A DNA stretch of 63,711 bases, taken from Lachnospiraceae bacterium. Lineage in GTDB: Bacteria > Bacillota > Clostridia > Lachnospirales > Lachnospiraceae. The notes beneath the pieces were generated by a model. The model saw only the letters and a program-made list of their open reading frames with translations. It was not told where the DNA came from and did no database searches. A program made the translations under genes and the position numbers. The stretch is from positions 1-63,711 of the forward strand of contig JAFTXD010000019.1 of NCBI GenBank assembly GCA_017461775.1, in the 5' to 3' direction. Every line of letters begins with the position of its first letter. The stretch's first letter is position 1. Of this stretch, positions 1 through 63,711 are shown one piece after another.

Positions 1-1
1 A

Positions 2-2491
2 AAGAACGTTATTCGTGAGACATCTGATCCGGGCGATATCATCATCCTTTTAGGTGGACGTACCGGACGTGACGGTTGTGGTGGTGCTACCGGTTCTTCT
101 AAGGTTCACACCGAGGCTTCTATTGAGACCTGTGGTGCAGAGGTTCAGAAGGGTAATGCACCTACGGAGCGTAAGATTCAGAGACTTTTCAGAAGAGAAG
201 AAGTAAGTAAATTAATTAAGAAATGTAACGACTTTGGTGCAGGCGGTGTATCCGTAGCAATCGGTGAGCTTGCAGACGGTCTTACCGTAGAGCTTGACAA
301 GGTTCCTAAGAAGTACGCAGGTCTGGACGGAACCGAGCTTGCTATTTCAGAGTCTCAGGAAAGAATGGCAGTGGTAGTAGATGCAAAGGATGTAGAGCAG
401 TTCCTTGCATACGCTACCGAGGAGAATTTAGAGGCTGTTCCGGTAGCTACCGTTACCGAGGATCCAAGACTGGTTCTGAACTGGAGAGGCAAGAAGATTG
501 TAGACTTAAAGCGTGCGTTTCTTGACACCAACGGTGCTCATCAGGAGACCACTGTCAAGGTAGATATCCCTGAGAAGGAGGATAACTACTTTGAGAAATA
601 TGCAATCCCCGCAGTAGAGGAAAAGGTTGCAGCAGGTGATATTAAGGGCGCATGGTTAACCATGTTAAATGACCTTAACGTATGTTCCCAGAAGGGTCTT
701 GTAGAAATGTTCGACGCTTCCATCGGTGCAGGTAGTGTGTTCATGCCTTATGGTGGTAAGTATCAGTTAACCGAGACCCAGGCAATGGTTGCAAAATTAC
801 CGGTACTTAAGGGTAAGACCGATACCGTAACCATGATGAGCTACGGCTTTGACCCATACCTGTCTTCCTGGAGCCCATACCATGGTGCAATCTATGCAGT
901 GGTAGAGTCCATGGCGAAGATTGTGGCAAATGGTGGTGACTGGAGCAAGATTCGTTTCACCTTCCAGGAGTACTTCCGTCGTATGACTGAGGATCCTAGC
1001 AGATGGAGCCAGCCTTTCGCAGCACTTCTTGGTGCTTACGATGCGCAGATTGGCTTTGGTCTTCCTTCCATCGGTGGTAAGGACAGTATGTCCGGTACCT
1101 TCAATGATATCGATGTACCTCCTACACTGGTTTCCTTTGCAGTGGATATTGCAAAGGCAGGCGAAATCGTAACTCCTGAGTTGAAGGAAGCAGGCAACAA
1201 GCTTGTTTACTTTGAGATTGAGAAAGATGACTTTGACGTACCGATGTACGAAAAGGTTATGGAATTATATAACAAGATTCATGAGCTTACAAATGCCGGC
1301 AAGATTGTATCTGCATATGCAGTAGATTCTAAGGGTGTTGCGGCAGCAATCTCTAAGATGGCATTTGGTAACAAGATGGGTGTTGCTATCGACGCGAATG
1401 TGGAGCTTGCAGATTTATTTGTAAATGGTCTGGGTAATATTGTAGCAGAAATGGTCGGCGAGGACTTGAGTGTTCTTGACGAGATGGAAATGGATTACAC
1501 TGTTATCGGTACCGTAAAGGGACAGAGTGCATTCATCATGGGCGGTGAAACCATCACTATGGAAGAGGCTCTCGAAGCTTGGACCTCTAAGCTGGAGAAG
1601 GTATTCCCTACCAAGGCTGTAAAGGGTACTGAGGCGGTAGAAAGCGGTATTTACAAGGCTGACAGCATCTACGTATGCAAGAATAAGATTGCAAAGCCTA
1701 CCGTATTTATTCCGGTATTCCCGGGTACCAACTGTGAGTATGATTCCACCAAGGCTTTCGAGCGCGCAGGTGCCAACGTAATCACTAAGGTATTCAAGAA
1801 CCTTACTGCAGAAGACATCAGAGATTCCGTGGCAGAGTTTGAGAAGGCCATTGCGCAGGCACAGATTATCATGTTCCCGGGTGGATTCTCCGCAGGTGAT
1901 GAGCCGGATGGTAGTGCGAAGTTCTTTGCAACTGCATTCCAGAATGAGAAGATGAAGGAAGCGGTTATGAAGCTGTTAAATGAGAGAGATGGTCTTGCAC
2001 TTGGTATTTGTAATGGTTTCCAGGCACTTATCAAGCTTGGTCTGGTTCCTTACGGTGAAATCGTAGGTCAGAAGGAGGATTCTCCTACCCTTACCTTCAA
2101 TACCATCAACAGACATATCTCCAAGATGGTATATACCAAGGTTGTTTCCAATAAGTCTCCTTGGTTACAAGGTGCAACCTTAGGTGCAACCTACTGTAAT
2201 CCTGCTTCCCACGGCGAAGGTCGTTTCGTTGCTCCGAAGGAGTGGCTGGACAAGCTCTTTGCAAATGGACAGGTTGCTACCCAGTACGCTGACATCAACG
2301 GAAATATCTCTATGGATGAGGAGTATAATATCAACGGTTCCTACATGGCAATCGAAGGTATCACCTCTCCGGACGGAAGATGCTTTGGTAAGATGGCTCA
2401 CTCTGAGCGTCGTGATGCATCCGTTGCAATCAATATCTATGGTGAACAGGATATGAAGATTTTCGAATCCGGTGTTCAGTACTTTATGTAA
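2..2491 (+). CDS. purL: Phosphoribosylformylglycinamidine synthase, C-terminal part (5' end outside window)
   Basis: The gene is open from the window edge (codon phase begins at base 2) and ends with TAA at 2491; about 829 residues are visible. FGAM synthase converts FGAR plus glutamine and ATP to FGAM in purine synthesis in the cytosol. The visible part holds the second half of the synthetase (GRTGRDGCGGATGSS near the edge, FGAGGVSVAIGELADG) and a fused C-terminal class I glutamine amidotransferase domain: FPGTNCEYD, FPGGFSAGDEPDG, the nucleophile elbow GICNGFQALIKLG (Cys) and the PASHGEGRF histidine block. The fusion is the large single-chain PurL type common in Clostridia rather than separate PurQ and PurS. 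An intrinsic terminator follows 17 bases later. Confidence 0.96.
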   Translation, partial: KNVIRETSDPGDIIILLGGRTGRDGCGGATGSSKVHTEASIETCGAEVQKGNAPTERKIQRLFRREEVSKLIKKCNDFGAGGVSVAIGELADGLTVELDKVPKKYAGLDGTELAISESQERMAVVVDAKDVEQFLAYATEENLEAVPVATVTEDPRLVLNWRGKKIVDLKRAFLDTNGAHQETTVKVDIPEKEDNYFEKYAIPAVEEKVAAGDIKGAWLTMLNDLNVCSQKGLVEMFDASIGAGSVFMPYGGKYQLTETQAMVAKLPVLKGKTDTVTMMSYGFDPYLSSWSPYHGAIYAVVESMAKIVANGGDWSKIRFTFQEYFRRMTEDPSRWSQPFAALLGAYDAQIGFGLPSIGGKDSMSGTFNDIDVPPTLVSFAVDIAKAGEIVTPELKEAGNKLVYFEIEKDDFDVPMYEKVMELYNKIHELTNAGKIVSAYAVDSKGVAAAISKMAFGNKMGVAIDANVELADLFVNGLGNIVAEMVGEDLSVLDEMEMDYTVIGTVKGQSAFIMGGETITMEEALEAWTSKLEKVFPTKAVKGTEAVESGIYKADSIYVCKNKIAKPTVFIPVFPGTNCEYDSTKAFERAGANVITKVFKNLTAEDIRDSVAEFEKAIAQAQIIMFPGGFSAGDEPDGSAKFFATAFQNEKMKEAVMKLLNERDGLALGICNGFQALIKLGLVPYGEIVGQKEDSPTLTFNTINRHISKMVYTKVVSNKSPWLQGATLGATYCNPASHGEGRFVAPKEWLDKLFANGQVATQYADINGNISMDEEYNINGSYMAIEGITSPDGRCFGKMAHSERRDASVAINIYGEQDMKIFESGVQYFM

Positions 2492-2507
2492 TTAACTGCA
2501 ATAAATC

Positions 2508-2545
2508 AGCCCTTGAAATGAGAAATCATTTCAAGGGCTTTTGTT
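2508..2545 (+). terminator. Intrinsic terminator after purL
   Basis: A perfect 14-bp stem (2508-2521 with 2526-2539, arm AGCCCTTGAAATGA) closed by a GAAA tetraloop is followed by TTTGTTG. It lies between convergent purL and coaX and may work in both directions. Confidence 0.9.
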
Positions 2546-2556
2546 GTATTTCGTAT

Positions 2557-3321
2557 CTATTGATTGATATCATAAAGGACCTTTAAGCCCTTCATCAATA
2601 AGCAGTCGTCCATGACGATAGCAGACCGGCAGTGGGGAATTACTGTATGGGCATATCCTCCGGTAGCAATGACGGTACAGGTGCTTACCAGTTCTTCGTT
2701 AATCCGTGCAATCAGACCGTCAATGGCACAAGCGTTGCCATATACCATGCCACTGGTGATGCATTCCTGGGTGTTGGCGCCGATAGTGTGCGTGGGCATA
2801 TCCATGTCTCCACTGGGAAGCTGGGCTGTTTTCCCCAGCAGGGCCTTATGAGCAGTTCCCACACCGGGCATGATGATACCGCCTCGGAAAGTCCTATCCT
2901 TATCCACTACATTGATGGTAGTGGCCGTACCCATATCGATGGTGATAAGGGGAAGAGGGTATTCGCTGATGGCACCTGCCACATCGGCAAGGCGGTCACA
3001 GCCTACCTTTTCCGGGTATTCCACCGCCATGTGAAAGCCAAGCTCCATCTTGCAGGAGAGTAGTAGCACCGTCTTACGCGTCCATATTTCCAGAGCCCTT
3101 TTTAAGACCTCTGTAACTCTGGGAACCACGGAGGAGAGAATACTTCCCTTTACCTGTTCCACAGCCAGGTTATGTGATGCAAATATTTCGTTCAGTTTTT
3201 CTATATATTCCCTTTCGGAGAATTCCTCCGTGGAAGAGATTTTCTCGCAGAAGCAGAGACTGCTACCGGAGAAAACACCGATTCCGATGGTGGTATTCCC
3301 GATGTCAATGGTCAGTATCAT
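2557..3321 (-). CDS. coaX: Type III pantothenate kinase
   Basis: CoaX phosphorylates pantothenate with ATP, the first step of coenzyme A synthesis. The 254-residue protein opens with MILTIDIGNTTIG (ASKHA phosphate-binding loop) and has the second nucleotide motif LITIDMGTATTINVV near residue 130, then FRGGIIMPGVG, all typical of type III kinases, and a normal length for the family. I chose the ATG at 3321 because the family starts MILTIDIGN and a GAGAG stretch lies 7 bases upstream; an in-frame GTG at 3327 would add two residues. It sits a few bases downstream of an ECF S-component on the same strand, so uptake and phosphorylation of pantothenate are probably co-transcribed. coaBC lies just beyond on the other strand. 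Confidence 0.93.
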   Translation of the reverse strand: MILTIDIGNTTIGIGVFSGSSLCFCEKISSTEEFSEREYIEKLNEIFASHNLAVEQVKGSILSSVVPRVTEVLKRALEIWTRKTVLLLSCKMELGFHMAVEYPEKVGCDRLADVAGAISEYPLPLITIDMGTATTINVVDKDRTFRGGIIMPGVGTAHKALLGKTAQLPSGDMDMPTHTIGANTQECITSGMVYGNACAIDGLIARINEELVSTCTVIATGGYAHTVIPHCRSAIVMDDCLLMKGLKVLYDINQ

Positions 3322-3334
3322 ACCCACGCTCTCA

Positions 3335-3964
3335 TTATGCAGCGGCTTTTTGCTGCTTATATACAGGAAGTACCCTTGCCTTATGAAGTGCCAGACCTAC
3401 CGCACCGGTAAGCAGGGTAGAAGCCAGCATTTCGAATACGGCGTTGATTCCTACAAAGGTACAAATAAACACAATAATGTTCTTTCCACCCATCAGTCCC
3501 TGCATATATTCGGTATTGCCGAAGAGCAGTACCAGGGAGGTCATAAAAAATACGGTGTTAAAAAATGCGCTACAGAAGCCGGTAATCATACAGGCAATTC
3601 TTTCACCTGCAAATTTGCTGCTGAAGCGGAATACATATCCCAGCAGAAATCCGTCCAAGACTCTGGGGATGAAGCGCTGTAAAAACGCAAGTAATGGGTT
3701 AATGTCAAACAAAATGGCACCCATAGCACTGGTTCCACCTACGCCGATACATTGCAAAAAGCTGGTTAATCCGAAGACAGCTCCCATGGCAGCTCCGCCT
3801 ACAGGGCCTAACGTGATTGCAGCAAGTGCAACGGGGATTACATTAAAGGTGATTGCCAGGGGGCCGATGTTCAAGTATCCCAGAGGGGTATACGCCATCA
3901 GTAGCAGCACCGCCGTTAACAAGCCCATTAATGTTAATCGCATTGTTTTACTTTGTGTGTTCAT
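3335..3964 (-). CDS. ECF transporter S-component, probably pantothenate (PanT-like)
   Basis: A 209-residue hydrophobic protein with about six membrane segments and the S-component style GPxxGAxxGAVFGLTSF loop near residues 50-70. S-components bind a vitamin and dock on a shared EcfAAT module, which is not in this window. The gene starts at ATG 3964 with AGGAGGA about ten bases upstream, and its stop precedes coaX by 13 bases. Position between coaX and divergent coaBC suggests pantothenate as substrate (inference from context). A paralogue lies at 5413-6018, sharing VFGLTSF.QC.G, NTEYMQGL and FVGIN; which of the two carries pantothenate cannot be decided from sequence. Confidence 0.85.
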   Translation of the reverse strand: MNTQSKTMRLTLMGLLTAVLLLMAYTPLGYLNIGPLAITFNVIPVALAAITLGPVGGAAMGAVFGLTSFLQCIGVGGTSAMGAILFDINPLLAFLQRFIPRVLDGFLLGYVFRFSSKFAGERIACMITGFCSAFFNTVFFMTSLVLLFGNTEYMQGLMGGKNIIVFICTFVGINAVFEMLASTLLTGAVGLALHKARVLPVYKQQKAAA

Positions 3965-4121
3965 ATGAAATTTTCCTCCTTGTTATCATTCTCTTGAGAA
4001 GAGATACAATACAACATAATGTTTATAGCACATTTTTTTGCAGAAGAAAAGTATTATTTGCGCTGATAGAAAAGTTGTGGTATTTTATGGGAGTGTAAAA
4101 CATGATAGGAGGAGAAAGCTT

Positions 4122-5309
4122 ATGCTGAAAGGAAAAACAGTTGTACTGGCAATATCGGGTAGTATTGCGGCGTATAAGATGGCAAATGTGGCGCGTATGC
4201 TGCTTAAGCAGCACTGTGACGTGGAAGTGCTTATGACCCGGAATGCTACGCAGTTTATCAATCCCATTACCTTTGAAAGCCTGACCGGTCATAAGTGTCT
4301 TGTGGACACCTTTGACAGAAATTTTCAGTACAGTGTGGAGCATGTGGCGCTGGCAAAGAGAGCCGATGTGGTTTTAATCGCCCCTGCTTCCGCCAATGTA
4401 ATCGGGAAAATCGCAAACGGTATTGCAGATGACATGTTGACAACTACGGTGATGGCATGCCCTTGTAAAAAGATTGTATCACCGGCCATGAACCACAATA
4501 TGTACCATAACCCCATTGTACAGGATAATATGGAGAAGCTGAAGAGATTTGGCTACGAGATGATTACTCCCGCTACAGGAATGCTGGCCAACGGAGATAT
4601 GGGAGACGGTAGAATGCCGGAGGAATCGGTGCTTTTTGAGACAGTAGTGAAGGAAATTGCCTGTGAAAAGGATTTGGCGGGCAAGAAGATATTGATTTCT
4701 GCCGGAGCCACCAGAGAACCCATTGACCCGGTGCGTTTTATTACCAATCATTCCAGTGGAAAAATGGGCTATGCGCTGGCCAGAGCTGCTATGCACCGCG
4801 GAGCACAGGTAACGGTAGTTGCCGCTCATACAGACGTGGAACCGCCACTTTATGTGGATGTAGTTCCGGTGCAGACGGCAGGAGAGATGTATGAGGCCAT
4901 CACTTCTGTTGCGGACCAGTATGATATTATTATCAAGGCAGCGGCTGTGGCGGATTATACACCGGCAGTGACTGCTACGGATAAAATCAAGAAAAAGGAA
5001 GGGGATATGTCCATTCCTCTGGTGCGTACAAAGGATATCTTGAAGGCCCTGGGAGAGCGGAAGAAGGAAGGTCAGATTATCTGTGGATTTTCCATGGAGA
5101 CGGAGAATGTGCTGGAGAATTCCCGGAAGAAGCTGCAGAGTAAGAACTGTGACATGATTTGTGCAAACAGCCTTCGCAGTGAAGGCGCCGGCTTTGGAAC
5201 GGATACCAATATTGTGACACTGATTACTAGGGATGGTGAAGAGAGCCTGGAGCTGATGAGTAAGGAACGGGTGGCACACTGCATTTTGGATAAGCTTCTT
5301 ACAATATAG
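4122..5309 (+). CDS. coaBC: Bifunctional phosphopantothenoylcysteine decarboxylase / phosphopantothenate-cysteine ligase
   Basis: CoaBC joins cysteine to 4'-phosphopantothenate (CoaB) and decarboxylates the product (CoaC, FMN-dependent). The 395-residue protein has the N-terminal flavoprotein fold with VVLAISGSIAAYK, the ENxxH-equivalent VEHVALA around residue 75 and PAMNHNMY near residue 125. The CoaB half has ISAGATREPIDPVRFITN, SSGKMGYALA and AAAVADYTP, with IKKKEG as the lysine finger. The start is the ATG at 4122, preceded by AGGAGGA at 4107-4113; an upstream in-frame ATG at 4038 would add 28 unconserved residues. It is divergent from the coaX operon and is followed by a second S-component. 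Confidence 0.95.
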   Translation: MLKGKTVVLAISGSIAAYKMANVARMLLKQHCDVEVLMTRNATQFINPITFESLTGHKCLVDTFDRNFQYSVEHVALAKRADVVLIAPASANVIGKIANGIADDMLTTTVMACPCKKIVSPAMNHNMYHNPIVQDNMEKLKRFGYEMITPATGMLANGDMGDGRMPEESVLFETVVKEIACEKDLAGKKILISAGATREPIDPVRFITNHSSGKMGYALARAAMHRGAQVTVVAAHTDVEPPLYVDVVPVQTAGEMYEAITSVADQYDIIIKAAAVADYTPAVTATDKIKKKEGDMSIPLVRTKDILKALGERKKEGQIICGFSMETENVLENSRKKLQSKNCDMICANSLRSEGAGFGTDTNIVTLITRDGEESLELMSKERVAHCILDKLLTI

Positions 5310-5318
5310 TTATTTTTA

Positions 5319-5347
5319 TTGAAAATAATTTAACAATATGATACGAT
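5319..5347 (+). promoter_or_regulatory. Candidate promoter for the second S-component
   Basis: TTGAAA at 5319-5324 and TACGAT at 5342-5347 are 17 bases apart, in the 103-bp gap between coaBC and the S-component gene. A small TCTTC-TTCG-GAAGA hairpin follows in the leader. Prediction by eye only. Confidence 0.4.
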
Positions 5348-5412
5348 ACGCTCGTAGTTGTAATTATATCTTCTTCGGAAGAATAGTAACAGTGAAAAGA
5401 GGAGAATAAAAT

Positions 5413-6018
5413 ATGAAAAACAAAAAGACGCTTGAGATGGTACAGATGGCCGTACTCATTGCAATCATTCTTGTTATGGCATTTACATCCATCGGTTACA
5501 TCAGAACTGCAGGATTGTCCATTTCCAGTATTACCATTCCGGTAGTAATCGGAGCTATGATTATCGGACCTAAGGCAGGACTTATTCTTGGTACGGTATT
5601 TGGTTTGACCAGCTTTTATCAGTGCTTTGGGTTAGATCCTTTTGGAGCTACCCTGCTTAGCATCAATCCATTCTTAACCTTTCTGGTATGTATTCCGACC
5701 AGAGCGTTAATGGGATGGTTAGTCGGTGTGATTTTTAATGCAGTGAAGAAAATTGATAAGACAAAGATCGTATGTTATTTTGTAGGAGGCCTGATGGGCG
5801 CATTTTTAAATACCCTGTTCTTCATGGGCATGCTCATCCTTTGCTTCTGGAATACCGAATATATGCAGGGACTGAATACTTCCCTTTTCGGAGGTGTAAA
5901 TCCACTGGCATTTGTATTTGGCTTTGTGGGAATAAACGGACTTTTGGAGATGCCTGCTGCATGTATCGGCGGCGGTGTGATTTCCAAGGCGCTGAATAAA
6001 GCTTTTAAAAACATGTAA
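5413..6018 (+). CDS. ECF transporter S-component, second copy
   Basis: A 201-residue membrane protein with about six hydrophobic segments, clearly paralogous to the S-component at 3335-3964 (shared VFGLTSFYQCFG-type loop, INPFLTFL, FLNTLFFMG, NTEYMQGL, FVGINGLLEMP). It starts at ATG 5413 behind GAGGAG and is followed by a strong terminator at 6051. It has its own candidate promoter, so it may be expressed separately from coaBC. The substrate is probably pantothenate or a related precursor, by context. Two such genes flanking coaBC is unusual and suggests either different affinities or different substrates. Confidence 0.85.
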   Translation: MKNKKTLEMVQMAVLIAIILVMAFTSIGYIRTAGLSISSITIPVVIGAMIIGPKAGLILGTVFGLTSFYQCFGLDPFGATLLSINPFLTFLVCIPTRALMGWLVGVIFNAVKKIDKTKIVCYFVGGLMGAFLNTLFFMGMLILCFWNTEYMQGLNTSLFGGVNPLAFVFGFVGINGLLEMPAACIGGGVISKALNKAFKNM

Positions 6019-6050
6019 CTATCCATAAATTTGCAACTACATGTAAGTTA

Positions 6051-6078
6051 AAACCGGGGCAGACACCCCGGTTTTATT
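6051..6078 (+). terminator. Intrinsic terminator
   Basis: AAACCGGGG (6051-6059), loop CAGACA, CCCCGGTTT (6066-6074), then TTATTG. It ends the S-component transcript. Confidence 0.85.
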
Positions 6079-6159
6079 GTGCAAAGAATTACAAAACTAT
6101 TTTCATAAGTCTCATTTTCTGATAAAATGTCGAATGAAGTAATTAAATAAAATTGCATT

Positions 6160-6199
6160 AAAAAATGTAACACAATTATAAATTGTGTTACATTTTTTG
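6160..6199. repeat. Palindromic site copy 1, candidate recombinase target upstream of the integrase gene
   Basis: A perfect dyad: AAAAAATGTAACACAATT (6160-6177), spacer ATA, and its exact complement AATTGTGTTACATTTTTT (6181-6198). A second copy with the same left arm (TGTAACACAATT), the same right end (TTACATTTTTTG) and the same 27-bp distance from TGTAAC to GTTACA lies at 6911-6946, just after the integrase stop. The pair frames one tyrosine recombinase gene, as expected of its own crossover sites. The structure could also act as a bidirectional terminator, although the preceding gene already has one at 6051. Confidence 0.6.
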
Positions 6200-6312
6200 T
6201 TTACACATTATTTATCGGAGGGTTTCCGGATTACTTTATACCTTTTTTGAAAAAAATTAAAAAAATTTGCAAAAACTATTTTTATGGTAATAGTGGTGTA
6301 AAAGGAGGAATT

Positions 6313-6903
6313 ATGAACATTGCACAACCAATTAAGCAAACGGATGATTTGAACAATTTCAAAAAATATTACAAGAAGATTCAGCCCAATGGTCGGAATT
6401 CTCTGTTGATAGTGATGGGACTGAATACTGCACTGCGTATATCCGACATTCTGCCCTTGAAATGGGAGGATGTGTATGATTTTGAGAGGGGAGCTTATCG
6501 AAGTCATATTTCCCTTACGGAACAGAAAACAGGTAAGAGGACAGCGATTTATTTGAATGAAAGTATTATACAAGAGCTAAACGAATACTGGAGCGTGGTA
6601 GAAGAAAAGAAAGGAGCTGTGAAAAAAGGCTTCTTTTTATTTGGGCATAGCAACAAGAATGTACCCATTACCAGAGTACAGGCATTTCGTATTATACGAA
6701 GGGCTGCAGAGTGTAGCAATATCTCAGGAGTGATATCCTGCCATTCCCTGCGCAAGACCTTTGGATACCATGCATGGAAGCAGGGAGCAGAGCCGGCACT
6801 GTTAGTGAATATTTATAATCATTCCACATATCAGGTGACGAAGCGGTATCTGGGAATAGAGCAGGACGACCGGGACCAGATATTTAAGAGCGTCACCCTT
6901 TAA
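6313..6903 (+). CDS. Small tyrosine recombinase (catalytic domain only)
   Basis: The 196-residue protein is almost only the catalytic domain of a phage-integrase-type tyrosine recombinase. The catalytic set is present: first Arg in NTALRISDIL (near residue 40), Lys in QKTGKR, the box CHSLRKT (His and second Arg), His in NHSTYQVT and the nucleophile Tyr in KRYLGI near the C-terminus. The start is ATG 6313, with AAAGGAGGA directly upstream at 6301-6309. The usual 80-100 residue core-binding N-domain is reduced to about 25 residues. The gene is bounded by two copies of a palindromic site (6160-6199, 6911-6946) and lies next to a CsrA-like gene and flagellin. It could be a minimal mobile unit or a switch; nothing in the sequence shows which DNA it acts on. 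Confidence 0.85.
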   Translation: MNIAQPIKQTDDLNNFKKYYKKIQPNGRNSLLIVMGLNTALRISDILPLKWEDVYDFERGAYRSHISLTEQKTGKRTAIYLNESIIQELNEYWSVVEEKKGAVKKGFFLFGHSNKNVPITRVQAFRIIRRAAECSNISGVISCHSLRKTFGYHAWKQGAEPALLVNIYNHSTYQVTKRYLGIEQDDRDQIFKSVTL

Positions 6904-6910
6904 CTGACAG

Positions 6911-6946
6911 AATGTAACACAATTTATAAAAGAGTTACATTTTTTG
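6911..6946. repeat. Palindromic site copy 2, candidate recombinase target downstream of the integrase gene
   Basis: TGTAACACAATT (6913-6924), a divergent 10-bp middle, then TTACATTTTTTG. It is in direct orientation to copy 1 and has the same length. The dyad is imperfect because the right inner arm reads AAAAGAG instead of AATTGTG, as expected for an asymmetric core between two recombinase-binding arms. It starts 8 bases after the integrase stop. Confidence 0.6.
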
Positions 6947-6985
6947 ACAAAAGGATTTGCCAAAAAAATTCAAGGAGGAAGAAAA

Positions 6986-7255
6986 ATGTTAAGAATGTCA
7001 GTGAAGCAGGAAGAGTACATACTTATCGGAGATGATGTAAAAATCGTGTTCTTAGGTGGCACGGGCGGGCATATGAGAATTATGATTGATGCCCCCAAGG
7101 ATGTCAATATTGTAAGAAGCAGAGCATTGGAAAAGCGCATCACTAATCCGGATGAGCTGGAAAAGCTTCCCAAGTACTATGCGGAGCCGGAGCACCCGGA
7201 GAAGTACAAAAAGAAAAAGGCAAATGTGGTGATTGTAAAGAACAATCAGAAGTAA
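6986..7255 (+). CDS. CsrA-like carbon storage regulator with C-terminal extension
   Basis: CsrA proteins are small dimeric RNA-binding proteins that block translation by covering GGA motifs; in Bacillus CsrA controls flagellin. This 89-residue protein aligns with CsrA along its first 50 residues: MLRMSVKQEEYILIGDDVK corresponds to the family's MLVLSRK..E.I.IGDDI, followed by MRIMIDAPKDVNIVR. The RNA-contacting Arg44 is kept, but the normally conserved Arg6 is Val and Leu4 is Met. About 40 basic residues follow the CsrA core, ending in a KYKKKKANVV stretch. The start is ATG 6986 behind AAGGAGGA; the upstream in-frame ATG at 6944 has no ribosome site. It lies 99 bases upstream of flagellin, whose leader carries CsrA-type motifs. 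It may be a dedicated flagellin regulator or a divergent paralogue. Confidence 0.72.
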   Translation: MLRMSVKQEEYILIGDDVKIVFLGGTGGHMRIMIDAPKDVNIVRSRALEKRITNPDELEKLPKYYAEPEHPEKYKKKKANVVIVKNNQK

Positions 7256-7261
7256 CAGTGG

Positions 7262-7296
7262 TAATAAACCGGAATCCTAGGGCCGGGTTGTTATAA
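7262..7296 (+). promoter_or_regulatory. Inverted repeat between the CsrA-like gene and flagellin; weak sigma-D-like match
   Basis: TAATAAACCGG and CCGGGTTGTTATA form an imperfect dyad around a CCTAGG core, so this may be a weak terminator or attenuator. TAAA at 7265-7268 followed 14 bases later by CCGGGTT is a poor (4 of 7) match to the motility sigma -10 CCGATAT. I cannot say which role, if any, is real. Confidence 0.3.
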
Positions 7297-7303
7297 ACAA
7301 AAA

Positions 7304-7354
7304 CAGGGTACACGGATGTACCTGAAACAATTTAAAACACGGAGGTAAAATTAT
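7304..7354 (+). promoter_or_regulatory. Flagellin 5' leader with CsrA-type hairpin and GGA at the ribosome site
   Basis: GGTACA (7307-7312), loop CGGA (7313-7316) and TGTACC (7317-7322) form a perfect 6-bp hairpin presenting GGA in its loop. ACACGGATGT matches the CsrA consensus ACANGGANGT. A second ACACGGAGGT (7337-7346) overlaps the Shine-Dalgarno of flagellin (GGAGGT 7341-7346; start 7355). The spacing of one loop site plus one ribosome-site motif is the arrangement known for the Bacillus subtilis hag leader. Confidence 0.7.
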
Positions 7355-8605
7355 ATGGTAGTACAGCACAATTTAACAGCAATGAACTCTAACAGAATGT
7401 TAGGAATCACAACAGGATCACAGGCAAAGTCCACAGAGAAGTTATCTTCCGGTTATAAGATTAACCGTGCGGCAGATGATGCAGCTGGTCTTTCTATTTC
7501 TGAAAAAATGAGAAAGCAGATCAGAGGTCTTACTCAGGCTTCTTTAAACGCACAGGATGGTATTTCTGCAGTGCAGACCGCGGAAGGTGCTTTAAATGAA
7601 GTACAGGATATGCTTCAGAGAATGAACGAGCTGGCAGTTAAGGCTGCAAACGGAACCATGTCTGAGGACGACAGAGGATACGTTCAGGACGAAATCGATC
7701 AGTTAGTTACCGAGATTGATCGTGTAGCTACTACTACGAAGTTCAATGAGTCTTACTTACTTAAGGGTGTTAGCTCAAATGATGAGCCAGGCGAGTTGAC
7801 TTATGCAGATGCAACAGCGGCTCTTACAGAGGCTAATATTGATGAGGCTACAGGTAAGGGCACTATTGATATTACCAGAGCAACAGCAGCATCAACTGTT
7901 GATGAAAGTGGTACGGATACCAAGGACAAGGGAACTTACAAGCTGGATACTGTTGAGGTAAATGGAAAGACATTTGGCTACATTTACGATATTACAGCAG
8001 ACACAACCGCTGGTGAAAATTTTACTAATGATATTGCAATTGCAGATGCTGAAGATTCAGCTGAGGATGGGGTGTTTACATCCGAGGAAGAAATGCTTGA
8101 AGCTGTAAAGAATGAGTTGAATGCAACTAAGTTAGTAAAGTCTGTTTCTGTGGATGGAGATGAGATTAAAGTAGAGGCATTCGCCGATAAGAATGATGCT
8201 CTTAACTTCAGCTTACACGTAGGCGCAGACTCTACCGAAGATAACAAGATTGAAATCGAAATCTCTATGATGAGTGCTCGTGGTCTTGGTGTAAATGGTA
8301 TCCGCGTAGATGGTGATGATGATACTAATGCAACCGCAGCTATCGATACTATCGCAGAAGCAATCCAGATGGTATCCACCCAGCGTTCTGCTCTCGGTGC
8401 TGTTCAGAACCGGTTAGAGCACACCATCGCTAACTTAGACAACGTTGTAGAGAACACTACCGCAGCTGAGAGCCAGATTCGTGATACCGATATGGCAACC
8501 GAAATGGTTAAGTACTCTAACAACAACATCCTTGCTCAGGCTGGTCAGTCTATGCTTGCACAGGCGAATCAGGCAAATCAGGGTGTACTTAGCTTACTTG
8601 GCTAA
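7355..8605 (+). CDS. Flagellin
   Basis: The 416-residue protein is the flagellar filament subunit. The conserved N-terminal D0/D1 region covers residues 1-140 (VVQHNLTAMNSNRML, LSSGYKINRAADDAAGLSISE, IRGLTQASLNAQDG) and the C-terminal D1/D0 covers about 330-416 (STQRSALGAVQNRLEHTI, AESQIRDTDMATEMV, ending in LSLLG). The middle, residues 145-325, is acidic and rich in Asp, Glu and Thr; it is the surface-exposed variable region. The start ATG 7355 follows GGAGGTAAAATTAT. A CsrA-type hairpin lies in the leader and a terminator follows at 8656. No other flagellar gene is in the window, so this is an isolated filament locus. Confidence 0.96.
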   Translation: MVVQHNLTAMNSNRMLGITTGSQAKSTEKLSSGYKINRAADDAAGLSISEKMRKQIRGLTQASLNAQDGISAVQTAEGALNEVQDMLQRMNELAVKAANGTMSEDDRGYVQDEIDQLVTEIDRVATTTKFNESYLLKGVSSNDEPGELTYADATAALTEANIDEATGKGTIDITRATAASTVDESGTDTKDKGTYKLDTVEVNGKTFGYIYDITADTTAGENFTNDIAIADAEDSAEDGVFTSEEEMLEAVKNELNATKLVKSVSVDGDEIKVEAFADKNDALNFSLHVGADSTEDNKIEIEISMMSARGLGVNGIRVDGDDDTNATAAIDTIAEAIQMVSTQRSALGAVQNRLEHTIANLDNVVENTTAAESQIRDTDMATEMVKYSNNNILAQAGQSMLAQANQANQGVLSLLG

Positions 8606-8655
8606 TCCGGTTAACAGTTTATAAACGAATAGTGTGAACAAACCATAAAGCGAAG

Positions 8656-8681
8656 AACCGGGGATTTCCCCGGTTTCTTTG
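8656..8681 (+). terminator. Intrinsic terminator after flagellin
   Basis: AACCGGGG (8656-8663), loop ATTT, CCCCGGTT (8668-8675), followed by TCTTTG. Confidence 0.8.
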
Positions 8682-8721
8682 CGTACAAAAGATGAGATGG
8701 GTAGTAAAATAGAGAAAAGAA

Positions 8722-8750
8722 TTGACGTAATGTGTTAAGTATGCTAAACT
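8722..8750 (+). promoter_or_regulatory. Promoter of the first Rpn-family locus
   Basis: TTGACG (8722-8727), a 17-base spacer and TAAACT (8745-8750). Transcription would begin near 8757 and give a leader of about 139 nt. Confidence 0.65.
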
Positions 8751-8756
8751 ATACTC

Positions 8757-8895
8757 AAAAGTGAAGTCTTGGTCCTGTCTGGCAGCATCGCTGCATTCTA
8801 TGACAATTCTGTCGCAGCTTGGGAGTCCTGCATAATCACGAGAAAATACAATATGCAGGAGCGGTGTTGGCCTCCTGTGGAATAGGAGGCTGTGT
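8757..8895 (+). ncRNA. Structured leader RNA of the first Rpn-family gene (copy A)
   Basis: Successive hairpins are visible: GCAG/CTGC at 8782-8794; TGAC-AATTCT-GTCG at 8801-8814; a 9-bp stem TCCTGCATA/TATGCAGGA at 8826-8860; and GCCTCCT (8870-8876) with AGGAGGC (8884-8890), which buries the Shine-Dalgarno AGGAGG of the gene starting at 8896. CTCCTG at 8872-8877 can instead pair with CAGGAG at 8856-8861, so the ribosome site could be opened by refolding. The first two hairpins recur upstream of the second Rpn-family gene at 39875-39918, with a compensatory change in one base pair. I do not recognise it as a named riboswitch. Confidence 0.55.
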
Positions 8896-9744
8896 ATGTC
8901 ACAGGAGAAGAAGACTATCTTAGATGGTCTGAATTTGGTGGATAAATTTTTGTTTGATGAAGCCATTGCGGATAAAGAGGTATTTGAAGCAATTGCGTCC
9001 ATAGTCACGGCAGAGCGTGTGGTGTTGAAGGAATCTCCTCATGTGGAGAAGGAGGAGGGTATATCCCCGGAGCTTCGAACCATCCGGCTGGATGTGTTTG
9101 GTACCACAGAGGAGGAAAGACTCCTGCTTATGGAAATGCAGAAGAAAAATACCTATAACATCCCCAAGCGGAGCCGTTACTATTTGGGGATGACGGATGT
9201 ATCCTTACTGTCGCCGGGAGAGGCAGATTTTAATAAATTAAATGATGTCTGTTTGGTGTTTATTGCACCTTTTGACATTTTTGGCAGAGGACTGTACCGT
9301 TATACCTTTGAGGGTGTCTGCCGGGAGTGCCCGGATTTAAAGCTAAACGATGGGGCACTTAGGATATTTATCAATACCAAGGGAAAGAATAGAGAGGATT
9401 TTTCACAAGAATTTCTGGATTTTTGTGATTATGTAACGGAAAGTAGCGATGAGGTTGTAGCGCGAAGCGAAAGTGAGAAGATGAAAAAGAATCATCACCG
9501 CGTGAAAGAGATTCGTGCAGCAGAGAAGATGGGGGTAAATGCTATGCAGAGATGGGAAGAACTCGCGTATGCGAAGGATGAAGGTCGTGCAGAGGGGCGT
9601 GCCGTAGGGTTGGAGTTAGGTCTTAAAAGTCTGGTAAATATGGCAAAGGCATTTTGTAGTGACTTTGAAACAATATACAGAATGGTGATTGGGAATGAAG
9701 GCTACGAAAATGTCACAAGAGAGCATGTAATGAAATATTTATAA
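8896..9744 (+). CDS. Rpn-family PD-(D/E)XK nuclease (transposase-like)
   Basis: Rpn proteins are PD-(D/E)XK endonucleases that stimulate recombination and are often annotated as putative transposases. The 282-residue protein has the family opening DGLNLVDKFLFDEAIADKEVFEAI, the active-site pattern IRLDVF...LLLMEMQ (Asp, then E-x-Q) near residues 65-85, and IPKRSRYY, VCLVFIAPFDIFG and ALRIFINTKG. The C-terminal third is helical and charged. The start ATG 8896 follows AGGAGG by six bases, but that site lies inside a hairpin of the leader. Downstream is an unrelated peptidase gene with its own start signals. Activity is unproven; the substrate is unknown. Confidence 0.82.
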   Translation: MSQEKKTILDGLNLVDKFLFDEAIADKEVFEAIASIVTAERVVLKESPHVEKEEGISPELRTIRLDVFGTTEEERLLLMEMQKKNTYNIPKRSRYYLGMTDVSLLSPGEADFNKLNDVCLVFIAPFDIFGRGLYRYTFEGVCRECPDLKLNDGALRIFINTKGKNREDFSQEFLDFCDYVTESSDEVVARSESEKMKKNHHRVKEIRAAEKMGVNAMQRWEELAYAKDEGRAEGRAVGLELGLKSLVNMAKAFCSDFETIYRMVIGNEGYENVTREHVMKYL

Positions 9745-9828
9745 ATTGTGAGCTGGATTTAATAAAACTTTTAGGGATAGCTATCACAAGTTGTGTTATA
9801 CTATGAGCATAATATGGGAGGTGCAGTT

Positions 9829-10518
9829 ATGTTCGGATATTATTTTGACCCCACATACATTTTGGTGCTGATAGGTGTGGTTATCAGCTTGTTGGCATCC
9901 TGGGGAGTGAAGAGTACATTTGCAAAGTATAGTAAGGTACGGAATTCGTATGGTTTGACGGCCATGGAGGTTGCTGAGCGTATTTTACATGATGCAGGGA
10001 TATATGATGTAGGCATTGAGCAGGTGGCAGGTGATTTGACGGATCACTATTCGCCGAATGAAAAGGTGCTGCGTCTTTCGTCCACGGTGTGTCATTCTAC
10101 ATCCGTGGCTGCTATCGGTGTGGCAGCTCATGAGTGCGGGCACGCCATTCAGCATGCTAATGGTTATGCGCCCATTAAGGTGCGTAATGCCATTGTACCT
10201 GTGGTGAATATCGGGCAGCAGTTGTCTATTCCGCTGATTATGCTGGGATTGGTGCTGAGTATGACGGGGTTGGTGAATATTGGTATTATCCTGTTTTCTT
10301 TCGTACTTATTTTCCAGGTAGTGACTCTTCCGGTGGAGTTTAATGCTTCCGGTAGAGCGCTGGCTATTTTGCGGGACAGAAGCTTTTTAGGGGACGAGGA
10401 GCTGAAAGGGGCGAAAGCAGTGCTTACCGCAGCTGCGCTTACCTATGTTGCCGCAGTGATTTCTTCTGCATTGCAGCTGCTTAGACTTGTATTATTGTCC
10501 AGACGTAGAGATGATTAA
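9829..10518 (+). CDS. Zinc metallopeptidase, YugP family
   Basis: A 229-residue membrane protein with the gluzincin motif HECGHAIQH near residue 105. One N-terminal membrane segment (YILVLIGVVISLLASWGV) precedes the peptidase part, and two or three hydrophobic segments follow it (NIGQQLSIPLIMLGLVLSM, NIGIILFSFVLIFQVVTLPVEFNAS). This is the YugP/PF04298 arrangement. The family's physiological substrate is not established. The start is ATG 9829, behind GGGAGGTG; an in-frame ATG at 9793 lacks a ribosome site. It is a single-gene unit ending in a strong terminator. Confidence 0.88.
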   Translation: MFGYYFDPTYILVLIGVVISLLASWGVKSTFAKYSKVRNSYGLTAMEVAERILHDAGIYDVGIEQVAGDLTDHYSPNEKVLRLSSTVCHSTSVAAIGVAAHECGHAIQHANGYAPIKVRNAIVPVVNIGQQLSIPLIMLGLVLSMTGLVNIGIILFSFVLIFQVVTLPVEFNASGRALAILRDRSFLGDEELKGAKAVLTAAALTYVAAVISSALQLLRLVLLSRRRDD

Positions 10519-10524
10519 ACCGGG

Positions 10525-10551
10525 CCGGTCACGAAAGTGACCGGTTTTTTT
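10525..10551 (+). terminator. Intrinsic terminator
   Basis: CCGGTCAC (10525-10532), tetraloop GAAA, GTGACCGG (10537-10544) and a run of seven T. Confidence 0.93.
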
Positions 10552-10648
10552 ATGCTCGCATCTTAAAGGTTTCTTAAAAAAATCCCCTATTTATTGTTAA
10601 TCACTTTTTTTGTATACTAAACCTAAGCTACTGAAGGAGGATAAGAGA

Positions 10649-11341
10649 TTGTACAATATCTTAATTTGTGATGATGAGCAGGACATTGTAAATGCCCTGA
10701 AAATATACTTAACAGACCCAAACTATACCTTTTATGAGGCAAATGACGGTATGGCGGCAGTAAAGCAGGTGGAACAGAATGACATTCACCTCATTTTGCT
10801 GGATATCATGATGCCCAAGATGGATGGCATACAGGCCATGATGAAGATTCGACAAATCAGCAATGTGCCCGTGATTTTGCTTACGGCAAAGAGTGAGGAT
10901 ACGGATAAGATTCTGGGACTGAATGCGGGAGCGGATGATTATATCACCAAGCCCTTCAAGCCCATGGAGGTTATTGCCAGAGTCAAATCCCAGCTTCGCA
11001 GATACATGCAGTTGGGCGGCGGAACTCAGCCGGCAAGCACCATACAGATTGGCGGAATCGTGCTGGATGATGAAAGCCGCAGTGTGACGGTGGATGGAGA
11101 AGCAGTGTCCTTTACGCCTACGGAGTATGACATTTTGAAGCTCCTTATGGAGAATCCGGGGAAGGTATTTTCCCCCAGAGAAATCTATCAGAAGGTATGG
11201 AAGGGGGACCCCTTTGGCGGCGAAGGAACGGTGGCGGTACATATCCGGCACGTAAGAGAAAAGATTGAGATTAACCCCGCAGAGCCCAGGTATTTGAAGG
11301 TGGTTTGGGGACAGGGCTACAAGATTGAAAACAAACACTAA
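10649..11341 (+). CDS. OmpR-family response regulator (TTG start)
   Basis: A 230-residue DNA-binding response regulator. The receiver domain (1-120) has the acidic pair ICDDEQD, the phospho-acceptor Asp in LLDIMMPKMDG, Thr in LLTAKSE and Lys in ITKPFKP. The winged-helix effector (135-230) has FTPTEYDILKLLMENPGKVFSPREIYQKVW and VAVHIRHVREKIE. The likely start is TTG 10649, because AAGGAGG at 10634-10640 is spaced eight bases from it and it begins just before the conserved YNILICDDE; the ATG at 10610 lies before any ribosome site. TATACT at 10613-10618 could be the -10 box. It pairs with the histidine kinase 113 bases downstream. Confidence 0.9.
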   Translation: MYNILICDDEQDIVNALKIYLTDPNYTFYEANDGMAAVKQVEQNDIHLILLDIMMPKMDGIQAMMKIRQISNVPVILLTAKSEDTDKILGLNAGADDYITKPFKPMEVIARVKSQLRRYMQLGGGTQPASTIQIGGIVLDDESRSVTVDGEAVSFTPTEYDILKLLMENPGKVFSPREIYQKVWKGDPFGGEGTVAVHIRHVREKIEINPAEPRYLKVVWGQGYKIENKH

Positions 11342-11443
11342 GGTTTGAAAAGACCAAACCTAAGTGTTTGTAAGTTTCAATCAGGGAATTTGCCCCAAAG
11401 GGGCAAAGTTCCATGGTCGAAAAGATTTCCTGATAAGGAGCAG
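11341..11443 (+). promoter_or_regulatory. Hairpins between response regulator and kinase genes
   Basis: AGGTTTG (from 11341, overlapping the stop codon) pairs with CAAACCT, ending at 11361. TTTGCCCC (11389-11396) pairs with GGGGCAAA (11400-11407), extended by GGAA and GTTCC on the outside. Neither stem has a T-run, so these are more likely stability or processing elements than terminators. They separate the two genes of one operon. Confidence 0.45.
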
Positions 11444-11454
11444 AAGGAGAAGAG

Positions 11455-13299
11455 ATGAAGAAAAAGGGACGGTTTAGTTATAGTTTATTTGCTAAGAGTC
11501 TGGCGTTTATTCTGTTGGTACTTAGCTTAATTGTGGGAGTGGTTGGAGCGTTTGGTCTGGCAGCATGTGCGGAGGAGGGCTTTTACAGTAAGCCTTTTAA
11601 TATCATTATTAAAGAACGCTTTGATATGATTGGTTTTAATGAAGGTATACAGATATTAGACAATTTTGTGGAGTTTGGCGAGGAAAACGTGATAAGCCTC
11701 TACGAAGATACAAATTTGCGCTTCATGATATATGATGGTGAAGGGAATTTACTGCTTTCCTCTGTGGAGGAAGAGGAAAGCTACATGTGGAGTAGCTCGA
11801 ACAGCTATATGTGGATTGAAAATCTGCGTGTAGATATGTATTTGCTGGACGGATTGAATGAGTATGATGAGTGGTTCAGAGTGTACAATCTGTACCTGCT
11901 ATTGATGAATGTTTGTGAGATTGGTTTGGTGATAGTGCCCATAGCGCTACTTCTTAGCATTTGCCTGTTCATTTACCTGATGAATGTATCTGGTAAGCAC
12001 TATGGGGAGGAGGAGCCAAGGTGCTGCGTCTTTGCACGGATTCCCACGGATATACTCTATCTGGGGATGTTCCTAATCGTTGTATTTGCTGTGTATGTAT
12101 TTGATGATTTGTACTGGGACAATGGGGCGGAGCTGGTGGCAGGAATCGCCATTGGTGTAGGGCTGGTTGCACTGTTTATCGCGGCATGTGTTTTCCTTGC
12201 GGAGAAGCTGAAAACCCGTACCTTTTGGAAAAACAGTGTGTGTGGATACATTTTTATGTCGTTAAAGAAGCTGTGCATATTTTTCTATAAGGGTATTTGC
12301 AAGCTGCCCTCCATGCCGGTGGTATCTCTTGTATTTGTATTAATCTGCTTTGGAGAATTAATAGGGCTTTTGGCGTTGCATGGATATCATAGAGAACTTT
12401 TGGTGTTTATATGGTTCATTGAGAAAATAGTGCTGGCAGTTGTGGTATTCTATGTGGCTTATGTACTTGGGCTTTTACAGGATGGAGCAAGGGAACTGGC
12501 GGCAGGCAATCTGACCAAGCAGATGGATACCTCCAAAATGCTTTGGGTATTTAAGGAGCATGGGGAGAATCTGAACAAAATCAGTGAGGGTATGAGCAAG
12601 GCGGTGGATGAGAGAATAAAGAGCGAGCGTATGAAAACGGAGCTCATCACAAATGTGTCCCATGATATTAAGACCCCGCTGACTTCGATAATTAATTATG
12701 CGGATTTGATTTCTAAGGAGGAAACGGACAATCCGGTTATCAAGGAATACAGCGAGGTACTGTACAGGCAGTCAAACCGTCTGCGCAGACTGACTGAGAA
12801 TCTGGTAGAGGCCTCCAAGGCATCCACCGGTAATGTGGAAGTGAATCTTTCCCCGTGTGAGGTGGGGGTACTGCTTGCCCAGACAGTGGGAGAATTCGAG
12901 CAGCGTCTGGAGGAAAAAGGAATGACCCTGGTGACCAAGCAGCCTGAGGATCCCATCCTGATTCTGGCGGACGGCAAGCATCTTTGGCGTGTATTTGACA
13001 ACCTGATGAACAATATCTGCAAGTACGCTCAGGATGGCACCAGAGTGTACCTTAGTGTAGAAGAGCAGGGAGATGATGCGAAGATTATCTTCAAGAATAT
13101 ATCCAACTATCAGTTGGATATCAGCAGTGATGAACTGATGGAGCGTTTTGTCCGCGGTGACAGCTCCAGACATACCGAAGGGAATGGCCTTGGCCTTTCC
13201 ATCGCAAGAAGTCTGACCGATGTACAGAATGGGCACATGGAGATTGTGGTGGATGGTGATCTGTTTAAGGTAATTCTTACCTTCCCGAAGATTCAATAG
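11455..13299 (+). CDS. Sensor histidine kinase of a two-component system
   Basis: A 614-residue membrane kinase. Membrane segments lie near residues 13-35, 145-175, 200-220, 225-250 and 285-340, so it has more membrane spans than a simple VanS-type kinase. An extracellular sensor of about 110 residues follows the first segment. The dimerisation/phospho-acceptor box is TNVSHDIKTPLTSIINYADLI (His near residue 402). The ATPase domain has the N-box FDNLMNNICKYA, FVRGD and the G-box NGLGLSIA. The partner is the response regulator at 10649. The signal is not evident. Start ATG 11455 follows AGGAGAAGAG. Confidence 0.92.
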   Translation: MKKKGRFSYSLFAKSLAFILLVLSLIVGVVGAFGLAACAEEGFYSKPFNIIIKERFDMIGFNEGIQILDNFVEFGEENVISLYEDTNLRFMIYDGEGNLLLSSVEEEESYMWSSSNSYMWIENLRVDMYLLDGLNEYDEWFRVYNLYLLLMNVCEIGLVIVPIALLLSICLFIYLMNVSGKHYGEEEPRCCVFARIPTDILYLGMFLIVVFAVYVFDDLYWDNGAELVAGIAIGVGLVALFIAACVFLAEKLKTRTFWKNSVCGYIFMSLKKLCIFFYKGICKLPSMPVVSLVFVLICFGELIGLLALHGYHRELLVFIWFIEKIVLAVVVFYVAYVLGLLQDGARELAAGNLTKQMDTSKMLWVFKEHGENLNKISEGMSKAVDERIKSERMKTELITNVSHDIKTPLTSIINYADLISKEETDNPVIKEYSEVLYRQSNRLRRLTENLVEASKASTGNVEVNLSPCEVGVLLAQTVGEFEQRLEEKGMTLVTKQPEDPILILADGKHLWRVFDNLMNNICKYAQDGTRVYLSVEEQGDDAKIIFKNISNYQLDISSDELMERFVRGDSSRHTEGNGLGLSIARSLTDVQNGHMEIVVDGDLFKVILTFPKIQ

Positions 13300-13304
13300 T
13301 TTAC

Positions 13305-13336
13305 AAGACCTTGGCGTAGACGCCAGGGTCTTTTTT
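13305..13336 (+). terminator. Intrinsic terminator after the kinase gene
   Basis: AAGACCTTGGCG (13305-13316), loop TAGA, CGCCAGGGTCTT (13321-13332), then TTTTG. Confidence 0.88.
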
Positions 13337-13352
13337 GTGCTATGATGAATTT

Positions 13353-14006
13353 ATGAATGTACGAAATTATCAAAAAGAACTGGATAAATTAATAGAGAAG
13401 CTGAAAAGAGATGGTGGAGAGCCAAGGCACCTGGTACTGCACAGCTGTTGTGCACCCTGCAGCAGCTATTGTCTGGAGTATCTGAGTCAGTATTTTCGGA
13501 TTACGGTGTTTTATTATAATCCGAACATTACTCTGGAGCCGGAGTATCGTCACCGGGTGGAGGAGCAAAAGCGCTTGATTGCAGCCTATAATGCCAAAGG
13601 GGATAAATATCTTATCGATATTGTGGAAGGGGACTATGAGCCGGGATTGTTTTTGGAGCTTTCCAAAGGGCTGGAGGATTGTCCCGAAGGAGGAGAGCGG
13701 TGTTTTAAGTGCTTCCGCATGCGTCTGGAAAAGACGGCAGAGCTTGCAAAGGAGCTAAAAGCAGACTACTTCGCGACCACGCTGACCATCAGTCCTCTGA
13801 AAAATGCCCAGAAGCTGAATGAAATCGGGGAAGAATTAAGTAAGTCCTATGGTGTGCCATGGCTTCCCTCTGATTTTAAGAAAAGGAATGGATACAAGCG
13901 TTCGGTGGAGCTGTCCGCGGAGTATGATTTGTACCGCCAGGATTACTGCGGCTGTGGCTTTTCCAAAGCAGAATCTTTGAAAAGAGCACAGAAAACCCCG
14001 GATTGA
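13353..14006 (+). CDS. queH: Epoxyqueuosine reductase QueH
   Basis: QueH reduces epoxyqueuosine to queuosine in tRNA, the non-orthologous replacement for QueG. The 217-residue protein has the CxxC-type pair HSCCAPCSSYC near residue 25, GGERCFKCFRMRLEKTA near 110, TTLTISPLKN and the C-terminal YCGCGFS; these cysteines bind the iron-sulfur cluster. I place the start at ATG 13353, which gives the MNVRNYQKELD opening usual in related proteins; ATG 13335 is also in frame. No clear ribosome site is visible and TATGAT at 13341-13346 could be a -10 box so close that the transcript would be nearly leaderless. The functional partner tgt is at 48983-50116. Confidence 0.93.
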   Translation: MNVRNYQKELDKLIEKLKRDGGEPRHLVLHSCCAPCSSYCLEYLSQYFRITVFYYNPNITLEPEYRHRVEEQKRLIAAYNAKGDKYLIDIVEGDYEPGLFLELSKGLEDCPEGGERCFKCFRMRLEKTAELAKELKADYFATTLTISPLKNAQKLNEIGEELSKSYGVPWLPSDFKKRNGYKRSVELSAEYDLYRQDYCGCGFSKAESLKRAQKTPD

Positions 14007-14084
14007 TACTTGCCAGAAATTGGGGGATGGGGTATATTAAAGGTTAGCGTATTTGTTTGTATTTATTGTAGAAAGGACTTTCCT

Positions 14085-15851
14085 ATGAAGAAGTTATTAG
14101 AATTAATTTCCGATGAGATGCAGCAGGCTTTTGAAGCTGCTGGTTATAAAAAAGAGCTGGGCAGAGTGACCGTTTCTAACAGACCGGATCTTTGCGAATA
14201 CCAGTGTAATGGTGCCATGGCAGGTGCCAAGGAGTACAAGAAGGCTCCGATTATGATTGCGAATGAAGTGGCAGAAAAGCTCTCTGGCAGTAAGGTGTTT
14301 TCCGAAGTGACCGCAGTAATGCCGGGCTTCCTCAACTTAAAGCTTACCGAGAGTTTCTTGGCGGAGTACTTAAAGGGGATGGCAGAGGATGAGAAATTCG
14401 GTCTGGAGATGCCGGAGAATCCCAAGATGATTATTGTGGACTACGGCGGAGCGAATGTAGCAAAGCCTCTTCACGTAGGACATATCCGTGCAGCTGTTAT
14501 CGGCGAAAGTATCAAGCGAATCAGCCGCTATGCAGGTCATGAGGTCATTGGTGATGTGCATCTGGGGGACTGGGGTTTACAGATGGGCCTTGTTATCTGC
14601 GGTGTGCAGGAGAGAATGCCGGAGCTGGTATATTTTGATGAAAGCTATGAAGGTGAATATCCTACAGAAGCGCCGTTCACCATTTCCGAGCTGGAGGAGA
14701 TTTATCCTGCAGCCAGCGCAAAGTCCAAGGCGGACCCTGATTTCAAGGCAAAGGCTATGGAAGCAACCTTTAAGCTCCAGAGCGGCCAGCCGGGATATCG
14801 TGCACTTTGGAAGCACATTTTAAATGTATCTGTGACAGATTTAAAGAAGAACTATGGCAGTTTAAATGTAGAGTTTGATTTATGGAAGGGCGAAAGTGAT
14901 GTGCATGAGCTGATTCCGGAGATGGTACAGCTGATGAAGGACGGCGGACATGCTTACATTTCTGACGGTGCTCTGGTAGTGGATGTAAAGGAAGAGACCG
15001 ATACCAAGGAAATGCCTCCTTGTATGATTTTAAAGTCCGACGGAGCATCCCTCTACAATACCACCGACCTTGCGACCATTTTGGAGCGTAAGAGACTATA
15101 TAACCCGGATGAAATCATCTATGTAGTGGATAAGCGTCAGGATTTGTACTTTGAGCAAGTATTCCGCTGCGCGAAGAAGACCGGCCTTGTGGATGATAAA
15201 ACTGCATTAAAATTCGTAGGCTTTGGTACCATGAACGGCAAGGATGGCAAGCCATTCAAGACCCGTGACGGTGGTGTAATGCGCTTAGAAAACCTGATTA
15301 AGAATACCAGGGACGAGATGTTCCAGAAGATTATGGAAAGCCGTCCGATGGACGAAGAGGAAGCAAAGGATACCGCTGGTAAGGTGGCAGTTTCGGCACT
15401 TATTTACTGTGACTTATCCAATCAGGCATCCAAGGACTATATCTTCGATTTGGAGAGATTTACTTCTTTTGAAGGAGATACCGGCCCGTACCTTCTGTAC
15501 ACCATCGTGCGTATGAAGTCCATTTTGAATAAGTATGTGGAGCAGGGCGGAAGTCTGGAAGGCTTAGAGCTTGCAGAAGCGCAGAACAGCTCTGAAAAGG
15601 GTCTGATGATGCAGCTGGCAGGCTTCAATGCCATGATGGCAAATGCAGCTGAGGAAATCGCTCCTCACAAAGTATGTGCATTTATTTACGATACCGCAAA
15701 TGCGTTTAATCATTTCTACCATGAAACCAAGATTTTGGGCGAAGAGGATGAAAACAGAAAGAAGGGTCTGATTGCGCTTCTTTCCTTCACAAAGAATGTG
15801 ATGGAAACCTGCCTTTCCGTGCTGGCAATCGAAGCACCGGAGCATATGTAA
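14085..15851 (+). CDS. argS: Arginyl-tRNA synthetase
   Basis: ArgRS charges tRNA-Arg with arginine. The 588-residue class I enzyme has the N-terminal additional domain, the HIGH-type box AKPLHVGHIRAAVIGES near residue 130, GDVHLGDWGLQMG, FVGFGTMNGKDGKPFKTRDGGVMRLENLI in place of KMSKS, and the C-terminal anticodon-binding DALR domain (GPYLLYTIVRM) ending in APEHM. The start ATG 14085 follows GAAAGGA; earlier in-frame codons back to 14010 add an unconserved stretch. It is a monocistronic gene followed by a tRNA pair. Confidence 0.95.
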   Translation: MKKLLELISDEMQQAFEAAGYKKELGRVTVSNRPDLCEYQCNGAMAGAKEYKKAPIMIANEVAEKLSGSKVFSEVTAVMPGFLNLKLTESFLAEYLKGMAEDEKFGLEMPENPKMIIVDYGGANVAKPLHVGHIRAAVIGESIKRISRYAGHEVIGDVHLGDWGLQMGLVICGVQERMPELVYFDESYEGEYPTEAPFTISELEEIYPAASAKSKADPDFKAKAMEATFKLQSGQPGYRALWKHILNVSVTDLKKNYGSLNVEFDLWKGESDVHELIPEMVQLMKDGGHAYISDGALVVDVKEETDTKEMPPCMILKSDGASLYNTTDLATILERKRLYNPDEIIYVVDKRQDLYFEQVFRCAKKTGLVDDKTALKFVGFGTMNGKDGKPFKTRDGGVMRLENLIKNTRDEMFQKIMESRPMDEEEAKDTAGKVAVSALIYCDLSNQASKDYIFDLERFTSFEGDTGPYLLYTIVRMKSILNKYVEQGGSLEGLELAEAQNSSEKGLMMQLAGFNAMMANAAEEIAPHKVCAFIYDTANAFNHFYHETKILGEEDENRKKGLIALLSFTKNVMETCLSVLAIEAPEHM

Positions 15852-15901
15852 TATTGCATATATTGTTTGAAAAAAATATAAAACTTTTTTGGAAAAAGTT
15901 G

Positions 15902-15930
15902 TTGACAAATGCAAGCTACTGTTGTAATAT
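15902..15930 (+). promoter_or_regulatory. Promoter of the tRNA-Val/tRNA-Met unit
   Basis: TTGACA (15902-15907), 17-base spacer, TAATAT (15925-15930), 33 bases before the first tRNA. Confidence 0.8.
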
Positions 15931-15962
15931 AAACAAGTCGGTTGCGACAGTAGCTTTTAAGC

Positions 15963-16035
15963 GGGGTCTTAGCTCAGCTGGGAGAGCATCTGCCTTACAA
16001 GCAGAGGGTCATAGGTTCGAGCCCTATAGGCCCCA
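15963..16035 (+). tRNA. tRNA-Val (anticodon TAC)
   Basis: Complete cloverleaf: acceptor GGGGTCT with AGGCCCC, D-arm GCTCAGCTGGGAGAGC, anticodon stem TCTGC/GCAGA with loop CTTACAA, T-arm ATAGG-TTCGAGC-CCTAT, discriminator A. CCA is not encoded. Confidence 0.95.
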
Positions 16036-16065
16036 TCAAAACTTTAAAAGCTCACAACTTTATAT

Positions 16066-16139
16066 GGCGAGATAGCTCAGTTGGCTAGAGCATACGGTTC
16101 ATACCCGTAGTGTCGAGGGTTCGAATCCCCCTCTCGCTA
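16066..16139 (+). tRNA. tRNA-Met (anticodon CAT)
   Basis: Acceptor GGCGAGA with TCTCGCT (first pair is G-T), D-arm with GCTCAGTTGGCTAGAGC, anticodon stem TACGG/CCGTA with loop TTCATAC, T-arm around TTCGAAT, discriminator A. The sequence resembles elongator tRNA-Met; a CAT anticodon modified to lysidine (Ile) cannot be excluded by sequence alone. CCA is not encoded. Confidence 0.9.
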
Positions 16140-16147
16140 TGATTCAG

Positions 16148-16183
16148 AAACCTAGGAAGATTGATTTTTTCCTAGGTTTTTTG
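16148..16183 (+). terminator. Intrinsic terminator after the tRNA unit
   Basis: AAACCTAGGAA (16148-16158) and TTCCTAGGTTT (16169-16179), with a T-run. Confidence 0.9.
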
Positions 16184-16361
16184 TGGTTAAAATTTCCATT
16201 TTCTTGCAGCATTGTTAATGCTATAATCTTTTGTGAAAATAGTAAGTCGTTTTAAGGGCAAAAGCGATTTTGTGTCTAGTAGAGGAAGTGATGCGAGATA
16301 TAGTTGTTTATTTTAAGAAATGATAGTATAATACAGTAATAAAATGTATTGGAGTATGTTA

Positions 16362-17102
16362 ATGGGAAATGTATCAGTTTTTGTTGATGAGTCGGGAATA
16401 ATTGCAAAACATAAGTCGCAGGTAAATAATTATTTTATTATTACTCTGCTTTTTGTGAGAGATGAGGATATTAATGTAGTTAAGAACTCTTTCAAAAAAT
16501 ATCGGCTCCAAATTGCTAAGCGCAAGCAGGAATTAATGGACGCTCTAACTACAAACAAGGAGATAAAAGGATCTGCCGTAAGCGAAGCTGATAAGCAACA
16601 TATATATGAACATGTTATTGCGAAGTGTGGAGATAAATTTGAGATAGGTATTATTATGCTGAATAATCGGCGGGCAACAAAAAAATTCAGGTCAAATTCG
16701 TCAAGGGCATTTAATTATCTAATAAAGCTATATTTACAAAAGGTTTTTGTTGATAGTGATATGTTTAAGGATTTGGACAAACTTTCATTTTTCATTGATG
16801 AAAGGAATGTTGCAACGGAATCCAAGTATACATTACAGGAGTATCTAAATACAGAACTGAATTTATTAGAGCATTTTTGTAATGATGAGATAGTGGTACA
16901 TTACTATGATTCAAAAAAGTTTATTCTTTTGCAAATGGCAGATTTCATATCTAATACATGCTATAGAAAATGGCAAAAAAAGTTTGATGATAGTGGAAAT
17001 GTTAAGTTGTTATTAAGGAATACTTTGAAGGGCAAGCCATTTCGATTCCCCTTCGTACATAAAAATCTGAAGACTGAATATACTGATAGTGCCACTGAGT
17101 AA
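16362..17102 (+). CDS. DUF3800 domain protein
   Basis: A 246-residue protein with the DUF3800 signature: N-terminal VFVDESG near residue 8, LSFFIDERN near residue 143 and the C-terminal LLQMADFISN. The family has an RNase H-like look with spaced acidic residues and is frequent on mobile and defence-type islands; its function is not established. I place the start at ATG 16362, seven bases after TTGGAG; an ATG at 16344 is also in frame. Codon use and base composition are much more A+T-rich than neighbouring genes, which suggests transfer. A candidate small RNA with its own promoter and terminator follows at 17207-17309. Confidence 0.8.
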   Translation: MGNVSVFVDESGIIAKHKSQVNNYFIITLLFVRDEDINVVKNSFKKYRLQIAKRKQELMDALTTNKEIKGSAVSEADKQHIYEHVIAKCGDKFEIGIIMLNNRRATKKFRSNSSRAFNYLIKLYLQKVFVDSDMFKDLDKLSFFIDERNVATESKYTLQEYLNTELNLLEHFCNDEIVVHYYDSKKFILLQMADFISNTCYRKWQKKFDDSGNVKLLLRNTLKGKPFRFPFVHKNLKTEYTDSATE

Positions 17103-17171
17103 ATCCATTAACTTTCATAATACTATGCTTGGGAGACGTCCGGGTTAATGGTGCAGTGGCAAAAATAGATG

Positions 17172-17200
17172 TTGACATTTGGATACAAGTGTTTTAAGAT
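17172..17200 (+). promoter_or_regulatory. Promoter of candidate small RNA
   Basis: TTGACA (17172-17177), 17-base spacer, TAAGAT (17195-17200). Confidence 0.65.
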
Positions 17201-17206
17201 GAAAGT

Positions 17207-17309
17207 ACCAAGATAAGTCCTTATAAAACCGCAAGAGATTGTAAGCAGCATGTGTTGCTGTCGGAATAAGGCGTTGCTAGAGAGGCATCCCAGCTATGGG
17301 GTGCTTTTT
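17207..17309 (+). ncRNA. Candidate small structured RNA
   Basis: In a 295-bp gap without genes, a good promoter is followed by nested helices: CCTTAT (17219-17224) with ATAAGG (17266-17271), CCG (17229-17231) with CGG (17262-17264), and CAGCA (17246-17250) with TGCTG (17256-17260). An intrinsic terminator closes the unit: GCATCCC (17285-17291), GGGGTGC (17298-17304), then five T. The expected transcript is about 103 nt. No convincing open reading frame is present. I do not recognise the family; it is not the SRP RNA, since the GGAAGCAGC helix-8 motif is missing. Confidence 0.5.
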
Positions 17310-17397
17310 CGTCGTTAAACAGTATAAGCACCAGGTTTATTGTAAAAGAATTCATAAGTATGTATAATACAAATATAATCACAAAGGGGATGAAAAT

Positions 17398-17784
17398 ATG
17401 GTTACATATGAGAAAAATTTGAAGGAACCGGATTCTATCGCGATAGCAGAATGTGAGAAAATCTATACAGCTATTGTAAAGCAGATCGAAGCGAAACAGG
17501 ATGGTAAGGCGGAGCAGCTGTTTGCGGAGATGCAGAAATGTGCCATCACTTATGCGGGGATTCGCGCAACTTGGTTCAATTTAAATTTTGGTGAACGTGC
17601 TGCGGCAGATGCGGACAGAACCAGAAAGCATGATTTGTTTATTAATGCAAAGAATAAGCTGGCGGAATACATGTATGAGAACAAGATGAATATTGACTGG
17701 GATGATGAGCTTGGTACGCAGAGAAAGAGAATTGGAGACTTTGCCTGCTATATGGTATTTCTGATTGCTGTTAGTGAAAGGTAA
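17398..17784 (+). CDS. Hypothetical protein
   Basis: A 128-residue soluble, mostly helical protein with no motif I recognise. It begins at ATG 17398 after AAAGGGGA and has normal codon use for the window. It carries the stretches ECEKIYTAIVKQIEAKQDG and IRATWFNLNFGERAAADADRTRKHD, which look like ordered helices. A second hypothetical gene lies 88 bases downstream, but a separate leader suggests independent expression. Function unknown. Confidence 0.7.
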   Translation: MVTYEKNLKEPDSIAIAECEKIYTAIVKQIEAKQDGKAEQLFAEMQKCAITYAGIRATWFNLNFGERAAADADRTRKHDLFINAKNKLAEYMYENKMNIDWDDELGTQRKRIGDFACYMVFLIAVSER

Positions 17785-17872
17785 AAATGAAACCAGCAGT
17801 TGATTCTCTTTTTAGAAAGACTATTATATAATCAAGACAGTGATTCGGTGAAGATACAGGGAGGATACGAAT

Positions 17873-18388
17873 ATGATGAAAATGACATCTGCTTATGCAA
17901 ACAAGTTATTAAAGCAATTAGAAGAGGACAAGGAATTCTGGCTGAAGAAGGAGCGGGAATCCTGTACCTATGATGCTGCAGAAGGGGAGGAGCCGGTGAT
18001 ACCGGAGTATGACTATTCCTATGTGGCAGGGGAAATTGAGAAAATCGATAAGAAAATGTGCACCATCAAGCATGCCTTAAATCTGTCCAATGTGACAGCT
18101 GCCATTACAGTGGGAGAAGAGGTATTGTCCGTGGACAGTATTTTGGTGAAGATGGCGCAGTTAAATCGTCGTAAGGCTATGCTTGACTATATGCGTAAAT
18201 TGCAGCCCAAGGAGAGACTTCAGCTTCGTGCTACCTCTGCAAGAAGTGCAGTGCCGGAATATCGCTACATCAACTTTGACTTAGAGCTGGTGAAAAAGGA
18301 GTATGAGGATATTTCGGAGCAGATTATGGTGATGCAGATTGCGCTGGACAAGCATAACCAGACGGTAGAGTTTGAAGTAGAAATTTAA
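17873..18388 (+). CDS. Hypothetical protein, resembles DIP1984/septicolysin-type helical proteins
   Basis: A 171-residue protein with long amphipathic helices at residues 5-25, 48-70, 90-110 and 140-160. The order of parts (N-terminal charged helix, IEKIDKKMCTIKHALNLSNV, VDSILVKMAQLNRRKAMLDYMR, YRYINFDLELVKKEYEDISEQI, then a short C-terminal strand) resembles the DIP1984 family, whose members use DGRTLTEALARRD and EIRFVPTVD at the same places. That match is by general pattern only. It starts at ATG 17873 behind GGGAGGA. Confidence 0.65.
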   Translation: MMKMTSAYANKLLKQLEEDKEFWLKKERESCTYDAAEGEEPVIPEYDYSYVAGEIEKIDKKMCTIKHALNLSNVTAAITVGEEVLSVDSILVKMAQLNRRKAMLDYMRKLQPKERLQLRATSARSAVPEYRYINFDLELVKKEYEDISEQIMVMQIALDKHNQTVEFEVEI

Positions 18389-18694
18389 TAAAGTTACCGG
18401 GCAGACAGCTACATATTCCGGATGAAATATGGTTAATGCTATAGGTTACTGTTTTTGTGTTATTCGTTATTTTTTATATGTCAATGTTTATGGTTGTAAC
18501 GGATTATTTAAAAGCAAATTTTTACTGTCTGCTAAAAACTTCCGCTACAGCTCGCTGTAGTGTGGGCATGGAAGTTCGGTTATAAATGCCGCGGGGGCTT
18601 AAGAATCCAGGTTCTTAAGTCCCCGTTTTCGTGCGCTTGAATAAATAAGGGAATGGAAGTATAATAAAGCGAAAAAGAATTTTGGAGGCACAGG
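18389..18694 (+). other. Gene-free stretch with a nested hairpin and a terminator-like stem
   Basis: The first 140 bases are A+T-rich without visible structure. AACTTCC (18537-18543) pairs with GGAAGTT (18570-18576) around an inner hairpin CTACAG-CTCG-CTGTAG (18545-18560). GGCAT (18565-18569) could alternatively pair with ATGCC (18586-18590). A 13-bp stem at 18593-18605 and 18612-18624 followed by GTTTTCG is terminator-like. Together this could be a small RNA or an attenuating leader for the acetyltransferase gene at 18695; I found no convincing promoter. Confidence 0.4.
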
Positions 18695-19165
18695 ATGAAC
18701 ATCAGAAGAGCAAAACAGGCAGATATGCCGGGAATCAATAAATTACTTATGCAGGTGCTCATGGTACATCACTATGGCAGACCGGACTTATTTAAGCCGG
18801 GAGCAAAGAAGTATACCGATGAGGAGCTTGTAAAGATTATCGAAGATGATGCAACCCCGATTTTTGTAGGTGTGGATGAACAGGATGAGGTACTGGGCTA
18901 TGCCTTCTGTATTTTCCAGCAGCATGTGGGAAACAATATTCTGACGGATGTGAAAACTCTTTATATTGACGATTTATGCGTGGATGAAGAGAAGCGTGGT
19001 ATGCATATCGGAAAGCAGCTTTATGAGTATGTTCTTGCCTTTGCAAAGGAGCAGGGCTGTTATAATGTGACCTTAAATGTGTGGTCCTGCAATGAAAGTG
19101 CCATGAAATTTTATGAGAAATGCGGTCTTGTGCCACAGAAGGTGGGCATGGAGAAAATTTTGTAG
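18695..19165 (+). CDS. GNAT-family N-acetyltransferase
   Basis: A 156-residue acetyl-CoA-dependent acyltransferase. It opens with MNIRRAKQADMPGINKLL (beta1-alpha1). The acetyl-CoA loop is in LYIDDLCVDEEKRGMHIGKQLYEYV around residues 90-115 (R-G-x-x-I-G type). The C-terminal motif NVTLNVWSCNESAMKFYEKCGL is the usual beta6-alpha4. The acceptor substrate is unknown. It starts at ATG 18695 behind GGAGG and is followed nine bases later by a thioesterase gene. Confidence 0.88.
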   Translation: MNIRRAKQADMPGINKLLMQVLMVHHYGRPDLFKPGAKKYTDEELVKIIEDDATPIFVGVDEQDEVLGYAFCIFQQHVGNNILTDVKTLYIDDLCVDEEKRGMHIGKQLYEYVLAFAKEQGCYNVTLNVWSCNESAMKFYEKCGLVPQKVGMEKIL

Positions 19166-19173
19166 GGGGAAAT

Positions 19174-19578
19174 ATGAAGGCTTATATACATCAGGTGCAG
19201 TATTATGAAACCGACCGGATGGGGATTGTGCACCACTCCAATTATGTACGGTGGATGGAAGAGGCCAGAATGGACTTTTTCCGGCAGATTGGTTGCGGCT
19301 ATGAGAAGCTGGAGGCGGAGGGAATCATTTCGCCGGTAACCAGTGTGGAATGTAAATATAAGGTAACCACCACCTTTGCCGAGGAGATACATATTGATGT
19401 GCAGGTGGCAGAGTTTAAGGGCGTGAAGCTAAAGTTGAAATATACCATGCTGCGTGATGGGGGAATAGTGTGCGAAGGGTATTCGGAGCATTGCTTTCTG
19501 GATAAGGAAGGGAGGATTATCAGCTTGAAGAAGTCTTCTCCCGCAGTATATGAAATATTGGCCGGACAGGTAAAATAA
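19174..19578 (+). CDS. Acyl-CoA thioesterase, YbgC/4-hydroxybenzoyl-CoA thioesterase type
   Basis: A 134-residue single hotdog-domain protein that should hydrolyse short acyl-CoA thioesters. The family signature VQYYETDRMGIVHHSNYVRWMEEAR (residues 8-32) holds the catalytic Asp. The start is ATG 19174, behind AGGGGGA at 19164-19171; earlier in-frame ATG 19120 lies inside the preceding acetyltransferase gene. It probably forms a two-gene unit with that gene. The physiological substrate is not evident. Confidence 0.9.
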   Translation: MKAYIHQVQYYETDRMGIVHHSNYVRWMEEARMDFFRQIGCGYEKLEAEGIISPVTSVECKYKVTTTFAEEIHIDVQVAEFKGVKLKLKYTMLRDGGIVCEGYSEHCFLDKEGRIISLKKSSPAVYEILAGQVK

Positions 19579-19647
19579 TACATGCATAATTATCCGTGGA
19601 GTTGCATATTATAGTTAGTAGAACACTATGATGGGGGAATTGCGGAT

Positions 19648-19812
19648 ATGTGTGGTCCTAGAAAATATTTGATACAGGGAATCATCTTTTTTTCATTGTA
19701 TGCACTGGTGGATTTTTTGATTTTCAAAAATTTTGATTTGGGCAATTGGGTTCTGGCAACGTTTTTGTATGTTGGGTTTACACTGCTGGTGGACAAATTG
19801 TTTAATCGGTAG
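19648..19812 (+). CDS. Small membrane protein, 54 residues
   Basis: Reading from ATG 19648, preceded by GGGGGAA nine bases upstream, gives a 54-residue protein with two predicted membrane segments (LIQGIIFFSLYALVDFLIF and WVLATFLYVGFTLLVDKLF) separated by KNFDLGN. It begins MCGPRKY and ends in NR. A terminator follows eight bases after the stop, which supports a real transcription unit. Function unknown; no homologue recognised. Confidence 0.5.
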   Translation: MCGPRKYLIQGIIFFSLYALVDFLIFKNFDLGNWVLATFLYVGFTLLVDKLFNR

Positions 19813-19819
19813 GGGTTAT

Positions 19820-19850
19820 AAAAAGCTCGTAGTTTACTGCGGGCTTTTTG
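19820..19850 (+). terminator. Intrinsic terminator
   Basis: AAAAAGCTCGTAGT (19820-19833) and ACTGCGGGCTTTTT (19836-19849) pair over 14 positions with two G-T pairs. It may work in both directions. Confidence 0.75.
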
Positions 19851-19880
19851 TAAATTGATGAGAAAGTTTATGACAAAGTA

Positions 19881-19998
19881 TTGACGTATATAAAATATTA
19901 TATTATAGTATAACAAATCTAAAACAATTCATGTACATTCGTACACTTTTTTCTTAAATTAAATTTGAATACGTGTAAATACGTGTTATAATGGAGGT
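19881..19998 (+). promoter_or_regulatory. Promoter and candidate operators of hicAB
   Basis: TTGACG (19881-19886) and TATAGT (19904-19909), 17 bases apart, give the likely promoter. A dyad TGTAC-ATTC-GTACA lies at 19932-19945, and two direct AATACGTGT repeats at 19968-19976 and 19978-19986 lie just before TATAAT at 19987-19992 and the ribosome site GGAGGT (19993-19998). The repeats are candidate HicB binding sites for autoregulation. Confidence 0.5.
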
Positions 19999-20005
19999 GC
20001 AAAAG

Positions 20006-20197
20006 ATGCCGATGACGCCAAAACAGATGATTCGTTTGCTGAAGCAAAATGGATTTATTGTTGTCAGTCAAAATGGTTCACATGTAAAATTAAAGAATTT
20101 TATTAACGGGAAACAGACGGTCGTTCCGGTGCATTGTAAGGATTTAGCAAAGGGACTTGAGAATGCAATATTAAAGCAGGCAGGAGTGGAGAAATGA
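20006..20197 (+). CDS. hicA: HicA-family mRNA interferase toxin
   Basis: HicA toxins are tiny double-stranded-RNA-binding-fold ribonucleases that cut mRNA. The 63-residue protein has the family pattern TPKQMIRLLKQNGFIVVSQNGSHVKLKN with the catalytic His in GSH near residue 30, followed by VVPVHCKDLAKGLENAILKQAG. It starts at ATG 20006, seven bases after GGAGGT. Its stop overlaps the antitoxin start by four bases, the normal coupling of this pair. Confidence 0.9.
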   Translation: MPMTPKQMIRLLKQNGFIVVSQNGSHVKLKNFINGKQTVVPVHCKDLAKGLENAILKQAGVEK

Positions 20198-20595
20198 GTA
20201 TGGAAAAAGTATTTTATCCGGCAGTGTTTCATAGAACAGAGGAAGGTGGATTCTGGGTATCATTCCCGGATTTTCCAGAATGCTTCACGCAGGGAGAGAA
20301 CATGGCACAAGCTTATGAAATGACCAAGGAGGCACTGGGGTTGGTGCTTGTGGATTATGAAAAAGAGGGACAGGATATACCAGTAGCAAGTGAATTTGAT
20401 AAAATTGAGATAAAAGAATCGGATAGACTGGTGATTGTAGAATTTGATATGTTGGAGTATAAAAGAAAAATGAATGCAAAAGCAGTGAAGAAAACATTAA
20501 CTATCCCTTCCTGGTTAAATGAGGAAGCTATGAAGAAGGGAATTAATTTTTCGCAGGTACTGCAAGAAGCATTAATGCAAAAGTTGTGTATATAA
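20194..20595 (+). CDS. hicB: HicB-family antitoxin
   Basis: The 133-residue protein binds HicA and represses its own operon. The N-terminal RNase-H-like part has YPAVFHRTEEGGFWVSFPDFPECFTQGENMAQAYEMTKEALG (residues 7-50). The C-terminal TLTIPSWLNEEAMKKGINFSQVLQEAL is a ribbon-helix-helix DNA-binding segment. ATG 20194 overlaps the hicA stop (ATGA). The toxin-first order is the classical HicAB layout. Confidence 0.9.
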   Translation: MSMEKVFYPAVFHRTEEGGFWVSFPDFPECFTQGENMAQAYEMTKEALGLVLVDYEKEGQDIPVASEFDKIEIKESDRLVIVEFDMLEYKRKMNAKAVKKTLTIPSWLNEEAMKKGINFSQVLQEALMQKLCI

Positions 20596-20620
20596 AACGA
20601 GGGTGCCGAAAGGCACCCTC
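20593..20620 (-). terminator. Intrinsic terminator for alaX (minus strand)
   Basis: GAGGGTGCC (20599-20607), GAAA, GGCACCCTC (20612-20620). On the minus strand it is followed by GTTTTAT; on the plus strand there is no T-run, so it mainly serves the alaX transcript. Confidence 0.7.
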
Positions 20621-20627
20621 AGAATCG

Positions 20628-21791
20628 TTATAATGCATTAAAAATATTCTTGATGTTCTCTTTTGTGGCAGTTACATTTCCCTGAATCATGGGAGCGGTG
20701 CCGCCACCCTTGGCGCTTAGCTTTTCACGTAAAATAGCAGCCATTTCCCGGCAGTCCTTTTCCTTGCTGCCGATGATGTAGGTGTAGCCGGTTTCCTCAT
20801 TGCCTGCGAAAATACCGCAGTAGCCGGGGTAGCTTTCGGTAAGGGTATTGACAGTGTTGCGGATGGCAAGGTTATTATTCAGTGCCACGAAAAGTAGTGC
20901 ATTGGCACATTCGGAAGGGGCGGGAAGGGATTTTACCTGCTCAGCAAGGAGTTGTCCGGTGAGCTCATTGGCGGTGTATTTCAGTGTGGCAAAATCATTC
21001 TGTACCTTCTCAAGTGCCGTCAGAATTCTCTCTTCCGGCACAGAAAGCTTTGTGCCCACTTCGTCACAGATATCAATCTTGGAAGAGTAATCCTTCAGGG
21101 CACGACCACCGCAGGCAATGGTAATGCGCACGCCGCCCCGGTGGCTCTGTACCTTTAGTACCTTGAGGAGTCCGATTTCTCCGGTGGAAGCTACATGTGG
21201 CGCGCAGCAGGCGCAGGTGTCCACGCCGGGAATCTCTACGATACGTACGTCACCCTCGATTTCAATTTTGCTGCGGTATTGCATGGTTGCCAAATTTTCC
21301 TTAGAAGGGAAGGTGGCATATACAGGCAGATTCTGCCAGATAATCCGGTTGGCCATCGCCTCAATTTCCCGAAGGTTTTCCAAAGAAATCACACCATCCA
21401 TGTCCAGTGTCACTTCCCGCTCACTTAAATGGAAACCTACATTGGTAAAGCCATAGTGAGTGTGGAGGAGACCTGAGATAATATGCTCGCCGGAGTGCTG
21501 TTGCATAAAGTCAAAACGCCTCTCATAGTCCACATGTCCTTCTATGGTGGAGCCCCCTTCAAAAGGAACCTTTACCAGATGGCTGATAATATCATTTTTA
21601 ATTTGTACATCTAAAACCTCCTGTCCGCCCAAGGTACCCTTATCTGCGGATTGTCCGCCTTCCTCCGGGAAAAAGGCAGTCTGATCCAGGACTACCCAGT
21701 ATCCCTTTTTCTTATCGTCGGCGGTACATTCTACCACCGTTCCCGTAAAATCCACTATTTTTGTATCTTCATAAAAAACCTTTTTTGTCAT
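20628..21791 (-). CDS. AlaX-type alanyl-tRNA editing protein with DHHA1 domain
   Basis: AlaX proteins are free-standing homologues of the AlaRS editing domain and hydrolyse mischarged Ser- or Gly-tRNA-Ala. The 387-residue protein has the editing-domain opening TAFFPEEGGQSADKGTL, the zinc motif HSGEH (near residue 99) and CCAPH (near 199). From about residue 250 there is a coiled-coil linker and a DHHA1 domain (ending KGGGTAPMIQGN), so it is the long AlaX form. It is transcribed alone; its terminator faces hicB. ATG 21791 is preceded on the minus strand by a GAGG ribosome site. Confidence 0.9.
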   Translation of the reverse strand: MTKKVFYEDTKIVDFTGTVVECTADDKKKGYWVVLDQTAFFPEEGGQSADKGTLGGQEVLDVQIKNDIISHLVKVPFEGGSTIEGHVDYERRFDFMQQHSGEHIISGLLHTHYGFTNVGFHLSEREVTLDMDGVISLENLREIEAMANRIIWQNLPVYATFPSKENLATMQYRSKIEIEGDVRIVEIPGVDTCACCAPHVASTGEIGLLKVLKVQSHRGGVRITIACGGRALKDYSSKIDICDEVGTKLSVPEERILTALEKVQNDFATLKYTANELTGQLLAEQVKSLPAPSECANALLFVALNNNLAIRNTVNTLTESYPGYCGIFAGNEETGYTYIIGSKEKDCREMAAILREKLSAKGGGTAPMIQGNVTATKENIKNIFNAL

Positions 21792-21913
21792 GTCAAAACC
21801 TCGCTTGTTACAATCCTAAGTAGTAACCATTATAACGATATTGCATGGGAAAGTCAAAAGGTGCAGTGGCAAGTAATTTGGTACTATTTTTTCGTGTATT
21901 TGCAATAAAAAGA

Positions 21914-21941
21914 TTGTGAAAAAATGTAGAAATGTTATAAT
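21914..21941 (+). promoter_or_regulatory. Promoter of the potABCD operon
   Basis: TTGTGA (21914-21919) and TATAAT (21936-21941), 16 bases apart, with an extended TG one base before the -10 box. Confidence 0.7.
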
Positions 21942-22005
21942 GAGTCATAACATGGGTTTTTTGCGTGTATGAGGAAACGAAGTGTGAATATTTTGGAGAT
22001 GAGGA

Positions 22006-23466
22006 ATGGCAGACATGGCAAATGATAACTTGATTGAATTAAAGCATGTTCGTAAGGTCTTCGATGAAGACACTGTAGTAGTTGAGGATTTTAGCCTGGA
22101 TATAAAAAAGGGCGAATTTGTGACCTTCCTTGGTCCTTCCGGTTGTGGAAAGACCACGATTCTTCGTATGCTTGGTGGCTTTGATGTGCCCAGTGGCGGC
22201 GAAATACTTTTAAACGGAGATGATATAACCAAGCTCCCACCCAATGAGCGACCGATTAATACGGTATTTCAGAAGTATGCGTTATTCCCGCATCTGAACG
22301 TATATGATAATATTGCTTTTGGCTTAAAGCTTAAGAAAATGGCCAAAAAGGAAATGGATGAGAAGGTTTCTGCAGCGTTGGAAATCGTAGATTTAGAGGG
22401 CTTTGAGAAGAGAAATATTAATACCCTTTCCGGTGGTCAGCAGCAGCGTATTGCTATTGCCAGAGCCATTGTAAATGAGCCGGAGCTATTGCTTTTAGAT
22501 GAGCCTCTTTCTGCTCTGGATGCCAAGATGCGCAAGGAGATGCAGATTGAGCTTAAGAATATGCATAAAAAGCTGGGAATTACCTTTATTTTTGTTACCC
22601 ATGACCAAGAGGAAGCACTGACCATGTCTGACAAGATTGTGGTTATGGCGGATGGTGAGATTCAGCAGGTGGGTACCCCGGAGGAAATTTACAACGAACC
22701 GGCGAACCTGTTTGTAGCGGACTTTATCGGTGAGAGTAATATTTTCAAGGGCAAGATGGTTGGAAAGAAAAAAGCCAACTTCGCCGGCTATACCTTTGAT
22801 TGTGTGGATGATTATGAGGTGGGTACCGTGATTGACGCGGTGATTCGTCCCGAGGATTTTATGATTACCACAGAAGAAAAGGGGCAGATTAAGGGAGAGA
22901 TTTTATCTTCAGATTTCAAGGGAACCTTTTATATTGTTTCCGTATTGTCCGGCAAGAATGAAATCGAGGTGCACAGTTTGAAAAATTATGATATCGGTGC
23001 CAAAGTGGGACTTTGTCTGGAGCCGGATCTGATTCATATCATTCCTTACGATACCAGTATCAACCACTATGAGGCCATGCTGGGTGCCTACGAGGTGGAA
23101 AGAGGCCTTCCCGTACAGTTTGCGGACTTTTCCTGGGATATTGACCCGGAGCAGATTTTCCCCGGCTGTCAGGTAGAGGATGGCGTACTTATGGATGCTC
23201 ATGGTAAGGTGATTGAGACAGAAGGCATGATTGTGGATGCGTTCTTTTCACCGGATGACCTTGACCTTAGCGATGATGCAGAGGCAGGTGTTGTCACCGG
23301 TAATATTTTATCTTTCCTCTACGTGGACGACCACTATCAGTACACTGTGCGTAGTGAGTCCGAGGAGGATTACGTGGTAAATGATGAGGATTTATGGAAC
23401 CAGGAGGATTACGTTTCCATTATCATTCCGAAAGATAAAGTAGTTTACAAGATTATCAATAGCTAG
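22006..23466 (+). CDS. potA: Spermidine/putrescine ABC transporter ATP-binding protein with long C-terminal extension
   Basis: PotA powers polyamine import with PotBCD. The ATPase part (1-240) has Walker A GPSGCGKT, the Q-loop VFQKYALFPHLNVYDN, signature LSGGQQQR, Walker B LLLLDEPLSALD and the H-loop FVTHDQEEAL. A TOBE regulatory domain follows (VIRPEDFMI). At 486 residues the protein is about 110-130 longer than usual; the extra part (from roughly residue 350) contains YEVERGLPVQFADFSWDI and an acidic stretch DDLDLSDDAEAG and looks like a second partial TOBE unit. The start ATG 22006 follows GATGAGGA; ATG 22015 is a possible alternative. First gene of a four-gene operon. Confidence 0.93.
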   Translation: MADMANDNLIELKHVRKVFDEDTVVVEDFSLDIKKGEFVTFLGPSGCGKTTILRMLGGFDVPSGGEILLNGDDITKLPPNERPINTVFQKYALFPHLNVYDNIAFGLKLKKMAKKEMDEKVSAALEIVDLEGFEKRNINTLSGGQQQRIAIARAIVNEPELLLLDEPLSALDAKMRKEMQIELKNMHKKLGITFIFVTHDQEEALTMSDKIVVMADGEIQQVGTPEEIYNEPANLFVADFIGESNIFKGKMVGKKKANFAGYTFDCVDDYEVGTVIDAVIRPEDFMITTEEKGQIKGEILSSDFKGTFYIVSVLSGKNEIEVHSLKNYDIGAKVGLCLEPDLIHIIPYDTSINHYEAMLGAYEVERGLPVQFADFSWDIDPEQIFPGCQVEDGVLMDAHGKVIETEGMIVDAFFSPDDLDLSDDAEAGVVTGNILSFLYVDDHYQYTVRSESEEDYVVNDEDLWNQEDYVSIIIPKDKVVYKIINS

Positions 23467-23479
23467 CGGGGGACTACGG

Positions 23480-24274
23480 ATGAAAAAAAGTGAATCATTT
23501 AGAGGATTGCTGGCAATTCCCTATGCAATCTTTCTGGTATTATTTGTAATCCTACCTTTGGTAGTGGTGATTTATTATGCCTTTACGAATGGGGACGGAC
23601 AGGTGTCCTTTGCCAATTTCATTCACTTCTGGCAAAGCACCAAGACAATCGGAACCCTGCTTTATAGTGTGGCGATTGCTGTTTTGACCACCATCGTATG
23701 CTTGATATTGGGGTATCCGGTGGCTTATGTGCTGGCTAAGGGGAGCTTTACCAACAGCCAGGCACTGCTAATGATTTTTGTGCTTCCTATGTGGATTAAT
23801 TTTACCCTGCGTATTACTGCCATGAAGGAGATTCTGACGGTGCTGGAGGGAAATCTGGCATATCACCCCTTTATGAATACTATTATATGTATGGTGTATG
23901 ATTTTCTGCCATTTATGATTATGCCCCTGTACAATGCTTTAACCAAGCTGGATGACAGCATGATTGAGGCGGCGCAGGATTTGGGAGCTACCAGAACTCA
24001 GGTGTTCTACAAGGTGATTATTCCCCTTTCCGTGCCGGGCATTATCAGTGGTATTACCATGGTATTTTTACCTTCCATGACCAATTATGTGGTACTGGAT
24101 ATGGTATATAACAGTACCTATATTATGGGCAGCTTAATCGGTAGCTATTTCAGCTCCTACGATTGGCACAACGGCTCCGTCATTTCCATTATCCTGCTTG
24201 TGATGATTCTGGTGGTAACACTTATCTCGAACCGGTTCACCGCGCCAGAAGAGCAGAGAAAGGCCAGGGTGTAG
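23480..24274 (+). CDS. potB: Spermidine/putrescine ABC transporter permease
   Basis: A 264-residue inner permease with six predicted membrane segments and the EAA loop EAAQDLGATRTQVFYKVIIPLSVPGI (around residues 175-200) that docks on PotA. It lies 13 bases after potA and overlaps nothing; the next permease follows after three bases. The pair with potC is the standard heterodimeric membrane part. Confidence 0.94.
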   Translation: MKKSESFRGLLAIPYAIFLVLFVILPLVVVIYYAFTNGDGQVSFANFIHFWQSTKTIGTLLYSVAIAVLTTIVCLILGYPVAYVLAKGSFTNSQALLMIFVLPMWINFTLRITAMKEILTVLEGNLAYHPFMNTIICMVYDFLPFMIMPLYNALTKLDDSMIEAAQDLGATRTQVFYKVIIPLSVPGIISGITMVFLPSMTNYVVLDMVYNSTYIMGSLIGSYFSSYDWHNGSVISIILLVMILVVTLISNRFTAPEEQRKARV

Positions 24275-24277
24275 CAG

Positions 24278-25063
24278 ATGAAGAAATTTATACAATACGC
24301 ATGGCTCTGGATGGTAGTAATCTTTTTGTATGCACCGATTATGATACTGGTGGTGTACAGCTTCACCGATTCCACCATGATAGGTTCCATCCGCAATTTC
24401 TCTTTGCAGAATTATGTGACCTTATTTACGACGCCGGAGCTTCTGGCCATGATTGGGGGAACCATTTCCCTGGCGCTGGGCGTGGCAGTATTATCAACCC
24501 TTTTGGGCACTGTAGGTGCAGTGGGTGCCTTTTATTCTAAAAAGGCCGGAAAAACCTTTATTGAGCTTTCCAACCAGATTCCGGTGGTGAATGCGGATGT
24601 TGTGACGGGTTTTTCCGTATGTATTTTGATGATTGCGATTTTTAAGATTGATAAAGAAACTTTTATTCCACTGGTAGTTGGACAGACAGCTCTTTGTGCT
24701 CCCTTTGTGTACTTATCGGTGCTGCCCAGACTGAAGCAGATGGATCAGCAGCTTTATGAAGCGGCCTTAGACCTTGGCTGTACGCCGGCCCAGGCTCTTC
24801 GTAAGGTGGTTCTGCCCCAGATTCTGCCGGGCATTTTGTCCGGTTTTATGACGGCGATTACACTGTCCTTAGATGATTATTTTATCTCTACTTACACGAA
24901 GCCTGCCACCTTTGATACCATCAGTACCTATGTGGTAAACGCTACCAGAGGCTCTCAGACGGAGATTAAGACGGCATTGTGGGCGCTGTCCACCGTGATT
25001 TTCGTTATCGTTGTTATCGCCGTGCTGATTATGAATAAAATGCCGCAGAAGGAGGAGAAATAG
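24278..25063 (+). CDS. potC: Spermidine/putrescine ABC transporter permease
   Basis: A 261-residue permease with six predicted membrane segments and the EAA loop EAALDLGCTPAQALRKVVLPQILPGI, followed by SLDDYFISTYT, which is typical of PotC. Its TAG stop directly precedes the potD start ATG at 25064. Confidence 0.94.
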   Translation: MKKFIQYAWLWMVVIFLYAPIMILVVYSFTDSTMIGSIRNFSLQNYVTLFTTPELLAMIGGTISLALGVAVLSTLLGTVGAVGAFYSKKAGKTFIELSNQIPVVNADVVTGFSVCILMIAIFKIDKETFIPLVVGQTALCAPFVYLSVLPRLKQMDQQLYEAALDLGCTPAQALRKVVLPQILPGILSGFMTAITLSLDDYFISTYTKPATFDTISTYVVNATRGSQTEIKTALWALSTVIFVIVVIAVLIMNKMPQKEEK

Positions 25064-26485
25064 ATGAAGAAGAGACTTATTTCGCTCCTTTTGGTATCGG
25101 GGCTTTCTGTGTCCCTTTTGGCTGGCTGTGGAAGCAGTCAGGAGGAGGACGTCATCGTTCTTCGTGTCAGCAACTGGGAGGAGTATATCGACGAGGGTGA
25201 CTGGGACGAGGAAGAGGTCATTGATTTAGAGGAAGTTTCCATCTGTTCAGAGACCGGAATGATTGAGGATTTTGAAAACTGGTACTATGAAACCTATGGA
25301 AAAGAAGTGGTGGTAGAGTATTCTACCTTTGGTACCAATGAAGAACTGTATAATCAGATTACCATGGGAGATACCTATGATTTGGTATGTCCCTCGGAAT
25401 ATATGATTATGAAGATGATGTCCGAGGAGATGCTGGAGCCTTATTCCATGAAGTTCTTCGATGAAAGTGTGGAAGAGAACTATTATGTGAAGGGCGTTTC
25501 TCCTTACATTGCAGATGTGTTTGCGCAGCTTTCCATTGGCGGAGAACAACTGAGCAAGTATGCGGCAGGCTATATGTGGGGAACCTTAGGAATCGTGTAT
25601 AATCCGGAGGTTATCAGTGAGGAGGAAGCGTCCCATTGGGATTTGCTCTTGAACAAGGAATATTCTAAGCGAGTTACTATAAAGGATAGTGTGCGCGACG
25701 CATTTTTCGCGGGAATCAGCATCTATAATTATGATAAAATCATGGATGAGGCATTTATTAACAGTGCTTCCTACCACGATGAATTGACCACTATGCTGAA
25801 TTCTACCGATGAGCTTTCGGTGGATGCGGTAGAGGATATTTTAAGCCGGATAAAGGATAATGTATATTCTTTTGAAACGGACAGTGGTAAGGCGGACATG
25901 GTGACCGGTAAGGTGGTGGCAAACCAGCAGTGGTCGGGAGATGCAGTATATACTTTAGACCAGGCTGACGAGGATGGAGTGACTCTTTGCTATGCTGCAC
26001 CGCAGGAGGCTACCAATCTCTGGTTTGACGGTTGGTGTATGCTGAAAAAGGGTATCGGCAACGATGCAGCTAAGAAGCATGCAGCGGAGGCCTTTGTGAA
26101 CTTTGTATCCATGCCGGAAAATGCAGTGCGTAACATGTATTATATCGGATATACTTCTGTTATCGGCGGCGGAGAGGATGATACGGTATTCCAGTATGCC
26201 GACTGGTGCTATGGCGCAGATGAGGAGGAAGCTGCGGCAGAAGGAGAGACACTGGTAGAGTATCCTATTGATTACTTCTTCACCGGAAGTGAGGAGGAGA
26301 CGGGGGACTATACCATTCTCACCTATGAGGAACAGCTGACGAGACAGCTGTTTGCCCAGTATCCTACCAAAGATGTGGTGGATAGAAGTGTTGTTATGGC
26401 TTATTTTGACAAGGAAGGAAATGAAAGAATCAATCGCATGTGGACCAATGTACGATGCTTTGATTTAAGTTCTCTTTGGAGATAG
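25064..26485 (+). CDS. potD: Spermidine/putrescine-binding lipoprotein
   Basis: The extracellular substrate-binding protein of the operon, lipid-anchored at Cys in the lipobox LLAGCGSS (residue 22). Binding-protein motifs include RVSNWEEYID, the MGDTYDLVCPSEYMI segment, YMWGTLGIVYNPEV and FDGWCMLKKG. At 473 residues it is about 120 longer than the usual PotD; acidic inserts (GDWDEEEVIDLEEV near residue 45 and ADEEEAAAEGETLVE near 385) account for part of this. Whether it binds spermidine, putrescine or another cation is not decided by sequence. It is followed after 22 bases by a hybrid kinase gene. Confidence 0.92.
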   Translation: MKKRLISLLLVSGLSVSLLAGCGSSQEEDVIVLRVSNWEEYIDEGDWDEEEVIDLEEVSICSETGMIEDFENWYYETYGKEVVVEYSTFGTNEELYNQITMGDTYDLVCPSEYMIMKMMSEEMLEPYSMKFFDESVEENYYVKGVSPYIADVFAQLSIGGEQLSKYAAGYMWGTLGIVYNPEVISEEEASHWDLLLNKEYSKRVTIKDSVRDAFFAGISIYNYDKIMDEAFINSASYHDELTTMLNSTDELSVDAVEDILSRIKDNVYSFETDSGKADMVTGKVVANQQWSGDAVYTLDQADEDGVTLCYAAPQEATNLWFDGWCMLKKGIGNDAAKKHAAEAFVNFVSMPENAVRNMYYIGYTSVIGGGEDDTVFQYADWCYGADEEEAAAEGETLVEYPIDYFFTGSEEETGDYTILTYEEQLTRQLFAQYPTKDVVDRSVVMAYFDKEGNERINRMWTNVRCFDLSSLWR

Positions 26486-26507
26486 TTTTTTTACGAAAGG
26501 AGTGCAA

Positions 26508-28394
26508 ATGGCAGGTATTTTATATGTGGAAATAAATGTATTTGCAATTCTGATCATAGGAATGATATTTTGGAAGCTCATTTCTATGAAAAATAAGCCC
26601 AAGGAGCATACACTTTTCGTGGTGCTTCTGGTGGGGGCTGCGCTGTTTTTCTGTCTGGATGCTTTGTGGGCAGTGATTGATGCCGGGTTTATCCGGGTGG
26701 GATACACCGTGAGCTATCTGATTAATTTATTGTATTTTTTATTTGCCGGGATTTTACCCTTTGTATGGCTGGTATATACCGTGCGTTCCGGTGCCAATCC
26801 TAAGTTTGGGAAGAAGTGGGTTATCAGACTTTTGATGCTTCCATTGATGCTCTTTTTAATGCTGCTGCTTACCAATCACACCGGAAACTGGATTTTCTAT
26901 ATTGATATGGACGGAAAGTATAACAGAGGGGCTTTATATTTTCTGCAGCCACTTTGCTCCTATGGATATTTTTTGGTTCCGGCGGTGCGTACATCCATTG
27001 CTTTTTTTAAGGATGGCCCTTTTAAAAATAAAAAAGTAAATCAGTCCATGATTTCTTTTGTGTTTGTTCCTATCATCTTTGGTGGGCTTCAGATTGTTTT
27101 TTCCGGTTCACCATGGCTTTGTATCGGTATTACGATTGCGGTGCTGCAGCTGTATCTCTATACCCTGTCGGTGGATGAGATGAAGCATGAAAGAGAGTAT
27201 CAGGAGCTTTTGGAGAAGAAAAATGAGGATTTACAGGATGCGCTGCTTAGAGCAGAATCCGCCAACAAATCCAAGAGTATTTTTCTGAATAATATGTCCC
27301 ATGATATTCGTACGCCCATGAATGCCATTCTGGGCTTTGCACGTATTGCAAAGGACAATGCAGGGGATAAGGAAAAGGTGGAGGATTGTCTTGATAAGGT
27401 ATTATCCTCCGGGGATTATCTGCTTCATCTGATTAATGAAGTGCTGGATATGGCACGCATTGAGAGCGGAAAGGTGTCCATTGATGAAAAACAGGTCAAT
27501 CTGCGGGATACCATTACTTATCTGGAATCTCTGTTTAGCATTACCATGAAACAAAAAAATCTTTGTTTTGAGGTAGAGACCAATTTGCGGGATGAGCATG
27601 TGTATGTGGATGAGCTTCGGCTGAATCAGATATGTATGAATCTTATTGGTAATGCCCAAAAGTATACGAAGCCCGGCGGCAGTGTATGGTTTTCCTGTAC
27701 CCAGTTGGAGGAAAGCAGCGAGAATATGGGTAGCTATCTGTTTAGTATCAAGGATACGGGGATGGGTATGAGTAAAAGCTTTCAGGAGAATCTTTTCGGT
27801 GCTTTTGAAAGAGAAAACCGTGTGGAAATCGGACAGATTCAGGGAAGTGGTCTGGGGCTTTCTATCACCAAGCACATTGTAGATTTAATGAATGGCAGAA
27901 TAGAGGTAGAAAGCGAGCTGGGGAAAGGCACCGAGATGCGTGTGTACCTGACCCTGCGGCTGGATGAAGATATACGGATTAAAAACGTGGAAAAGCAGCT
28001 TGCAGACATCGATTTTACCGGAAAACGTATCCTTCTGGCGGAGGATAATGAGCTGAACAGCGAAATTGCCCAGACCATTTTAAGTGAAGTGGGCTTTTTG
28101 GTGGAAGTGGCACCGGATGGTGCAGAGGCAGTGAATATGTTGAAAAACTCTGCTCCCGGCTATTATGATTTGATTCTGATGGATATTCAGATGCCATATA
28201 TGAATGGCTATGAAGCAGCAACCACCATTCGAAACTGTGGGCTCAAGGAATATAAAGATATTCCCATTATCGCCATGACAGCCAATGCTTTTGAGGAGGA
28301 CAAAAAGAAGGCACTGGCCTGTGGCATGAATGAGCACATCGCCAAACCGGTGGATGTGGAAAAACTAATTAGTGTTTTGAAGGAAATACTTTAG
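26508..28394 (+). CDS. Hybrid sensor histidine kinase with C-terminal receiver
   Basis: A 628-residue membrane kinase. The first 225 residues hold seven predicted membrane segments. A coiled-coil (EMKHEREYQELLEKKNEDLQDALLRAE) leads to the phospho-acceptor box NNMSHDIRTPMNAILGFARIA and an ATPase domain with NLIGNAQKYT, DTGMGMSKSF and GSGLGLSITKHIV. The C-terminal receiver (about 505-628) has LLAEDNELNSEIAQ, the phospho-acceptor Asp in LILMDIQMPYMNG, and IAMTANAFEEDKKKA. The start ATG 26508 follows AAAGGAG; a GTG at 26502 is also in frame. It lies 22 bases after potD, so it may be co-transcribed with the polyamine transporter. No DNA-binding output is adjacent. Confidence 0.92.
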   Translation: MAGILYVEINVFAILIIGMIFWKLISMKNKPKEHTLFVVLLVGAALFFCLDALWAVIDAGFIRVGYTVSYLINLLYFLFAGILPFVWLVYTVRSGANPKFGKKWVIRLLMLPLMLFLMLLLTNHTGNWIFYIDMDGKYNRGALYFLQPLCSYGYFLVPAVRTSIAFFKDGPFKNKKVNQSMISFVFVPIIFGGLQIVFSGSPWLCIGITIAVLQLYLYTLSVDEMKHEREYQELLEKKNEDLQDALLRAESANKSKSIFLNNMSHDIRTPMNAILGFARIAKDNAGDKEKVEDCLDKVLSSGDYLLHLINEVLDMARIESGKVSIDEKQVNLRDTITYLESLFSITMKQKNLCFEVETNLRDEHVYVDELRLNQICMNLIGNAQKYTKPGGSVWFSCTQLEESSENMGSYLFSIKDTGMGMSKSFQENLFGAFERENRVEIGQIQGSGLGLSITKHIVDLMNGRIEVESELGKGTEMRVYLTLRLDEDIRIKNVEKQLADIDFTGKRILLAEDNELNSEIAQTILSEVGFLVEVAPDGAEAVNMLKNSAPGYYDLILMDIQMPYMNGYEAATTIRNCGLKEYKDIPIIAMTANAFEEDKKKALACGMNEHIAKPVDVEKLISVLKEIL

Positions 28395-28407
28395 TAAGGA
28401 GAATTTC

Positions 28408-30048
28408 GTGAGTATAGATTTTGAGAGTGAATGGATTGATGGAAGAATTTTAAGAGCAGTAAAGGATATGGGCTTTACAGAGTTTTCACCCATTCAAAAA
28501 CAGGCGATTCCTCACCTTTTAGAGGGAAAGGATATTATCGGGCAGGCACAGACCGGTACCGGTAAGACAGCTGCTTTTGGTATCCCTACAATCCAGAAGA
28601 TTGACGGAGAGAGTAGAAAGCTGCAGGCTATCGTACTTTGTCCCACCAGAGAATTGGCAATTCAGGCTGCGGAGGAGCTTCGCAAGCTGGCAAAATACAT
28701 GCATGGTATCAAGGTGCTGCCTATTTATGGCGGTGCAGATATCCGGAGACAGATTTCGGCTTTAAAAGGTGTGCAGATTGTGGTAGGCACTCCGGGAAGA
28801 GTGATGGACCATATGCGCAGGCATACCATTAAGCTGGACGATGTGAAGATGGTAGTGCTGGATGAGGCAGATGAAATGCTGAACATGGGCTTTAGAGAGG
28901 ACATGGAGCTTATCTTGGGAGAGATTCAGCATGAGCACCAGACAGCGCTTTTCTCAGCAACCATGCCTAAGCCTATTTTAGAGATTACCGGCAAGTTCCA
29001 GAAGGATGCAGAGCTGGTAAAGGTAGCGGCTAAGGAGCTGACCATTCCACTGGTATCCCAGCGGTACTACCGGATTAAGAATCAGGATAAGGATGCGGCA
29101 ACCATCCGTATTTTAGAATATTATCAGCCCAAGCTGTGTCTGATTTTCTGTAACACCAAGAAGAAGGTGGATGAGCTGACAGGACTGTTAAAGGAGAAGG
29201 ATTTTCAGGCAGAGGGGCTTCATGGAGATTTATCCCAGTACCAGAGAGATGTGGCTATGGGACGCTTCCGCAATGGTACCACCAACATTTTAATTGCTAC
29301 GGATGTAGCAGCAAGAGGAATTGATGTGGACAATGTGGAGGCAGTAATCAATTACGATTTGCCCCAGGATATAGAGTATTATGTGCACCGTATCGGAAGA
29401 ACGGGACGTGCCGGCAAAACCGGAAGGTCCTTTACTTTCATCAGTGGCAAAGAGATTTATAAGCTTCGAGAGATTGAAAGGGTTTGTCATACTACTATTG
29501 AAGAAAAGACACTTCCCACAGCCTCTAAGGTAATGCGGGTAAAGGCGGAGAAGGCCATTGCAGATGCGCTTTTGCAGCGTGAGAGTGAAGATTTTGAGCT
29601 GATGAAGAAGTTTATCAGTAAAAAGATGGAAGAGGAAGGCGTGGACGCGCTGGATATGGCGGCGGCTTTCTTGAAGGGCTATGTGGGCGAAATCGGTGAG
29701 GATATTGCTGTTGAGGAGCAGCCACGCCGCAGAGAGAGGCGTTCGGAGCGTGGAAGAGATGCAGGGCGCAGAGACGGCGACAGAAGAGACCGGGAGCGTA
29801 GAGATAGTAGTAGGGACAGACGCTTTGAGAAAAATGGAGAAGACCGTAGAAGAAAAGACTCCCGCAGAGGTGACGAGCGCAGGGACAGACGTTCTGAGAA
29901 GGAGCCAAGGCGTCATGTATTCCAAGTGGAGAAGCGAGAGCGCAGACCTGCCAAGGAGGATGTGCGCCGAGACGGCTCTTTATATACCAAAGGAAAAGGA
30001 AGAAGCATCATGGATGCACTTCCCAAGAAAAAGAAGCGTGAGAATTAG
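28408..30048 (+). CDS. DEAD-box RNA helicase (CshA/DeaD type)
   Basis: An ATP-dependent RNA helicase for ribosome assembly and RNA turnover. The 546-residue protein has the Q-motif ([13 protein letters not shown]), motif [26 protein letters not shown], and in the second domain [17 protein letters not shown] and [14 protein letters not shown] short linker (residues 370-430) leads to a C-terminal tail of about 110 residues almost entirely Arg, Asp, Glu and Lys, ending PKKKKREN, likely for RNA binding. It starts with GTG at 28408, seven bases after AAGGAG, 13 bases after the kinase stop. Confidence 0.93.
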
Positions 30049-30059
30049 AGGACTTAGAT

Positions 30060-30599
30060 ATGAGAATTGGTATGGGATATGATGTTCATCGTCTGGTAGA
30101 AGGACGGGATATGATTATTGGCGGCGTGAAGATTCCTTATGAAAAGGGGCTTCTGGGACACTCGGATGCAGATGTACTTCTGCACGCTATTTCCGATGCG
30201 ATTTTAGGAGCTGCTGCTCTGGGAGATATCGGGAAGCATTTTCCGGATACGGACCCGGCCTATAAGGGGATTTCCTCTCTTTTGTTATTACAGAAGGTGG
30301 GAGAGCTGGTTGCAGAGAAAGGCTTTTTTATTGAAAATATTGATGCTACCATCATTGCACAGGCACCTAAGATGCGCCCTCATATTGATGCGATGCGTCA
30401 GAATATTGCAGAGGCTCTGGGTATTTTAGTGGAGCAGGTGAATGTAAAGGCCACCACAGAGGAGGGGCTTGGCTTTACCGGCACGGGAGAGGGAATTTCT
30501 TCCCAGGCAATCTGTCTTTTGACCAGCCCCATGTATATCGCATCAGAGGATGTCAGCAGTGCCAGATGCGCCGGCTGCAGTGGTTGTTCTAAGAAATAG
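30060..30599 (+). CDS. ispF: 2-C-methyl-D-erythritol 2,4-cyclodiphosphate synthase
   Basis: IspF acts in the MEP isoprenoid pathway. The protein has the metal-binding MGYDVHR (Asp8, His10), [33 protein letters not shown] and the C-terminal [17 protein letters not shown]. At 179 residues it is some 20 longer than typical; the extra tail ends [12 protein letters not shown] with three cysteines in eight residues, which I have not seen described for this enzyme. It is the first gene of the conserved ispF-cysE-cysS-mrnC-rlmB-sigH block, 11 bases after the helicase gene. Confidence 0.96.
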
Positions 30600-30607
30600 A
30601 GGATCGT

Positions 30608-31276
30608 ATGAAGTTTTGGAAGAATATTAAGGACGAGATTGCAATAATCAGAGAGCGTGACCCGGCGATACATTCCAACTGGGAAGTGTTTTTATATCCC
30701 AGCTTCAAGGTAATGCTTCATTACCGGCTGGCTCATAAGCTGTATATGAAAAAGCATTATTTCCTGGCAAGATATATTTCCCAAAGAGCGGTGCGGAAAA
30801 CGGGAATTGAGATTCATCCCGGTGCACAAATCGGAAAAGGGTTCTTTATCGATCACGGAAATGGTGTTATTATAGGTGAGACCACCATTGTAGGAGATAA
30901 CGTGACACTGTATCAGGGAGTTACCTTAGGTGGTAACGGTAAGGAGCAGGGCAAGCGTCATCCCACCATTGGGGACAACGTAATGATCAGTGCCGGAGCC
31001 AAGGTACTGGGGTCCTTTACCGTGGGTGCCGGTTCTAAAATCGGTGCGGGAAGCGTGGTGTTGCAGGAGGTGCCGCCCGGTTCTACAGTAGTCGGTGTAC
31101 CGGGACGAGTGGTGCGCAGAAATAGTCAGAAGCTTCCTCAAGAAGAACTGAATCAGAATCTGCCTGACCCTGTACGGGAGGATATTGCCAATTTGCAAAA
31201 GGCAAATTCCGAGCTTACCAACCGTTTGCTGGATTTAGAGGCCCAGTTGAAAAAGCTTTCTAAAGAATCAAAGTAG
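30608..31276 (+). CDS. cysE: Serine O-acetyltransferase
   Basis: CysE acetylates L-serine with acetyl-CoA, the first step of cysteine synthesis. The 222-residue protein has the N-terminal helical part (IIRERDPAIHSNWEVFLYPSFK) and a left-handed beta-helix of hexapeptide repeats (IHPGAQIGKGFFIDHGNGVIIGE, GNGKEQGKRHPTIGDNVMI, PPGSTVVGVPGRVV). The last 40 residues form a predicted coiled coil (NLQKANSELTNRLLDLEAQLKKL), longer than in E. coli CysE. It is eight bases from ispF and 11 from cysS. Confidence 0.95.
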   Translation: MKFWKNIKDEIAIIRERDPAIHSNWEVFLYPSFKVMLHYRLAHKLYMKKHYFLARYISQRAVRKTGIEIHPGAQIGKGFFIDHGNGVIIGETTIVGDNVTLYQGVTLGGNGKEQGKRHPTIGDNVMISAGAKVLGSFTVGAGSKIGAGSVVLQEVPPGSTVVGVPGRVVRRNSQKLPQEELNQNLPDPVREDIANLQKANSELTNRLLDLEAQLKKLSKESK

Positions 31277-31287
31277 GAGGAATCCAA

Positions 31288-32703
31288 ATGAGCATTAAGA
31301 TTTTTAATACATTAACCAGAGAAAAAGAAGACTTTATCCCTAATGTGGAGGGAAAGGTAAATATGTATACCTGTGGTCCTACCGTGTACCACTTTGCACA
31401 TATCGGTAACTTAAGAAGCTATATTATGGAGGACGTGCTGGAGAAGATTCTGCGTTATGCCGGCTATGATGTAAAGCGTGTAATGAATATTACTGATGTA
31501 GGTCATTTATCCTCCGATGCAGACACCGGTGAGGATAAGATGTTAAAGGGTGCCAAGAGAGAGCATAAGACCGTTATGGAGATTGCAAAGTTCTATACCG
31601 ATGCTTTCTTTGCGGATTGTGCAAAGTTAAATATTAAGACCCCGGATGTGGTAGAGCCTGCCACAAACTGTATCGATGAATTTATTGAAATGATTAAGGT
31701 ACTCCTTAAAAAGGGGTATGCTTATCAGGCGGGAGAGAATATTTATTTTGACACCTCTAAGCTGCAGAATTACTATGTATTCGGCAACCAGAATGAGGAA
31801 GAGCTGATGGTGGGCGTCCGTGAGGATGTAACCGAGGATGAGAATAAGAAAAATAAGAACGACTTTGTACTATGGTTTACCAAGTCCAAATTTGAGGATC
31901 AGGCACTGAAGTGGGATAGTCCATGGGGCGTAGGTTACCCGGGATGGCATATTGAGTGCTCCTGCATCAGTATGAAGCATCTGGGGGAATATATGGATAT
32001 TCACTGTGGTGGTATTGACAATATGTTCCCTCATCACACCAATGAAATCGCTCAGAGCGAGTCCTATCTGGGACACAAGTGGTGTAATTACTGGTTCCAT
32101 GTACACCATTTAAATGACCAGTCCGGTAAGATGAGTAAGTCCAAGGGCGAGTTTTTAACCGTTTCCCTACTGGAGCAGAAGGGCTATGACCCGGTTGCAT
32201 ACCGTTTCTTCTGCTTGCAGTCCCATTACAGAAAGCCGCTGGTATTCTCCTATGAAGCATTGGAGCAGGCAACCGGTACTTACAAGAAGTTGAAAAAGAG
32301 AATTGCAGATTTGGATGCAAACGGCGTGGTAGATAATAGCGCAGTGGAAGAGTATAAGGCAAAATTTGTGGAAGCTGTGGGCAATGATGTGAACACCTCC
32401 ATGGGTATTACCTTATTATATGATGTTTTAAAGACCGAGTTAAACGATGCAACTAAGCGTGCCATCATTGACAGCTTCGATTATGTACTCAGCCTTGATT
32501 TATTAAAGTTAAAGGAAGAAGCAAAAGAGGAGTCCGGTGTGGACGCAGAGTTAGAGGCCTTTGTACTTGCTAAGATTGAAGAGCGTAAGGCAGCAAAGAA
32601 GGAAAAGAACTTTGCCAGAGCGGATGAAATCAGAGCGGAGCTTTTAGAGAAGGGCATCGAAATCAAGGATACCCGCGAAGGCGTTGTATGGAGCAGAGTT
32701 TAA
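31288..32703 (+). CDS. cysS: Cysteinyl-tRNA synthetase
   Basis: CysRS charges tRNA-Cys. The 471-residue class I enzyme has the zinc-binding CGPTVYHFAHIGNLRSY (with the HIGH box), GWHIECSCIS and CGGIDNMFPHHTNE, and the KMSKSKGEFLTV loop. The anticodon-binding C-terminus ends KDTREGVVWSRV. Start ATG 31288 follows AGGAGGAA. Its TAA shares an A with the ATG of mrnC. Confidence 0.97.
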   Translation: MSIKIFNTLTREKEDFIPNVEGKVNMYTCGPTVYHFAHIGNLRSYIMEDVLEKILRYAGYDVKRVMNITDVGHLSSDADTGEDKMLKGAKREHKTVMEIAKFYTDAFFADCAKLNIKTPDVVEPATNCIDEFIEMIKVLLKKGYAYQAGENIYFDTSKLQNYYVFGNQNEEELMVGVREDVTEDENKKNKNDFVLWFTKSKFEDQALKWDSPWGVGYPGWHIECSCISMKHLGEYMDIHCGGIDNMFPHHTNEIAQSESYLGHKWCNYWFHVHHLNDQSGKMSKSKGEFLTVSLLEQKGYDPVAYRFFCLQSHYRKPLVFSYEALEQATGTYKKLKKRIADLDANGVVDNSAVEEYKAKFVEAVGNDVNTSMGITLLYDVLKTELNDATKRAIIDSFDYVLSLDLLKLKEEAKEESGVDAELEAFVLAKIEERKAAKKEKNFARADEIRAELLEKGIEIKDTREGVVWSRV

Positions 32704-33143
32704 TGGAAGAAAACAGACAGCTGCTTTGTAAAATTAAAGAGGTATTTCAGTGTAAAGAGGTGGATGTGCGTGCATATTCCCCTCTGACACTGGCATATAT
32801 CGGGGATTCCATATATGATTTGGTGATTCGTTCCGTGATTGTGGAGAGAGCCAACAAGGCGGTAAATGATTTGCATAAGAAGGCGACTCACTATGTGAAG
32901 GCAGAGGCTCAGGCAAAGATGATTTTTGCCTTGCAGGAGGAGCTTTCCGAGGAGGAGATGGCCGTGTATAAGCGTGGCAGAAATGCCAAGTCCTATACTT
33001 CTGCCAAAAATGCAAGTATTAATGACTACCGCAATGCTACCGGCTTCGAAGCGTTGATGGGGTATTTATACCTGATGGGGCGCACGGACCGTATGCTGGA
33101 GTTGATTCGGCTTGGAATTGAGAAAAGTGGAATGACCATATAG
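32703..33143 (+). CDS. mrnC: Mini-ribonuclease III
   Basis: Mini-III is a dimeric RNase III without a dsRNA-binding domain that matures 23S rRNA. The 146-residue protein has LAYIGDSIYDLVIRSVIVE (RNase III signature with the catalytic Asp), MAVYKRGRNAKSYTSAKNA and the C-terminal ATGFEALMGYLYL with the catalytic Glu. The start is ATG 32703, overlapping the cysS stop as TAATG; an in-frame ATG 32688 lies inside cysS. Confidence 0.94.
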   Translation: MEENRQLLCKIKEVFQCKEVDVRAYSPLTLAYIGDSIYDLVIRSVIVERANKAVNDLHKKATHYVKAEAQAKMIFALQEELSEEEMAVYKRGRNAKSYTSAKNASINDYRNATGFEALMGYLYLMGRTDRMLELIRLGIEKSGMTI

Positions 33144-33152
33144 GAGAGAAAA

Positions 33153-33893
33153 ATGGGATATACAGAATTTACCATTGAAGGAAGAAATGCAGTAATTGAG
33201 GCGTACCGCAGCGGGAAGCCCATTGATAAAATATTTATTCTGGATGGTTGCCAGGATGGACCGATTATGACCATCAAGAGAGAGGCAAAGAAGCACGATA
33301 CACTGATTAAGTATGTGGCCAAGGAGAGATTGGACCAGATGTCGGAAACCGGCAAGCATCAGGGGGTAATTGCCTATGCGGCAGCCTATGAGTATGCAGA
33401 GGTGGAGGATATCCTTGCCGCAGCCAGGGAAAAGGGAGAGCCTCCCTTTATCTTTCTTTTGGACAATATTGAGGACCCTCATAATTTGGGGGCAATTATT
33501 CGTACGGCCAATCTTGCGGGAGCTCACGGAGTGATTATTCCTAAAAACAGAGCGGTAGGTCTTACTGCCACAGTAGCAAGAACCTCCGCAGGGGCACTGA
33601 ATTATACCCCAGTAGCAAAGGTGACCAATATTGCCAAGACCATCGAAGAACTGAAAAAAGAAGGGCTGTGGTTTGTTTGTGCGGATATGGGCGGTACCAC
33701 CATGTATGACCTGGATTTGAAGGGGGCTATCGGCCTTGTAATCGGCAATGAAGGGGACGGTGTATCCAGGCTTGTACGGGAGAAGTGTGATATGGTGGCT
33801 TCCATCCCCATGAAGGGTGACATTGATTCCCTGAACGCTTCCGTAGCAGCCGGAGTGCTGGCTTATGAGATTGTGAGGCAGAGATTGCAGTAG
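33153..33893 (+). CDS. rlmB: 23S rRNA (guanosine(2251)-2'-O)-methyltransferase, RlmB/TrmH type
   Basis: A 246-residue SPOUT methyltransferase. An N-terminal substrate-binding domain (residues 1-75, IEGRNAVIEAYRSGKPIDKI) is followed by the knotted catalytic domain with LLDNIEDPHNLGAIIRTANLAG (Asn and Arg of motif 1), IGLVIGNEGDGVSRLV (motif 2) and IPMKGDIDSLNASVAAGVLAYE (motif 3). It sits in the expected place between mrnC and sigH; the yacP gene often present here is absent. Confidence 0.95.
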   Translation: MGYTEFTIEGRNAVIEAYRSGKPIDKIFILDGCQDGPIMTIKREAKKHDTLIKYVAKERLDQMSETGKHQGVIAYAAAYEYAEVEDILAAAREKGEPPFIFLLDNIEDPHNLGAIIRTANLAGAHGVIIPKNRAVGLTATVARTSAGALNYTPVAKVTNIAKTIEELKKEGLWFVCADMGGTTMYDLDLKGAIGLVIGNEGDGVSRLVREKCDMVASIPMKGDIDSLNASVAAGVLAYEIVRQRLQ

Positions 33894-33899
33894 GAAATA

Positions 33900-34499
33900 A
33901 TGGGTAAAGAGTATAATCAGAAAAAGGACGAAGAATTGATTGATTTGCTCCGGGACGGTGAGACCGAGGTCATGGAGTATCTCATGGACAAATATAAGAA
34001 TCTGGTGCGTAGTAAAGCCAGTTCCATGTATATCCTGGGAGCGGATAAGGACGATTTGATTCAGGAAGGTATGATTGGTCTTTTTAAGGCAGTGCGGGAC
34101 TATGATTTGGGCCGGGATGCCAGCTTTTATACCTTTGCGGATTTGTGCATCAGCAGACAGATGTATACTGCCGTGCAGTCCGCTGGACGCCAGAAACACA
34201 TTCCCCTAAACTCCTATGTGTCCCTTTACGGAGAGCAGGAGGGAGAGGATAGTGCATTGCTTCAGACGGTACAGAGTCCTGAGCAGAAAAATCCGGAAGC
34301 GCTGTTCCTGGATAAGGAACGGGTAGAGTATCTGGAGAAGCGTATTGAGGAAGAATTGTCCGATTTTGAAAAACAGGTGTTGGACCTATATATTACCGGA
34401 ATGAGTTATTCCCAGATTGCCAAAGTCTTGGGGCGGGAGGAAAAAGCAACGGATAACGCATTGCAGAGATTGAAAAATAAGATTAAGAGGATGCTGTAG
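33900..34499 (+). CDS. sigH: RNA polymerase sigma factor SigH (sporulation/stationary phase)
   Basis: A 199-residue sigma-70-family factor. Region 2 includes VMEYLMDKYKNLVRSKASSMYILGADKDDLIQEGMIGLFKAVRDYDLGRDASFYTFADLCISRQM split over residues 25-85; region 4 has LSDFEKQVLDLYITGMSYSQIAKVLGREEKATDNALQRLK. Size, composition and gene neighbourhood match sigma-H, which starts sporulation in Bacillus and Clostridium. The start ATG 33900 follows the rlmB stop by six bases. Spore-coat genes at 60016-61123 fit a sporulating host. Confidence 0.93.
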   Translation: MGKEYNQKKDEELIDLLRDGETEVMEYLMDKYKNLVRSKASSMYILGADKDDLIQEGMIGLFKAVRDYDLGRDASFYTFADLCISRQMYTAVQSAGRQKHIPLNSYVSLYGEQEGEDSALLQTVQSPEQKNPEALFLDKERVEYLEKRIEEELSDFEKQVLDLYITGMSYSQIAKVLGREEKATDNALQRLKNKIKRML

Positions 34500-34532
34500 C
34501 ATTTTCTTAATCTTTTTTTTAGATTTCAAATA

Positions 34533-34561
34533 TTGACGAATTATGTCAGGAAGAATAGAAT
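34533..34561 (+). promoter_or_regulatory. Promoter of the RND exporter operon
   Basis: TTGACG (34533-34538), 17-base spacer, TAGAAT (34556-34561). Confidence 0.7.
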
Positions 34562-34574
34562 ATACGAGATATGG

Positions 34575-34590
34575 CCGACCAGTCGGTCGG
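34575..34590 (+). promoter_or_regulatory. TetR-type operator before the RND exporter gene
   Basis: CCGACCAGTCGGTCGG contains the dyad CCGACC-AGTC-GGTCGG and a shorter one, CCGAC-CA-GTCGG. It lies some 7-22 bases past the expected transcription start, where a bound repressor would block transcription. The TetR gene at 38508 in the same operon is the natural candidate to bind it. Confidence 0.65.
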
Positions 34591-34604
34591 ATTTGGAGGA
34601 GAAC

Positions 34605-37600
34605 ATGATTTCAAAATTCAGTGTAAAGAAACCATATACGGTATTAGTGGGCGTTGTACTGGCGATTGTTCTTGGTATTGTGTCATTCACCAAGATGACG
34701 ACGGATCTTCTACCCAGTATCAGTCTTCCCTATGTAATTGTTATGACTACATATGTGGGGGCCAGTCCGGAAAATGTGGAAACGGTGGTAACGAAGCCCA
34801 TTGAGGCTTCCATGGCTACCGTAAGTAATATTCAGAGTGTCAGTTCCATGTCTGCGGAGAATTATTCCATGGTGATTCTGGAGTTTTCCCAGACCACCAA
34901 TATGGATTCCGTATCCTTGGAAATCCGGGAGAATCTGGACCAGATTTCCTCTTACTGGGATGAGTCTGTAGGTAATCCCATTATTATGAAGCTGAATCCG
35001 GATATGCTTCCTGTCATGGTAGCGGCAGTGGGTAAGGAAGGACTTGACCAGGCGGAGGTAAGTACCTATGTGCAGAATAGTATTATCCCTGAGCTGGAAA
35101 GCATCGAGGGTGTAGCCAGCGTATCGGCCACCGGACTTTTAGAAGAGAGTGTAAATGTCATTATCCGCCAGGAGAAGGTGGATGCCCTGAATGAGAAGAT
35201 TTACGCCGCCATCGACGCTAAAATGTTGGAAGCAGAGGAAGAGCTGGCAAACGGTAAACAGGAGCTTTTGGATGGCAAGCAGGAGCTATTAGATGGCAAG
35301 AAGGAGATTCTGGATGGACAGAAGGAGTTGGCGGACGGGAAATCCCAGCTCAGCGACGGCAAGACGCAGCTGGAAAATGCCCAGAACAGCACCATTGCCC
35401 AGATTGCCCAGTCAAAGAACCAATTATCTTCCGCAAAGAGCCAGGCGGAATCCTACCGAACCATATTACAGACAAATTTGGCCATGGTAAAGGCCTTGGA
35501 CGAAGCCTTAAATTCCGATGACACGGTGTCCGGCGGTGATTCTGTATCCGGTGGTGATGCAGGAGATGGGGACGATTGGGATGACATTTTCGGAGATTTG
35601 GATATACCCTCCTCCTCTGATGAGGTATTGCAGGAGCAGCTGGATGAGCTTTTGGGCGGAATGGATGTAGATACCTATATCAAGGAGACAGAAGGCTCTT
35701 TAAATCAGTTGAATGCCCAGATTGCTCAGCTGGATAATGCTCTTCTGGCTTTGGAGCAGGGAGAGATTACTGCGGCAATCAAGTTTTCTACGGCAGCCAT
35801 GGAAATCAGCCTGGGAGAGTTCCAGATGACCTCTGCGGAGGCGCAGCTGGAGTCCGCCCTGGAGCAGCTAAAGACTGCAGAGGCCCAATTAGAGGACGCG
35901 GAGAAGCAGCTTGAGGATGGAGAGCAGCAGCTGGCGGATGCCAAGGAGGATGCAAAGACGCAGGCAGATGCCAATGCTATTTTGACCATTGATACTATTA
36001 AAGGGCTCCTTACTGCCCAGAATTTCTCCATGCCTGCAGGATATGTAACCGAGGAGGGTGTGGATTATCTGGTGCGTGTAGGTGACAAGCCGGCGGATTT
36101 GGAGGCATTTCGGGATATGCCGCTGTTAAACCTGCATATGGATGGAGTTCCGGTGATTACTCTGGGAGAGGTGGCAGATGTATTCTATGCCGACAATTCC
36201 GGGGAAATCTACACCAACGTAAATGGAAACAGTGGTGTTATGCTGACCATTCAGAAACAGACCGGTTATTCTACCGGGGCAGTTTCCGATGTGCTTTTGG
36301 AGAAATTTGATGAGCTGATGGAGCAGGAGGATGGATTATCCATCATCACCTTAAGTGACCAGGGTATTTTTATTGATTTGGTTATGGACTCCATTTTCAG
36401 TAATATTTTCTTCGGCTTTGGACTTTCTGTTCTTATTTTGATTATTTTCTTAAAGGATTTACGTCCTACGGCGGTAATTGCGTGCTCTATTCCTATCAGC
36501 TTGATTACTGCCGTTGTATGTATGTATTTCAGCGGAGTGACTCTGAATGTTATTTCTTTATCCGGTCTGGCACTGGGTATTGGTATGCTGGTGGATAACT
36601 CCATTGTAGTAATAGAAAATGTGTACCGATTAAGGTCCCTGGGCTATTCCATGAAGGATGCGGCCATCGAGGGTGCCAAGGAGGTGGCAGGCTCCATCGT
36701 GGCTTCCACTCTGACCACGGTATGTGTATTCCTTCCCATTGTATTTACAGAAGGTATTACCAGACAGCTTTTCGTGGATATGGGTCTGACCATCGGTTAT
36801 TCTTTAGGTGCCAGTCTGGTGGTGGCCCTTACTGTAGTACCGGCTATGGCTTCGAAAACCTTAAGTAAGACCAAGGAGCAGACCGAGAGCCGTTTCTTCG
36901 ATGGAATGATAAATGGCTATGGTAAAATCCTGCGTTGGTCTCTTTCGGCGAAGTCCTTGGTGATTATCCTGTCGGTGGCACTTCTGGTTATCAGCGTGGC
37001 TTTGGCATGGACCAACGGCACCGCCTTTATGCCGGATATGTCCTCCACCCAGATGACGGTTAATATTCAGCTGGCAGAGGATGCCCAGTTAGAGGAGACC
37101 AGAGCCGTTTCTGATGAGGTGGTGGAATGTATTATGCAGATTCCGGATGTGAAGGATGTGGGTGCTATGGCAAGCTCATCCTCTGCAATGTCCATGCTGG
37201 GAGCCGGAGAAGCCAGCACCAATGCGGTGACAGTGTATGTGGTGACTGTGGATGAACCCAGTCTTTCCATGGATGAAATCGCTGCCCAGATTACCAGAAA
37301 AACGGAGCATCTGGATGCAGAAATCACAGTAAATACCGCAAGTATGGACATGAGTGCCCTTGGTGGCAGTGGAGTGTCCATTCAGATTCGCGGACGTGAT
37401 ATTGATACCCTCCAGAAGCTGGCAGGAGAAGTGGCAGCAGTTGTGGAATCCGTAGAGGGTACCGCAGAGGTTTCCGATGGTTTACAGGAGGCCAGTGAGG
37501 AGCTTCGTATCACTGTGGATAAGGAGAAGGCTATGGAATATGGTCTGACGGTTGCCCAGGTATTTGCCCAGATTGCAGGAGAATTGACGGATGCATCCAA

Positions 37601-38504
37601 TGCAACCACTCTTGTGGCAGCGGAGAAGGATTATACGGTGTATGTTTCTCATGAGGCAGATGGTGAAATGACCAGAGAGCTGGTAAAGGGGCTAACCGTA
37701 GAAGGAATGAATGCGGAGGGTGAGACCGTGGATGTGCCTCTGGAGGATATTGTTACGTTTGAGAGGGCATATTCCCTGGATACCATTAATCGTGTGGACC
37801 AGACCCGCTATGTGACCGTTTCTGCGGCCATTGCGGATGGATATAATGTAAGTCACGTTGCATCAGCCATTGAAGATAAGATGGAGCATTTTGAAGTTCC
37901 AGCGGGCTATAGTATTGTATACTCCGGTGAAAATGAGACCATTAATGATGCCATGGGACAGATGCTGCTGATGCTTCTTCTGGCGGTAATCTTCATGTAC
38001 CTGATTATGGTGGCCCAGTTCCAGTCACTTCTGTCGCCGTTTATCATTATGTTTACCATCCCACTGGCATTTACCGGTGGTTTCTTCGGACTTTATATCA
38101 GTAACAGTCCCATCAGCGTCATTGGTATGATTGGATTTGTTATGCTGTCAGGTATTATTGTTAATAATGGTATTGTGCTTGTGGATTATATGAATCTGCT
38201 CAGGGAGCGCGGTGTGGAAAAGAGAGATGCTATCGTGGAAGCGGGTATGACCAGACTTCGCCCGGTGCTTATGACTGCGCTGACCACCATTTTATCCATG
38301 TCTACCATGGTATTTTCTAATGACATGGGATCCGAGATGGCAAAGCCTATGGCCATTGTAACCATTGGCGGTCTGCTTTACGGAACGCTTCTGACACTGT
38401 TTGTAATTCCTTGTGTATATGATATTTTCCAGAAGGAGAAGAAGGAAAAACGCAAAGGAAAGAAGCAGCTTGCGGTATCTGAGAATGATGGAAGCGAGGA
38501 CTAA
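34605..38504 (+). CDS. RND-family exporter permease with large coiled-coil insertion
   Basis: A 1299-residue transporter of the AcrB/SwrC type. Residues 1-200 hold the first membrane segment and porter subdomain (GVVLAIVLGIVSFTKMTTDLLP, YVGASPENVETVVTKPIEASM). Residues 205-460 are an insertion: repeated units such as LLDGKQELLDGKKEIL, a Gly/Asp-rich linker, and a second coiled coil (QLESALEQLKTAEAQLEDAEKQLE). The membrane core then follows with GIGMLVDNSIVVIENVYR, where the second Asp of the usual DD proton relay is Asn. Drug or lipid export is likely, but the substrate is unknown. No membrane-fusion partner is adjacent. The start is ATG 34605, nine bases after GGAGGA; the TetR gene follows after three bases. 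Confidence 0.92.
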   Translation: MISKFSVKKPYTVLVGVVLAIVLGIVSFTKMTTDLLPSISLPYVIVMTTYVGASPENVETVVTKPIEASMATVSNIQSVSSMSAENYSMVILEFSQTTNMDSVSLEIRENLDQISSYWDESVGNPIIMKLNPDMLPVMVAAVGKEGLDQAEVSTYVQNSIIPELESIEGVASVSATGLLEESVNVIIRQEKVDALNEKIYAAIDAKMLEAEEELANGKQELLDGKQELLDGKKEILDGQKELADGKSQLSDGKTQLENAQNSTIAQIAQSKNQLSSAKSQAESYRTILQTNLAMVKALDEALNSDDTVSGGDSVSGGDAGDGDDWDDIFGDLDIPSSSDEVLQEQLDELLGGMDVDTYIKETEGSLNQLNAQIAQLDNALLALEQGEITAAIKFSTAAMEISLGEFQMTSAEAQLESALEQLKTAEAQLEDAEKQLEDGEQQLADAKEDAKTQADANAILTIDTIKGLLTAQNFSMPAGYVTEEGVDYLVRVGDKPADLEAFRDMPLLNLHMDGVPVITLGEVADVFYADNSGEIYTNVNGNSGVMLTIQKQTGYSTGAVSDVLLEKFDELMEQEDGLSIITLSDQGIFIDLVMDSIFSNIFFGFGLSVLILIIFLKDLRPTAVIACSIPISLITAVVCMYFSGVTLNVISLSGLALGIGMLVDNSIVVIENVYRLRSLGYSMKDAAIEGAKEVAGSIVASTLTTVCVFLPIVFTEGITRQLFVDMGLTIGYSLGASLVVALTVVPAMASKTLSKTKEQTESRFFDGMINGYGKILRWSLSAKSLVIILSVALLVISVALAWTNGTAFMPDMSSTQMTVNIQLAEDAQLEETRAVSDEVVECIMQIPDVKDVGAMASSSSAMSMLGAGEASTNAVTVYVVTVDEPSLSMDEIAAQITRKTEHLDAEITVNTASMDMSALGGSGVSIQIRGRDIDTLQKLAGEVAAVVESVEGTAEVSDGLQEASEELRITVDKEKAMEYGLTVAQVFAQIAGELTDASNATTLVAAEKDYTVYVSHEADGEMTRELVKGLTVEGMNAEGETVDVPLEDIVTFERAYSLDTINRVDQTRYVTVSAAIADGYNVSHVASAIEDKMEHFEVPAGYSIVYSGENETINDAMGQMLLMLLLAVIFMYLIMVAQFQSLLSPFIIMFTIPLAFTGGFFGLYISNSPISVIGMIGFVMLSGIIVNNGIVLVDYMNLLRERGVEKRDAIVEAGMTRLRPVLMTALTTILSMSTMVFSNDMGSEMAKPMAIVTIGGLLYGTLLTLFVIPCVYDIFQKEKKEKRKGKKQLAVSENDGSED

Positions 38505-38507
38505 ATC

Positions 38508-39137
38508 ATGGGAAAGATGACCGGTTATGAAAAAGAGCATGAGCTGCCGCAGAAGGTGCGGCAGCTATATGCAGCGGTACTGGAGCTTGTTGCTGAGGGC
38601 GTGGACGTGAATGCCATTAAGGTATCGGACATCACCCAGAAGGCCGGTATCGGCAAGGGTACCGCTTACGATTATTTTGATACCAAAGAGGACATTATTA
38701 TCTGTGCACTGATTTATGCAGTGTCAGGGATGATAAATCGAATTAAGGTGGAAATATCGCAATATGAAAGCTTTAAAATGCAGGTTGAGCAGTTATTTAC
38801 CGCGGTAGAAAAGGAGCTTGTGGAGCGGGAATGCTTTATGCGCTTCGTACATATGATGACGGATTCATCCTTTTATGCCACCACGTTACAGCAAAGGGCG
38901 GCATTGGATGTACATAAGGAATGTGATGCCATGGTGCTTCTCAGACAGATGGTGGAGGAGGCGCAGCGGAGAGGAGAGGTTACAACGAGTCTCCCCTTGG
39001 ATTACATTGTTTTTTCTTTGATGTCTAAACTGCTTTTGTATCTGGCTGTATGTAATGAACGGCAGGAAAGGGAAGATAAGGCCCATCAGTTAAAGCCTTA
39101 TATTTTGAAAGGGTTATTTGCAGAGTTTTGCAGATAA
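38508..39137 (+). CDS. TetR/AcrR-family transcriptional regulator
   Basis: A 209-residue regulator. The N-terminal helix-turn-helix has VNAIKVSDITQKAGIGKGTAYDYFDTKEDIIICALIYAV (residues 27-65). The C-terminal ligand part has no recognisable specificity. It lies three bases after the exporter gene and very probably represses that operon through the dyad at 34575-34590, with an exported compound as inducer (inference). Confidence 0.9.
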   Translation: MGKMTGYEKEHELPQKVRQLYAAVLELVAEGVDVNAIKVSDITQKAGIGKGTAYDYFDTKEDIIICALIYAVSGMINRIKVEISQYESFKMQVEQLFTAVEKELVERECFMRFVHMMTDSSFYATTLQQRAALDVHKECDAMVLLRQMVEEAQRRGEVTTSLPLDYIVFSLMSKLLLYLAVCNERQEREDKAHQLKPYILKGLFAEFCR

Positions 39138-39206
39138 AAGAATGGAAAAAGATTTTAAAATGTGGTATACTGTCTTTATTCGTATGAGATGGAGATTTTT
39201 TTGACG

Positions 39207-39494
39207 ATGCAGACAGTATACACTTCATTAAAAGTTAATAATGAAATCGAGATTTGTGAGATTGACAGTGAGGAGTGCAGAAAGCTGATAGAGAAGGCTT
39301 TGCTTAAGAATCGTGTTTCTTACTATATCAGATGGCCTAAGAGAACGATTTTCCGCAGAAATAAGGAGCTGTGCATCATCTGTGTAAATGAGACTGCCAA
39401 GGAGCTTGCAGAGGAAACCATTAAAAACATCTGTAGCGAATCCAATTTCCGGGTGAAATTCCTTATGAAAAAAGCGGCTGTTTCCTATTTGTAG
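39207..39494 (+). CDS. Hypothetical protein, 95 residues
   Basis: From ATG 39207 the protein reads MQTVYTSLKVNNEIEICEID..., with a short beta-alpha-beta pattern: DSEECRKLIEKALLKNRVSYYIRWPKR near residues 20-45 and ELCIICVNETAKELAEETIKNIC near 55-80. I do not recognise the family; the pattern resembles small signal-transduction or ferredoxin-like folds. TATACT at 39165-39170 may be its -10 box. An in-frame ATG at 39162 has no ribosome site; the one for 39207 is also poor. Confidence 0.6.
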   Translation: MQTVYTSLKVNNEIEICEIDSEECRKLIEKALLKNRVSYYIRWPKRTIFRRNKELCIICVNETAKELAEETIKNICSESNFRVKFLMKKAAVSYL

Positions 39495-39534
39495 AAATAT
39501 GTAAAATATTTTAAAAAATTTATTCAATTTGGTG

Positions 39535-39563
39535 TTGACAAACGCGTCCACATCTGATAAGAT
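39535..39563 (+). promoter_or_regulatory. Promoter of tRNA-Thr
   Basis: TTGACA (39535-39540), 17-base spacer, TAAGAT (39558-39563), 38 bases before the tRNA. Confidence 0.8.
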
Positions 39564-39601
39564 ATCACTTGTGGTTGAGAGATACAACATCTCGAGAACT
39601 T

Positions 39602-39674
39602 GCTGCTGTGGCTCAGTCGGTAGAGCGTCACATTGGTAATGTGGAGGTCACGGGTCCGATTCCCGTCAGCAGCT
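39602..39674 (+). tRNA. tRNA-Thr (anticodon GGT)
   Basis: Acceptor GCTGCTG with CAGCAGC, D-arm GCTCAGTCGGTAGAGC, anticodon stem TCACA/TGTGG with loop TTGGTAA, T-arm CGGG-TCCGATT-CCCG, discriminator T. CCA is not encoded. Confidence 0.95.
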
Positions 39675-39677
39675 CTT

Positions 39678-39707
39678 AAAAAGCTTGGTTTTTACCAAGC
39701 TTTTTTT
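39678..39707 (+). terminator. Intrinsic terminator after tRNA-Thr
   Basis: AAAAAGCTTGGT (39678-39689), loop TTTT, ACCAAGCTTTTT (39694-39705), followed by T. Confidence 0.93.
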
Positions 39708-39814
39708 GTTTGCGTTGCAAATTGTGTTGTATATTCAAGGGCAGCGGATGGGATAGCTTCTGCTGATGATAAAGTATTGATTAGTAGAAAGACTAACGAT
39801 GTAAACAGAAACAC

Positions 39815-39843
39815 TTGACATAAATTGTACTGTATGGTATATT
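39815..39843 (+). promoter_or_regulatory. Promoter of the second Rpn-family locus
   Basis: TTGACA (39815-39820), 17-base spacer, TATATT (39838-39843). Confidence 0.75.
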
Positions 39844-39849
39844 ATACGA

Positions 39850-39984
39850 GTGTGAAGATCTGTAAACAAATCATGCAGTGTATCTGCGTTCTACAATTTT
39901 TCTATGGCGATTCTGCCGTGTGTCAGGGAACCCCTGCGTGTTTCACAAGATTATAGAGCGGGGCTGACCGCGGAAAGGATGAAT
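39850..39984 (+). ncRNA. Structured leader RNA of the second Rpn-family gene (copy B)
   Basis: The leader shares order, spacing and sequence with the one at 8757-8895: a 13-base hairpin GCAG...CTGC (39875-39887), TTCTA, then TGGC-GATTCT-GCCG (39905-39918). In the other copy that stem is TGAC/GTCG, so the A-T pair has become G-C: a compensatory change. A longer stem follows: GTCAG (39922-39926), CCCC (39931-39934) and GC with GC-GGGG-CTGAC (39958-39968). The gene's ribosome site GGAAAGG lies directly after it. Not a riboswitch class I recognise. Confidence 0.55.
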
Positions 39985-41073
39985 ATGAAAAGAGATTTGG
40001 TGGATTATGAATATCTATCGGATAATTTGCGTTATGCAGATTTATTTAATGGAGTACTTTTTGGAGGAGAAGAGGTTGTTACGGCGGAGAAACTGAAAGG
40101 GGAAGATACCAAATTGTCAGTAGTCTCTGACGATACGAGGAAAGGAAGATATAGGGATGTAATCCGTAAGTATGAAGGGGATATGAATTATGCCGTTCTT
40201 GGCGTGGAGAACCAGGAGGCAGTGGATTATACCATGCCCTTTCGGATTATGGAATATGAAGTAGGAGAGTATTCCAGACAGATTGCAGGTATCAGAAAAC
40301 AGCATCACCAGCTTGGGGATGTGCATGGGCAAGAGTATCTTTGTAAATTTAGGAAAGATGACAAAATTCACCCATGCATTACCCTTGTGCTTTTCTGGGG
40401 GGAAGACTGGGACGGAGCAAAAAGTATAAAAGAGATGATGAATCTGAAGGATATACCAGCTGCATTTCGGGATTATGTGAACGATTATCCTATGCATTTG
40501 GTGAATGTACGGGAGTTTGAGGATACCAGTGTGTTTAAGACGGATTTAAAGTTAGTATTCGATTTTATGAAGCATACCAAGGATAGAGCAGGGATGCGTT
40601 CGCTTTTATTAGGGAATGATGATTATAGAAAAGTGTCTCGAGACGCATATGAGGTAATGCGTGTGCATACAAATCTGGATGAATTAGATAAGTTTATGAA
40701 GGATAACACAGAGGAAGAAGAGGAGGAAGTAGATATGTGTCAGGCGATTAGAGAGATTATTGCGGAGGAGTGTGAACTGGCGAAGGCTCAGGCAATAAAG
40801 GAAGGCTTAGCACAGGGGATTGAGCAGGGAATTGAACAGGGAATTGAGCAGGGAATTGCACAGGGAATTGCACAAGGAATTGCACAAGGAATTGCGCAGG
40901 GAATGGAAAAAGGAATTGCTGAAGGAAGAAGTGCAGGAATTCTTTTACACACTTATCGAATGGTAGAGCGTGGTAAATTGAGTGTAGCAGAAGCACTGGA
41001 GGATTTGAATGATTCTAAGTCGGAAAGTGAATTCATTGAGGGAATGTTGGCGGCAGGGTATAGGTTACCGTAA
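39985..41073 (+). CDS. Rpn-family PD-(D/E)XK nuclease (transposase-like), second type
   Basis: A 362-residue protein of the recombination-promoting nuclease/putative transposase superfamily. It begins MKRDLVDYEYLSDNLRYADLFNGVLFGG; the nuclease-type residues are RDVIRKY and LGVENQE (Asp, then E-x-Q) near residues 50-80, followed by MPFRIMEYEVGEYSRQI and ITLVLFWG. The C-terminal part carries a run of tetrapeptide repeats (GIEQ, GIAQ) from about 275 to 310, encoded by a 12-bp tandem repeat. I place the start at ATG 39985, six bases after GGAAAGG; ATG 39979 would touch the ribosome site, and codons upstream belong to the leader RNA. Confidence 0.82.
   Translation: MKRDLVDYEYLSDNLRYADLFNGVLFGGEEVVTAEKLKGEDTKLSVVSDDTRKGRYRDVIRKYEGDMNYAVLGVENQEAVDYTMPFRIMEYEVGEYSRQIAGIRKQHHQLGDVHGQEYLCKFRKDDKIHPCITLVLFWGEDWDGAKSIKEMMNLKDIPAAFRDYVNDYPMHLVNVREFEDTSVFKTDLKLVFDFMKHTKDRAGMRSLLLGNDDYRKVSRDAYEVMRVHTNLDELDKFMKDNTEEEEEEVDMCQAIREIIAEECELAKAQAIKEGLAQGIEQGIEQGIEQGIAQGIAQGIAQGIAQGMEKGIAEGRSAGILLHTYRMVERGKLSVAEALEDLNDSKSESEFIEGMLAAGYRLP
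40807..40914 (+). repeat. In-frame 12-bp tandem repeat coding GI[EA]Q units
   Basis: About eight copies of a GG(A/G)ATTG(A/C)(A/G)CA(A/G)G-type 12-mer lie in the Rpn-family gene. Each codes Gly-Ile-Glu/Ala-Gln; the first block has Glu and the second Ala. Such arrays change length by slippage without a frameshift. Confidence 0.85.
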
Positions 41074-41102
41074 TATAGTCATCAGAGAATAAAGAGAGAT
41101 TA

Positions 41103-41149
41103 AAAAAGTCAGTACCAAATCGGTGATTAACCGATGGTACTGACTTTTT
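41103..41149. terminator. Bidirectional intrinsic terminator
   Basis: AAAAAGTCAGTACC (41103-41116) and GGTACTGACTTTTT (41136-41149) enclose an inner stem ATCGGT/ACCGAT. It lies between convergent Rpn-family and PBP1A genes and has A- and T-runs on both sides. Confidence 0.9.
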
Positions 41150-41155
41150 ATCGTC

Positions 41156-43840
41156 TTATTGCACAATCTGTTGCTGCATAGCCTGCTGCTGGGCTTGTAT
41201 CTGTGCCTGTATCGCCCATTGCTGCATTTCCCACTGTTGCCCCTGAAGGATGGCCTCGTAATTAGGGTCTGTGAAGAAGGTAGCGTCATGCTGACAGTTG
41301 TTAGTGGTCTTAGGAAGCTGGTAAATAATGCTTCCATCCGGCTGTTCAATCGGAATAGTGGAACCCTGATGCAATGCCTCCGGTTCAATTGGGATCACCT
41401 CACAAGAGCCCTGATACTGGAATGGACAGGTCGGAGATGCAATGGTATGGTCATAAGGACATACCGCACCCACATAGTGAACATCGCACATTTCTGTTGG
41501 AACAGAGTTTTCGGTGAAGTATTCGGTTCCTAAGTGAGCATCGCATACCCCCGGCTGAGGAAGCTTACCGGAACGGGTACAGATGGTCATTTCCACGATT
41601 CCTTCCGGAATGGGGAACTCTGCATAGTCCAGATTCTCATGGATTTGGGACATGATATCCTTCCATAAATCCTTGGCAGTATTGGTTTCACGTCCGGAGC
41701 CTTTATCCACCATCTTTTCGTTATTATCATATCCAACCCAGGTTACACAAGTGTAATAAGGGGAGTATCCTGCAAACCATACGTCCTTATTATCGGAGGT
41801 GGTACCGGTTTTGCCGGCGATACTCATATTGTCAAATCTGGTTCTGGTACCGGTTCCCTGCTTGATAACGCCTTCCATGGCGTTTGTTAAGAGGAAAGAG
41901 GTAGTTTCCTGAATAACACGTCGGGAATCATATTCTGTGTTGTCCAGAATGACATCACCATCAGAATTCAGAACCTTGGTATAAAGCTTTGGCTTAATAT
42001 ATTCGCCGCCGTTTGCAATTGCAGCATAAGCGGCAGTCAATTCTTCATTGGATACACCCGTGGTAATACCACCAAGAGCAGTTGCCTGTTGAATATCGGA
42101 ATAAATCTGATTACCAACGACTTTGGAATCTGTAACCTTGCTAAAGCCAAAATTCTTCAAGTAATCATATCCCTGCTGAGGACTTACCACGGTAAGTGTC
42201 TTAACTGCGATGATATTCATGGACTGTTCAATGGCATATCTAATATTTACAAGTCCCTTATAACCGGTGTCGTACCAGTTATTTACCGGAATACCCTCAT
42301 TATAGTAGAAAGGGGCATCATTATACCCGGTAGCAAGGGACTGATTCGCGCGGTCAAGTGCGGGCACATAGGCCGCTAAAATTTTAAAGGTAGAACCGGG
42401 CTGTCTGTAAGCATCGGTGGCACGGTTTAAGGTGAGTCGTCCTTCCTTGGCACCACGTCCGCCTGCCATGGCAGCAACGTAACCGGTATGCTGGTCCATG
42501 ATGTAAACGGATACCTGGGGCTGAATCGTCATATTCAGGCTTTCTGTGAAATCATCACCTTCCACCATAAGGGCTGCCTTGTACTGTTCTACAGCTGCAA
42601 GCGCATCGTCCTGGGTATCAAAAAGCAGGTCGAAGTTCTTGTCTACATTTTCCTTAAAATATTTCACCATCATTTCCTGACTGTAGTTGGTCTGGGTACC
42701 ATCCTTGCCGGTGATGGTCAGTGCATAGCTTAAGAGCCAGCGGGTTCGCTCCGGATAATTCTCCGGGTTAGCTACTGCGGAATCCACAATGGCCTGGATG
42801 TCCGGGTCGTAGGTGGACATAATACGGAGACCGCCGGCATACAGCAGATTCTCCACATTGGATTCACTATAGCCTGCAGCCAGTAAATCCTGCTTAACAT
42901 CATAGGTCAAAGCGTCTACAAAATAGGAACTGGTAGAACTGCTTTCCAGAAAAACAATGTTGTGACGTTCAATGCGGGAGTACACATCATCTGCCATCGC
43001 CTCATCGTATTCTGCCTGGGTAATGAATCCCTGGTCCAGCATATTTTCCAGACATCTTCCACGACGTTCCGCGTTGTTGTCCGGATGGCTGATGGGGTTC
43101 CACTTGGAAGGATTCTGAGTAATAACCGCGATAGTGGCGCACTCGGATAAGGTCAGGTCGCTGACAGATTTTCCGAAGTAACGCTGGGCGGCAGCTTCCA
43201 CACCTAAGGTATTCTGACCAAGGTTGATGGTGTTCATGTAACGCTCCAGAATTTCATCCTTTTCCATGTACTTGGTAAGCTCAATGGCCAGGTATTGTTC
43301 CTGTAATTTACGTTTCACCTTTTTAATAATATTGTTGCCTTCACTGGTCCAGTCAGTAAAAATGGTATTCTTAAGGAGCTGCTGGGTGATGGTACTTGCA
43401 CCCTGAGTTTCTCCGCCCATAGTTTTCAGGAACTGATAACCGGCACGGAGAAGTCCCTTAAAGTCGATACCGTTGTGCTCATAGAAACGCTCGTCCTCAA
43501 TGGCCACGATGGCGTTCGCCATATCCTCAGGAATCTGGTCCATGGTAACGAAAATACGGTTGGAATTGGCAGCTACCAGCTCGTCAATCTTATTGCCGTT
43601 CACATCGTATACGAAGGTAACCTCACCTACCGGCGCAACATCATCCAGGTCAATTTGCGGAGTGGATGCCAGGATTCCCTTATAAGCACCAAGTCCGGCA
43701 CTGACGCCGATGATACCGATTCCTACGATTCCTATAAGCATTGCCTTAATTACCCAAAGGCTAAGTTTTTTACCGAGTTTTCCAGACTTTGAATTTAGCG
43801 CTTTTTGCTTGTTAGCCACGCCTCTTCTTGTATAATTCAT
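41156..43840 (-). CDS. Class A penicillin-binding protein (PBP1A type)
   Basis: A bifunctional peptidoglycan glycosyltransferase and transpeptidase. The 894-residue protein has a cytoplasmic basic start, one membrane anchor (LWVIKAMLIGIVGIGIIGVSAGL, residues 28-50), the GT51 domain (AIEDERFYEHNGIDFKGLLRA, GASTITQQLLKN, ERYMNTINLGQNTLGVEAAA) and a transpeptidase domain with SxxK in PGSTFKIL, SMN in QSMNIIAV and KTGTTSDNKD. The C-terminal 120 residues contain a Cys-containing, low-complexity part and end in a Gln-rich tail (QGQQWEMQQWAIQAQIQAQQ). Single gene, with the promoter in the divergent region before 44032. Confidence 0.94.
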   Translation of the reverse strand: MNYTRRGVANKQKALNSKSGKLGKKLSLWVIKAMLIGIVGIGIIGVSAGLGAYKGILASTPQIDLDDVAPVGEVTFVYDVNGNKIDELVAANSNRIFVTMDQIPEDMANAIVAIEDERFYEHNGIDFKGLLRAGYQFLKTMGGETQGASTITQQLLKNTIFTDWTSEGNNIIKKVKRKLQEQYLAIELTKYMEKDEILERYMNTINLGQNTLGVEAAAQRYFGKSVSDLTLSECATIAVITQNPSKWNPISHPDNNAERRGRCLENMLDQGFITQAEYDEAMADDVYSRIERHNIVFLESSSTSSYFVDALTYDVKQDLLAAGYSESNVENLLYAGGLRIMSTYDPDIQAIVDSAVANPENYPERTRWLLSYALTITGKDGTQTNYSQEMMVKYFKENVDKNFDLLFDTQDDALAAVEQYKAALMVEGDDFTESLNMTIQPQVSVYIMDQHTGYVAAMAGGRGAKEGRLTLNRATDAYRQPGSTFKILAAYVPALDRANQSLATGYNDAPFYYNEGIPVNNWYDTGYKGLVNIRYAIEQSMNIIAVKTLTVVSPQQGYDYLKNFGFSKVTDSKVVGNQIYSDIQQATALGGITTGVSNEELTAAYAAIANGGEYIKPKLYTKVLNSDGDVILDNTEYDSRRVIQETTSFLLTNAMEGVIKQGTGTRTRFDNMSIAGKTGTTSDNKDVWFAGYSPYYTCVTWVGYDNNEKMVDKGSGRETNTAKDLWKDIMSQIHENLDYAEFPIPEGIVEMTICTRSGKLPQPGVCDAHLGTEYFTENSVPTEMCDVHYVGAVCPYDHTIASPTCPFQYQGSCEVIPIEPEALHQGSTIPIEQPDGSIIYQLPKTTNNCQHDATFFTDPNYEAILQGQQWEMQQWAIQAQIQAQQQAMQQQIVQ

Positions 43841-44031
43841 AAAGTCATTCCTTTCTGTGCATTAAAATGCAATCTATATTATATCAAAAAAAATTATGTA
43901 AATAAAGTTATTTTCCATTTATTAAGAATTGTTCACAAAATCTTCTGATTTATACAAAAATGTTGGCGTATGGAAGCGTTTTGTTTTATACTCTAAAGGG
44001 AGATTTTGACAACTGCGTATGGAGGAATGGA

Positions 44032-44670
44032 ATGAGTGAGCAGGGATTTTCCTATCGTGTCCTTTTAGAAGGGGGACAGGGAGAAATTGTGGAGAAGAAG
44101 TCCCGCTTTATTGCTACGGTTCGGAAAGTGGAATCGGAGGAGGAAGCGGTCTTATTTATAGAAGAAATGAAGAAGAAATACTGGGATGCCAGACATAATT
44201 GTTCTGCCTTTGTTATCGGTACGAGGGGGGAGCTTTCCCGGTGCAGTGATGATGGGGAGCCCAGTGGAACAGCGGGGCGTCCCATGCTGGAGGTGCTGCT
44301 TGGGGACGGTGTGCGCAATGTGGCAGTGGTGGTGACCAGATATTTTGGCGGAGTACTTCTGGGAACCGGGGGACTGGTGAGAGCTTATACCCAGGCCGTG
44401 CAGGCGGGGCTTGCAGCGAGTACCATCGGAGAAATGTGTCAGGGGCACGAAATTTTACTTAAAATTGATTATAATGGTATTGGAAAAGTGTTATACTTAC
44501 TTGGACAGCATGGAATCGAAGCCTTTGAAAGTGATTATGGAGTGGATGTGAGCCTGAAAATCCGGGTACGCACCCAGGATGCGCCAGGCCTGGAGAAAGA
44601 GATGGTGGAGGCAACCAGTGGCAAAGTACAGTGGGAGAAGCTTTCGGACATTTACTTTATACATAAATAA
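44032..44670 (+). CDS. YigZ/IMPACT-family protein
   Basis: A 212-residue protein with the UPF0029 domain: EIVEKKSRFIATVRKVESEEEA, DARHNCSAFVIG, RCSDDGEPSGTAGRPMLEVL and VVVTRYFGGVLLGTGGLVRAY. The C-terminal DUF1949 part is LKIDYNGIGKVLYLLGQHGIEAFESDYG. The family is related to eukaryotic IMPACT; its bacterial role is unclear. Start ATG 44032 follows GGAGGAATGGA; the upstream ATG 43960 is not supported. mgtE follows after 20 bases. Confidence 0.9.
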   Translation: MSEQGFSYRVLLEGGQGEIVEKKSRFIATVRKVESEEEAVLFIEEMKKKYWDARHNCSAFVIGTRGELSRCSDDGEPSGTAGRPMLEVLLGDGVRNVAVVVTRYFGGVLLGTGGLVRAYTQAVQAGLAASTIGEMCQGHEILLKIDYNGIGKVLYLLGQHGIEAFESDYGVDVSLKIRVRTQDAPGLEKEMVEATSGKVQWEKLSDIYFIHK

Positions 44671-44690
44671 GAGAAAAAGGAGGATGCAGC

Positions 44691-46040
44691 ATGGAAGAGA
44701 AGAATTGGGCAGAAATGATACAGGAGCTTTTGGATAAAAAGCAGTATACCAAGCTTCGGCAGTTTGTGGCAGAGCTGAACGAAGCGGATATCGCAGATTG
44801 TCTGGAAGAGCTGGACGATGCGGACATGATTAAGGTATTCCGCCTGTTACCCAAGGATTTGGCGGCGGAAGCATTTTCCTATTTTGAAGTGGAGAATCAG
44901 CAGATGCTGATTCATTCCATGTCGGAGAAAGAGGCATCTGCCATGATTGACAATCTGATGGCGGATGATGCGGTAGACTTGCTGGAAGAGATGCCGGCAA
45001 ATATGGTGAAGCGTCTCCTTGCCGGAGCCAGTCCGGAGACCAGAAGAGATATCAATACCCTGCTGCGTTACCCGGAGGATTCTGCGGGTAGCATCATGAC
45101 AGTGGAGTTTGTAGACTTTAAGGAAAGCAACACCGTGCTGCAGGCCATTGAGAAGATTCGAAGGGTGGGGCTGGATAGTGAGACCATCCATGTGTGTTAT
45201 GTACTGGATGCAAGGCGTGAGCTGATTGGTACGGTGGATTTGCGTAAGCTCCTTCTTAGTGAAGAGGATGACTTGATTGGGGATATCATGAATGAAAATG
45301 TGATCTCCGTAAATACCCTGATGGATCAGGAGCAGGTTGCTGAGCAGTTTAAGAAGTACGACTTTACCGCCATGCCCGTTGTAGACAATGAGAACCGTTT
45401 GGTGGGTATCATTACTGTCGATGATATTATGGATATCATGGTAGAAGAGACCACCGAGGATATGGAAAAGATGGCGGCGATTGTGCCCGGTGACAAGCCT
45501 TATATGCGAAGCAGTGTTTGGGAGATTTTTAAGCAGAGATTTCCCTGGCTTTTGTTACTTATGTTTTCTGCAACCTTTACCGGAGCTATTATCAGTTCCT
45601 TTGAGGAAGCCCTCAGCACATATTCAGCGCTTATTGCATTTATCCCCATGCTTATGAATACGGGCGGAAATGCAGGTGGTCAGGCTTCCGTGACGGTTAT
45701 CCGTGGACTTTCTCTGGAAGAGATTGGGTACGGGGATGTGCCCAGAGTAATGTGGAAGGAAATACGAGTGGCTTTCTTCTGCGGTGTATGCCTTGCTGCT
45801 GCAAATTTTTTGAAACTTTTGCTATTTGACCGTGTAGGCATGTTGGTAGCATTGGTAGTATGTATTACACTTTTTCTTGCAGTTCTGGTGGCTATGGTAA
45901 TTGGTTGTCTTTTACCCGTAGGTGCAAAACGCCTTGGCTTTGACCCGGCGGTGATGGCGAGTCCTTTTATTACAACCATCGTGGATGCGTTGTCGCTGAT
46001 GGTGTATTTTAAGGTGGCGACGATATTATTGGGAATCTAA
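44691..46040 (+). CDS. mgtE: MgtE-family magnesium transporter
   Basis: A 449-residue Mg2+ channel. The cytosolic MgtE N domain (residues 1-125) is followed by two CBS domains (about 130-250; ISVNTLMDQEQVAEQFKKYDFTAMPVVD, VGIITVDDIMDIM) which gate the pore by Mg2+. The membrane part (280-449) has five segments with the pore motif MLMNTGGNAGGQASVTVIRGL and SPFITTIVDALSLMVYF. No M-box riboswitch is visible upstream. An IS element is inserted six bases after its stop. Confidence 0.95.
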   Translation: MEEKNWAEMIQELLDKKQYTKLRQFVAELNEADIADCLEELDDADMIKVFRLLPKDLAAEAFSYFEVENQQMLIHSMSEKEASAMIDNLMADDAVDLLEEMPANMVKRLLAGASPETRRDINTLLRYPEDSAGSIMTVEFVDFKESNTVLQAIEKIRRVGLDSETIHVCYVLDARRELIGTVDLRKLLLSEEDDLIGDIMNENVISVNTLMDQEQVAEQFKKYDFTAMPVVDNENRLVGIITVDDIMDIMVEETTEDMEKMAAIVPGDKPYMRSSVWEIFKQRFPWLLLLMFSATFTGAIISSFEEALSTYSALIAFIPMLMNTGGNAGGQASVTVIRGLSLEEIGYGDVPRVMWKEIRVAFFCGVCLAAANFLKLLLFDRVGMLVALVVCITLFLAVLVAMVIGCLLPVGAKRLGFDPAVMASPFITTIVDALSLMVYFKVATILLGI

Positions 46041-46078
46041 AAAATGGGGCTGTCGCACTAACTGATGATTAATTCAGT

Positions 46079-46098
46079 TGGAGCGGTAGCTCCATTTT
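46079..46098 (+). terminator. Terminator-like hairpin inside the left end of the IS
   Basis: TGGAGC (46079-46084), loop GGTA, GCTCCA (46089-46094), TTTT. It would stop read-through from mgtE into the transposase gene. Confidence 0.6.
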
Positions 46099-46156
46099 CA
46101 TGCAAAAAATAAATCCCAGACTTCGAAAAGTAAGGGATTTATGGTAAAATGAATGT

Positions 46157-47782
46157 ATGACCAAACACATTATTTTACAAAAAGATTATACCAAAAATCC
46201 CAACGGATATCAATTAAAACTTCCGCTGAATCTGGAATGTATAATCCCTGAGAATGATTCTGTCCGGTTGCTGAGTCAGTTTGTGGAGGAGATGGATTTG
46301 ACTGACTTATACTCAACGTATGAAAGAATACCTGAAAATACGCTGCCGCGGAGAATGCTCAAGATTGTACTCTACTCCTACATGAATGGTGATTTTTCCT
46401 CACGCTCCATGCAGCGCAACTGTCAGCGGGATATCAACTTTATGTATCTTCTGGAAGGATCAACAGCACCGGACCACGCTACCTTTGCGCGTTTCCGTAC
46501 CCTACACTTTGCACCCTGTGCTGCAGCCATCATGGCAGAAATGACAAATTTCCTGCATGAAATCGGTGAGATTTCCGGTGAGGCTATTTTTATAGATGGC
46601 ACCAAAATAGAAGCCTGTGCCAATAAATATACTTTTGTCTGGAAGAAGGCGGTCAGTAAAAATCTTGGAAAGCTCCTGGATAAACTTGCTTGTTTTGTTG
46701 CAGAGTGCGAAGAAAGCTACGGACTCCGCATCATATACCATAATCAGGTGAAAATGAAACATGTGAAAAAACTCCGTAAGAAACTTTATGCCCTGAAGGA
46801 GTCGGAAGGCATTGTTTTTGTGCATGGAACAGGCAAAAGAAAAAGTCCCCTTCAAAAAAGCATAGAAACGCTGGAAGAATACCTTGAAAAACTAAAGGAA
46901 TACACACAGAAGCTTTATATTTGCGGGGAACGTAACAGTTATTCGAAAACAGACCATGATGCTACTTTTATGCGCATGAAAGAGGATGCCATGGGAAACG
47001 GTCAATTAAAAGCGGGTTATAATCTCCAGCATGGCGTGGATTCTGAATATATCACATGGCTTAGCATTGGACCGCAGCCAACAGATACTACTACCCTGAT
47101 CCCGTTTCTGAAGGATATGCAGGAGCATCTATCCTTCAAATACCAAAAGATAGTTGCGGATGCAGGATATGAAAGTGAAGAGAATTACCTTTATATTGAA
47201 GAGAACGAACAACTGGCTTTTATAAAACCGGCAAACTACGAAGTCTCCAAAACACGAAAATATCAGAACGATATCGGCAGGATAGAAAATATGGAGTACG
47301 ATAAGGACGCGGATTGTTATACATGTAAGAACGGGAAAAGACTAACTGTGACAGGGGTAAAGAAAGAAAAAACAAAAACCGGATACCAGCGTGAGAAAAC
47401 TCTCTATAGCTGTGAAGACTGCAGTGGATGTCCTTATAAATCAGAATGTATAAAAGGAAACAACTGCAAAACTCCTTTAGAAGAACGTACCAAGCATCTC
47501 CAGGTATCCAAGCGCTTTAACGACTACCGACAAAAAGACCTGGAGAGGATTTTAAGTGAGGAAGGTTGTCAGCTTCGGCTGAACCGGAGTATCCAGGCAG
47601 AAGGTTCTTTTGGGGAACTGAAACAGGACATGGGGTTCCGACGCTTTCTAAGCAGAGGGACACAGAATGTACAGGCAGAAAGTGTACTGTTAGCTATGGC
47701 ACATAACCTGAATAAGCTGCACAGAAAAATACAGGATGAACGGATCGGAAGTCATCTATTCAAGTTGAAAAAAGCAGCATAA
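46157..47782 (+). CDS. IS1182-family transposase
   Basis: A 541-residue DDE transposase, uninterrupted and apparently full length. The N-terminal DUF772-type domain has LPRRMLKIVLYSYMNGDFSSRSMQRNCQRDI and APDHATFARFR. The catalytic residues are in AIFIDGTKIEA (first Asp), KIVADAGYESEENY (second Asp) and IQAEGSFGELKQDMGFRRFLSRG (Glu). A Cys-rich insert (CEDCSGCPYKSECIKGNNC) near residues 420-440 is characteristic of the family. Start ATG 46157. Confidence 0.93.
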   Translation: MTKHIILQKDYTKNPNGYQLKLPLNLECIIPENDSVRLLSQFVEEMDLTDLYSTYERIPENTLPRRMLKIVLYSYMNGDFSSRSMQRNCQRDINFMYLLEGSTAPDHATFARFRTLHFAPCAAAIMAEMTNFLHEIGEISGEAIFIDGTKIEACANKYTFVWKKAVSKNLGKLLDKLACFVAECEESYGLRIIYHNQVKMKHVKKLRKKLYALKESEGIVFVHGTGKRKSPLQKSIETLEEYLEKLKEYTQKLYICGERNSYSKTDHDATFMRMKEDAMGNGQLKAGYNLQHGVDSEYITWLSIGPQPTDTTTLIPFLKDMQEHLSFKYQKIVADAGYESEENYLYIEENEQLAFIKPANYEVSKTRKYQNDIGRIENMEYDKDADCYTCKNGKRLTVTGVKKEKTKTGYQREKTLYSCEDCSGCPYKSECIKGNNCKTPLEERTKHLQVSKRFNDYRQKDLERILSEEGCQLRLNRSIQAEGSFGELKQDMGFRRFLSRGTQNVQAESVLLAMAHNLNKLHRKIQDERIGSHLFKLKKAA

Positions 47783-47968
47783 TTTTAAAACTGCAAAATC
47801 TGTTCTTAGCTGAAGCTCTGAAACTGACACAGGGCTTGGAAAAGTGTACCCATCTGCCATCAATACTGCCTTTAACAACCTAAATATTGATCCAAGAAAG
47901 TAAAAAGATGCTGCCGCACCTATGATTTTTCAATCACTGATGCGACAGCTCCTTCATATCACATTATA

Positions 47969-48442
47969 TTACTGCTGTAAAACATATCCGTTTGCTTCGC
48001 AATACTCGCAGGTCTGCTTGAAGGAAATCACCTTTACAGTCTCTCCGTTCTCGCTGGTAAGAAGTAAGTATCCACGCTCGCCTAATACCTGTAAATCCGC
48101 TTCCTTCAGATTCATGCTTAAGTTTACAGTGTAAATATCATTCTCATAGCTAGAACTAAAGGTTACACCTTCCGGAACATCAGTACCCATTGCACCGTAG
48201 AACTCATCATAGTAAGCTACCATAAGCTCCTTGGTAGTATCATCCAGTGCGGATAAATCGATAACAACATTCTCATCCATCTGGGTTACAATATCACCGG
48301 TTGCCTGGTAAACCTGGGTATCTACCATGCTTACTCCATCCTGTGAGAAATTCAGCACATAGGTTGCGCTCTGCTCCTTACCACAGCCGGCAAGTGCCAG
48401 AACTAAGGTCAAGCTAAGTAAAAGATTCATTAGTTTCTTCAT
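47969..48442 (-). CDS. YehR-like lipoprotein (DUF1307 type)
   Basis: A 157-residue secreted lipoprotein. The signal peptide MKKLMNLLLSLTLVLALAGCGKE has a lipobox ending in Cys at residue 20. The mature part resembles YehR/DUF1307: ATYVLNFSQDGVSMVDTQVYQATGD, a central acidic helix and VISFKQTCEYCEANGYVLQQ at the end. Function unknown. I place the start at ATG 48442, as AGGAGGAAA precedes it by about eight bases; an in-frame start at 48487 adds a non-signal stretch. The IS lies 16 bases beyond its stop and may have removed the original terminator. Confidence 0.85.
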   Translation of the reverse strand: MKKLMNLLLSLTLVLALAGCGKEQSATYVLNFSQDGVSMVDTQVYQATGDIVTQMDENVVIDLSALDDTTKELMVAYYDEFYGAMGTDVPEGVTFSSSYENDIYTVNLSMNLKEADLQVLGERGYLLLTSENGETVKVISFKQTCEYCEANGYVLQQ

Positions 48443-48518
48443 ATTTTGTTTCCTCCTCATGAAAATATGAGCCAATAGTACTCCCAATATTTTTTCTTGT
48501 CAAGTAGGCAAAAAGCAC

Positions 48519-48560
48519 CAAAAAAAGTCCTTGCAAAGAACAAAATTTCCTTGCAAGGAC
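48519..48560 (-). terminator. Intrinsic terminator of the tgt-yajC unit (minus strand)
   Basis: GTCCTTGCAA (48527-48536) and TTGCAAGGAC (48551-48560), with an A-run at 48520-48526 that becomes the U-tail on the minus strand. Confidence 0.9.
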
Positions 48561-48582
48561 CTACGTTTGAAAACAATACAAA

Positions 48583-48900
48583 TTAATTCTCCGGCTTCTC
48601 TACACGTGAAATTGCAGACTTTTCCATAGGGATACGGCAGTTTTTATTATTACCGAACTCTACAATCACAGTATCATCATTAATATCGATAACAACGCCG
48701 TAGAAGCCTGAACTGGTAAGTACACAGTCTCCACATTCCAATGCTGCAAGCATGGAAGCCAATCTCTTCTGCTCCTTCTTCTGAGGTCTCATTAAGAAGA
48801 ACCATAAGACAATGTAGAAAAGGACCATTATAATTAAGCTACCAATAAAACCAAAGCTCTGTCCGGCTGCTGCTGCATCCGCAGTTAAAATAATACCCAT
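48583..48900 (-). CDS. yajC: Preprotein translocase subunit YajC
   Basis: A 105-residue membrane protein of the Sec holotranslocon. One N-terminal membrane segment (GSLIIMVLFYIVLWFFLM) is followed by RPQKKEQKRLASMLAALECGDCVLTSSGFYGVV, the family signature, and a soluble domain. It follows tgt on the minus strand, the conserved tgt-yajC order. Confidence 0.93.
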   Translation of the reverse strand: MGIILTADAAAAGQSFGFIGSLIIMVLFYIVLWFFLMRPQKKEQKRLASMLAALECGDCVLTSSGFYGVVIDINDDTVIVEFGNNKNCRIPMEKSAISRVEKPEN

Positions 48901-48982
48901 TTACTTTTCCTCCTGTAAAATAACTTTTATAATCATACACAATTTTTCGCTCTGTTACAAGTGTTTTATTATCTTTTTAGAA

Positions 48983-50116
48983 TTAATCCAGTGGTGTAGC
49001 CATGGACTCCAGCTTCCATTTTTTGTACTGGGCAAAATTGCCTGCATCCAGCGCATCCCGAATCTCTTCCATCATCGTGTTATAGAAATAGAGATTGTGC
49101 AGTACACACAGACGCATACCAAGCATCTCCTTGGCCTTTAACAGATGGCGGATATACGCTCTGGAATATCTCTTACATGCGGGGCACCCACAGCCTTCTT
49201 CAATGGGACGTGGATCAAACTCAAACTTTGCATTAAAAAGGTTAATCTTTCCGTGATTGGTGTAAAGATGTCCGTGACGTCCGTTTCTGGTAGGATATAC
49301 ACAGTCAAAGAAGTCCACACCACGCTCCACGCCTTCCAAAATATTAGCCGGCGTGCCTACACCCATGAGATAGGTGGGCTTATCCTGAGGTAGATAAGGA
49401 ACAACTTCATCCAAAATATAATACATTTCTTCGTGAGTTTCTCCTACGGCCAGTCCTCCCACCGCATAGCCGTCCAAATCCATCTCCCGGATTCTCTTGG
49501 CATGGTCAATACGGATATCCGGGAAAATTGCTCCCTGATTGATACCAAAAAGCATCTGGTTTTTATTTACCGTATCCTCTAAGGAATTCAGCCTTGCCAT
49601 CTCCGTTTTACATCTCTCCAGCCATCTGGTGGTACGCTCTACGGAATTCTGCACATACCCTCTGTCCGCCTTACTGGGTGCACACTCATCAAAGGCCATG
49701 GCGATAGTGGAGCCCAAATTGGACTGAATCTGCATACTCTCCTCCGGACCCATGAAAATCTTCCGTCCATCAATATGGGAATTGAAATATACGCCCTCTT
49801 CCTTAATTTTGCGCAGTCCCGCTAGGGAAAATACCTGAAATCCGCCGGAATCCGTTAAAATAGGCTTCTCCCAGGACATAAATTTATGAAGACCACCAAA
49901 CTGCTTAATCAGCTTGTCCCCGGTACGCACATGGAGATGATAGGTGTTGGACAGCTCTACCTGACACTTAATCTCTTCCAAATCCGCTGTAGAAACCGCT
50001 CCCTTAATAGCAGCCACCGTACCCACATTCATAAATACCGGCGTCTGCACTGTGCCATGTACCGTGGTCAGTTCACCACGCTTGGCTCTTCCTTCCATTT
50101 TGATTACTTTATACAT
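48983..50116 (-). CDS. tgt: tRNA-guanine transglycosylase
   Basis: Tgt exchanges guanine 34 of GUN-anticodon tRNAs for preQ1 in the queuosine pathway. The 377-residue TIM-barrel enzyme has TDSGGFQVFSLAG (catalytic Asp), GGLAVGETHEEMY, DCVYPTRNGRHGHLYT (nucleophile Asp) and the zinc-binding CGCPACKRYSRAYIRHLL. Its pathway partner queH is at 13353-14006. It follows the VanY-type gene after three bases. Confidence 0.96.
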   Translation of the reverse strand: MYKVIKMEGRAKRGELTTVHGTVQTPVFMNVGTVAAIKGAVSTADLEEIKCQVELSNTYHLHVRTGDKLIKQFGGLHKFMSWEKPILTDSGGFQVFSLAGLRKIKEEGVYFNSHIDGRKIFMGPEESMQIQSNLGSTIAMAFDECAPSKADRGYVQNSVERTTRWLERCKTEMARLNSLEDTVNKNQMLFGINQGAIFPDIRIDHAKRIREMDLDGYAVGGLAVGETHEEMYYILDEVVPYLPQDKPTYLMGVGTPANILEGVERGVDFFDCVYPTRNGRHGHLYTNHGKINLFNAKFEFDPRPIEEGCGCPACKRYSRAYIRHLLKAKEMLGMRLCVLHNLYFYNTMMEEIRDALDAGNFAQYKKWKLESMATPLD

Positions 50117-50119
50117 ACT

Positions 50120-50896
50120 TTACAACCTCTCTATAAACTCTTCCAGGGTAATCCCCTCTTCCATGATAATAGTAGCCGCTTCCACTCCCACATATCGAAA
50201 ATGCCATGGTTCATAATCGATGCTGGTCACATATTCCTTCCCCTTGGGATAACGCAGGATAAAGCCATAATCCTGGCAGTTCTCTGCCAGCCATTTTCCG
50301 GCATCCGTCTTTGCAAAGCCCTCGTTCAGCTTGGAATAATCGTTGCTGACAATATCCAGTGCCAGTCCCGTCTGGTGCTCGCTGCATCCAGGTATATTTA
50401 CAATCTGACTGGCATACTTATAGGACTCCAGATAGTTCATCCCCTGCGCCATATAGGTTTTCACTTTTCGATCAAAAAGATACACCTGCCTGTCATAAGC
50501 TCTGTAGGGAGAAGCCATGATAATGGTCACACCATCCTCCGCAGCTGCAGTCTTCATAGCAAACCAGTCATCCACAATACGCTTGTCAACCTCCATATTT
50601 CCCGCGAGTCCCAGCTCCACCGGGAAATCCGCAGAAATGGGATGCTGCTTATTCACTAAAATCAGGTTCCAGTCATCCTTGGAAAAGGAGGCAAGCGCAT
50701 CTCCTCCGGAAACCGTCTCCATCTGAGGCAAATCCAGAATACTTCCCACATCGTATATACTATCATCCAATGTAAAAGCCTCTACCTCTGCCTCTATAGC
50801 GTCCTGCTCTTTAAAAGAAAAACTGGAATATATTATCAATAAAATAACGGATACCGCCAAAAGAGATAACCGTTTACCGCTAATCATCTGTATCAT
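50120..50896 (-). CDS. D-alanyl-D-alanine carboxypeptidase (VanY/M15 family)
   Basis: A 258-residue membrane-anchored zinc peptidase that trims D-Ala from peptidoglycan stems. An N-terminal anchor (LSLLAVSVILLIIYSSFSF) and a linker of some 60 residues precede the M15B domain with MASPYRAYDRQVYLF, the zinc ligands in SEHQTGLALDIV (His, Asp) and EPWHFRYVG (Glu, His). It is not part of a glycopeptide-resistance cluster. It probably shares a transcript with tgt and yajC. Confidence 0.91.
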   Translation of the reverse strand: MIQMISGKRLSLLAVSVILLIIYSSFSFKEQDAIEAEVEAFTLDDSIYDVGSILDLPQMETVSGGDALASFSKDDWNLILVNKQHPISADFPVELGLAGNMEVDKRIVDDWFAMKTAAAEDGVTIIMASPYRAYDRQVYLFDRKVKTYMAQGMNYLESYKYASQIVNIPGCSEHQTGLALDIVSNDYSKLNEGFAKTDAGKWLAENCQDYGFILRYPKGKEYVTSIDYEPWHFRYVGVEAATIIMEEGITLEEFIERL

Positions 50897-50987
50897 AAAT
50901 GCTCCTATCGTAAAAACACCTAATACCCCATAGATAAAATCATCATATCACAAGTTACATTTTCTTGCATCAATTTTATGAAAATAA

Positions 50988-51016
50988 TTGCGAATTCCTT
51001 ACCGCTTAGGTATAAT
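50988..51016 (+). promoter_or_regulatory. Promoter of aroC
   Basis: TTGCGA (50988-50993), 17-base spacer, TATAAT (51011-51016). Confidence 0.65.
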
Positions 51017-51053
51017 ACTAACTATTCAAAAGCATAGAAAGGAACCTATTATC

Positions 51054-52160
51054 ATGGCTGGTTCAAGTATCGGAACAATTTTTAAAATAACAACCTGGGG
51101 CGAGTCCCATGGAAAAGCTCTCGGTGTGGTAGTGGATGGATGTCCTGCAGGACTGCCCCTTTGTGAGGAGGATATCCAGAAATACTTAAATAGAAGAAAA
51201 CCGGGACAGAGCAATATCACCACTCCCCGAAAAGAAGCAGATGAGGTAGAAATCCTCTCCGGCATCTTTGAAGGAAAAACCACCGGAACCCCCATCTCCC
51301 TTATGGTGCGTAACACCTCACAGATTTCCAAGGATTACAGCGATATTGCATCCTATTATCGCCCGGGGCATGCGGACTATACCTTTGATGAGAAATACGG
51401 CTTCCGTGACTATCGTGGTGGCGGACGTTCCTCCGGACGAGAAACCATCGGCCGCGTGGCAGCAGGTGCTATTGCATGCAAAATTCTGGAGCAAATGGGA
51501 ATTCAGGTCCGTGCCTACACCCGTTCTATCGGCGACATTGAAATCGACTATGATAAATTTGACTCTCAGCTCATTACTGCCACCAAAACTGCCATGCCTG
51601 ACCCGGATGCTGACAAAGAGGCTGTGGCATTCTTGGAAAAAGCTATGAAGGAATGCGATTCTGTAGGTGGTGTCATGGAATGTGTTGTTGTAGGAATGCC
51701 GGCAGGTATCGGCGATCCTGTATTTGAAAAGCTGGATGCCAACCTTGCAAAGGCTATCATGTCCATCGGTGCCGTGAAGGCTGTAGAAATCGGCGACGGC
51801 TGTGCTGCCGGAAAAGCGCTGGGAAGCCGGAACAATGACTCCTTCTGCATTGTGGATGGTCAGGTATCCAAGAAAACCAACCATGCCGGTGGTATCTTGG
51901 GTGGTATGAGTGATGGAAGCCCCATCATTATCCGTGCCAGTGTAAAGCCCACTCCTTCCATTTTCCAGACGCAGGAGACGGTGAATAAATCCGGCGAAGA
52001 AATCGAAATCCAGATTAAGGGGCGCCATGATCCCATTATCGTTCCCCGCGCCGTTGTGGTTATGGAATGTATGACTGCCATCACTCTTTTAGACTCTCTG
52101 ATGGTGAATATGTCTGCTAAGATGGATTCTTTAACAGCATTTTATAAAAAAGAAAAATAA
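51054..52160 (+). CDS. aroC: Chorismate synthase
   Basis: AroC converts EPSP to chorismate using reduced FMN. The 368-residue protein has the signatures [46 protein letters not shown] and [23 protein letters not shown]. The start is ATG 51054 behind AAAGGA, 38 bases after the -10 box; an upstream in-frame ATG at 50988 lies in the promoter. Monocistronic, with a terminator at 52168. Confidence 0.96.
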
Positions 52161-52167
52161 ACGAAAG

Positions 52168-52197
52168 CGAGCTGCCGCAATTGCGACAGCTCGTTTC
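52168..52197. terminator. Intrinsic terminator between aroC and the lactonase gene
   Basis: CGAGCTGCCGC (52168-52178), AATT, GCGACAGCTCG (52183-52193), TTTC. The minus strand also carries a T-run (TTTCGTTT), so it can serve both convergent genes. Confidence 0.8.
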
Positions 52198-52207
52198 ATG
52201 TACAATA

Positions 52208-53260
52208 TTAAGCTAACTTATGGAAGAATACACAGTTTGGCTCTTTAATTTTAATCGGCTTACCATGCATGGTCATATTATTGTTCTCCAAATCCAGCTT
52301 AAAGAAGGTCATAGTGTTAGATTCATGATTTAAAGAAACCAGGAATTTGTTACCCGGGAACATCTCTGCATCCTTTGGATATTCTCCGCTGATAGGCAGA
52401 CAGAACTTTGTGGTTAAAAGTCCGGTCTCCGTATCCACATCATATACGATGACACTGTTATCATTTGCATTGGAGCTTACCAGATACTTATAATCCTCTG
52501 AAAAGGTCAGTGCGCTTGCCGCAGTACCCTGAGCAGCACCCTTTCCTACGGTAGGAACCGTCTGAATCTTCTCAAAGTAAGGAATACCATCCTTCTCCTC
52601 ATACTCATATACATCGATATAACATTTCCACTCATGGACAATATAAATAAATCTGCCATTCTCAGAAATCTTTACATGTCTTGGTGCAGATTCCAGCTCG
52701 CTACGAATCACGTCTGTGAGACGAAGCTTTCCTTTCACCAAATCCACTGCATATACATTGACATGATCCATACCCTGGTCAGCAACCAGTAAGTACTTGT
52801 TATCATGGGTCATTCTTGCAGAGTTAATATGCGGTCTGAAATTACGCTCGGATAAACTTCCCAGACCCTTGTGGAAAATCTCATCGGAAATACCGATAAC
52901 CTCACCGTTCTCTCCCAGATTCAGCATGGTCAGCTTACCATCATGATAGCCTGCCACAAAAAGATACTGGTCCGTGTAATCGGTAGAAAGATAGCAGCCT
53001 CTCATGCCATTAATGGGCGCAAAGTTGATTAAATCCAGACTACCATCCCCTAAAATTTTATAAGCTTCAACGCCAAAATCGGTAATGGAATACAGATACT
53101 TGCCGTTGTGTGATACTGTCACATAGGAAGAATTGGAAATCTCCACCTTCTCTTTCTCGATAAATTTACCATTCTCCACATCTACATCATATACACGAAT
53201 ACCATAGCTGTCTCCTGTAGTATACGTGGACACATATGCTACGTACTTTCCCTTTGCCAT
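52208..53260 (-). CDS. Lactonase-family beta-propeller protein (6-phosphogluconolactonase-like)
   Basis: A 350-residue seven-bladed propeller of the YbhE/Pgl family, which hydrolyses 6-phosphogluconolactone in E. coli. Blade motifs with repeated VSHNGKYLYSI, MTHDNKYLLVADQGMDHVNVYAVD, VKISENGRFIYIVHEW, FSEDYKYLVSSNANDNSVIVYDVD and MFPGNKFLVSLNHESNTMTFFKLD recur about every 50 residues, along with FRPHINSA. No zwf or gnd gene is nearby, so the exact lactone is uncertain. Confidence 0.85.
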   Translation of the reverse strand: MAKGKYVAYVSTYTTGDSYGIRVYDVDVENGKFIEKEKVEISNSSYVTVSHNGKYLYSITDFGVEAYKILGDGSLDLINFAPINGMRGCYLSTDYTDQYLFVAGYHDGKLTMLNLGENGEVIGISDEIFHKGLGSLSERNFRPHINSARMTHDNKYLLVADQGMDHVNVYAVDLVKGKLRLTDVIRSELESAPRHVKISENGRFIYIVHEWKCYIDVYEYEEKDGIPYFEKIQTVPTVGKGAAQGTAASALTFSEDYKYLVSSNANDNSVIVYDVDTETGLLTTKFCLPISGEYPKDAEMFPGNKFLVSLNHESNTMTFFKLDLENNNMTMHGKPIKIKEPNCVFFHKLA

Positions 53261-53329
53261 AGTCTTTTGCCTCCTACATCTTTATCTATCCTAACTATGA
53301 TAGCATATTTATTTTTAGAAAGAAATACC

Positions 53330-55054
53330 CTATCGCGTTCTTTTTATCGTACAAACACAAATGGAACGGGGAGGTAAAACCAGCTGTTCCTTCTCCACCT
53401 TACATTCCTCGTCAGTGGTAAATACACAGATAATCTCCTTCCCTTTTTTCAGCTTGGGACAGGCAAAAATCTGTTCTTCCCAATGCATATTGATGGCAAG
53501 ATATACCAGTGTCCCCTTCTCCCCCGCATAATCTCCACAATAAAGAAGTCCGGCCTGTCTGCTAAAGTACTCCCAGGAGGGCTTGAAAGCCTCTTCCCCA
53601 TGGAAGGATAAATCCGGATAGCCGCAGGATAAATAATCCATCAGCATACATTCTTTCTTCATATGAAATACCGAAGTCTGCTTCCGAAAGGCAATCAAAT
53701 CCTTCACATACTGATGCAGCTCCTTATTGCGATTTATGTCGTTCCAGTTCAGCCAGGTAATCTCGTTGTCCTGACAATACGGATTATTATTTCCCTTCTG
53801 GGAATTGCAAAACTCATCTCCCATAAAGAAAAGAGGGGTTCCTTGTGAAAACATCAAAAGTGCAAAAGCATTTTTGTACTGCTTCCTTCGCAGACTCAAA
53901 ATCTGCTTCTTCTTCGTTGCTCCCTCTGCGCCACAGTTCCAGGTACCGTTGTAATCGTTACCATCCCTATTCTTTTCACCATTTTCCTCATTATGCTTGC
54001 GTTCATAACACACCGCATCCCACATGGTCAGCCCGAAATAATTGGTAAGGAAATTGACAACGCCCATTTTCGCCGGGTTACAGGTCATACGCTTCACTGC
54101 ATTATAAATACAGCCCTCGTCCCCCTTTAATAGACGGCGCATATCATACATATAGCTGTCTTGATAAGATGCCAGTACACGTTTTAGAGGCTTCTCCTTT
54201 CCCGGATACAGTACGTCCACCGGGAAATCATAGTACCAAAGCTTCCGGCGGCTTAAATACACATCCCCCGCCAGCTCCTGCACCGGAATATTCTCTCCCA
54301 TCAGATGGAAGCCGTCCACCTGATAGTTAAGGCTCCAATATTTCAAAATATCAGCAATCTCCAGACGGGATACCTCTGCCGGGAAATAAAACTGTAAAAC
54401 CACTTCCATCCCCTGCTCATGAAAGGCTTTCACCAGCGCCTTAAACTCTCTGACTGCATCAGACTTGTAGCTATAAGAGGCTCTGGGAGCATAATAATAC
54501 CCTTTTTGGTAGCCCCAATAATTCACCTTTCCTTTTGTATCCAGCTCCTCGTACTCATAGATGGGCTGCAGCTCCACAGTGGTAATACCCAGCTCCTTCA
54601 AATACGGGATTTTCTGCATCATCCCATAAAAGGTGCCCTTCCCACGCACCTTGGAAGAATTGTGCATGGTAAAGCCGCGGACATGGGCCAGATACACAAT
54701 CATATCTTCATAGGAAAGCTCCGGGCGGGCGCTTTCTCCCCAGTCAAATTCCTGCTCTGCTACTGTAGCAAGACGACAGGGCGCCTGTCCACTCTTTCCA
54801 AAATCTCCATCCTTTATATACATTTCCGCCTTTTCCTCGGGAAATACCAGTTCACCGCTCCGGTAATGGTAGGCATATTTTTTCGCTTCCTTCCGGGGGA
54901 GGCATGCACTTACCAGATTTTCTCCGGAAATCTGCTCCATCATCACACTCTTTACTTCGGTAAGGTCTTTTTTGTCATACAATACCAGCTCCACATTTTC
55001 AAGCGTTGTGGGCAGTAAAAACTCTGTCATACCATAAGCCTTATCTCTTCTCAC
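53330..55054 (-). CDS. GH13 isoamylase-like protein lacking catalytic residues
   Basis: The 574-residue protein has the overall layout of a glycogen-debranching GH13 enzyme: an N-terminal domain (residues 1-110), LKELGITTVELQPIYEY, VNYWGYQKGYYYAP, FGLTMWDAVCYERKHNEENGE, NGTWNCGAEG, and GTPLFFMGDEFCNSQKGNNNPYCQDNEITWLNW. But each catalytic site is changed: region I reads VVLQFYFPAE in place of VhLDVVYNHTxE, region II has DGFHLMGEN where GFRFD (nucleophile Asp) is expected, no acid Glu is seen in region III, and region IV has FLTNYFGLT in place of xxxHDGFTL. It is most likely a carbohydrate-binding or regulatory pseudoenzyme. It starts with GTG 55054, seven bases after AGGAGG, and overlaps the VanZ gene by 14 bases. 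Confidence 0.8.
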   Translation of the reverse strand: MRRDKAYGMTEFLLPTTLENVELVLYDKKDLTEVKSVMMEQISGENLVSACLPRKEAKKYAYHYRSGELVFPEEKAEMYIKDGDFGKSGQAPCRLATVAEQEFDWGESARPELSYEDMIVYLAHVRGFTMHNSSKVRGKGTFYGMMQKIPYLKELGITTVELQPIYEYEELDTKGKVNYWGYQKGYYYAPRASYSYKSDAVREFKALVKAFHEQGMEVVLQFYFPAEVSRLEIADILKYWSLNYQVDGFHLMGENIPVQELAGDVYLSRRKLWYYDFPVDVLYPGKEKPLKRVLASYQDSYMYDMRRLLKGDEGCIYNAVKRMTCNPAKMGVVNFLTNYFGLTMWDAVCYERKHNEENGEKNRDGNDYNGTWNCGAEGATKKKQILSLRRKQYKNAFALLMFSQGTPLFFMGDEFCNSQKGNNNPYCQDNEITWLNWNDINRNKELHQYVKDLIAFRKQTSVFHMKKECMLMDYLSCGYPDLSFHGEEAFKPSWEYFSRQAGLLYCGDYAGEKGTLVYLAINMHWEEQIFACPKLKKGKEIICVFTTDEECKVEKEQLVLPPRSICVCTIKRTR

Positions 55055-55493
55055 CAATTATCCTCCTAAACAAGCAATAGATTAAAATGCCAAGGATAAC
55101 TCCTCCACTGTCAATCATTACATCCGTAATCTGTCCACTTCTTCCCGGGACAAACAGCTGATGAAATTCATCACTGGCAGCATATAACGCACCTATCAAA
55201 AATGCCCGGCCCTTTCTGCCACTTAAGGCCCCCATCAATAAAACACCAAGCAATGTATATTCCGAAGCATGAGCCAGCTTCCGAATGGGAAACTCCACCG
55301 AATCAATAAAGCTGAGCTGCTTTTCTTCTGACCAGCTCTCATACTCCTTCACAAAAACCTTTCCTACCGTCTCGCCCACTCCCATACTCATCCGGGAGGA
55401 TTCCTCTGCATCCTGGGCAGAGAACATAAATATGGCCATCATCCATATAATGACCAGTACTCCATATACCTTTTGTCTCATTTCCTTTACCAT
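55041..55493 (-). CDS. VanZ-family membrane protein
   Basis: A 150-residue protein with about four membrane segments and the VanZ signature RKLAHASEYTLLGVLL and LYAASDEFHQLFVPGRSGQITDVMIDSGG. VanZ-like proteins are associated with lipid or glycopeptide-related functions; the biochemical role is not settled. Its last codons overlap the start of the GH13-like gene, so translation may be coupled. Confidence 0.88.
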   Translation of the reverse strand: MVKEMRQKVYGVLVIIWMMAIFMFSAQDAEESSRMSMGVGETVGKVFVKEYESWSEEKQLSFIDSVEFPIRKLAHASEYTLLGVLLMGALSGRKGRAFLIGALYAASDEFHQLFVPGRSGQITDVMIDSGGVILGILIYCLFRRIIGEKR

Positions 55494-55630
55494 CCTATTC
55501 TACCATACCATTATATACTTTTTTTTCAAATTTACCTACTACTCTTTTTAGAATATTGCAACAATTTTTCCTATCAGTTATAATAACAGTGAAAAATAAA
55601 ACAATTCTTCTAGCAAAGAAAGGAAATACT

Positions 55631-55942
55631 ATGGGAAAACAGGACAATATGGATGAAGAAATGACCGTTGAACTCACTCTGGATAATGGGGAAGATGTAA
55701 CCTGCGCCATTATTACCATTTTAGAGGTGGAGGGCAAGGATTACATCGTATTATTACCACTGGATGAAAATGGCAACAACGATGATGGTGAAGTATGGTT
55801 CTACGGCTACAGCGAGAATCCGGACGACCCTAACGAGGAGCCGGTACTGGATTATATCGAGGATGACGAGGAATACGAAAAGGTTGCCGAAGCATTTGAC
55901 GAATTTTTGGACAACTGTGAATTTGATGAGCTTGCCGATTAA
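55631..55942 (+). CDS. DUF1292 family protein
   Basis: A 103-residue, strongly acidic protein: MTVELTLDNGEDVTCAIITILEVEGKDYIVLLPLD, then VWFYGYSEN and a C-terminal helix LDYIEDDEEYEKVAEAFDEFLDNCEFDEL. This is the DUF1292 (YrzB-like) pattern; the function is unknown. Start ATG 55631 follows AAAGGAAA. Its last four bases overlap the end of the convergent helicase gene. Confidence 0.88.
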   Translation: MGKQDNMDEEMTVELTLDNGEDVTCAIITILEVEGKDYIVLLPLDENGNNDDGEVWFYGYSENPDDPNEEPVLDYIEDDEEYEKVAEAFDEFLDNCEFDELAD

Positions 55943-57795
55943 TCCCGCAGCTCTTTGATAAATCTGGAAGGAGGTCTTGTCCGTTCCTGCGCCCCTTTGA
56001 CGCAGAGAATGTTCAGGGCCTCCTTTGCTCTGGTCATTCCTACGTAGAAAAGACGCCGTTCCTCTTCTATGGCTTCATCGGTTTCCTTTTCGCCTTTCTT
56101 TATGGCGGGAATGTTCCCTTCATTTACATGCATGATATACACTTGGGAAAATTCCAGTCCCTTGCAGCCATGCAGTGTCATCACATGTACTCCCCCGGTT
56201 TCCGACTCCTTCTCCGGTGCCCGTGCCTTTGCTATATATTCCTGTTGAAAATGTTCCCACTGTGCCACATCCTTAAAGCTTCTGCTATCCTCCTTTAACC
56301 ATTGTACAAGCTCCATCCACTGCTCATACAACTCCATATCCCCCGCGGCTTTACTGCGAAGATAAGTATCATAGCCAAAATAATACAAAATAAATTCAAT
56401 CCCCAAAGACAGCTTCAATCTATTCAAATTATCCAATCCCTTTTGCAGACGGCTCACATCCTGCATGGCAGCATAATTGCCGATTCCCTCCTTCCCATAG
56501 AACCGGAGCATTTTATCAAAATCCACCTGCTCAGAAAGCAGAGCCTCCCGTCCGATGTGGGTTCTGGGCCTATTTAAAATCCGTAAAAACAGACTTCTCT
56601 CCCGGCATCCGCCCCCAGCCTTTAAATAGTCCATAATATCCTTTACCACAAAATGCTCATAAACGGATACCACCTTCTCCTTCGTACAAAAAGGTACCCT
56701 CCGCTTTATCAATTCTGCCAGAAAAAGATTCATCCGCAGATTGGTCCGAAAGAGTACGGCTCTTTCCCCAAGCTCCTCCTTTGTACACTGCGTGAGTTCC
56801 GAAATACATTGCTCCGTCATATGGTGATGGCTTTCAAATTCTCTGATATTCACCGTAGCTTCCCCATGCCCGGAAGCTGCAAAAAGTATCTTTCCCAGTC
56901 TGTCCTTATTTTTCGCAATCAGCTTTGCCGAGGCCTCCACGATTGCTCTTCCGCATCGATAATTTTGCCCCAGAGTAATACTTATCGAACTGCTATAATC
57001 TTCCAAAAACTGCTTCATTATCCCCGGTCTAGAGCCACGAAAACCATAAATGGCCTGGTCATCATCACCTACCACACAAACATTGTAAGGAGCCTTGACC
57101 AAAAGCTTCATTACCTCGTACTGCACCGAATTGGTATCCTGAAACTCATCCACCAAAAGGTATCCAATACGATTCTGCCACTCCTTCCTTAGCTTCTCAT
57201 CCTCCGAAAGCAGTTTATAGCAAAGAGTAAGCATATCGTCAAAATCCAACAGATGCAAGCTGTCCTTTTCCTCATCGTAGGCCTTGCTCAGCATCATAAA
57301 TTCCTCATCCTGCCCCTTGGGGACGCTTCCGGTATTCTTATAAAAACTGACATTTGAAAAAAACTCCTGCAATTCCTTACCATGCAGCATCTCTTTTCCC
57401 AGCTTTTCCAGCACGCGAAATAAAATACCGTTCTTTGCCGATGCATTTAAAAGGCTATAGCTCTTATATTTTGGATGACTTCGAATAATTTGATAAAAGA
57501 AGGAATGAAAGGTTCCGAAATGTACTGCCGATAGTTCACCGGCGGTGTCTTTCATATCCTGAAGAATTTCCTGATAGCGCTTATTCATGGACAGCGCCGC
57601 GTCCTTTGTAAAAGTGATGACATAGATATCCTGTGGAGAAACTCCCATTTCGAAAATGAGATATAAAATCCGATGAGTAATGGTGAAGGTTTTCCCGGAG
57701 CCGGGACCTGCGGATATCAGTACAGGTCCCTCTCCATGGGTAACAGCCCTTCGCTGCTCTTTACTCATCCTTGAAAATCCGGCAATTTTATGCAT
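55939..57795 (-). CDS. UvrD/PcrA-type superfamily 1 DNA helicase
   Basis: A 618-residue 3'-5' DNA helicase. Motifs in order: Q/I at [38 protein letters not shown] (Ia), [16 protein letters not shown] (II), [14 protein letters not shown] (III), [16 protein letters not shown] (IV), [19 protein letters not shown] (V) and [16 protein letters not shown] (VI). It is about 100 residues shorter than PcrA, mainly after domain 2A. ATG 57795 lies within the last codons of gltX (eight-base overlap), so the two are coupled. Confidence 0.92.
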
Positions 57796-59245
57796 TCTCT
57801 AAAAGCTCAATTCCCTTACGGATTCTCTGAAGTGACTCTTCCTTACCAAGAATCTCCATAATCTCCGTAGCTCCGGCAGGTGTCATCTGCTTACCGGATA
57901 CGGCGGTACGGATAGGCCACATTACGTAGCCATTCTTGCAACCCTTCTCCTCCACAAATTTCAGGATTGCCTGGTAAAGTGTATCATTATCGAAACTCTC
58001 CACTGCCTCTAAAACAGGAAGCACCTCCTTTAATACCTCTAAAGAGGACTCGGTAGTGGTCTTCATCTTCTTGTGTGCATACATGGCGATATCGTACGCA
58101 GGAAGCTCCTCAAAGAAATCTACCTGACCTGCAATATCCGGGAATACCTCGATACGGGTCTTCACCATAGCAGCAATCTTCTTTAAATCAAAGTCCTTGG
58201 TAAGACTCTGCTTAAGATAAGGCTCTGCCATCTCGTAGAAGGTATCGAAATCCATAGCCTTTAAATACTCACCATTCATCCAGCGCAATTTCACGATATC
58301 AAATACGGAAGGACTCTTATTGATTCTGCGATAATCAAACTTCTCAATCAACTCCTGCAGAGAGAAAATCTCGTTATTATCCTCCGGGCTCCAGCCAAGA
58401 AGTGCGATATAGTTTACAATCGCCTCAGTGACAAAGCCCTGCTCTAATAAATCTTCAAAAGAAGAATGTCCGCTACGCTTGGAAAGCTTCTTGTGATTTT
58501 CATCGGTAATCAGCGGAAGATGTACATATACCGGTACCTCCCAGCCAAATGCCTCGTATAATCTGACATACTTTGGCGAAGAAGAAAGGTACTCATTTCC
58601 TCTTACCACATGGGTAATGTTCATGGTATGATCGTCCACAACGTTTGCAAAGTTGTAGGTAGGATATCCGTCGGACTTAATTAAAATCATATCATCCAGC
58701 TCAGAGTTATTCACGGTGATATCTCCGTATAGCTCATCATGAAAGGTAGTGGTTCCTTCCGTTGGATTGTTCTGACGGATAACAAAAGCCTTACCTGCAT
58801 CCAGATTCGCCTGAATCTCTTCCTCCGAAAGTCCCAGACAGTGCTTATCGTAAATGGTAATCTCCTTACCCTCAACTACCTCTGACTTTAAGGAAGCCAG
58901 ACGCTCCTTATCACAGAAGCAATAGTATGCCTCCCCCTTCTCAATAAGCTCCTTCGCATACTTCATGTAAATACCGGTCTTCATACGCTCGGACTGCACA
59001 TAAGGACCATATCCACCGTCCTTATCCGGTCCCTCATCATGGATAAGACCTGTCTTCTCCATGGTACGGTAAATGATATCTACCGCTCCCTCCACGAATC
59101 TCTCCTGGTCCGTATCCTCAATACGGAGCATAAAATCTCCGCCATCATGCTTTGCGATCAAAAACTCATACAAAGCAGAACGTAAATTTCCTACATGCAT
59201 TCTCCCCGTTGGGCTTGGTGCATATCTTGTTCTGATTTTTGTCAT
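57788..59245 (-). CDS. gltX: Glutamyl-tRNA synthetase
   Basis: A 485-residue class I synthetase; GluRS in Gram-positives may also charge tRNA-Gln. It has the HIGH-type [49 protein letters not shown], and [18 protein letters not shown] as KMSKS. The start ATG 59245 follows AAAGGA on the minus strand; an in-frame start at 59305 lies in the upstream hairpin region. It is downstream of ppa on the same strand. Confidence 0.95.
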
Positions 59246-59275
59246 TTTATATATATCCTTTCTTTGTTCCGTACA

Positions 59276-59349
59276 GAGTTTTCGAAGAAAACTCCGCCAA
59301 AACAACTTAGAAATACTTGGATGCTGTTCTTTAGCATCTTAGTATTTCT
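59276..59349 (-). promoter_or_regulatory. Two hairpins between ppa and gltX
   Basis: GAGTTTTC-GAA-GAAAACTC at 59276-59294, and a long imperfect stem AGAAATACTTGGATGCT (59309-59325) with AGCATCTTAGTATTTCT (59333-59349). On the minus strand the long stem comes first and is followed by a T-rich stretch (AAGTTGTTTTGG), so it may be a partial terminator or processing site. It lacks T-box features (no specifier loop or TGGN box). Confidence 0.5.
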
Positions 59350-59359
59350 TTGTTTTGTG

Positions 59360-59911
59360 TTACCAACTTTTTATAAAGGTGTCGATATAATTATCCAGAC
59401 ACTTCTTAATAACTTCCACAGCCTCTTCTCTGTTACCCTTTTCATTTACTGCGGTGGTTCTGTTTTCCAGCGCCTTATATACCATAAAGAAATGCTCCAT
59501 CTCTTCCACTACATGGGGCGGAAGCTCAGAAATATCCTTGTAGCAGTTATAATTAGGGTCCTCAAAGGGAACTGCAATAATCTTCTCATCGTTCTTTCCA
59601 TTATCCAGCATGGAGATTACACCGATGGGATAACATCTCACCAAGGTCAAGGGCTGAATCGGTTCTGAACATAACAAAAGCACATCCAGCGGGTCACCAT
59701 CATCACCATAGGTTCTGGGAATAAATCCATAGTTTGCAGGATAATGGGTGGAGGTATGTAAAATACGGTCCAGAATGAGGAATCCGGTTTCCTTATCTAA
59801 TTCGTATTTATTCTTACTGCCTTTTGAAATCTCAATAACGCATACAAAATCTGTGGGAGTAACTCTCTGGGTACTGATACTATGCCAAATACTTCCATTT
59901 ACCTGCTTCAT
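59360..59911 (-). CDS. ppa: Inorganic pyrophosphatase (family I)
   Basis: A 183-residue soluble PPase that hydrolyses pyrophosphate. It has the family I elements FVCVIEISKGSKNKYELDKETG, YPANYGFIPRTYGDDGDPLDVLLL (metal-binding Asp residues) and GKNDEKIIAVPFEDP. Start ATG 59911 follows GGAGGA on the minus strand. Confidence 0.94.
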   Translation of the reverse strand: MKQVNGSIWHSISTQRVTPTDFVCVIEISKGSKNKYELDKETGFLILDRILHTSTHYPANYGFIPRTYGDDGDPLDVLLLCSEPIQPLTLVRCYPIGVISMLDNGKNDEKIIAVPFEDPNYNCYKDISELPPHVVEEMEHFFMVYKALENRTTAVNEKGNREEAVEVIKKCLDNYIDTFIKSW

Positions 59912-60015
59912 AGCAAAATCCTCCTTCCAAATACTTCATAGAGTATAACACAATTTTCACACAATGGTCAATTTTTTCATATGATAGTATTAAACAAAGA
60001 AATGACGAGGTTTTT

Positions 60016-60255
60016 ATGTCGGATTATCCATTTGATACAATTTACGACAAGCAAAGCGTTGGCATGGCCTATGTTCCCTGGCAGAAATTCAATAAAATGC
60101 CGGAAAATCTGGAGGCAGCATACCAGGAAGGCTCCATTTTTCCAGAGCTTATAAAGCCCTTCACCGGAAAAAGAGGCAACCCCAGCCAGAAAAATAATAT
60201 GTCCTCCTGCAAGAAGTGTAATGAAAGAAATATGGAGGTGCGAAATGGCAAATAA
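60016..60255 (+). CDS. cotJA: Spore coat-associated protein CotJA
   Basis: A 79-residue coat-associated protein with the family core VGMAYVPWQKFNKMPENLEAAYQEGSIFPELIKPF (residues 15-50). The tail carries SCKKCNERN. In Bacillus cotJABC is made in the mother cell under sigma-E. It starts at ATG 60016 behind ATGACGAGG; its end overlaps cotJB by 11 bases. Confidence 0.9.
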   Translation: MSDYPFDTIYDKQSVGMAYVPWQKFNKMPENLEAAYQEGSIFPELIKPFTGKRGNPSQKNNMSSCKKCNERNMEVRNGK

Positions 60256-60511
60256 AAGCGATATGAACCGTATGCTGAACGATATCGGTATTGTGGATTT
60301 CATTCTGGTAGACTTAATGCTCTATTTAGATACCCATCCCCATGACCAGGCGGCACTGAATTATTTCAACCATTACAGCAAAATCAAATCCAAGATGGTA
60401 CATGATTTTTCCGTAACCTACTACCCTCTTGTAAAGGAATACAACGAATCCACCAAGGATTTCCGTTGGAACAACCCAAACACACCACTTGCCTGGGAAG
60501 GAGGATGCTAA
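60245..60511 (+). CDS. cotJB: Spore coat protein CotJB
   Basis: An 88-residue coat protein with FILVDLMLYLDTHPHDQAALNYFNHYSKI and the C-terminal FRWNNPNTPLAWEGGC, both typical of CotJB. The start ATG 60245 follows GGAGGTG; an upstream in-frame ATG at 60221 is within cotJA and has no ribosome site. Confidence 0.93.
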   Translation: MANKSDMNRMLNDIGIVDFILVDLMLYLDTHPHDQAALNYFNHYSKIKSKMVHDFSVTYYPLVKEYNESTKDFRWNNPNTPLAWEGGC

Positions 60512-60514
60512 AAG

Positions 60515-61123
60515 ATGTGGAGTTATGAAAACAGATTACAGTTTCCTGTAAATATCAAGGAATGTAACGCAGCCCTGGCGCAGGCGATTATTTCCCAGTA
60601 CGGTGGCCCCGATGGTGAAATGGGTGCCAGCATGCGTTACCTTTCCCAGCGTTATGCAACACCTTACAGAGAGGTTGCCGGTGTTTTGACTGACGTTGGT
60701 ACCGAGGAGCTGGCTCACCTGGAAATGGTGGCGGCTATCGTTTACCAGCTGACCAAGGACCTTCCTATGGAAGAAATCAAGAAGCATGGCTTTGACAAAT
60801 ATTATATCGACCACACTCTTGGTATCTGGCCACAGGCAGCAGGCGGCGTGCCCTTCAACGCTAACCAGTTCCAGAGCAAGGGTGATATCATTACCGACCT
60901 TTTTGAAGATATGGCTGCGGAACAGAAAGCCCGCACTACCTACGATAACATCCTTCGTCTGGTTCGCGACTACCCCGATGTTTATGAACCTATCAAATTC
61001 TTAAGAGCCCGGGAGGTTGTTCACTTCCAGAGATTTGGCGAGGCACTGAGAATCACTCAGGATAAACTGAATTCTAAGAATTACTATGCATTTAATCCGG
61101 GGTTTGATACAGCAAGCAATTAG
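60515..61123 (+). CDS. cotJC: Spore coat protein CotJC (manganese catalase family)
   Basis: A 202-residue ferritin-like di-manganese protein. Metal-binding carboxylates and histidines are seen in GTEELAHLEMVAAIVYQL, FEDMAAEQKARTTYDNILRL and REVVHFQRFGEALRI. It is expected to decompose peroxide during or on the spore coat. Three-base gap from cotJB; last gene of cotJABC. Confidence 0.93.
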   Translation: MWSYENRLQFPVNIKECNAALAQAIISQYGGPDGEMGASMRYLSQRYATPYREVAGVLTDVGTEELAHLEMVAAIVYQLTKDLPMEEIKKHGFDKYYIDHTLGIWPQAAGGVPFNANQFQSKGDIITDLFEDMAAEQKARTTYDNILRLVRDYPDVYEPIKFLRAREVVHFQRFGEALRITQDKLNSKNYYAFNPGFDTASN

Positions 61124-61717
61124 TTTTGCTCCATCTTATCAATAATTTTACCTGTACCCTAATTCCTTACAAAATAGGCTGAGAATTACGTTAAATTTGC
61201 TCTATACTTCTAAAAATATCCTATAGACCCTGATTTTTCAAAAATTCGGGGTCTATGGATTATTTCTCTCTTTCCAGAGCAACTTTTCCTTATTTATCCA
61301 TCTTTTTTACTGTTCGCGGGGTCTATGAGAAAAAATTGACCGCTCAGAGCCATTCATACTGTTAGGACAAGTATTAATGATTGATTCATAAATATCCCGG
61401 ATATCTGCCTCAGAACACTCCGGGTAATCCTCCTTTACCACCTGTATAAACTGTTCTAAACTTGCTTTATGAATTATGAGCTTTTTAAGCATATACAGGA
61501 ACTATTAAAAGAACATATATCATATCTGGTGGTTCTGATTGAGAAAATGGCGGAAATTTGATATAATTTGATTTGAAAACTTGAATTTGTCAAACAGATA
61601 GATGAAAAGCAATAGTTTTTTATATGCCACGAAAGGTAGCAATAATGTAAAACACCAATTCTTGTTGATTTATGAAAAAATGATAAGATTATCCTATAAA
61701 AACTAGGAGGCATTATT
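61124..61717. other. Long stretch without a well-supported gene
   Basis: It holds a near-perfect long hairpin, ATAGACCC (61223-61230) with GGGTCTAT (61249-61256) and an inner GATTTTT/AAAAATTC, possibly the cotJABC terminator. GGGGTCTATG occurs at 61248-61257 and again near 61317-61326. The rest is A+T-rich. One weak 61-codon frame lies on the minus strand at 61307-61492. It looks like a decayed insertion site. Confidence 0.4.
61307..61492 (-). pseudogene. Possible remnant of a protein gene
   Basis: A 61-codon frame reads LKKLIIHKASLEQFIQVVKE followed by DYPECSEADIRDIYESIINTC, which looks like ordinary helical protein, then a less convincing tail SMNGSERSIFSHRPREQ. No ribosome site is visible. 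It may be a gene fragment; no family recognised. Confidence 0.2.
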
Positions 61718-62158
61718 ATGACATTAGGAGAACGAATAAAAAATTATCGCCAGAAAGCAGGATTATCACAAGAACAACTTGCAGAAAAAATAAATGTGTC
61801 TAGGCAAGCAATTACAAAGTGGGAAAATGATAGCGGAATTCCCGATATTGATAATCTTATTTCACTTAGTAAAGTAATGGGGATTTCATTAGATGAACTT
61901 GTTATGGGTGAAAAGGAAAATGATATTTCCGATATAAAGCGCAGTGCCATTAACCAAAGAAATAGGAATTGCAAATTATATCTAATTGCAGTAATTAGTT
62001 TTTCCATTGCTTGGTTTTGTTGGTTTATTATTTTGCTTTTAAATGTCGCAGACGGAAATACCGCAACCGCTGTACTAAGCGGAATAAATACAACGCTGCT
62101 TGGTTTACCAATAGGCATATTCTCGCGAAAGTATTTTGATGCAAAAAAATCTCAATAA
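61718..62158 (+). CDS. XRE-family regulator with C-terminal membrane segments
   Basis: A 146-residue protein. The helix-turn-helix domain covers residues 1-65 (LGERIKNYRQKAGLSQEQLAEKINVSRQAITKWENDSGIPD). After a charged linker there are two hydrophobic segments (LYLIAVISFSIAWFCWFIILLLNV and TAVLSGINTTLLGLPIGIF), so it is probably a membrane-tethered regulator. A+T content is higher than in the core genes. Start ATG 61718 follows AGGAGG. Confidence 0.88.
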   Translation: MTLGERIKNYRQKAGLSQEQLAEKINVSRQAITKWENDSGIPDIDNLISLSKVMGISLDELVMGEKENDISDIKRSAINQRNRNCKLYLIAVISFSIAWFCWFIILLLNVADGNTATAVLSGINTTLLGLPIGIFSRKYFDAKKSQ

Positions 62159-62324
62159 TTTTATTTTATAAGATACTACAATATTGACAGTCAAATTCCA
62201 ATATGTAGAACAGATTGAAACTTGAATAGTCCAAAGGTGGAAATAAGAATTAAAGAAATACAAAATAAACAATACGAATAATCTATTAAAGGTGTATCAC
62301 TATGAATGGAAGGAGGCATATTTT

Positions 62325-62660
62325 ATGAATGTAGGATTTGTGTTATGTGGAGTTTTGGTTATAACATTTGCAATTCTAGGAGTATTATTTGCAATATTTA
62401 AGGAAAAATCGGCAGAATTTGTTTCAGGATTTAATTCATTTTCTAAAAAGGAACAAGCACTGTATGATAAAGCTCGTATTTCTCGTGATATAAGAAACGA
62501 GTTTTTTACATGGACTGCTATAATGTTAATAGGAGCACTATTGTCCTATTTTCTATCACCATATATGGCTATTCCATCTTATATTATTTGGTTGATTCTA
62601 TTTTTTAAAGATGTACATCTTGACAATCACAAAGCGTTTGAAAAATATTTACTAAATTAG
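62325..62660 (+). CDS. DUF3784-type small membrane protein
   Basis: A 111-residue protein with three membrane segments: residues 3-25 (GFVLCGVLVITFAILGVLFAIF), 63-80 and 85-100. The loop FVSGFNSFSKKEQALYDKARISRDIRN has the spacing of DUF3784. Function unknown. The start ATG 62325 follows GGAGGCA; ATG 62292 is in frame but unsupported. Together with the XRE gene it forms an A+T-rich accessory pair. Confidence 0.75.
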   Translation: MNVGFVLCGVLVITFAILGVLFAIFKEKSAEFVSGFNSFSKKEQALYDKARISRDIRNEFFTWTAIMLIGALLSYFLSPYMAIPSYIIWLILFFKDVHLDNHKAFEKYLLN

Positions 62661-62686
62661 CAGCAGTCAAATTAGAAAATGTCAGA

Positions 62687-62712
62687 TGGCGGGAGAAATC
62701 CCGCCACTATTT
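62687..62712. terminator. Intrinsic terminator
   Basis: TGGCGGGA (62687-62694), GAAA, TCCCGCCA (62699-62706), then CTATTTTT. It lies between convergent genes; the plus-strand T-run is the better one. Confidence 0.85.
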
Positions 62713-62724
62713 TTCATGTATTTC

Positions 62725-63375
62725 CTATTCCTCCGGATTCTCTAACAAATCTTCCACCGTACATCCCAATACTCTTGAAAATTTGTAAACTGTTCCCACC
62801 TGCGCCTTATCAATATCGTTTACTTTTTGCTCATACATTTGAATAGAACGCAGATTTACACCGGAGAGGCGTGCAAGCTCACTTTGAGATATCCCACGAT
62901 TTTCTCGAATTTTTTTCAGTTTTGTCTCCAGTTCTACAGCATGATACCTTTTGTTCATATCTTCTATGAAATGTCCAATATCCATCTCATGATATACATT
63001 ATACATTGCAATAATTTCTGAGAAAGAAATCCTCGAAAAAATATCTTTAAACCGCCTGCAAGTTATCCACTGATATTCCGCCAGTGCCCAGCCTGCCCAA
63101 TATACCTCGGAGCGTTCTTCGCAAAATATTTTCTCTGGAAATTTCCGGTCAGGATAAGCATAGCTGATTACTCTTTTTACCAGCTCTATGCCGGACATGC
63201 CTGCGATGATTGCCGGATTTCCCCGCTCAAATTTTTCTGCATAACCAGATTGTACGAAAAGCTTCGAAAAAATATCTGCATCAAATTTACAGGTGTTAAT
63301 CGCATAATCATAAACTTCTGCCAAATTCTGTTTTGCATCACTCAGATATAATTCGTTGTATGCGTGAATCATCAT
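62725..63375 (-). CDS. XRE-family antitoxin-like protein paired with DUF3990
   Basis: A 216-residue protein. The N-terminal 140 residues are a helical domain (AEVYDYAINTCKFDADIFSKLF, MSGIELVKRVI, WAGWALAEYQWITCRRFKDIF) often found next to DUF3990 genes; the C-terminal part is an XRE helix-turn-helix (KLKKIRENRGISQSELARLSGVNLRSIQMYEQ). It overlaps the upstream gene by 38 bases, with AGGAGATG before its ATG 63375. The pair has the layout of a toxin-antitoxin or abortive-infection module (inference). Confidence 0.8.
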   Translation of the reverse strand: MMIHAYNELYLSDAKQNLAEVYDYAINTCKFDADIFSKLFVQSGYAEKFERGNPAIIAGMSGIELVKRVISYAYPDRKFPEKIFCEERSEVYWAGWALAEYQWITCRRFKDIFSRISFSEIIAMYNVYHEMDIGHFIEDMNKRYHAVELETKLKKIRENRGISQSELARLSGVNLRSIQMYEQKVNDIDKAQVGTVYKFSRVLGCTVEDLLENPEE

Positions 63376-63711
63376 TTTTCATCTCCTCTCTGAGAATGTC
63401 TAAAACAAAGATATCCTCTTTATAAGAGCGACCATTACGAATTTCATTCCGGTACGTTTCTCTGGCACCGGAATCTCTTGCAATAAATTTCGGATAATAT
63501 ATCGTTTTATCAGCGAATTCCACATCTACAAATTGCAAATTCGCAAATGCCTTTTCTGAAATCAACACTACTTGTTCACCTAATCTTCCAAGTCGAAGTG
63601 CACGATTCAAGCTCCGAAGTGGTAATCCATTTTGTACAAAGGATTCTGCAAAAGAAAAGTAGGAATCATCTGCCCTGTAACCAATCACAACATCATAATC
63701 CTTTAAATCAA
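63338..63711 (-). CDS. DUF3990 domain protein, 5' end outside window
   Basis: The frame is open to the window edge (reading DLKDYDVVIGYRADDSYFSFAESF), so at least 124 residues are seen and the start lies beyond base 63711. The segments LPLRSLNRALRLGRLGEQVVLISEKAFANLQFVD and ARETYRNEIRNGRSYKEDIFVLDILREEM match DUF3990 proteins. Many of these are encoded before an XRE-type partner, as here. Enzymatic activity is not known to me. Confidence 0.8.
   Translation of the reverse strand, partial: DLKDYDVVIGYRADDSYFSFAESFVQNGLPLRSLNRALRLGRLGEQVVLISEKAFANLQFVDVEFADKTIYYPKFIARDSGARETYRNEIRNGRSYKEDIFVLDILREEMKNDDSRIQRIISE

What the first reader, a model, noticed from the sequence alone, without database searches (positions are those of the whole stretch)
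8757..8895. Homologous structured leader RNA shared by two distant Rpn-family loci
Leaders at 8757-8895 and 39850-39984 share a 13-base GCAG...CTGC hairpin, TTCTA, and an RATTCT-loop hairpin whose stem is TGAC/GTCG in one and TGGC/GCCG in the other, a compensatory A-T to G-C change. The two downstream proteins belong to the same broad nuclease/transposase superfamily but are different in sequence. A common RNA element before such genes could be a regulator or a guide-like part of the element.
Basis: partly seen in the sequence, partly recalled or inferred. Interest (0 to 1): 0.75.

Follow-up and report, generated by a model that had tools for sequence, protein, structure and literature searches.

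The report
Shared RNA switch before nuclease toxins
Two unrelated-looking DNA-cutting nuclease genes in a gut bacterium start with the same folded messenger-RNA leader, which looks like an uncharacterised on/off switch for making such nucleases; related leaders precede similar genes in neighbouring species.

Summary
A model built without leader A (8757-8895) finds A, and a core model finds 11 copies in 138 genus genomes: 4 here, 7 in a sister species. All 11 lie directly before Rpn-family (PD-(D/E)XK) genes of two sequence-unrelated types. P2 and P3 carry compensatory changes. No Rfam family reaches its threshold.

The leader runs from a sigma-70-type promoter to the Shine-Dalgarno and folds as P1(P2,P3,P4)-P5. 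Segment 2 (CCTGC) can pair with segment 3 (GCAGG), which also pairs with segment 4 of P5; segment 4 can mask the ribosome site. I read it as a translational switch restraining a nuclease toxin until a signal arrives; switching and signal are unproven.

Other leaders of similar layout precede 60 of 82 sampled B-type homologues by loose patterns (clean controls 0 of 36); in one class the alternative helix covaries.

Limits: the window's leader is rare (no further genome among 397 of the family); 35 of 46 sampled A-type homologues match no pattern; a related class precedes Uma2 nucleases, so it is not Rpn-specific. Guide-RNA reading: unsupported.

The parts
8722..8750 (+). promoter-like site TTGACG-17-TAAACT of leader A
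   Evidence: 9 of 12 matches; 0.9 expected in shuffles of the region; TTGACA, 17 bases and a TATATT-like hexamer precede the other window-type leaders
8757..8895 (+). leader RNA A
   Evidence: found by model R1 built without it; R2, which includes it
8761..8839 (+). P1 closing helix GTGA 8761-8764 / TCAC 8836-8839
   Evidence: alignment A6, (A has a gap at one P1 column); pairs counted
8782..8794 (+). P2 hairpin GCAG/CTGC
8801..8814 (+). P3 hairpin TGAC-AATTCT-GTCG
8826..8834 (+). segment 2 TCCTGCATA, pairs with segment 3 in the alternative fold
8852..8861 (+). segment 3 TATGCAGGAG (5' side of P5)
8870..8878 (+). segment 4 GCCTCCTGT: pairs with segment 3 (P5) or with the Shine-Dalgarno
8884..8890 (+). 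Shine-Dalgarno AGGAGGC, masked by segment 4 in the minimum-energy fold
8896..9744 (+). A-type Rpn nuclease, 282 aa (TIGR01784; PDDEXK_2)
39815..39843 (+). promoter-like site TTGACA-17-TATATT of leader B
   Evidence: 11 of 12
39849..39984 (+). leader RNA B
39852..39946 (+). P1 GTGAAG 39852-39857 / TTTCAC 39941-39946
39875..39887 (+). P2 hairpin
39905..39918 (+). P3 hairpin TGGC-GATTCT-GCCG
39924..39937 (+). P4 CAGGG/CCCTG; its 3' side with C39937 is segment 2
39958..39971 (+). P5: segment 3 GCGGGG 39958-39963, segment 4 CCGC 39968-39971
39985..41073 (+). B-type Rpn/YhgA-like protein with a GIxQ-repeat tail
40721..41073 (+). probable internal start for an RpnS-like small protein: AGGAGGA 40721-40727, in-frame ATG 40735
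   Evidence: sequence; by analogy with PMC10327210; inference

Best explanation
A cis-acting translational switch in the 5' leader of Rpn-type nuclease (toxin) mRNAs. Transcription starts at P1. In one state the upstream helices P1-P4 and the ribosome-proximal hairpin P5 form. In the other state segment 2 (3' side of P4 here; 3' side of P3 or P1 in other classes) pairs with segment 3 (5' side of P5), which frees segment 4 to pair with the Shine-Dalgarno and block translation of the full-length nuclease. The RNA is proposed to hold the toxin off until a signal (metabolite, protein, trans RNA or stress) favours the upstream fold. Shown: homology, location, P2/P3 compensatory changes, alternative-helix covariation in class II, complementarity to the Shine-Dalgarno above shuffles. 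Inferred: the transcription start, the switching itself, its direction, the signal.
For: (1) 11 of 11 R2 hits in 138 genus genomes lie directly before Rpn genes. (2) P1-P4: 95.9% of 219 cells form standard pairs, 3 pairs have compensatory changes, 6 double-changed cells (0 of 500 shuffles reach 6; 28 of 500 reach 3 pairs); RNAalifold predicts P1, P2, P3 and P4 itself. (3) Identity falls from 72% in the leader core to 49% in the promoter spacer and 38% upstream (10 leaders). (4) The minimum-energy fold holds the 2:3 pairing in 10 of 10 window-type leaders when the first 9 coding bases are included, and in 8 of 10 for the leader alone. (5) A segment 2-3-4 triple of 7 bp or more anywhere in the scanned stretch: 38 of 82 B-type leaders, 1-4 of 82 in shuffles, 4 of 36 clean control genes, Fisher P 1.6e-4. 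(6) Class II: the CCAY/RTGG pair is standard in 23 of 24 leaders (13 CG, 6 UA, 4 UG), reached by 6 of 5000 shuffles; swap test over 49 B-type leaders 2 of 5000. (7) Complementarity to the Shine-Dalgarno exceeds shuffles in window-type, class II and class III leaders (P 0.001, 0.0004, 0.0014), not in clean controls (P 0.73). (8) No + strand terminator-like site in either leader.
Against: No expression data. In one search a slid control (+2 columns) gave more double changes (5 pairs, 8 cells) than the structure, though only 41.6% of its cells paired, and further pair types did not exceed shuffles (497 of 500 reach the count), so covariation within the window-type set is thin. The swap test gives no signal within the window-type set (2529 of 5000; it tested the P3 side, not the P4 segment). 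Direct P3-to-start-site pairing is not significant (window-type 582 of 5000; class IV 487; class II 2752). Two of 10 leaders (C21, L058) prefer the other fold when folded without coding bases. In A the 3:4 fold costs about 11 kcal/mol over the alternative (the larger gap came from a mis-registered constraint), so A may be off without help. Complementarity to the Shine-Dalgarno is not significant in the P3-other group (P 0.12). In this genome only 4 of 12 Rpn-type loci have the leader, so the nuclease does not need it. Relatedness of the sequences inflates shuffle-based counts.
Confidence: 0.6

Rival explanations
1. A constitutive translation-damping leader: the structure only keeps expression of a toxic nuclease low and senses nothing.
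For: The minimum-energy fold already has the 2:3 pairing in 8 to 10 of 10 window-type leaders; Rpn nucleases are toxic when overexpressed (PMC10327210); sequences differ between classes, unlike a ligand-binding core.
Against: The conserved two-partner layout (2:3 against 3:4) and P2/P3 are more than is needed for simple masking.
Confidence: 0.22
2. The leader is bound by a protein, possibly the nuclease itself or its RpnS antitoxin, for autoregulation (this could also be the trigger of the switch, so it overlaps with the best explanation).
For: All 11 window-type copies sit on nuclease mRNAs; P3 is conserved in stem and loop; B has a likely internal RpnS start.
Against: The same leader precedes A- and B-type proteins without meaningful sequence similarity, and a related class precedes Uma2 and one HtrA-like gene, so a self-binding protein would have to share the site across families.
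Confidence: 0.12
3. Recent gene duplication or promoter capture: the leader is shared only because copies are young, with no function in the RNA.
For: Close relatives only (2 of 138 genus genomes; none further in 397 family genomes); two tandem copies 1.2 kb apart in G032; 2 of 11 copies precede broken genes (L058, L073).
Against: The core is conserved while spacer and flank are not; compensatory changes; P3 leaders recur before homologues in many species of the genus.
Confidence: 0.08
4. A guide-like or transposon-end RNA/DNA element of the nuclease, comparable with omega-RNA of IscB (recalled).
For: Structured RNA directly before a nuclease annotated as a transposase.
Against: Only loops and a short linker vary in the alignment, no repeats flank the unit, the RNA pairs with the gene's own ribosome site, and PMC10327210 finds no evidence that rpn genes transpose by themselves.
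Confidence: 0.03

Closest known systems
Translational attenuators and translational riboswitches (general layout, recalled)
   Same: 5' leader, two mutually exclusive folds, masking of the Shine-Dalgarno in one of them
   Different: No known ligand, no Rfam match at threshold, no strongly conserved aptamer sequence shared by the classes
Rpn toxin-antitoxin systems (RpnL/RpnS; PMC10327210, preprint)
   Same: Same nuclease families, C-terminal repeat tails, probable internal RpnS start in B, multi-copy and tandem genes
   Different: That paper describes control by RpnS; its main text has 0 occurrences of leader, UTR or untranslated. The RNA leader would be an additional layer
DUF3800-I to XI RNA motifs (recalled, Weinberg et al. 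2017; paper not held)
   Same: Several unlike structured leaders in front of one nuclease-like protein family
   Different: Different protein family; I could not compare sequences, and no Rfam family reached threshold in the leaders tested
omega-RNA / HEARO of IscB (recalled)
   Same: Structured RNA upstream of a nuclease gene
   Different: No guide region seen, not part of a recognisable transposon, contiguous with the ribosome site

Membership tests
Rfam RNA families | covariance-model score at or above the gathering threshold | tested here: not met
   window (3 hits, all tRNA); 18 related loci (3 hits, none in a leader). Leader A region at E up to 10 gave 3 matches far below their gathering scores; leader B was tested at threshold only
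Metabolite riboswitch | conserved ligand-binding core across distant species | tested here: not met
   R2 hits only 2 of 138 genus genomes and only G000 among 397 family genomes, with filters that can lose weak matches; R3 does not score the window-type leaders
Metabolite riboswitch | ligand binding | not testable with these tools
   needs in-line probing
Translational switch / attenuator | mutually exclusive pairings of a middle segment | tested here: met
   predicted folds
Translational switch / attenuator | one fold masks the ribosome-binding site | tested here: met
   complementarity to the Shine-Dalgarno above shuffles in window-type, class II and class III leaders; seen as a predicted fold for A; P3-other group not significant
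Translational switch / attenuator | regulated change of translation | not testable with these tools
   needs reporter assay
Transcription attenuator | intrinsic terminator before the gene | tested here: not met
   0 on the + strand in either leader (2 on the - strand at 8651-8675, outside leader A)
Guide RNA of a transposon nuclease (omega-RNA-like) | variable guide segment and mobile-element ends | tested here: not met
   alignment A6 varies only in loops and linkers; no repeats flank the unit
Type III toxin-antitoxin RNA | tandem-repeat RNA antitoxin separated from the toxin by a terminator (recalled) | tested here: not met
   A only: no tandem repeats, no + strand terminator
Rpn nuclease family (proteins) | match to curated models | tested here: met
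   A over cut-off in Pfam PF12784 and NCBIfam TIGR01784; B below PF04754's cut-off alone, 21.1 bits with neighbouring stretches, and no Rpn model in NCBIfam

The most novel reading that the evidence does not exclude
An undescribed superfamily of RNA switches that gates PD-(D/E)XK toxin/defence nucleases. The promoter-leader module is exchanged between unrelated nuclease families (A-type Rpn, B-type Rpn, Uma2), and its trigger is a phage or stress signal, so the RNA would be an infection sensor controlling toxin translation.
Probability: 0.2. Interest if true: 0.85.

Novelty: new variant of a known kind. Interest (0 to 1): 0.62.

Why it matters
Rpn genes are widespread and toxic, and their known control is the internal RpnS protein; the authors of PMC10327210 noted that RpnL:RpnS ratios vary for unknown reasons and suggested additional regulation. 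A leader that decides whether the full-length nuclease is translated would supply such a layer and give a concrete reporter with which to look for the trigger. The leader also occurs before nuclease types without meaningful sequence similarity, which suggests that a regulatory RNA module is reused across nuclease families.

Tried and rejected
Guide RNA, transposon end, transcription attenuator and type III RNA antitoxin were considered and rejected.

Conserved upstream ORF: P3 of B reads ATGGCGATTCTGCCG, but L074 and L075 have GTAGAC there, so a conserved uORF is rejected.

Direct pairing of P3 with the ribosome site, suggested by several minimum-energy folds, is not supported statistically.

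Wider occurrence: one exact-pattern scan of the 84,980-species collection gave 5 stretches: 3 on contigs of one Lachnospiraceae MAG (the sister species) and 2 in a Gemmataceae and a Limisphaerales MAG, taken as chance and not examined. The IMG/VR protein query matched 6 stretches, none a relative. The class II pattern in IMG/VR gave 11 stretches, of which R3 supported none (best E 0.71).

R1 also gave 8 single weak hits in other genus genomes at E 0.0014-0.09. Read by eye, 7 of them lay by genes that did not look like Rpn and were often only a P5-like hairpin; the eighth, L065, precedes a PDDEXK_2 protein (TIGR01784 below its cut-off).

The first control set contained 17 Rpn genes; it was cleaned from 53 to 36. 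One search misplaced the L073 row; one search repeats the count without it. In one search the forced 3:4 pairing of A was out of register; one search corrects it. Three of 132 fetched upstream regions were dropped as too short and one leader was left out for runs of N. The class patterns are rough: L243 looks like class III by eye but counts as none.

Full report
OBSERVATION. Both leaders are as described. Neither is exceptionally stable alone (z -0.96 and -1.28), so chance had to be excluded by comparison. In the whole 2.9 Mb assembly (82% complete) the pattern GCAGNNNNNCTGCNTTCTA has 3 exact matches: A, B and one at C77 before a protein 68% identical to B. A fourth copy, at C21, also precedes a B-like gene.

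MODEL TEST. R1 was built from B, C77 and C21, with A left out. It finds A at 22.9 bits. In 121 genus genomes it scores strongly only in this genome and in G032, which has 7 copies; 8 other genomes have one weak hit each. G032 appears to be the public Lachnospiraceae MAG RGIG4572, by the spacing of two copies. R2, the core model from all 11 sequences, hits 2 of 138 genus genomes with 11 matches and, among 397 genomes of the family, only this genome; both searches used filters that can lose weak matches. All 11 lie directly before Rpn homologues: 7 B-type and 4 A-type. Two of these genes are damaged: L058 carries a stop and L073 lacks its N-terminal part. In this genome 4 of 12 Rpn-type loci, two of them C-terminal pieces only, have the leader.

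STRUCTURE. The leader starts 6-8 bases after a TTGACA-17-TATATT-like promoter in 10 leaders. P1 closes P2, P3 and P4; P5 sits just before the Shine-Dalgarno. Of 219 cells, 95.9% pair; P2 has two and P3 one pair with compensatory changes. Against this, one slid control showed more double changes (8 cells against 6) though only 41.6% of its cells paired, so the covariation is real but thin. RNAalifold recovers P1-P4 and extends P2. The core is 72% identical between leaders against 49% for the promoter spacer and 38% upstream (10 leaders), so the leader itself is under constraint.

PROTEINS. A is an Rpn family nuclease (TIGR01784, 63.8 bits; PDDEXK_2, 29.1 bits). B is YhgA-like (Transposase_31), below the cut-off alone and 21.1 bits with neighbouring stretches. 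They show no meaningful BLASTP similarity. B has a strong Shine-Dalgarno and an in-frame ATG at 40735, as expected for an RpnS-like small protein (sequence; inference).

OTHER LEADERS. The upstream regions of 129 further homologues from the genus were read (52, 77 of 80). They are a sample: I took the better-scoring matches that start near the N-terminus from the capped lists. A strict P3 pattern occurs in 32 of 83 B-type leaders against 0.15 in shuffles, and in 0 of 46 A-type leaders; a looser one in 49 of 82 and 5 of 46. With loose patterns the 82 readable B-type leaders fall into class II (25, GAGTAA...TTACTC with P2 and P3), class III (11, AAAGCA...TGCTTT), other P3 leaders (24) and none (22). 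The A-type leaders are class III (8), other P3 (3, possibly chance) and none (35). The 36 clean controls have neither pattern. R2 run over 37 of these loci gave 9 hits at E up to 5; all 9 are sense-strand P3 sites in the leader, the best with E 0.011. Leader A itself aligns with leaders L331 and L243 of G082, which look like class III (scores 42 and 38; shuffled maximum 37 in 1000), a suggestive bridge. Strictly, R3 (class II) does not score the window-type leaders, so common descent of the classes is not proved.

SWITCH. Segment 3 (5' side of P5) is complementary both to segment 4 and to an upstream segment 2. Triples of at least 7 bp occur in 38 of 82 B-type leaders (1-4 in shuffles), 10 of 46 A-type (0-3), 4 of 10 window-type (0-1), and 4 of 36 clean controls; the scan accepts any position, and some listed triples lie outside the proposed segments. 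The minimum-energy fold of the window-type leaders holds 2:3 in 10 of 10 with nine coding bases and in 8 of 10 without. In class II the CCAY/RTGG pair, which mainly serves 2:3, is standard in 23 of 24 leaders with CG, UA and UG types (6 of 5000 shuffles reach this; a 25th leader, L302, lacked the motif). The swap test gives 2 of 5000 in 49 B-type leaders but no signal in the window-type set. Complementarity to the Shine-Dalgarno exceeds shuffles in window-type, II and III, but not in P3-other, in Rpn leaders matching no pattern, or in controls. In A the fold places GCCTCCT on AGGAGGC.

SPECIFICITY. R3 found 11 hits in 3 of 397 family genomes. Of four in G069, two are seeds of the model and precede Rpn homologues; the other two precede an Rpn start and an Rpn remnant by eye. 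Of seven in another genus, six precede Uma2 (5 confirmed by Pfam; the sixth, L353, is closely similar by eye) and one precedes an HtrA-like protease. So the module is associated with PD-(D/E)XK nucleases more widely and is not exclusive.

LITERATURE. PMC10327210 (part 1 of 4 of the text and searched passages): Rpn are toxin-antitoxin, anti-phage nucleases; differing RpnL:RpnS ratios suggest additional regulation; leader, UTR and untranslated do not occur. PMC8632094 and PMC11109978 were searched for terms in the main text only: no occurrence of Rpn or PDDEXK. Of other papers I saw listings only. The searches that paired Rpn with RNA terms held 0, 2 and 1 papers, none on such a leader by title; the Uma2 search listed 8 of 835, none of the 8 holding Uma2. 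The library lacks most subscription papers, so novelty rests on these searches and Rfam.

VERDICT. The trigger and the switching itself remain to be shown.

Noticed in passing
L352, L353, L355, L356, L358, L361 (genus g84, genomes G220 and G529): Class II leaders precede Uma2 nucleases; L361 and L356 carry, by eye, an Rpn-like tail of EG-rich repeats, suggesting that Uma2 nucleases may also have a small-protein tail.
   Followed up: partly
L360:1501-2994: Class II leader core lies before an HtrA-like trypsin/PDZ gene without an evident segment 4, perhaps a leftover leader captured by another gene.
   Followed up: partly
L032 (G000:C121:30306-30464) and L033 (G000:C142:13153-13338): C-terminal-only relatives of the A-type protein, like stand-alone RpnS antitoxins; the C142 copy has a TTGACA promoter-like site and a CCCCTGCG...GCGGGG leader tail resembling leader B.
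   Followed up: no
window 40817-40950: Tandem GGAATTGAGCAG/GGAATTGCACAG-like repeats encode a GIxQ-repeat helix, similar to the variable four-residue repeats of Rpn tails reported in PMC10327210.
   Followed up: no
L214-L217, L220, L240, L281, L291, L292, L313, L314 (B-type); L244-L249, L331, L332 (A-type): Class III leaders (AAAGCA...TGCTTT) occur before both A- and B-type Rpn genes, so leader class does not follow protein type.
   Followed up: partly
L226/L246 (G085:C97:121300-123285): A B-type and an A-type Rpn gene stand back to back, each with its own leader class (II and III).
   Followed up: no
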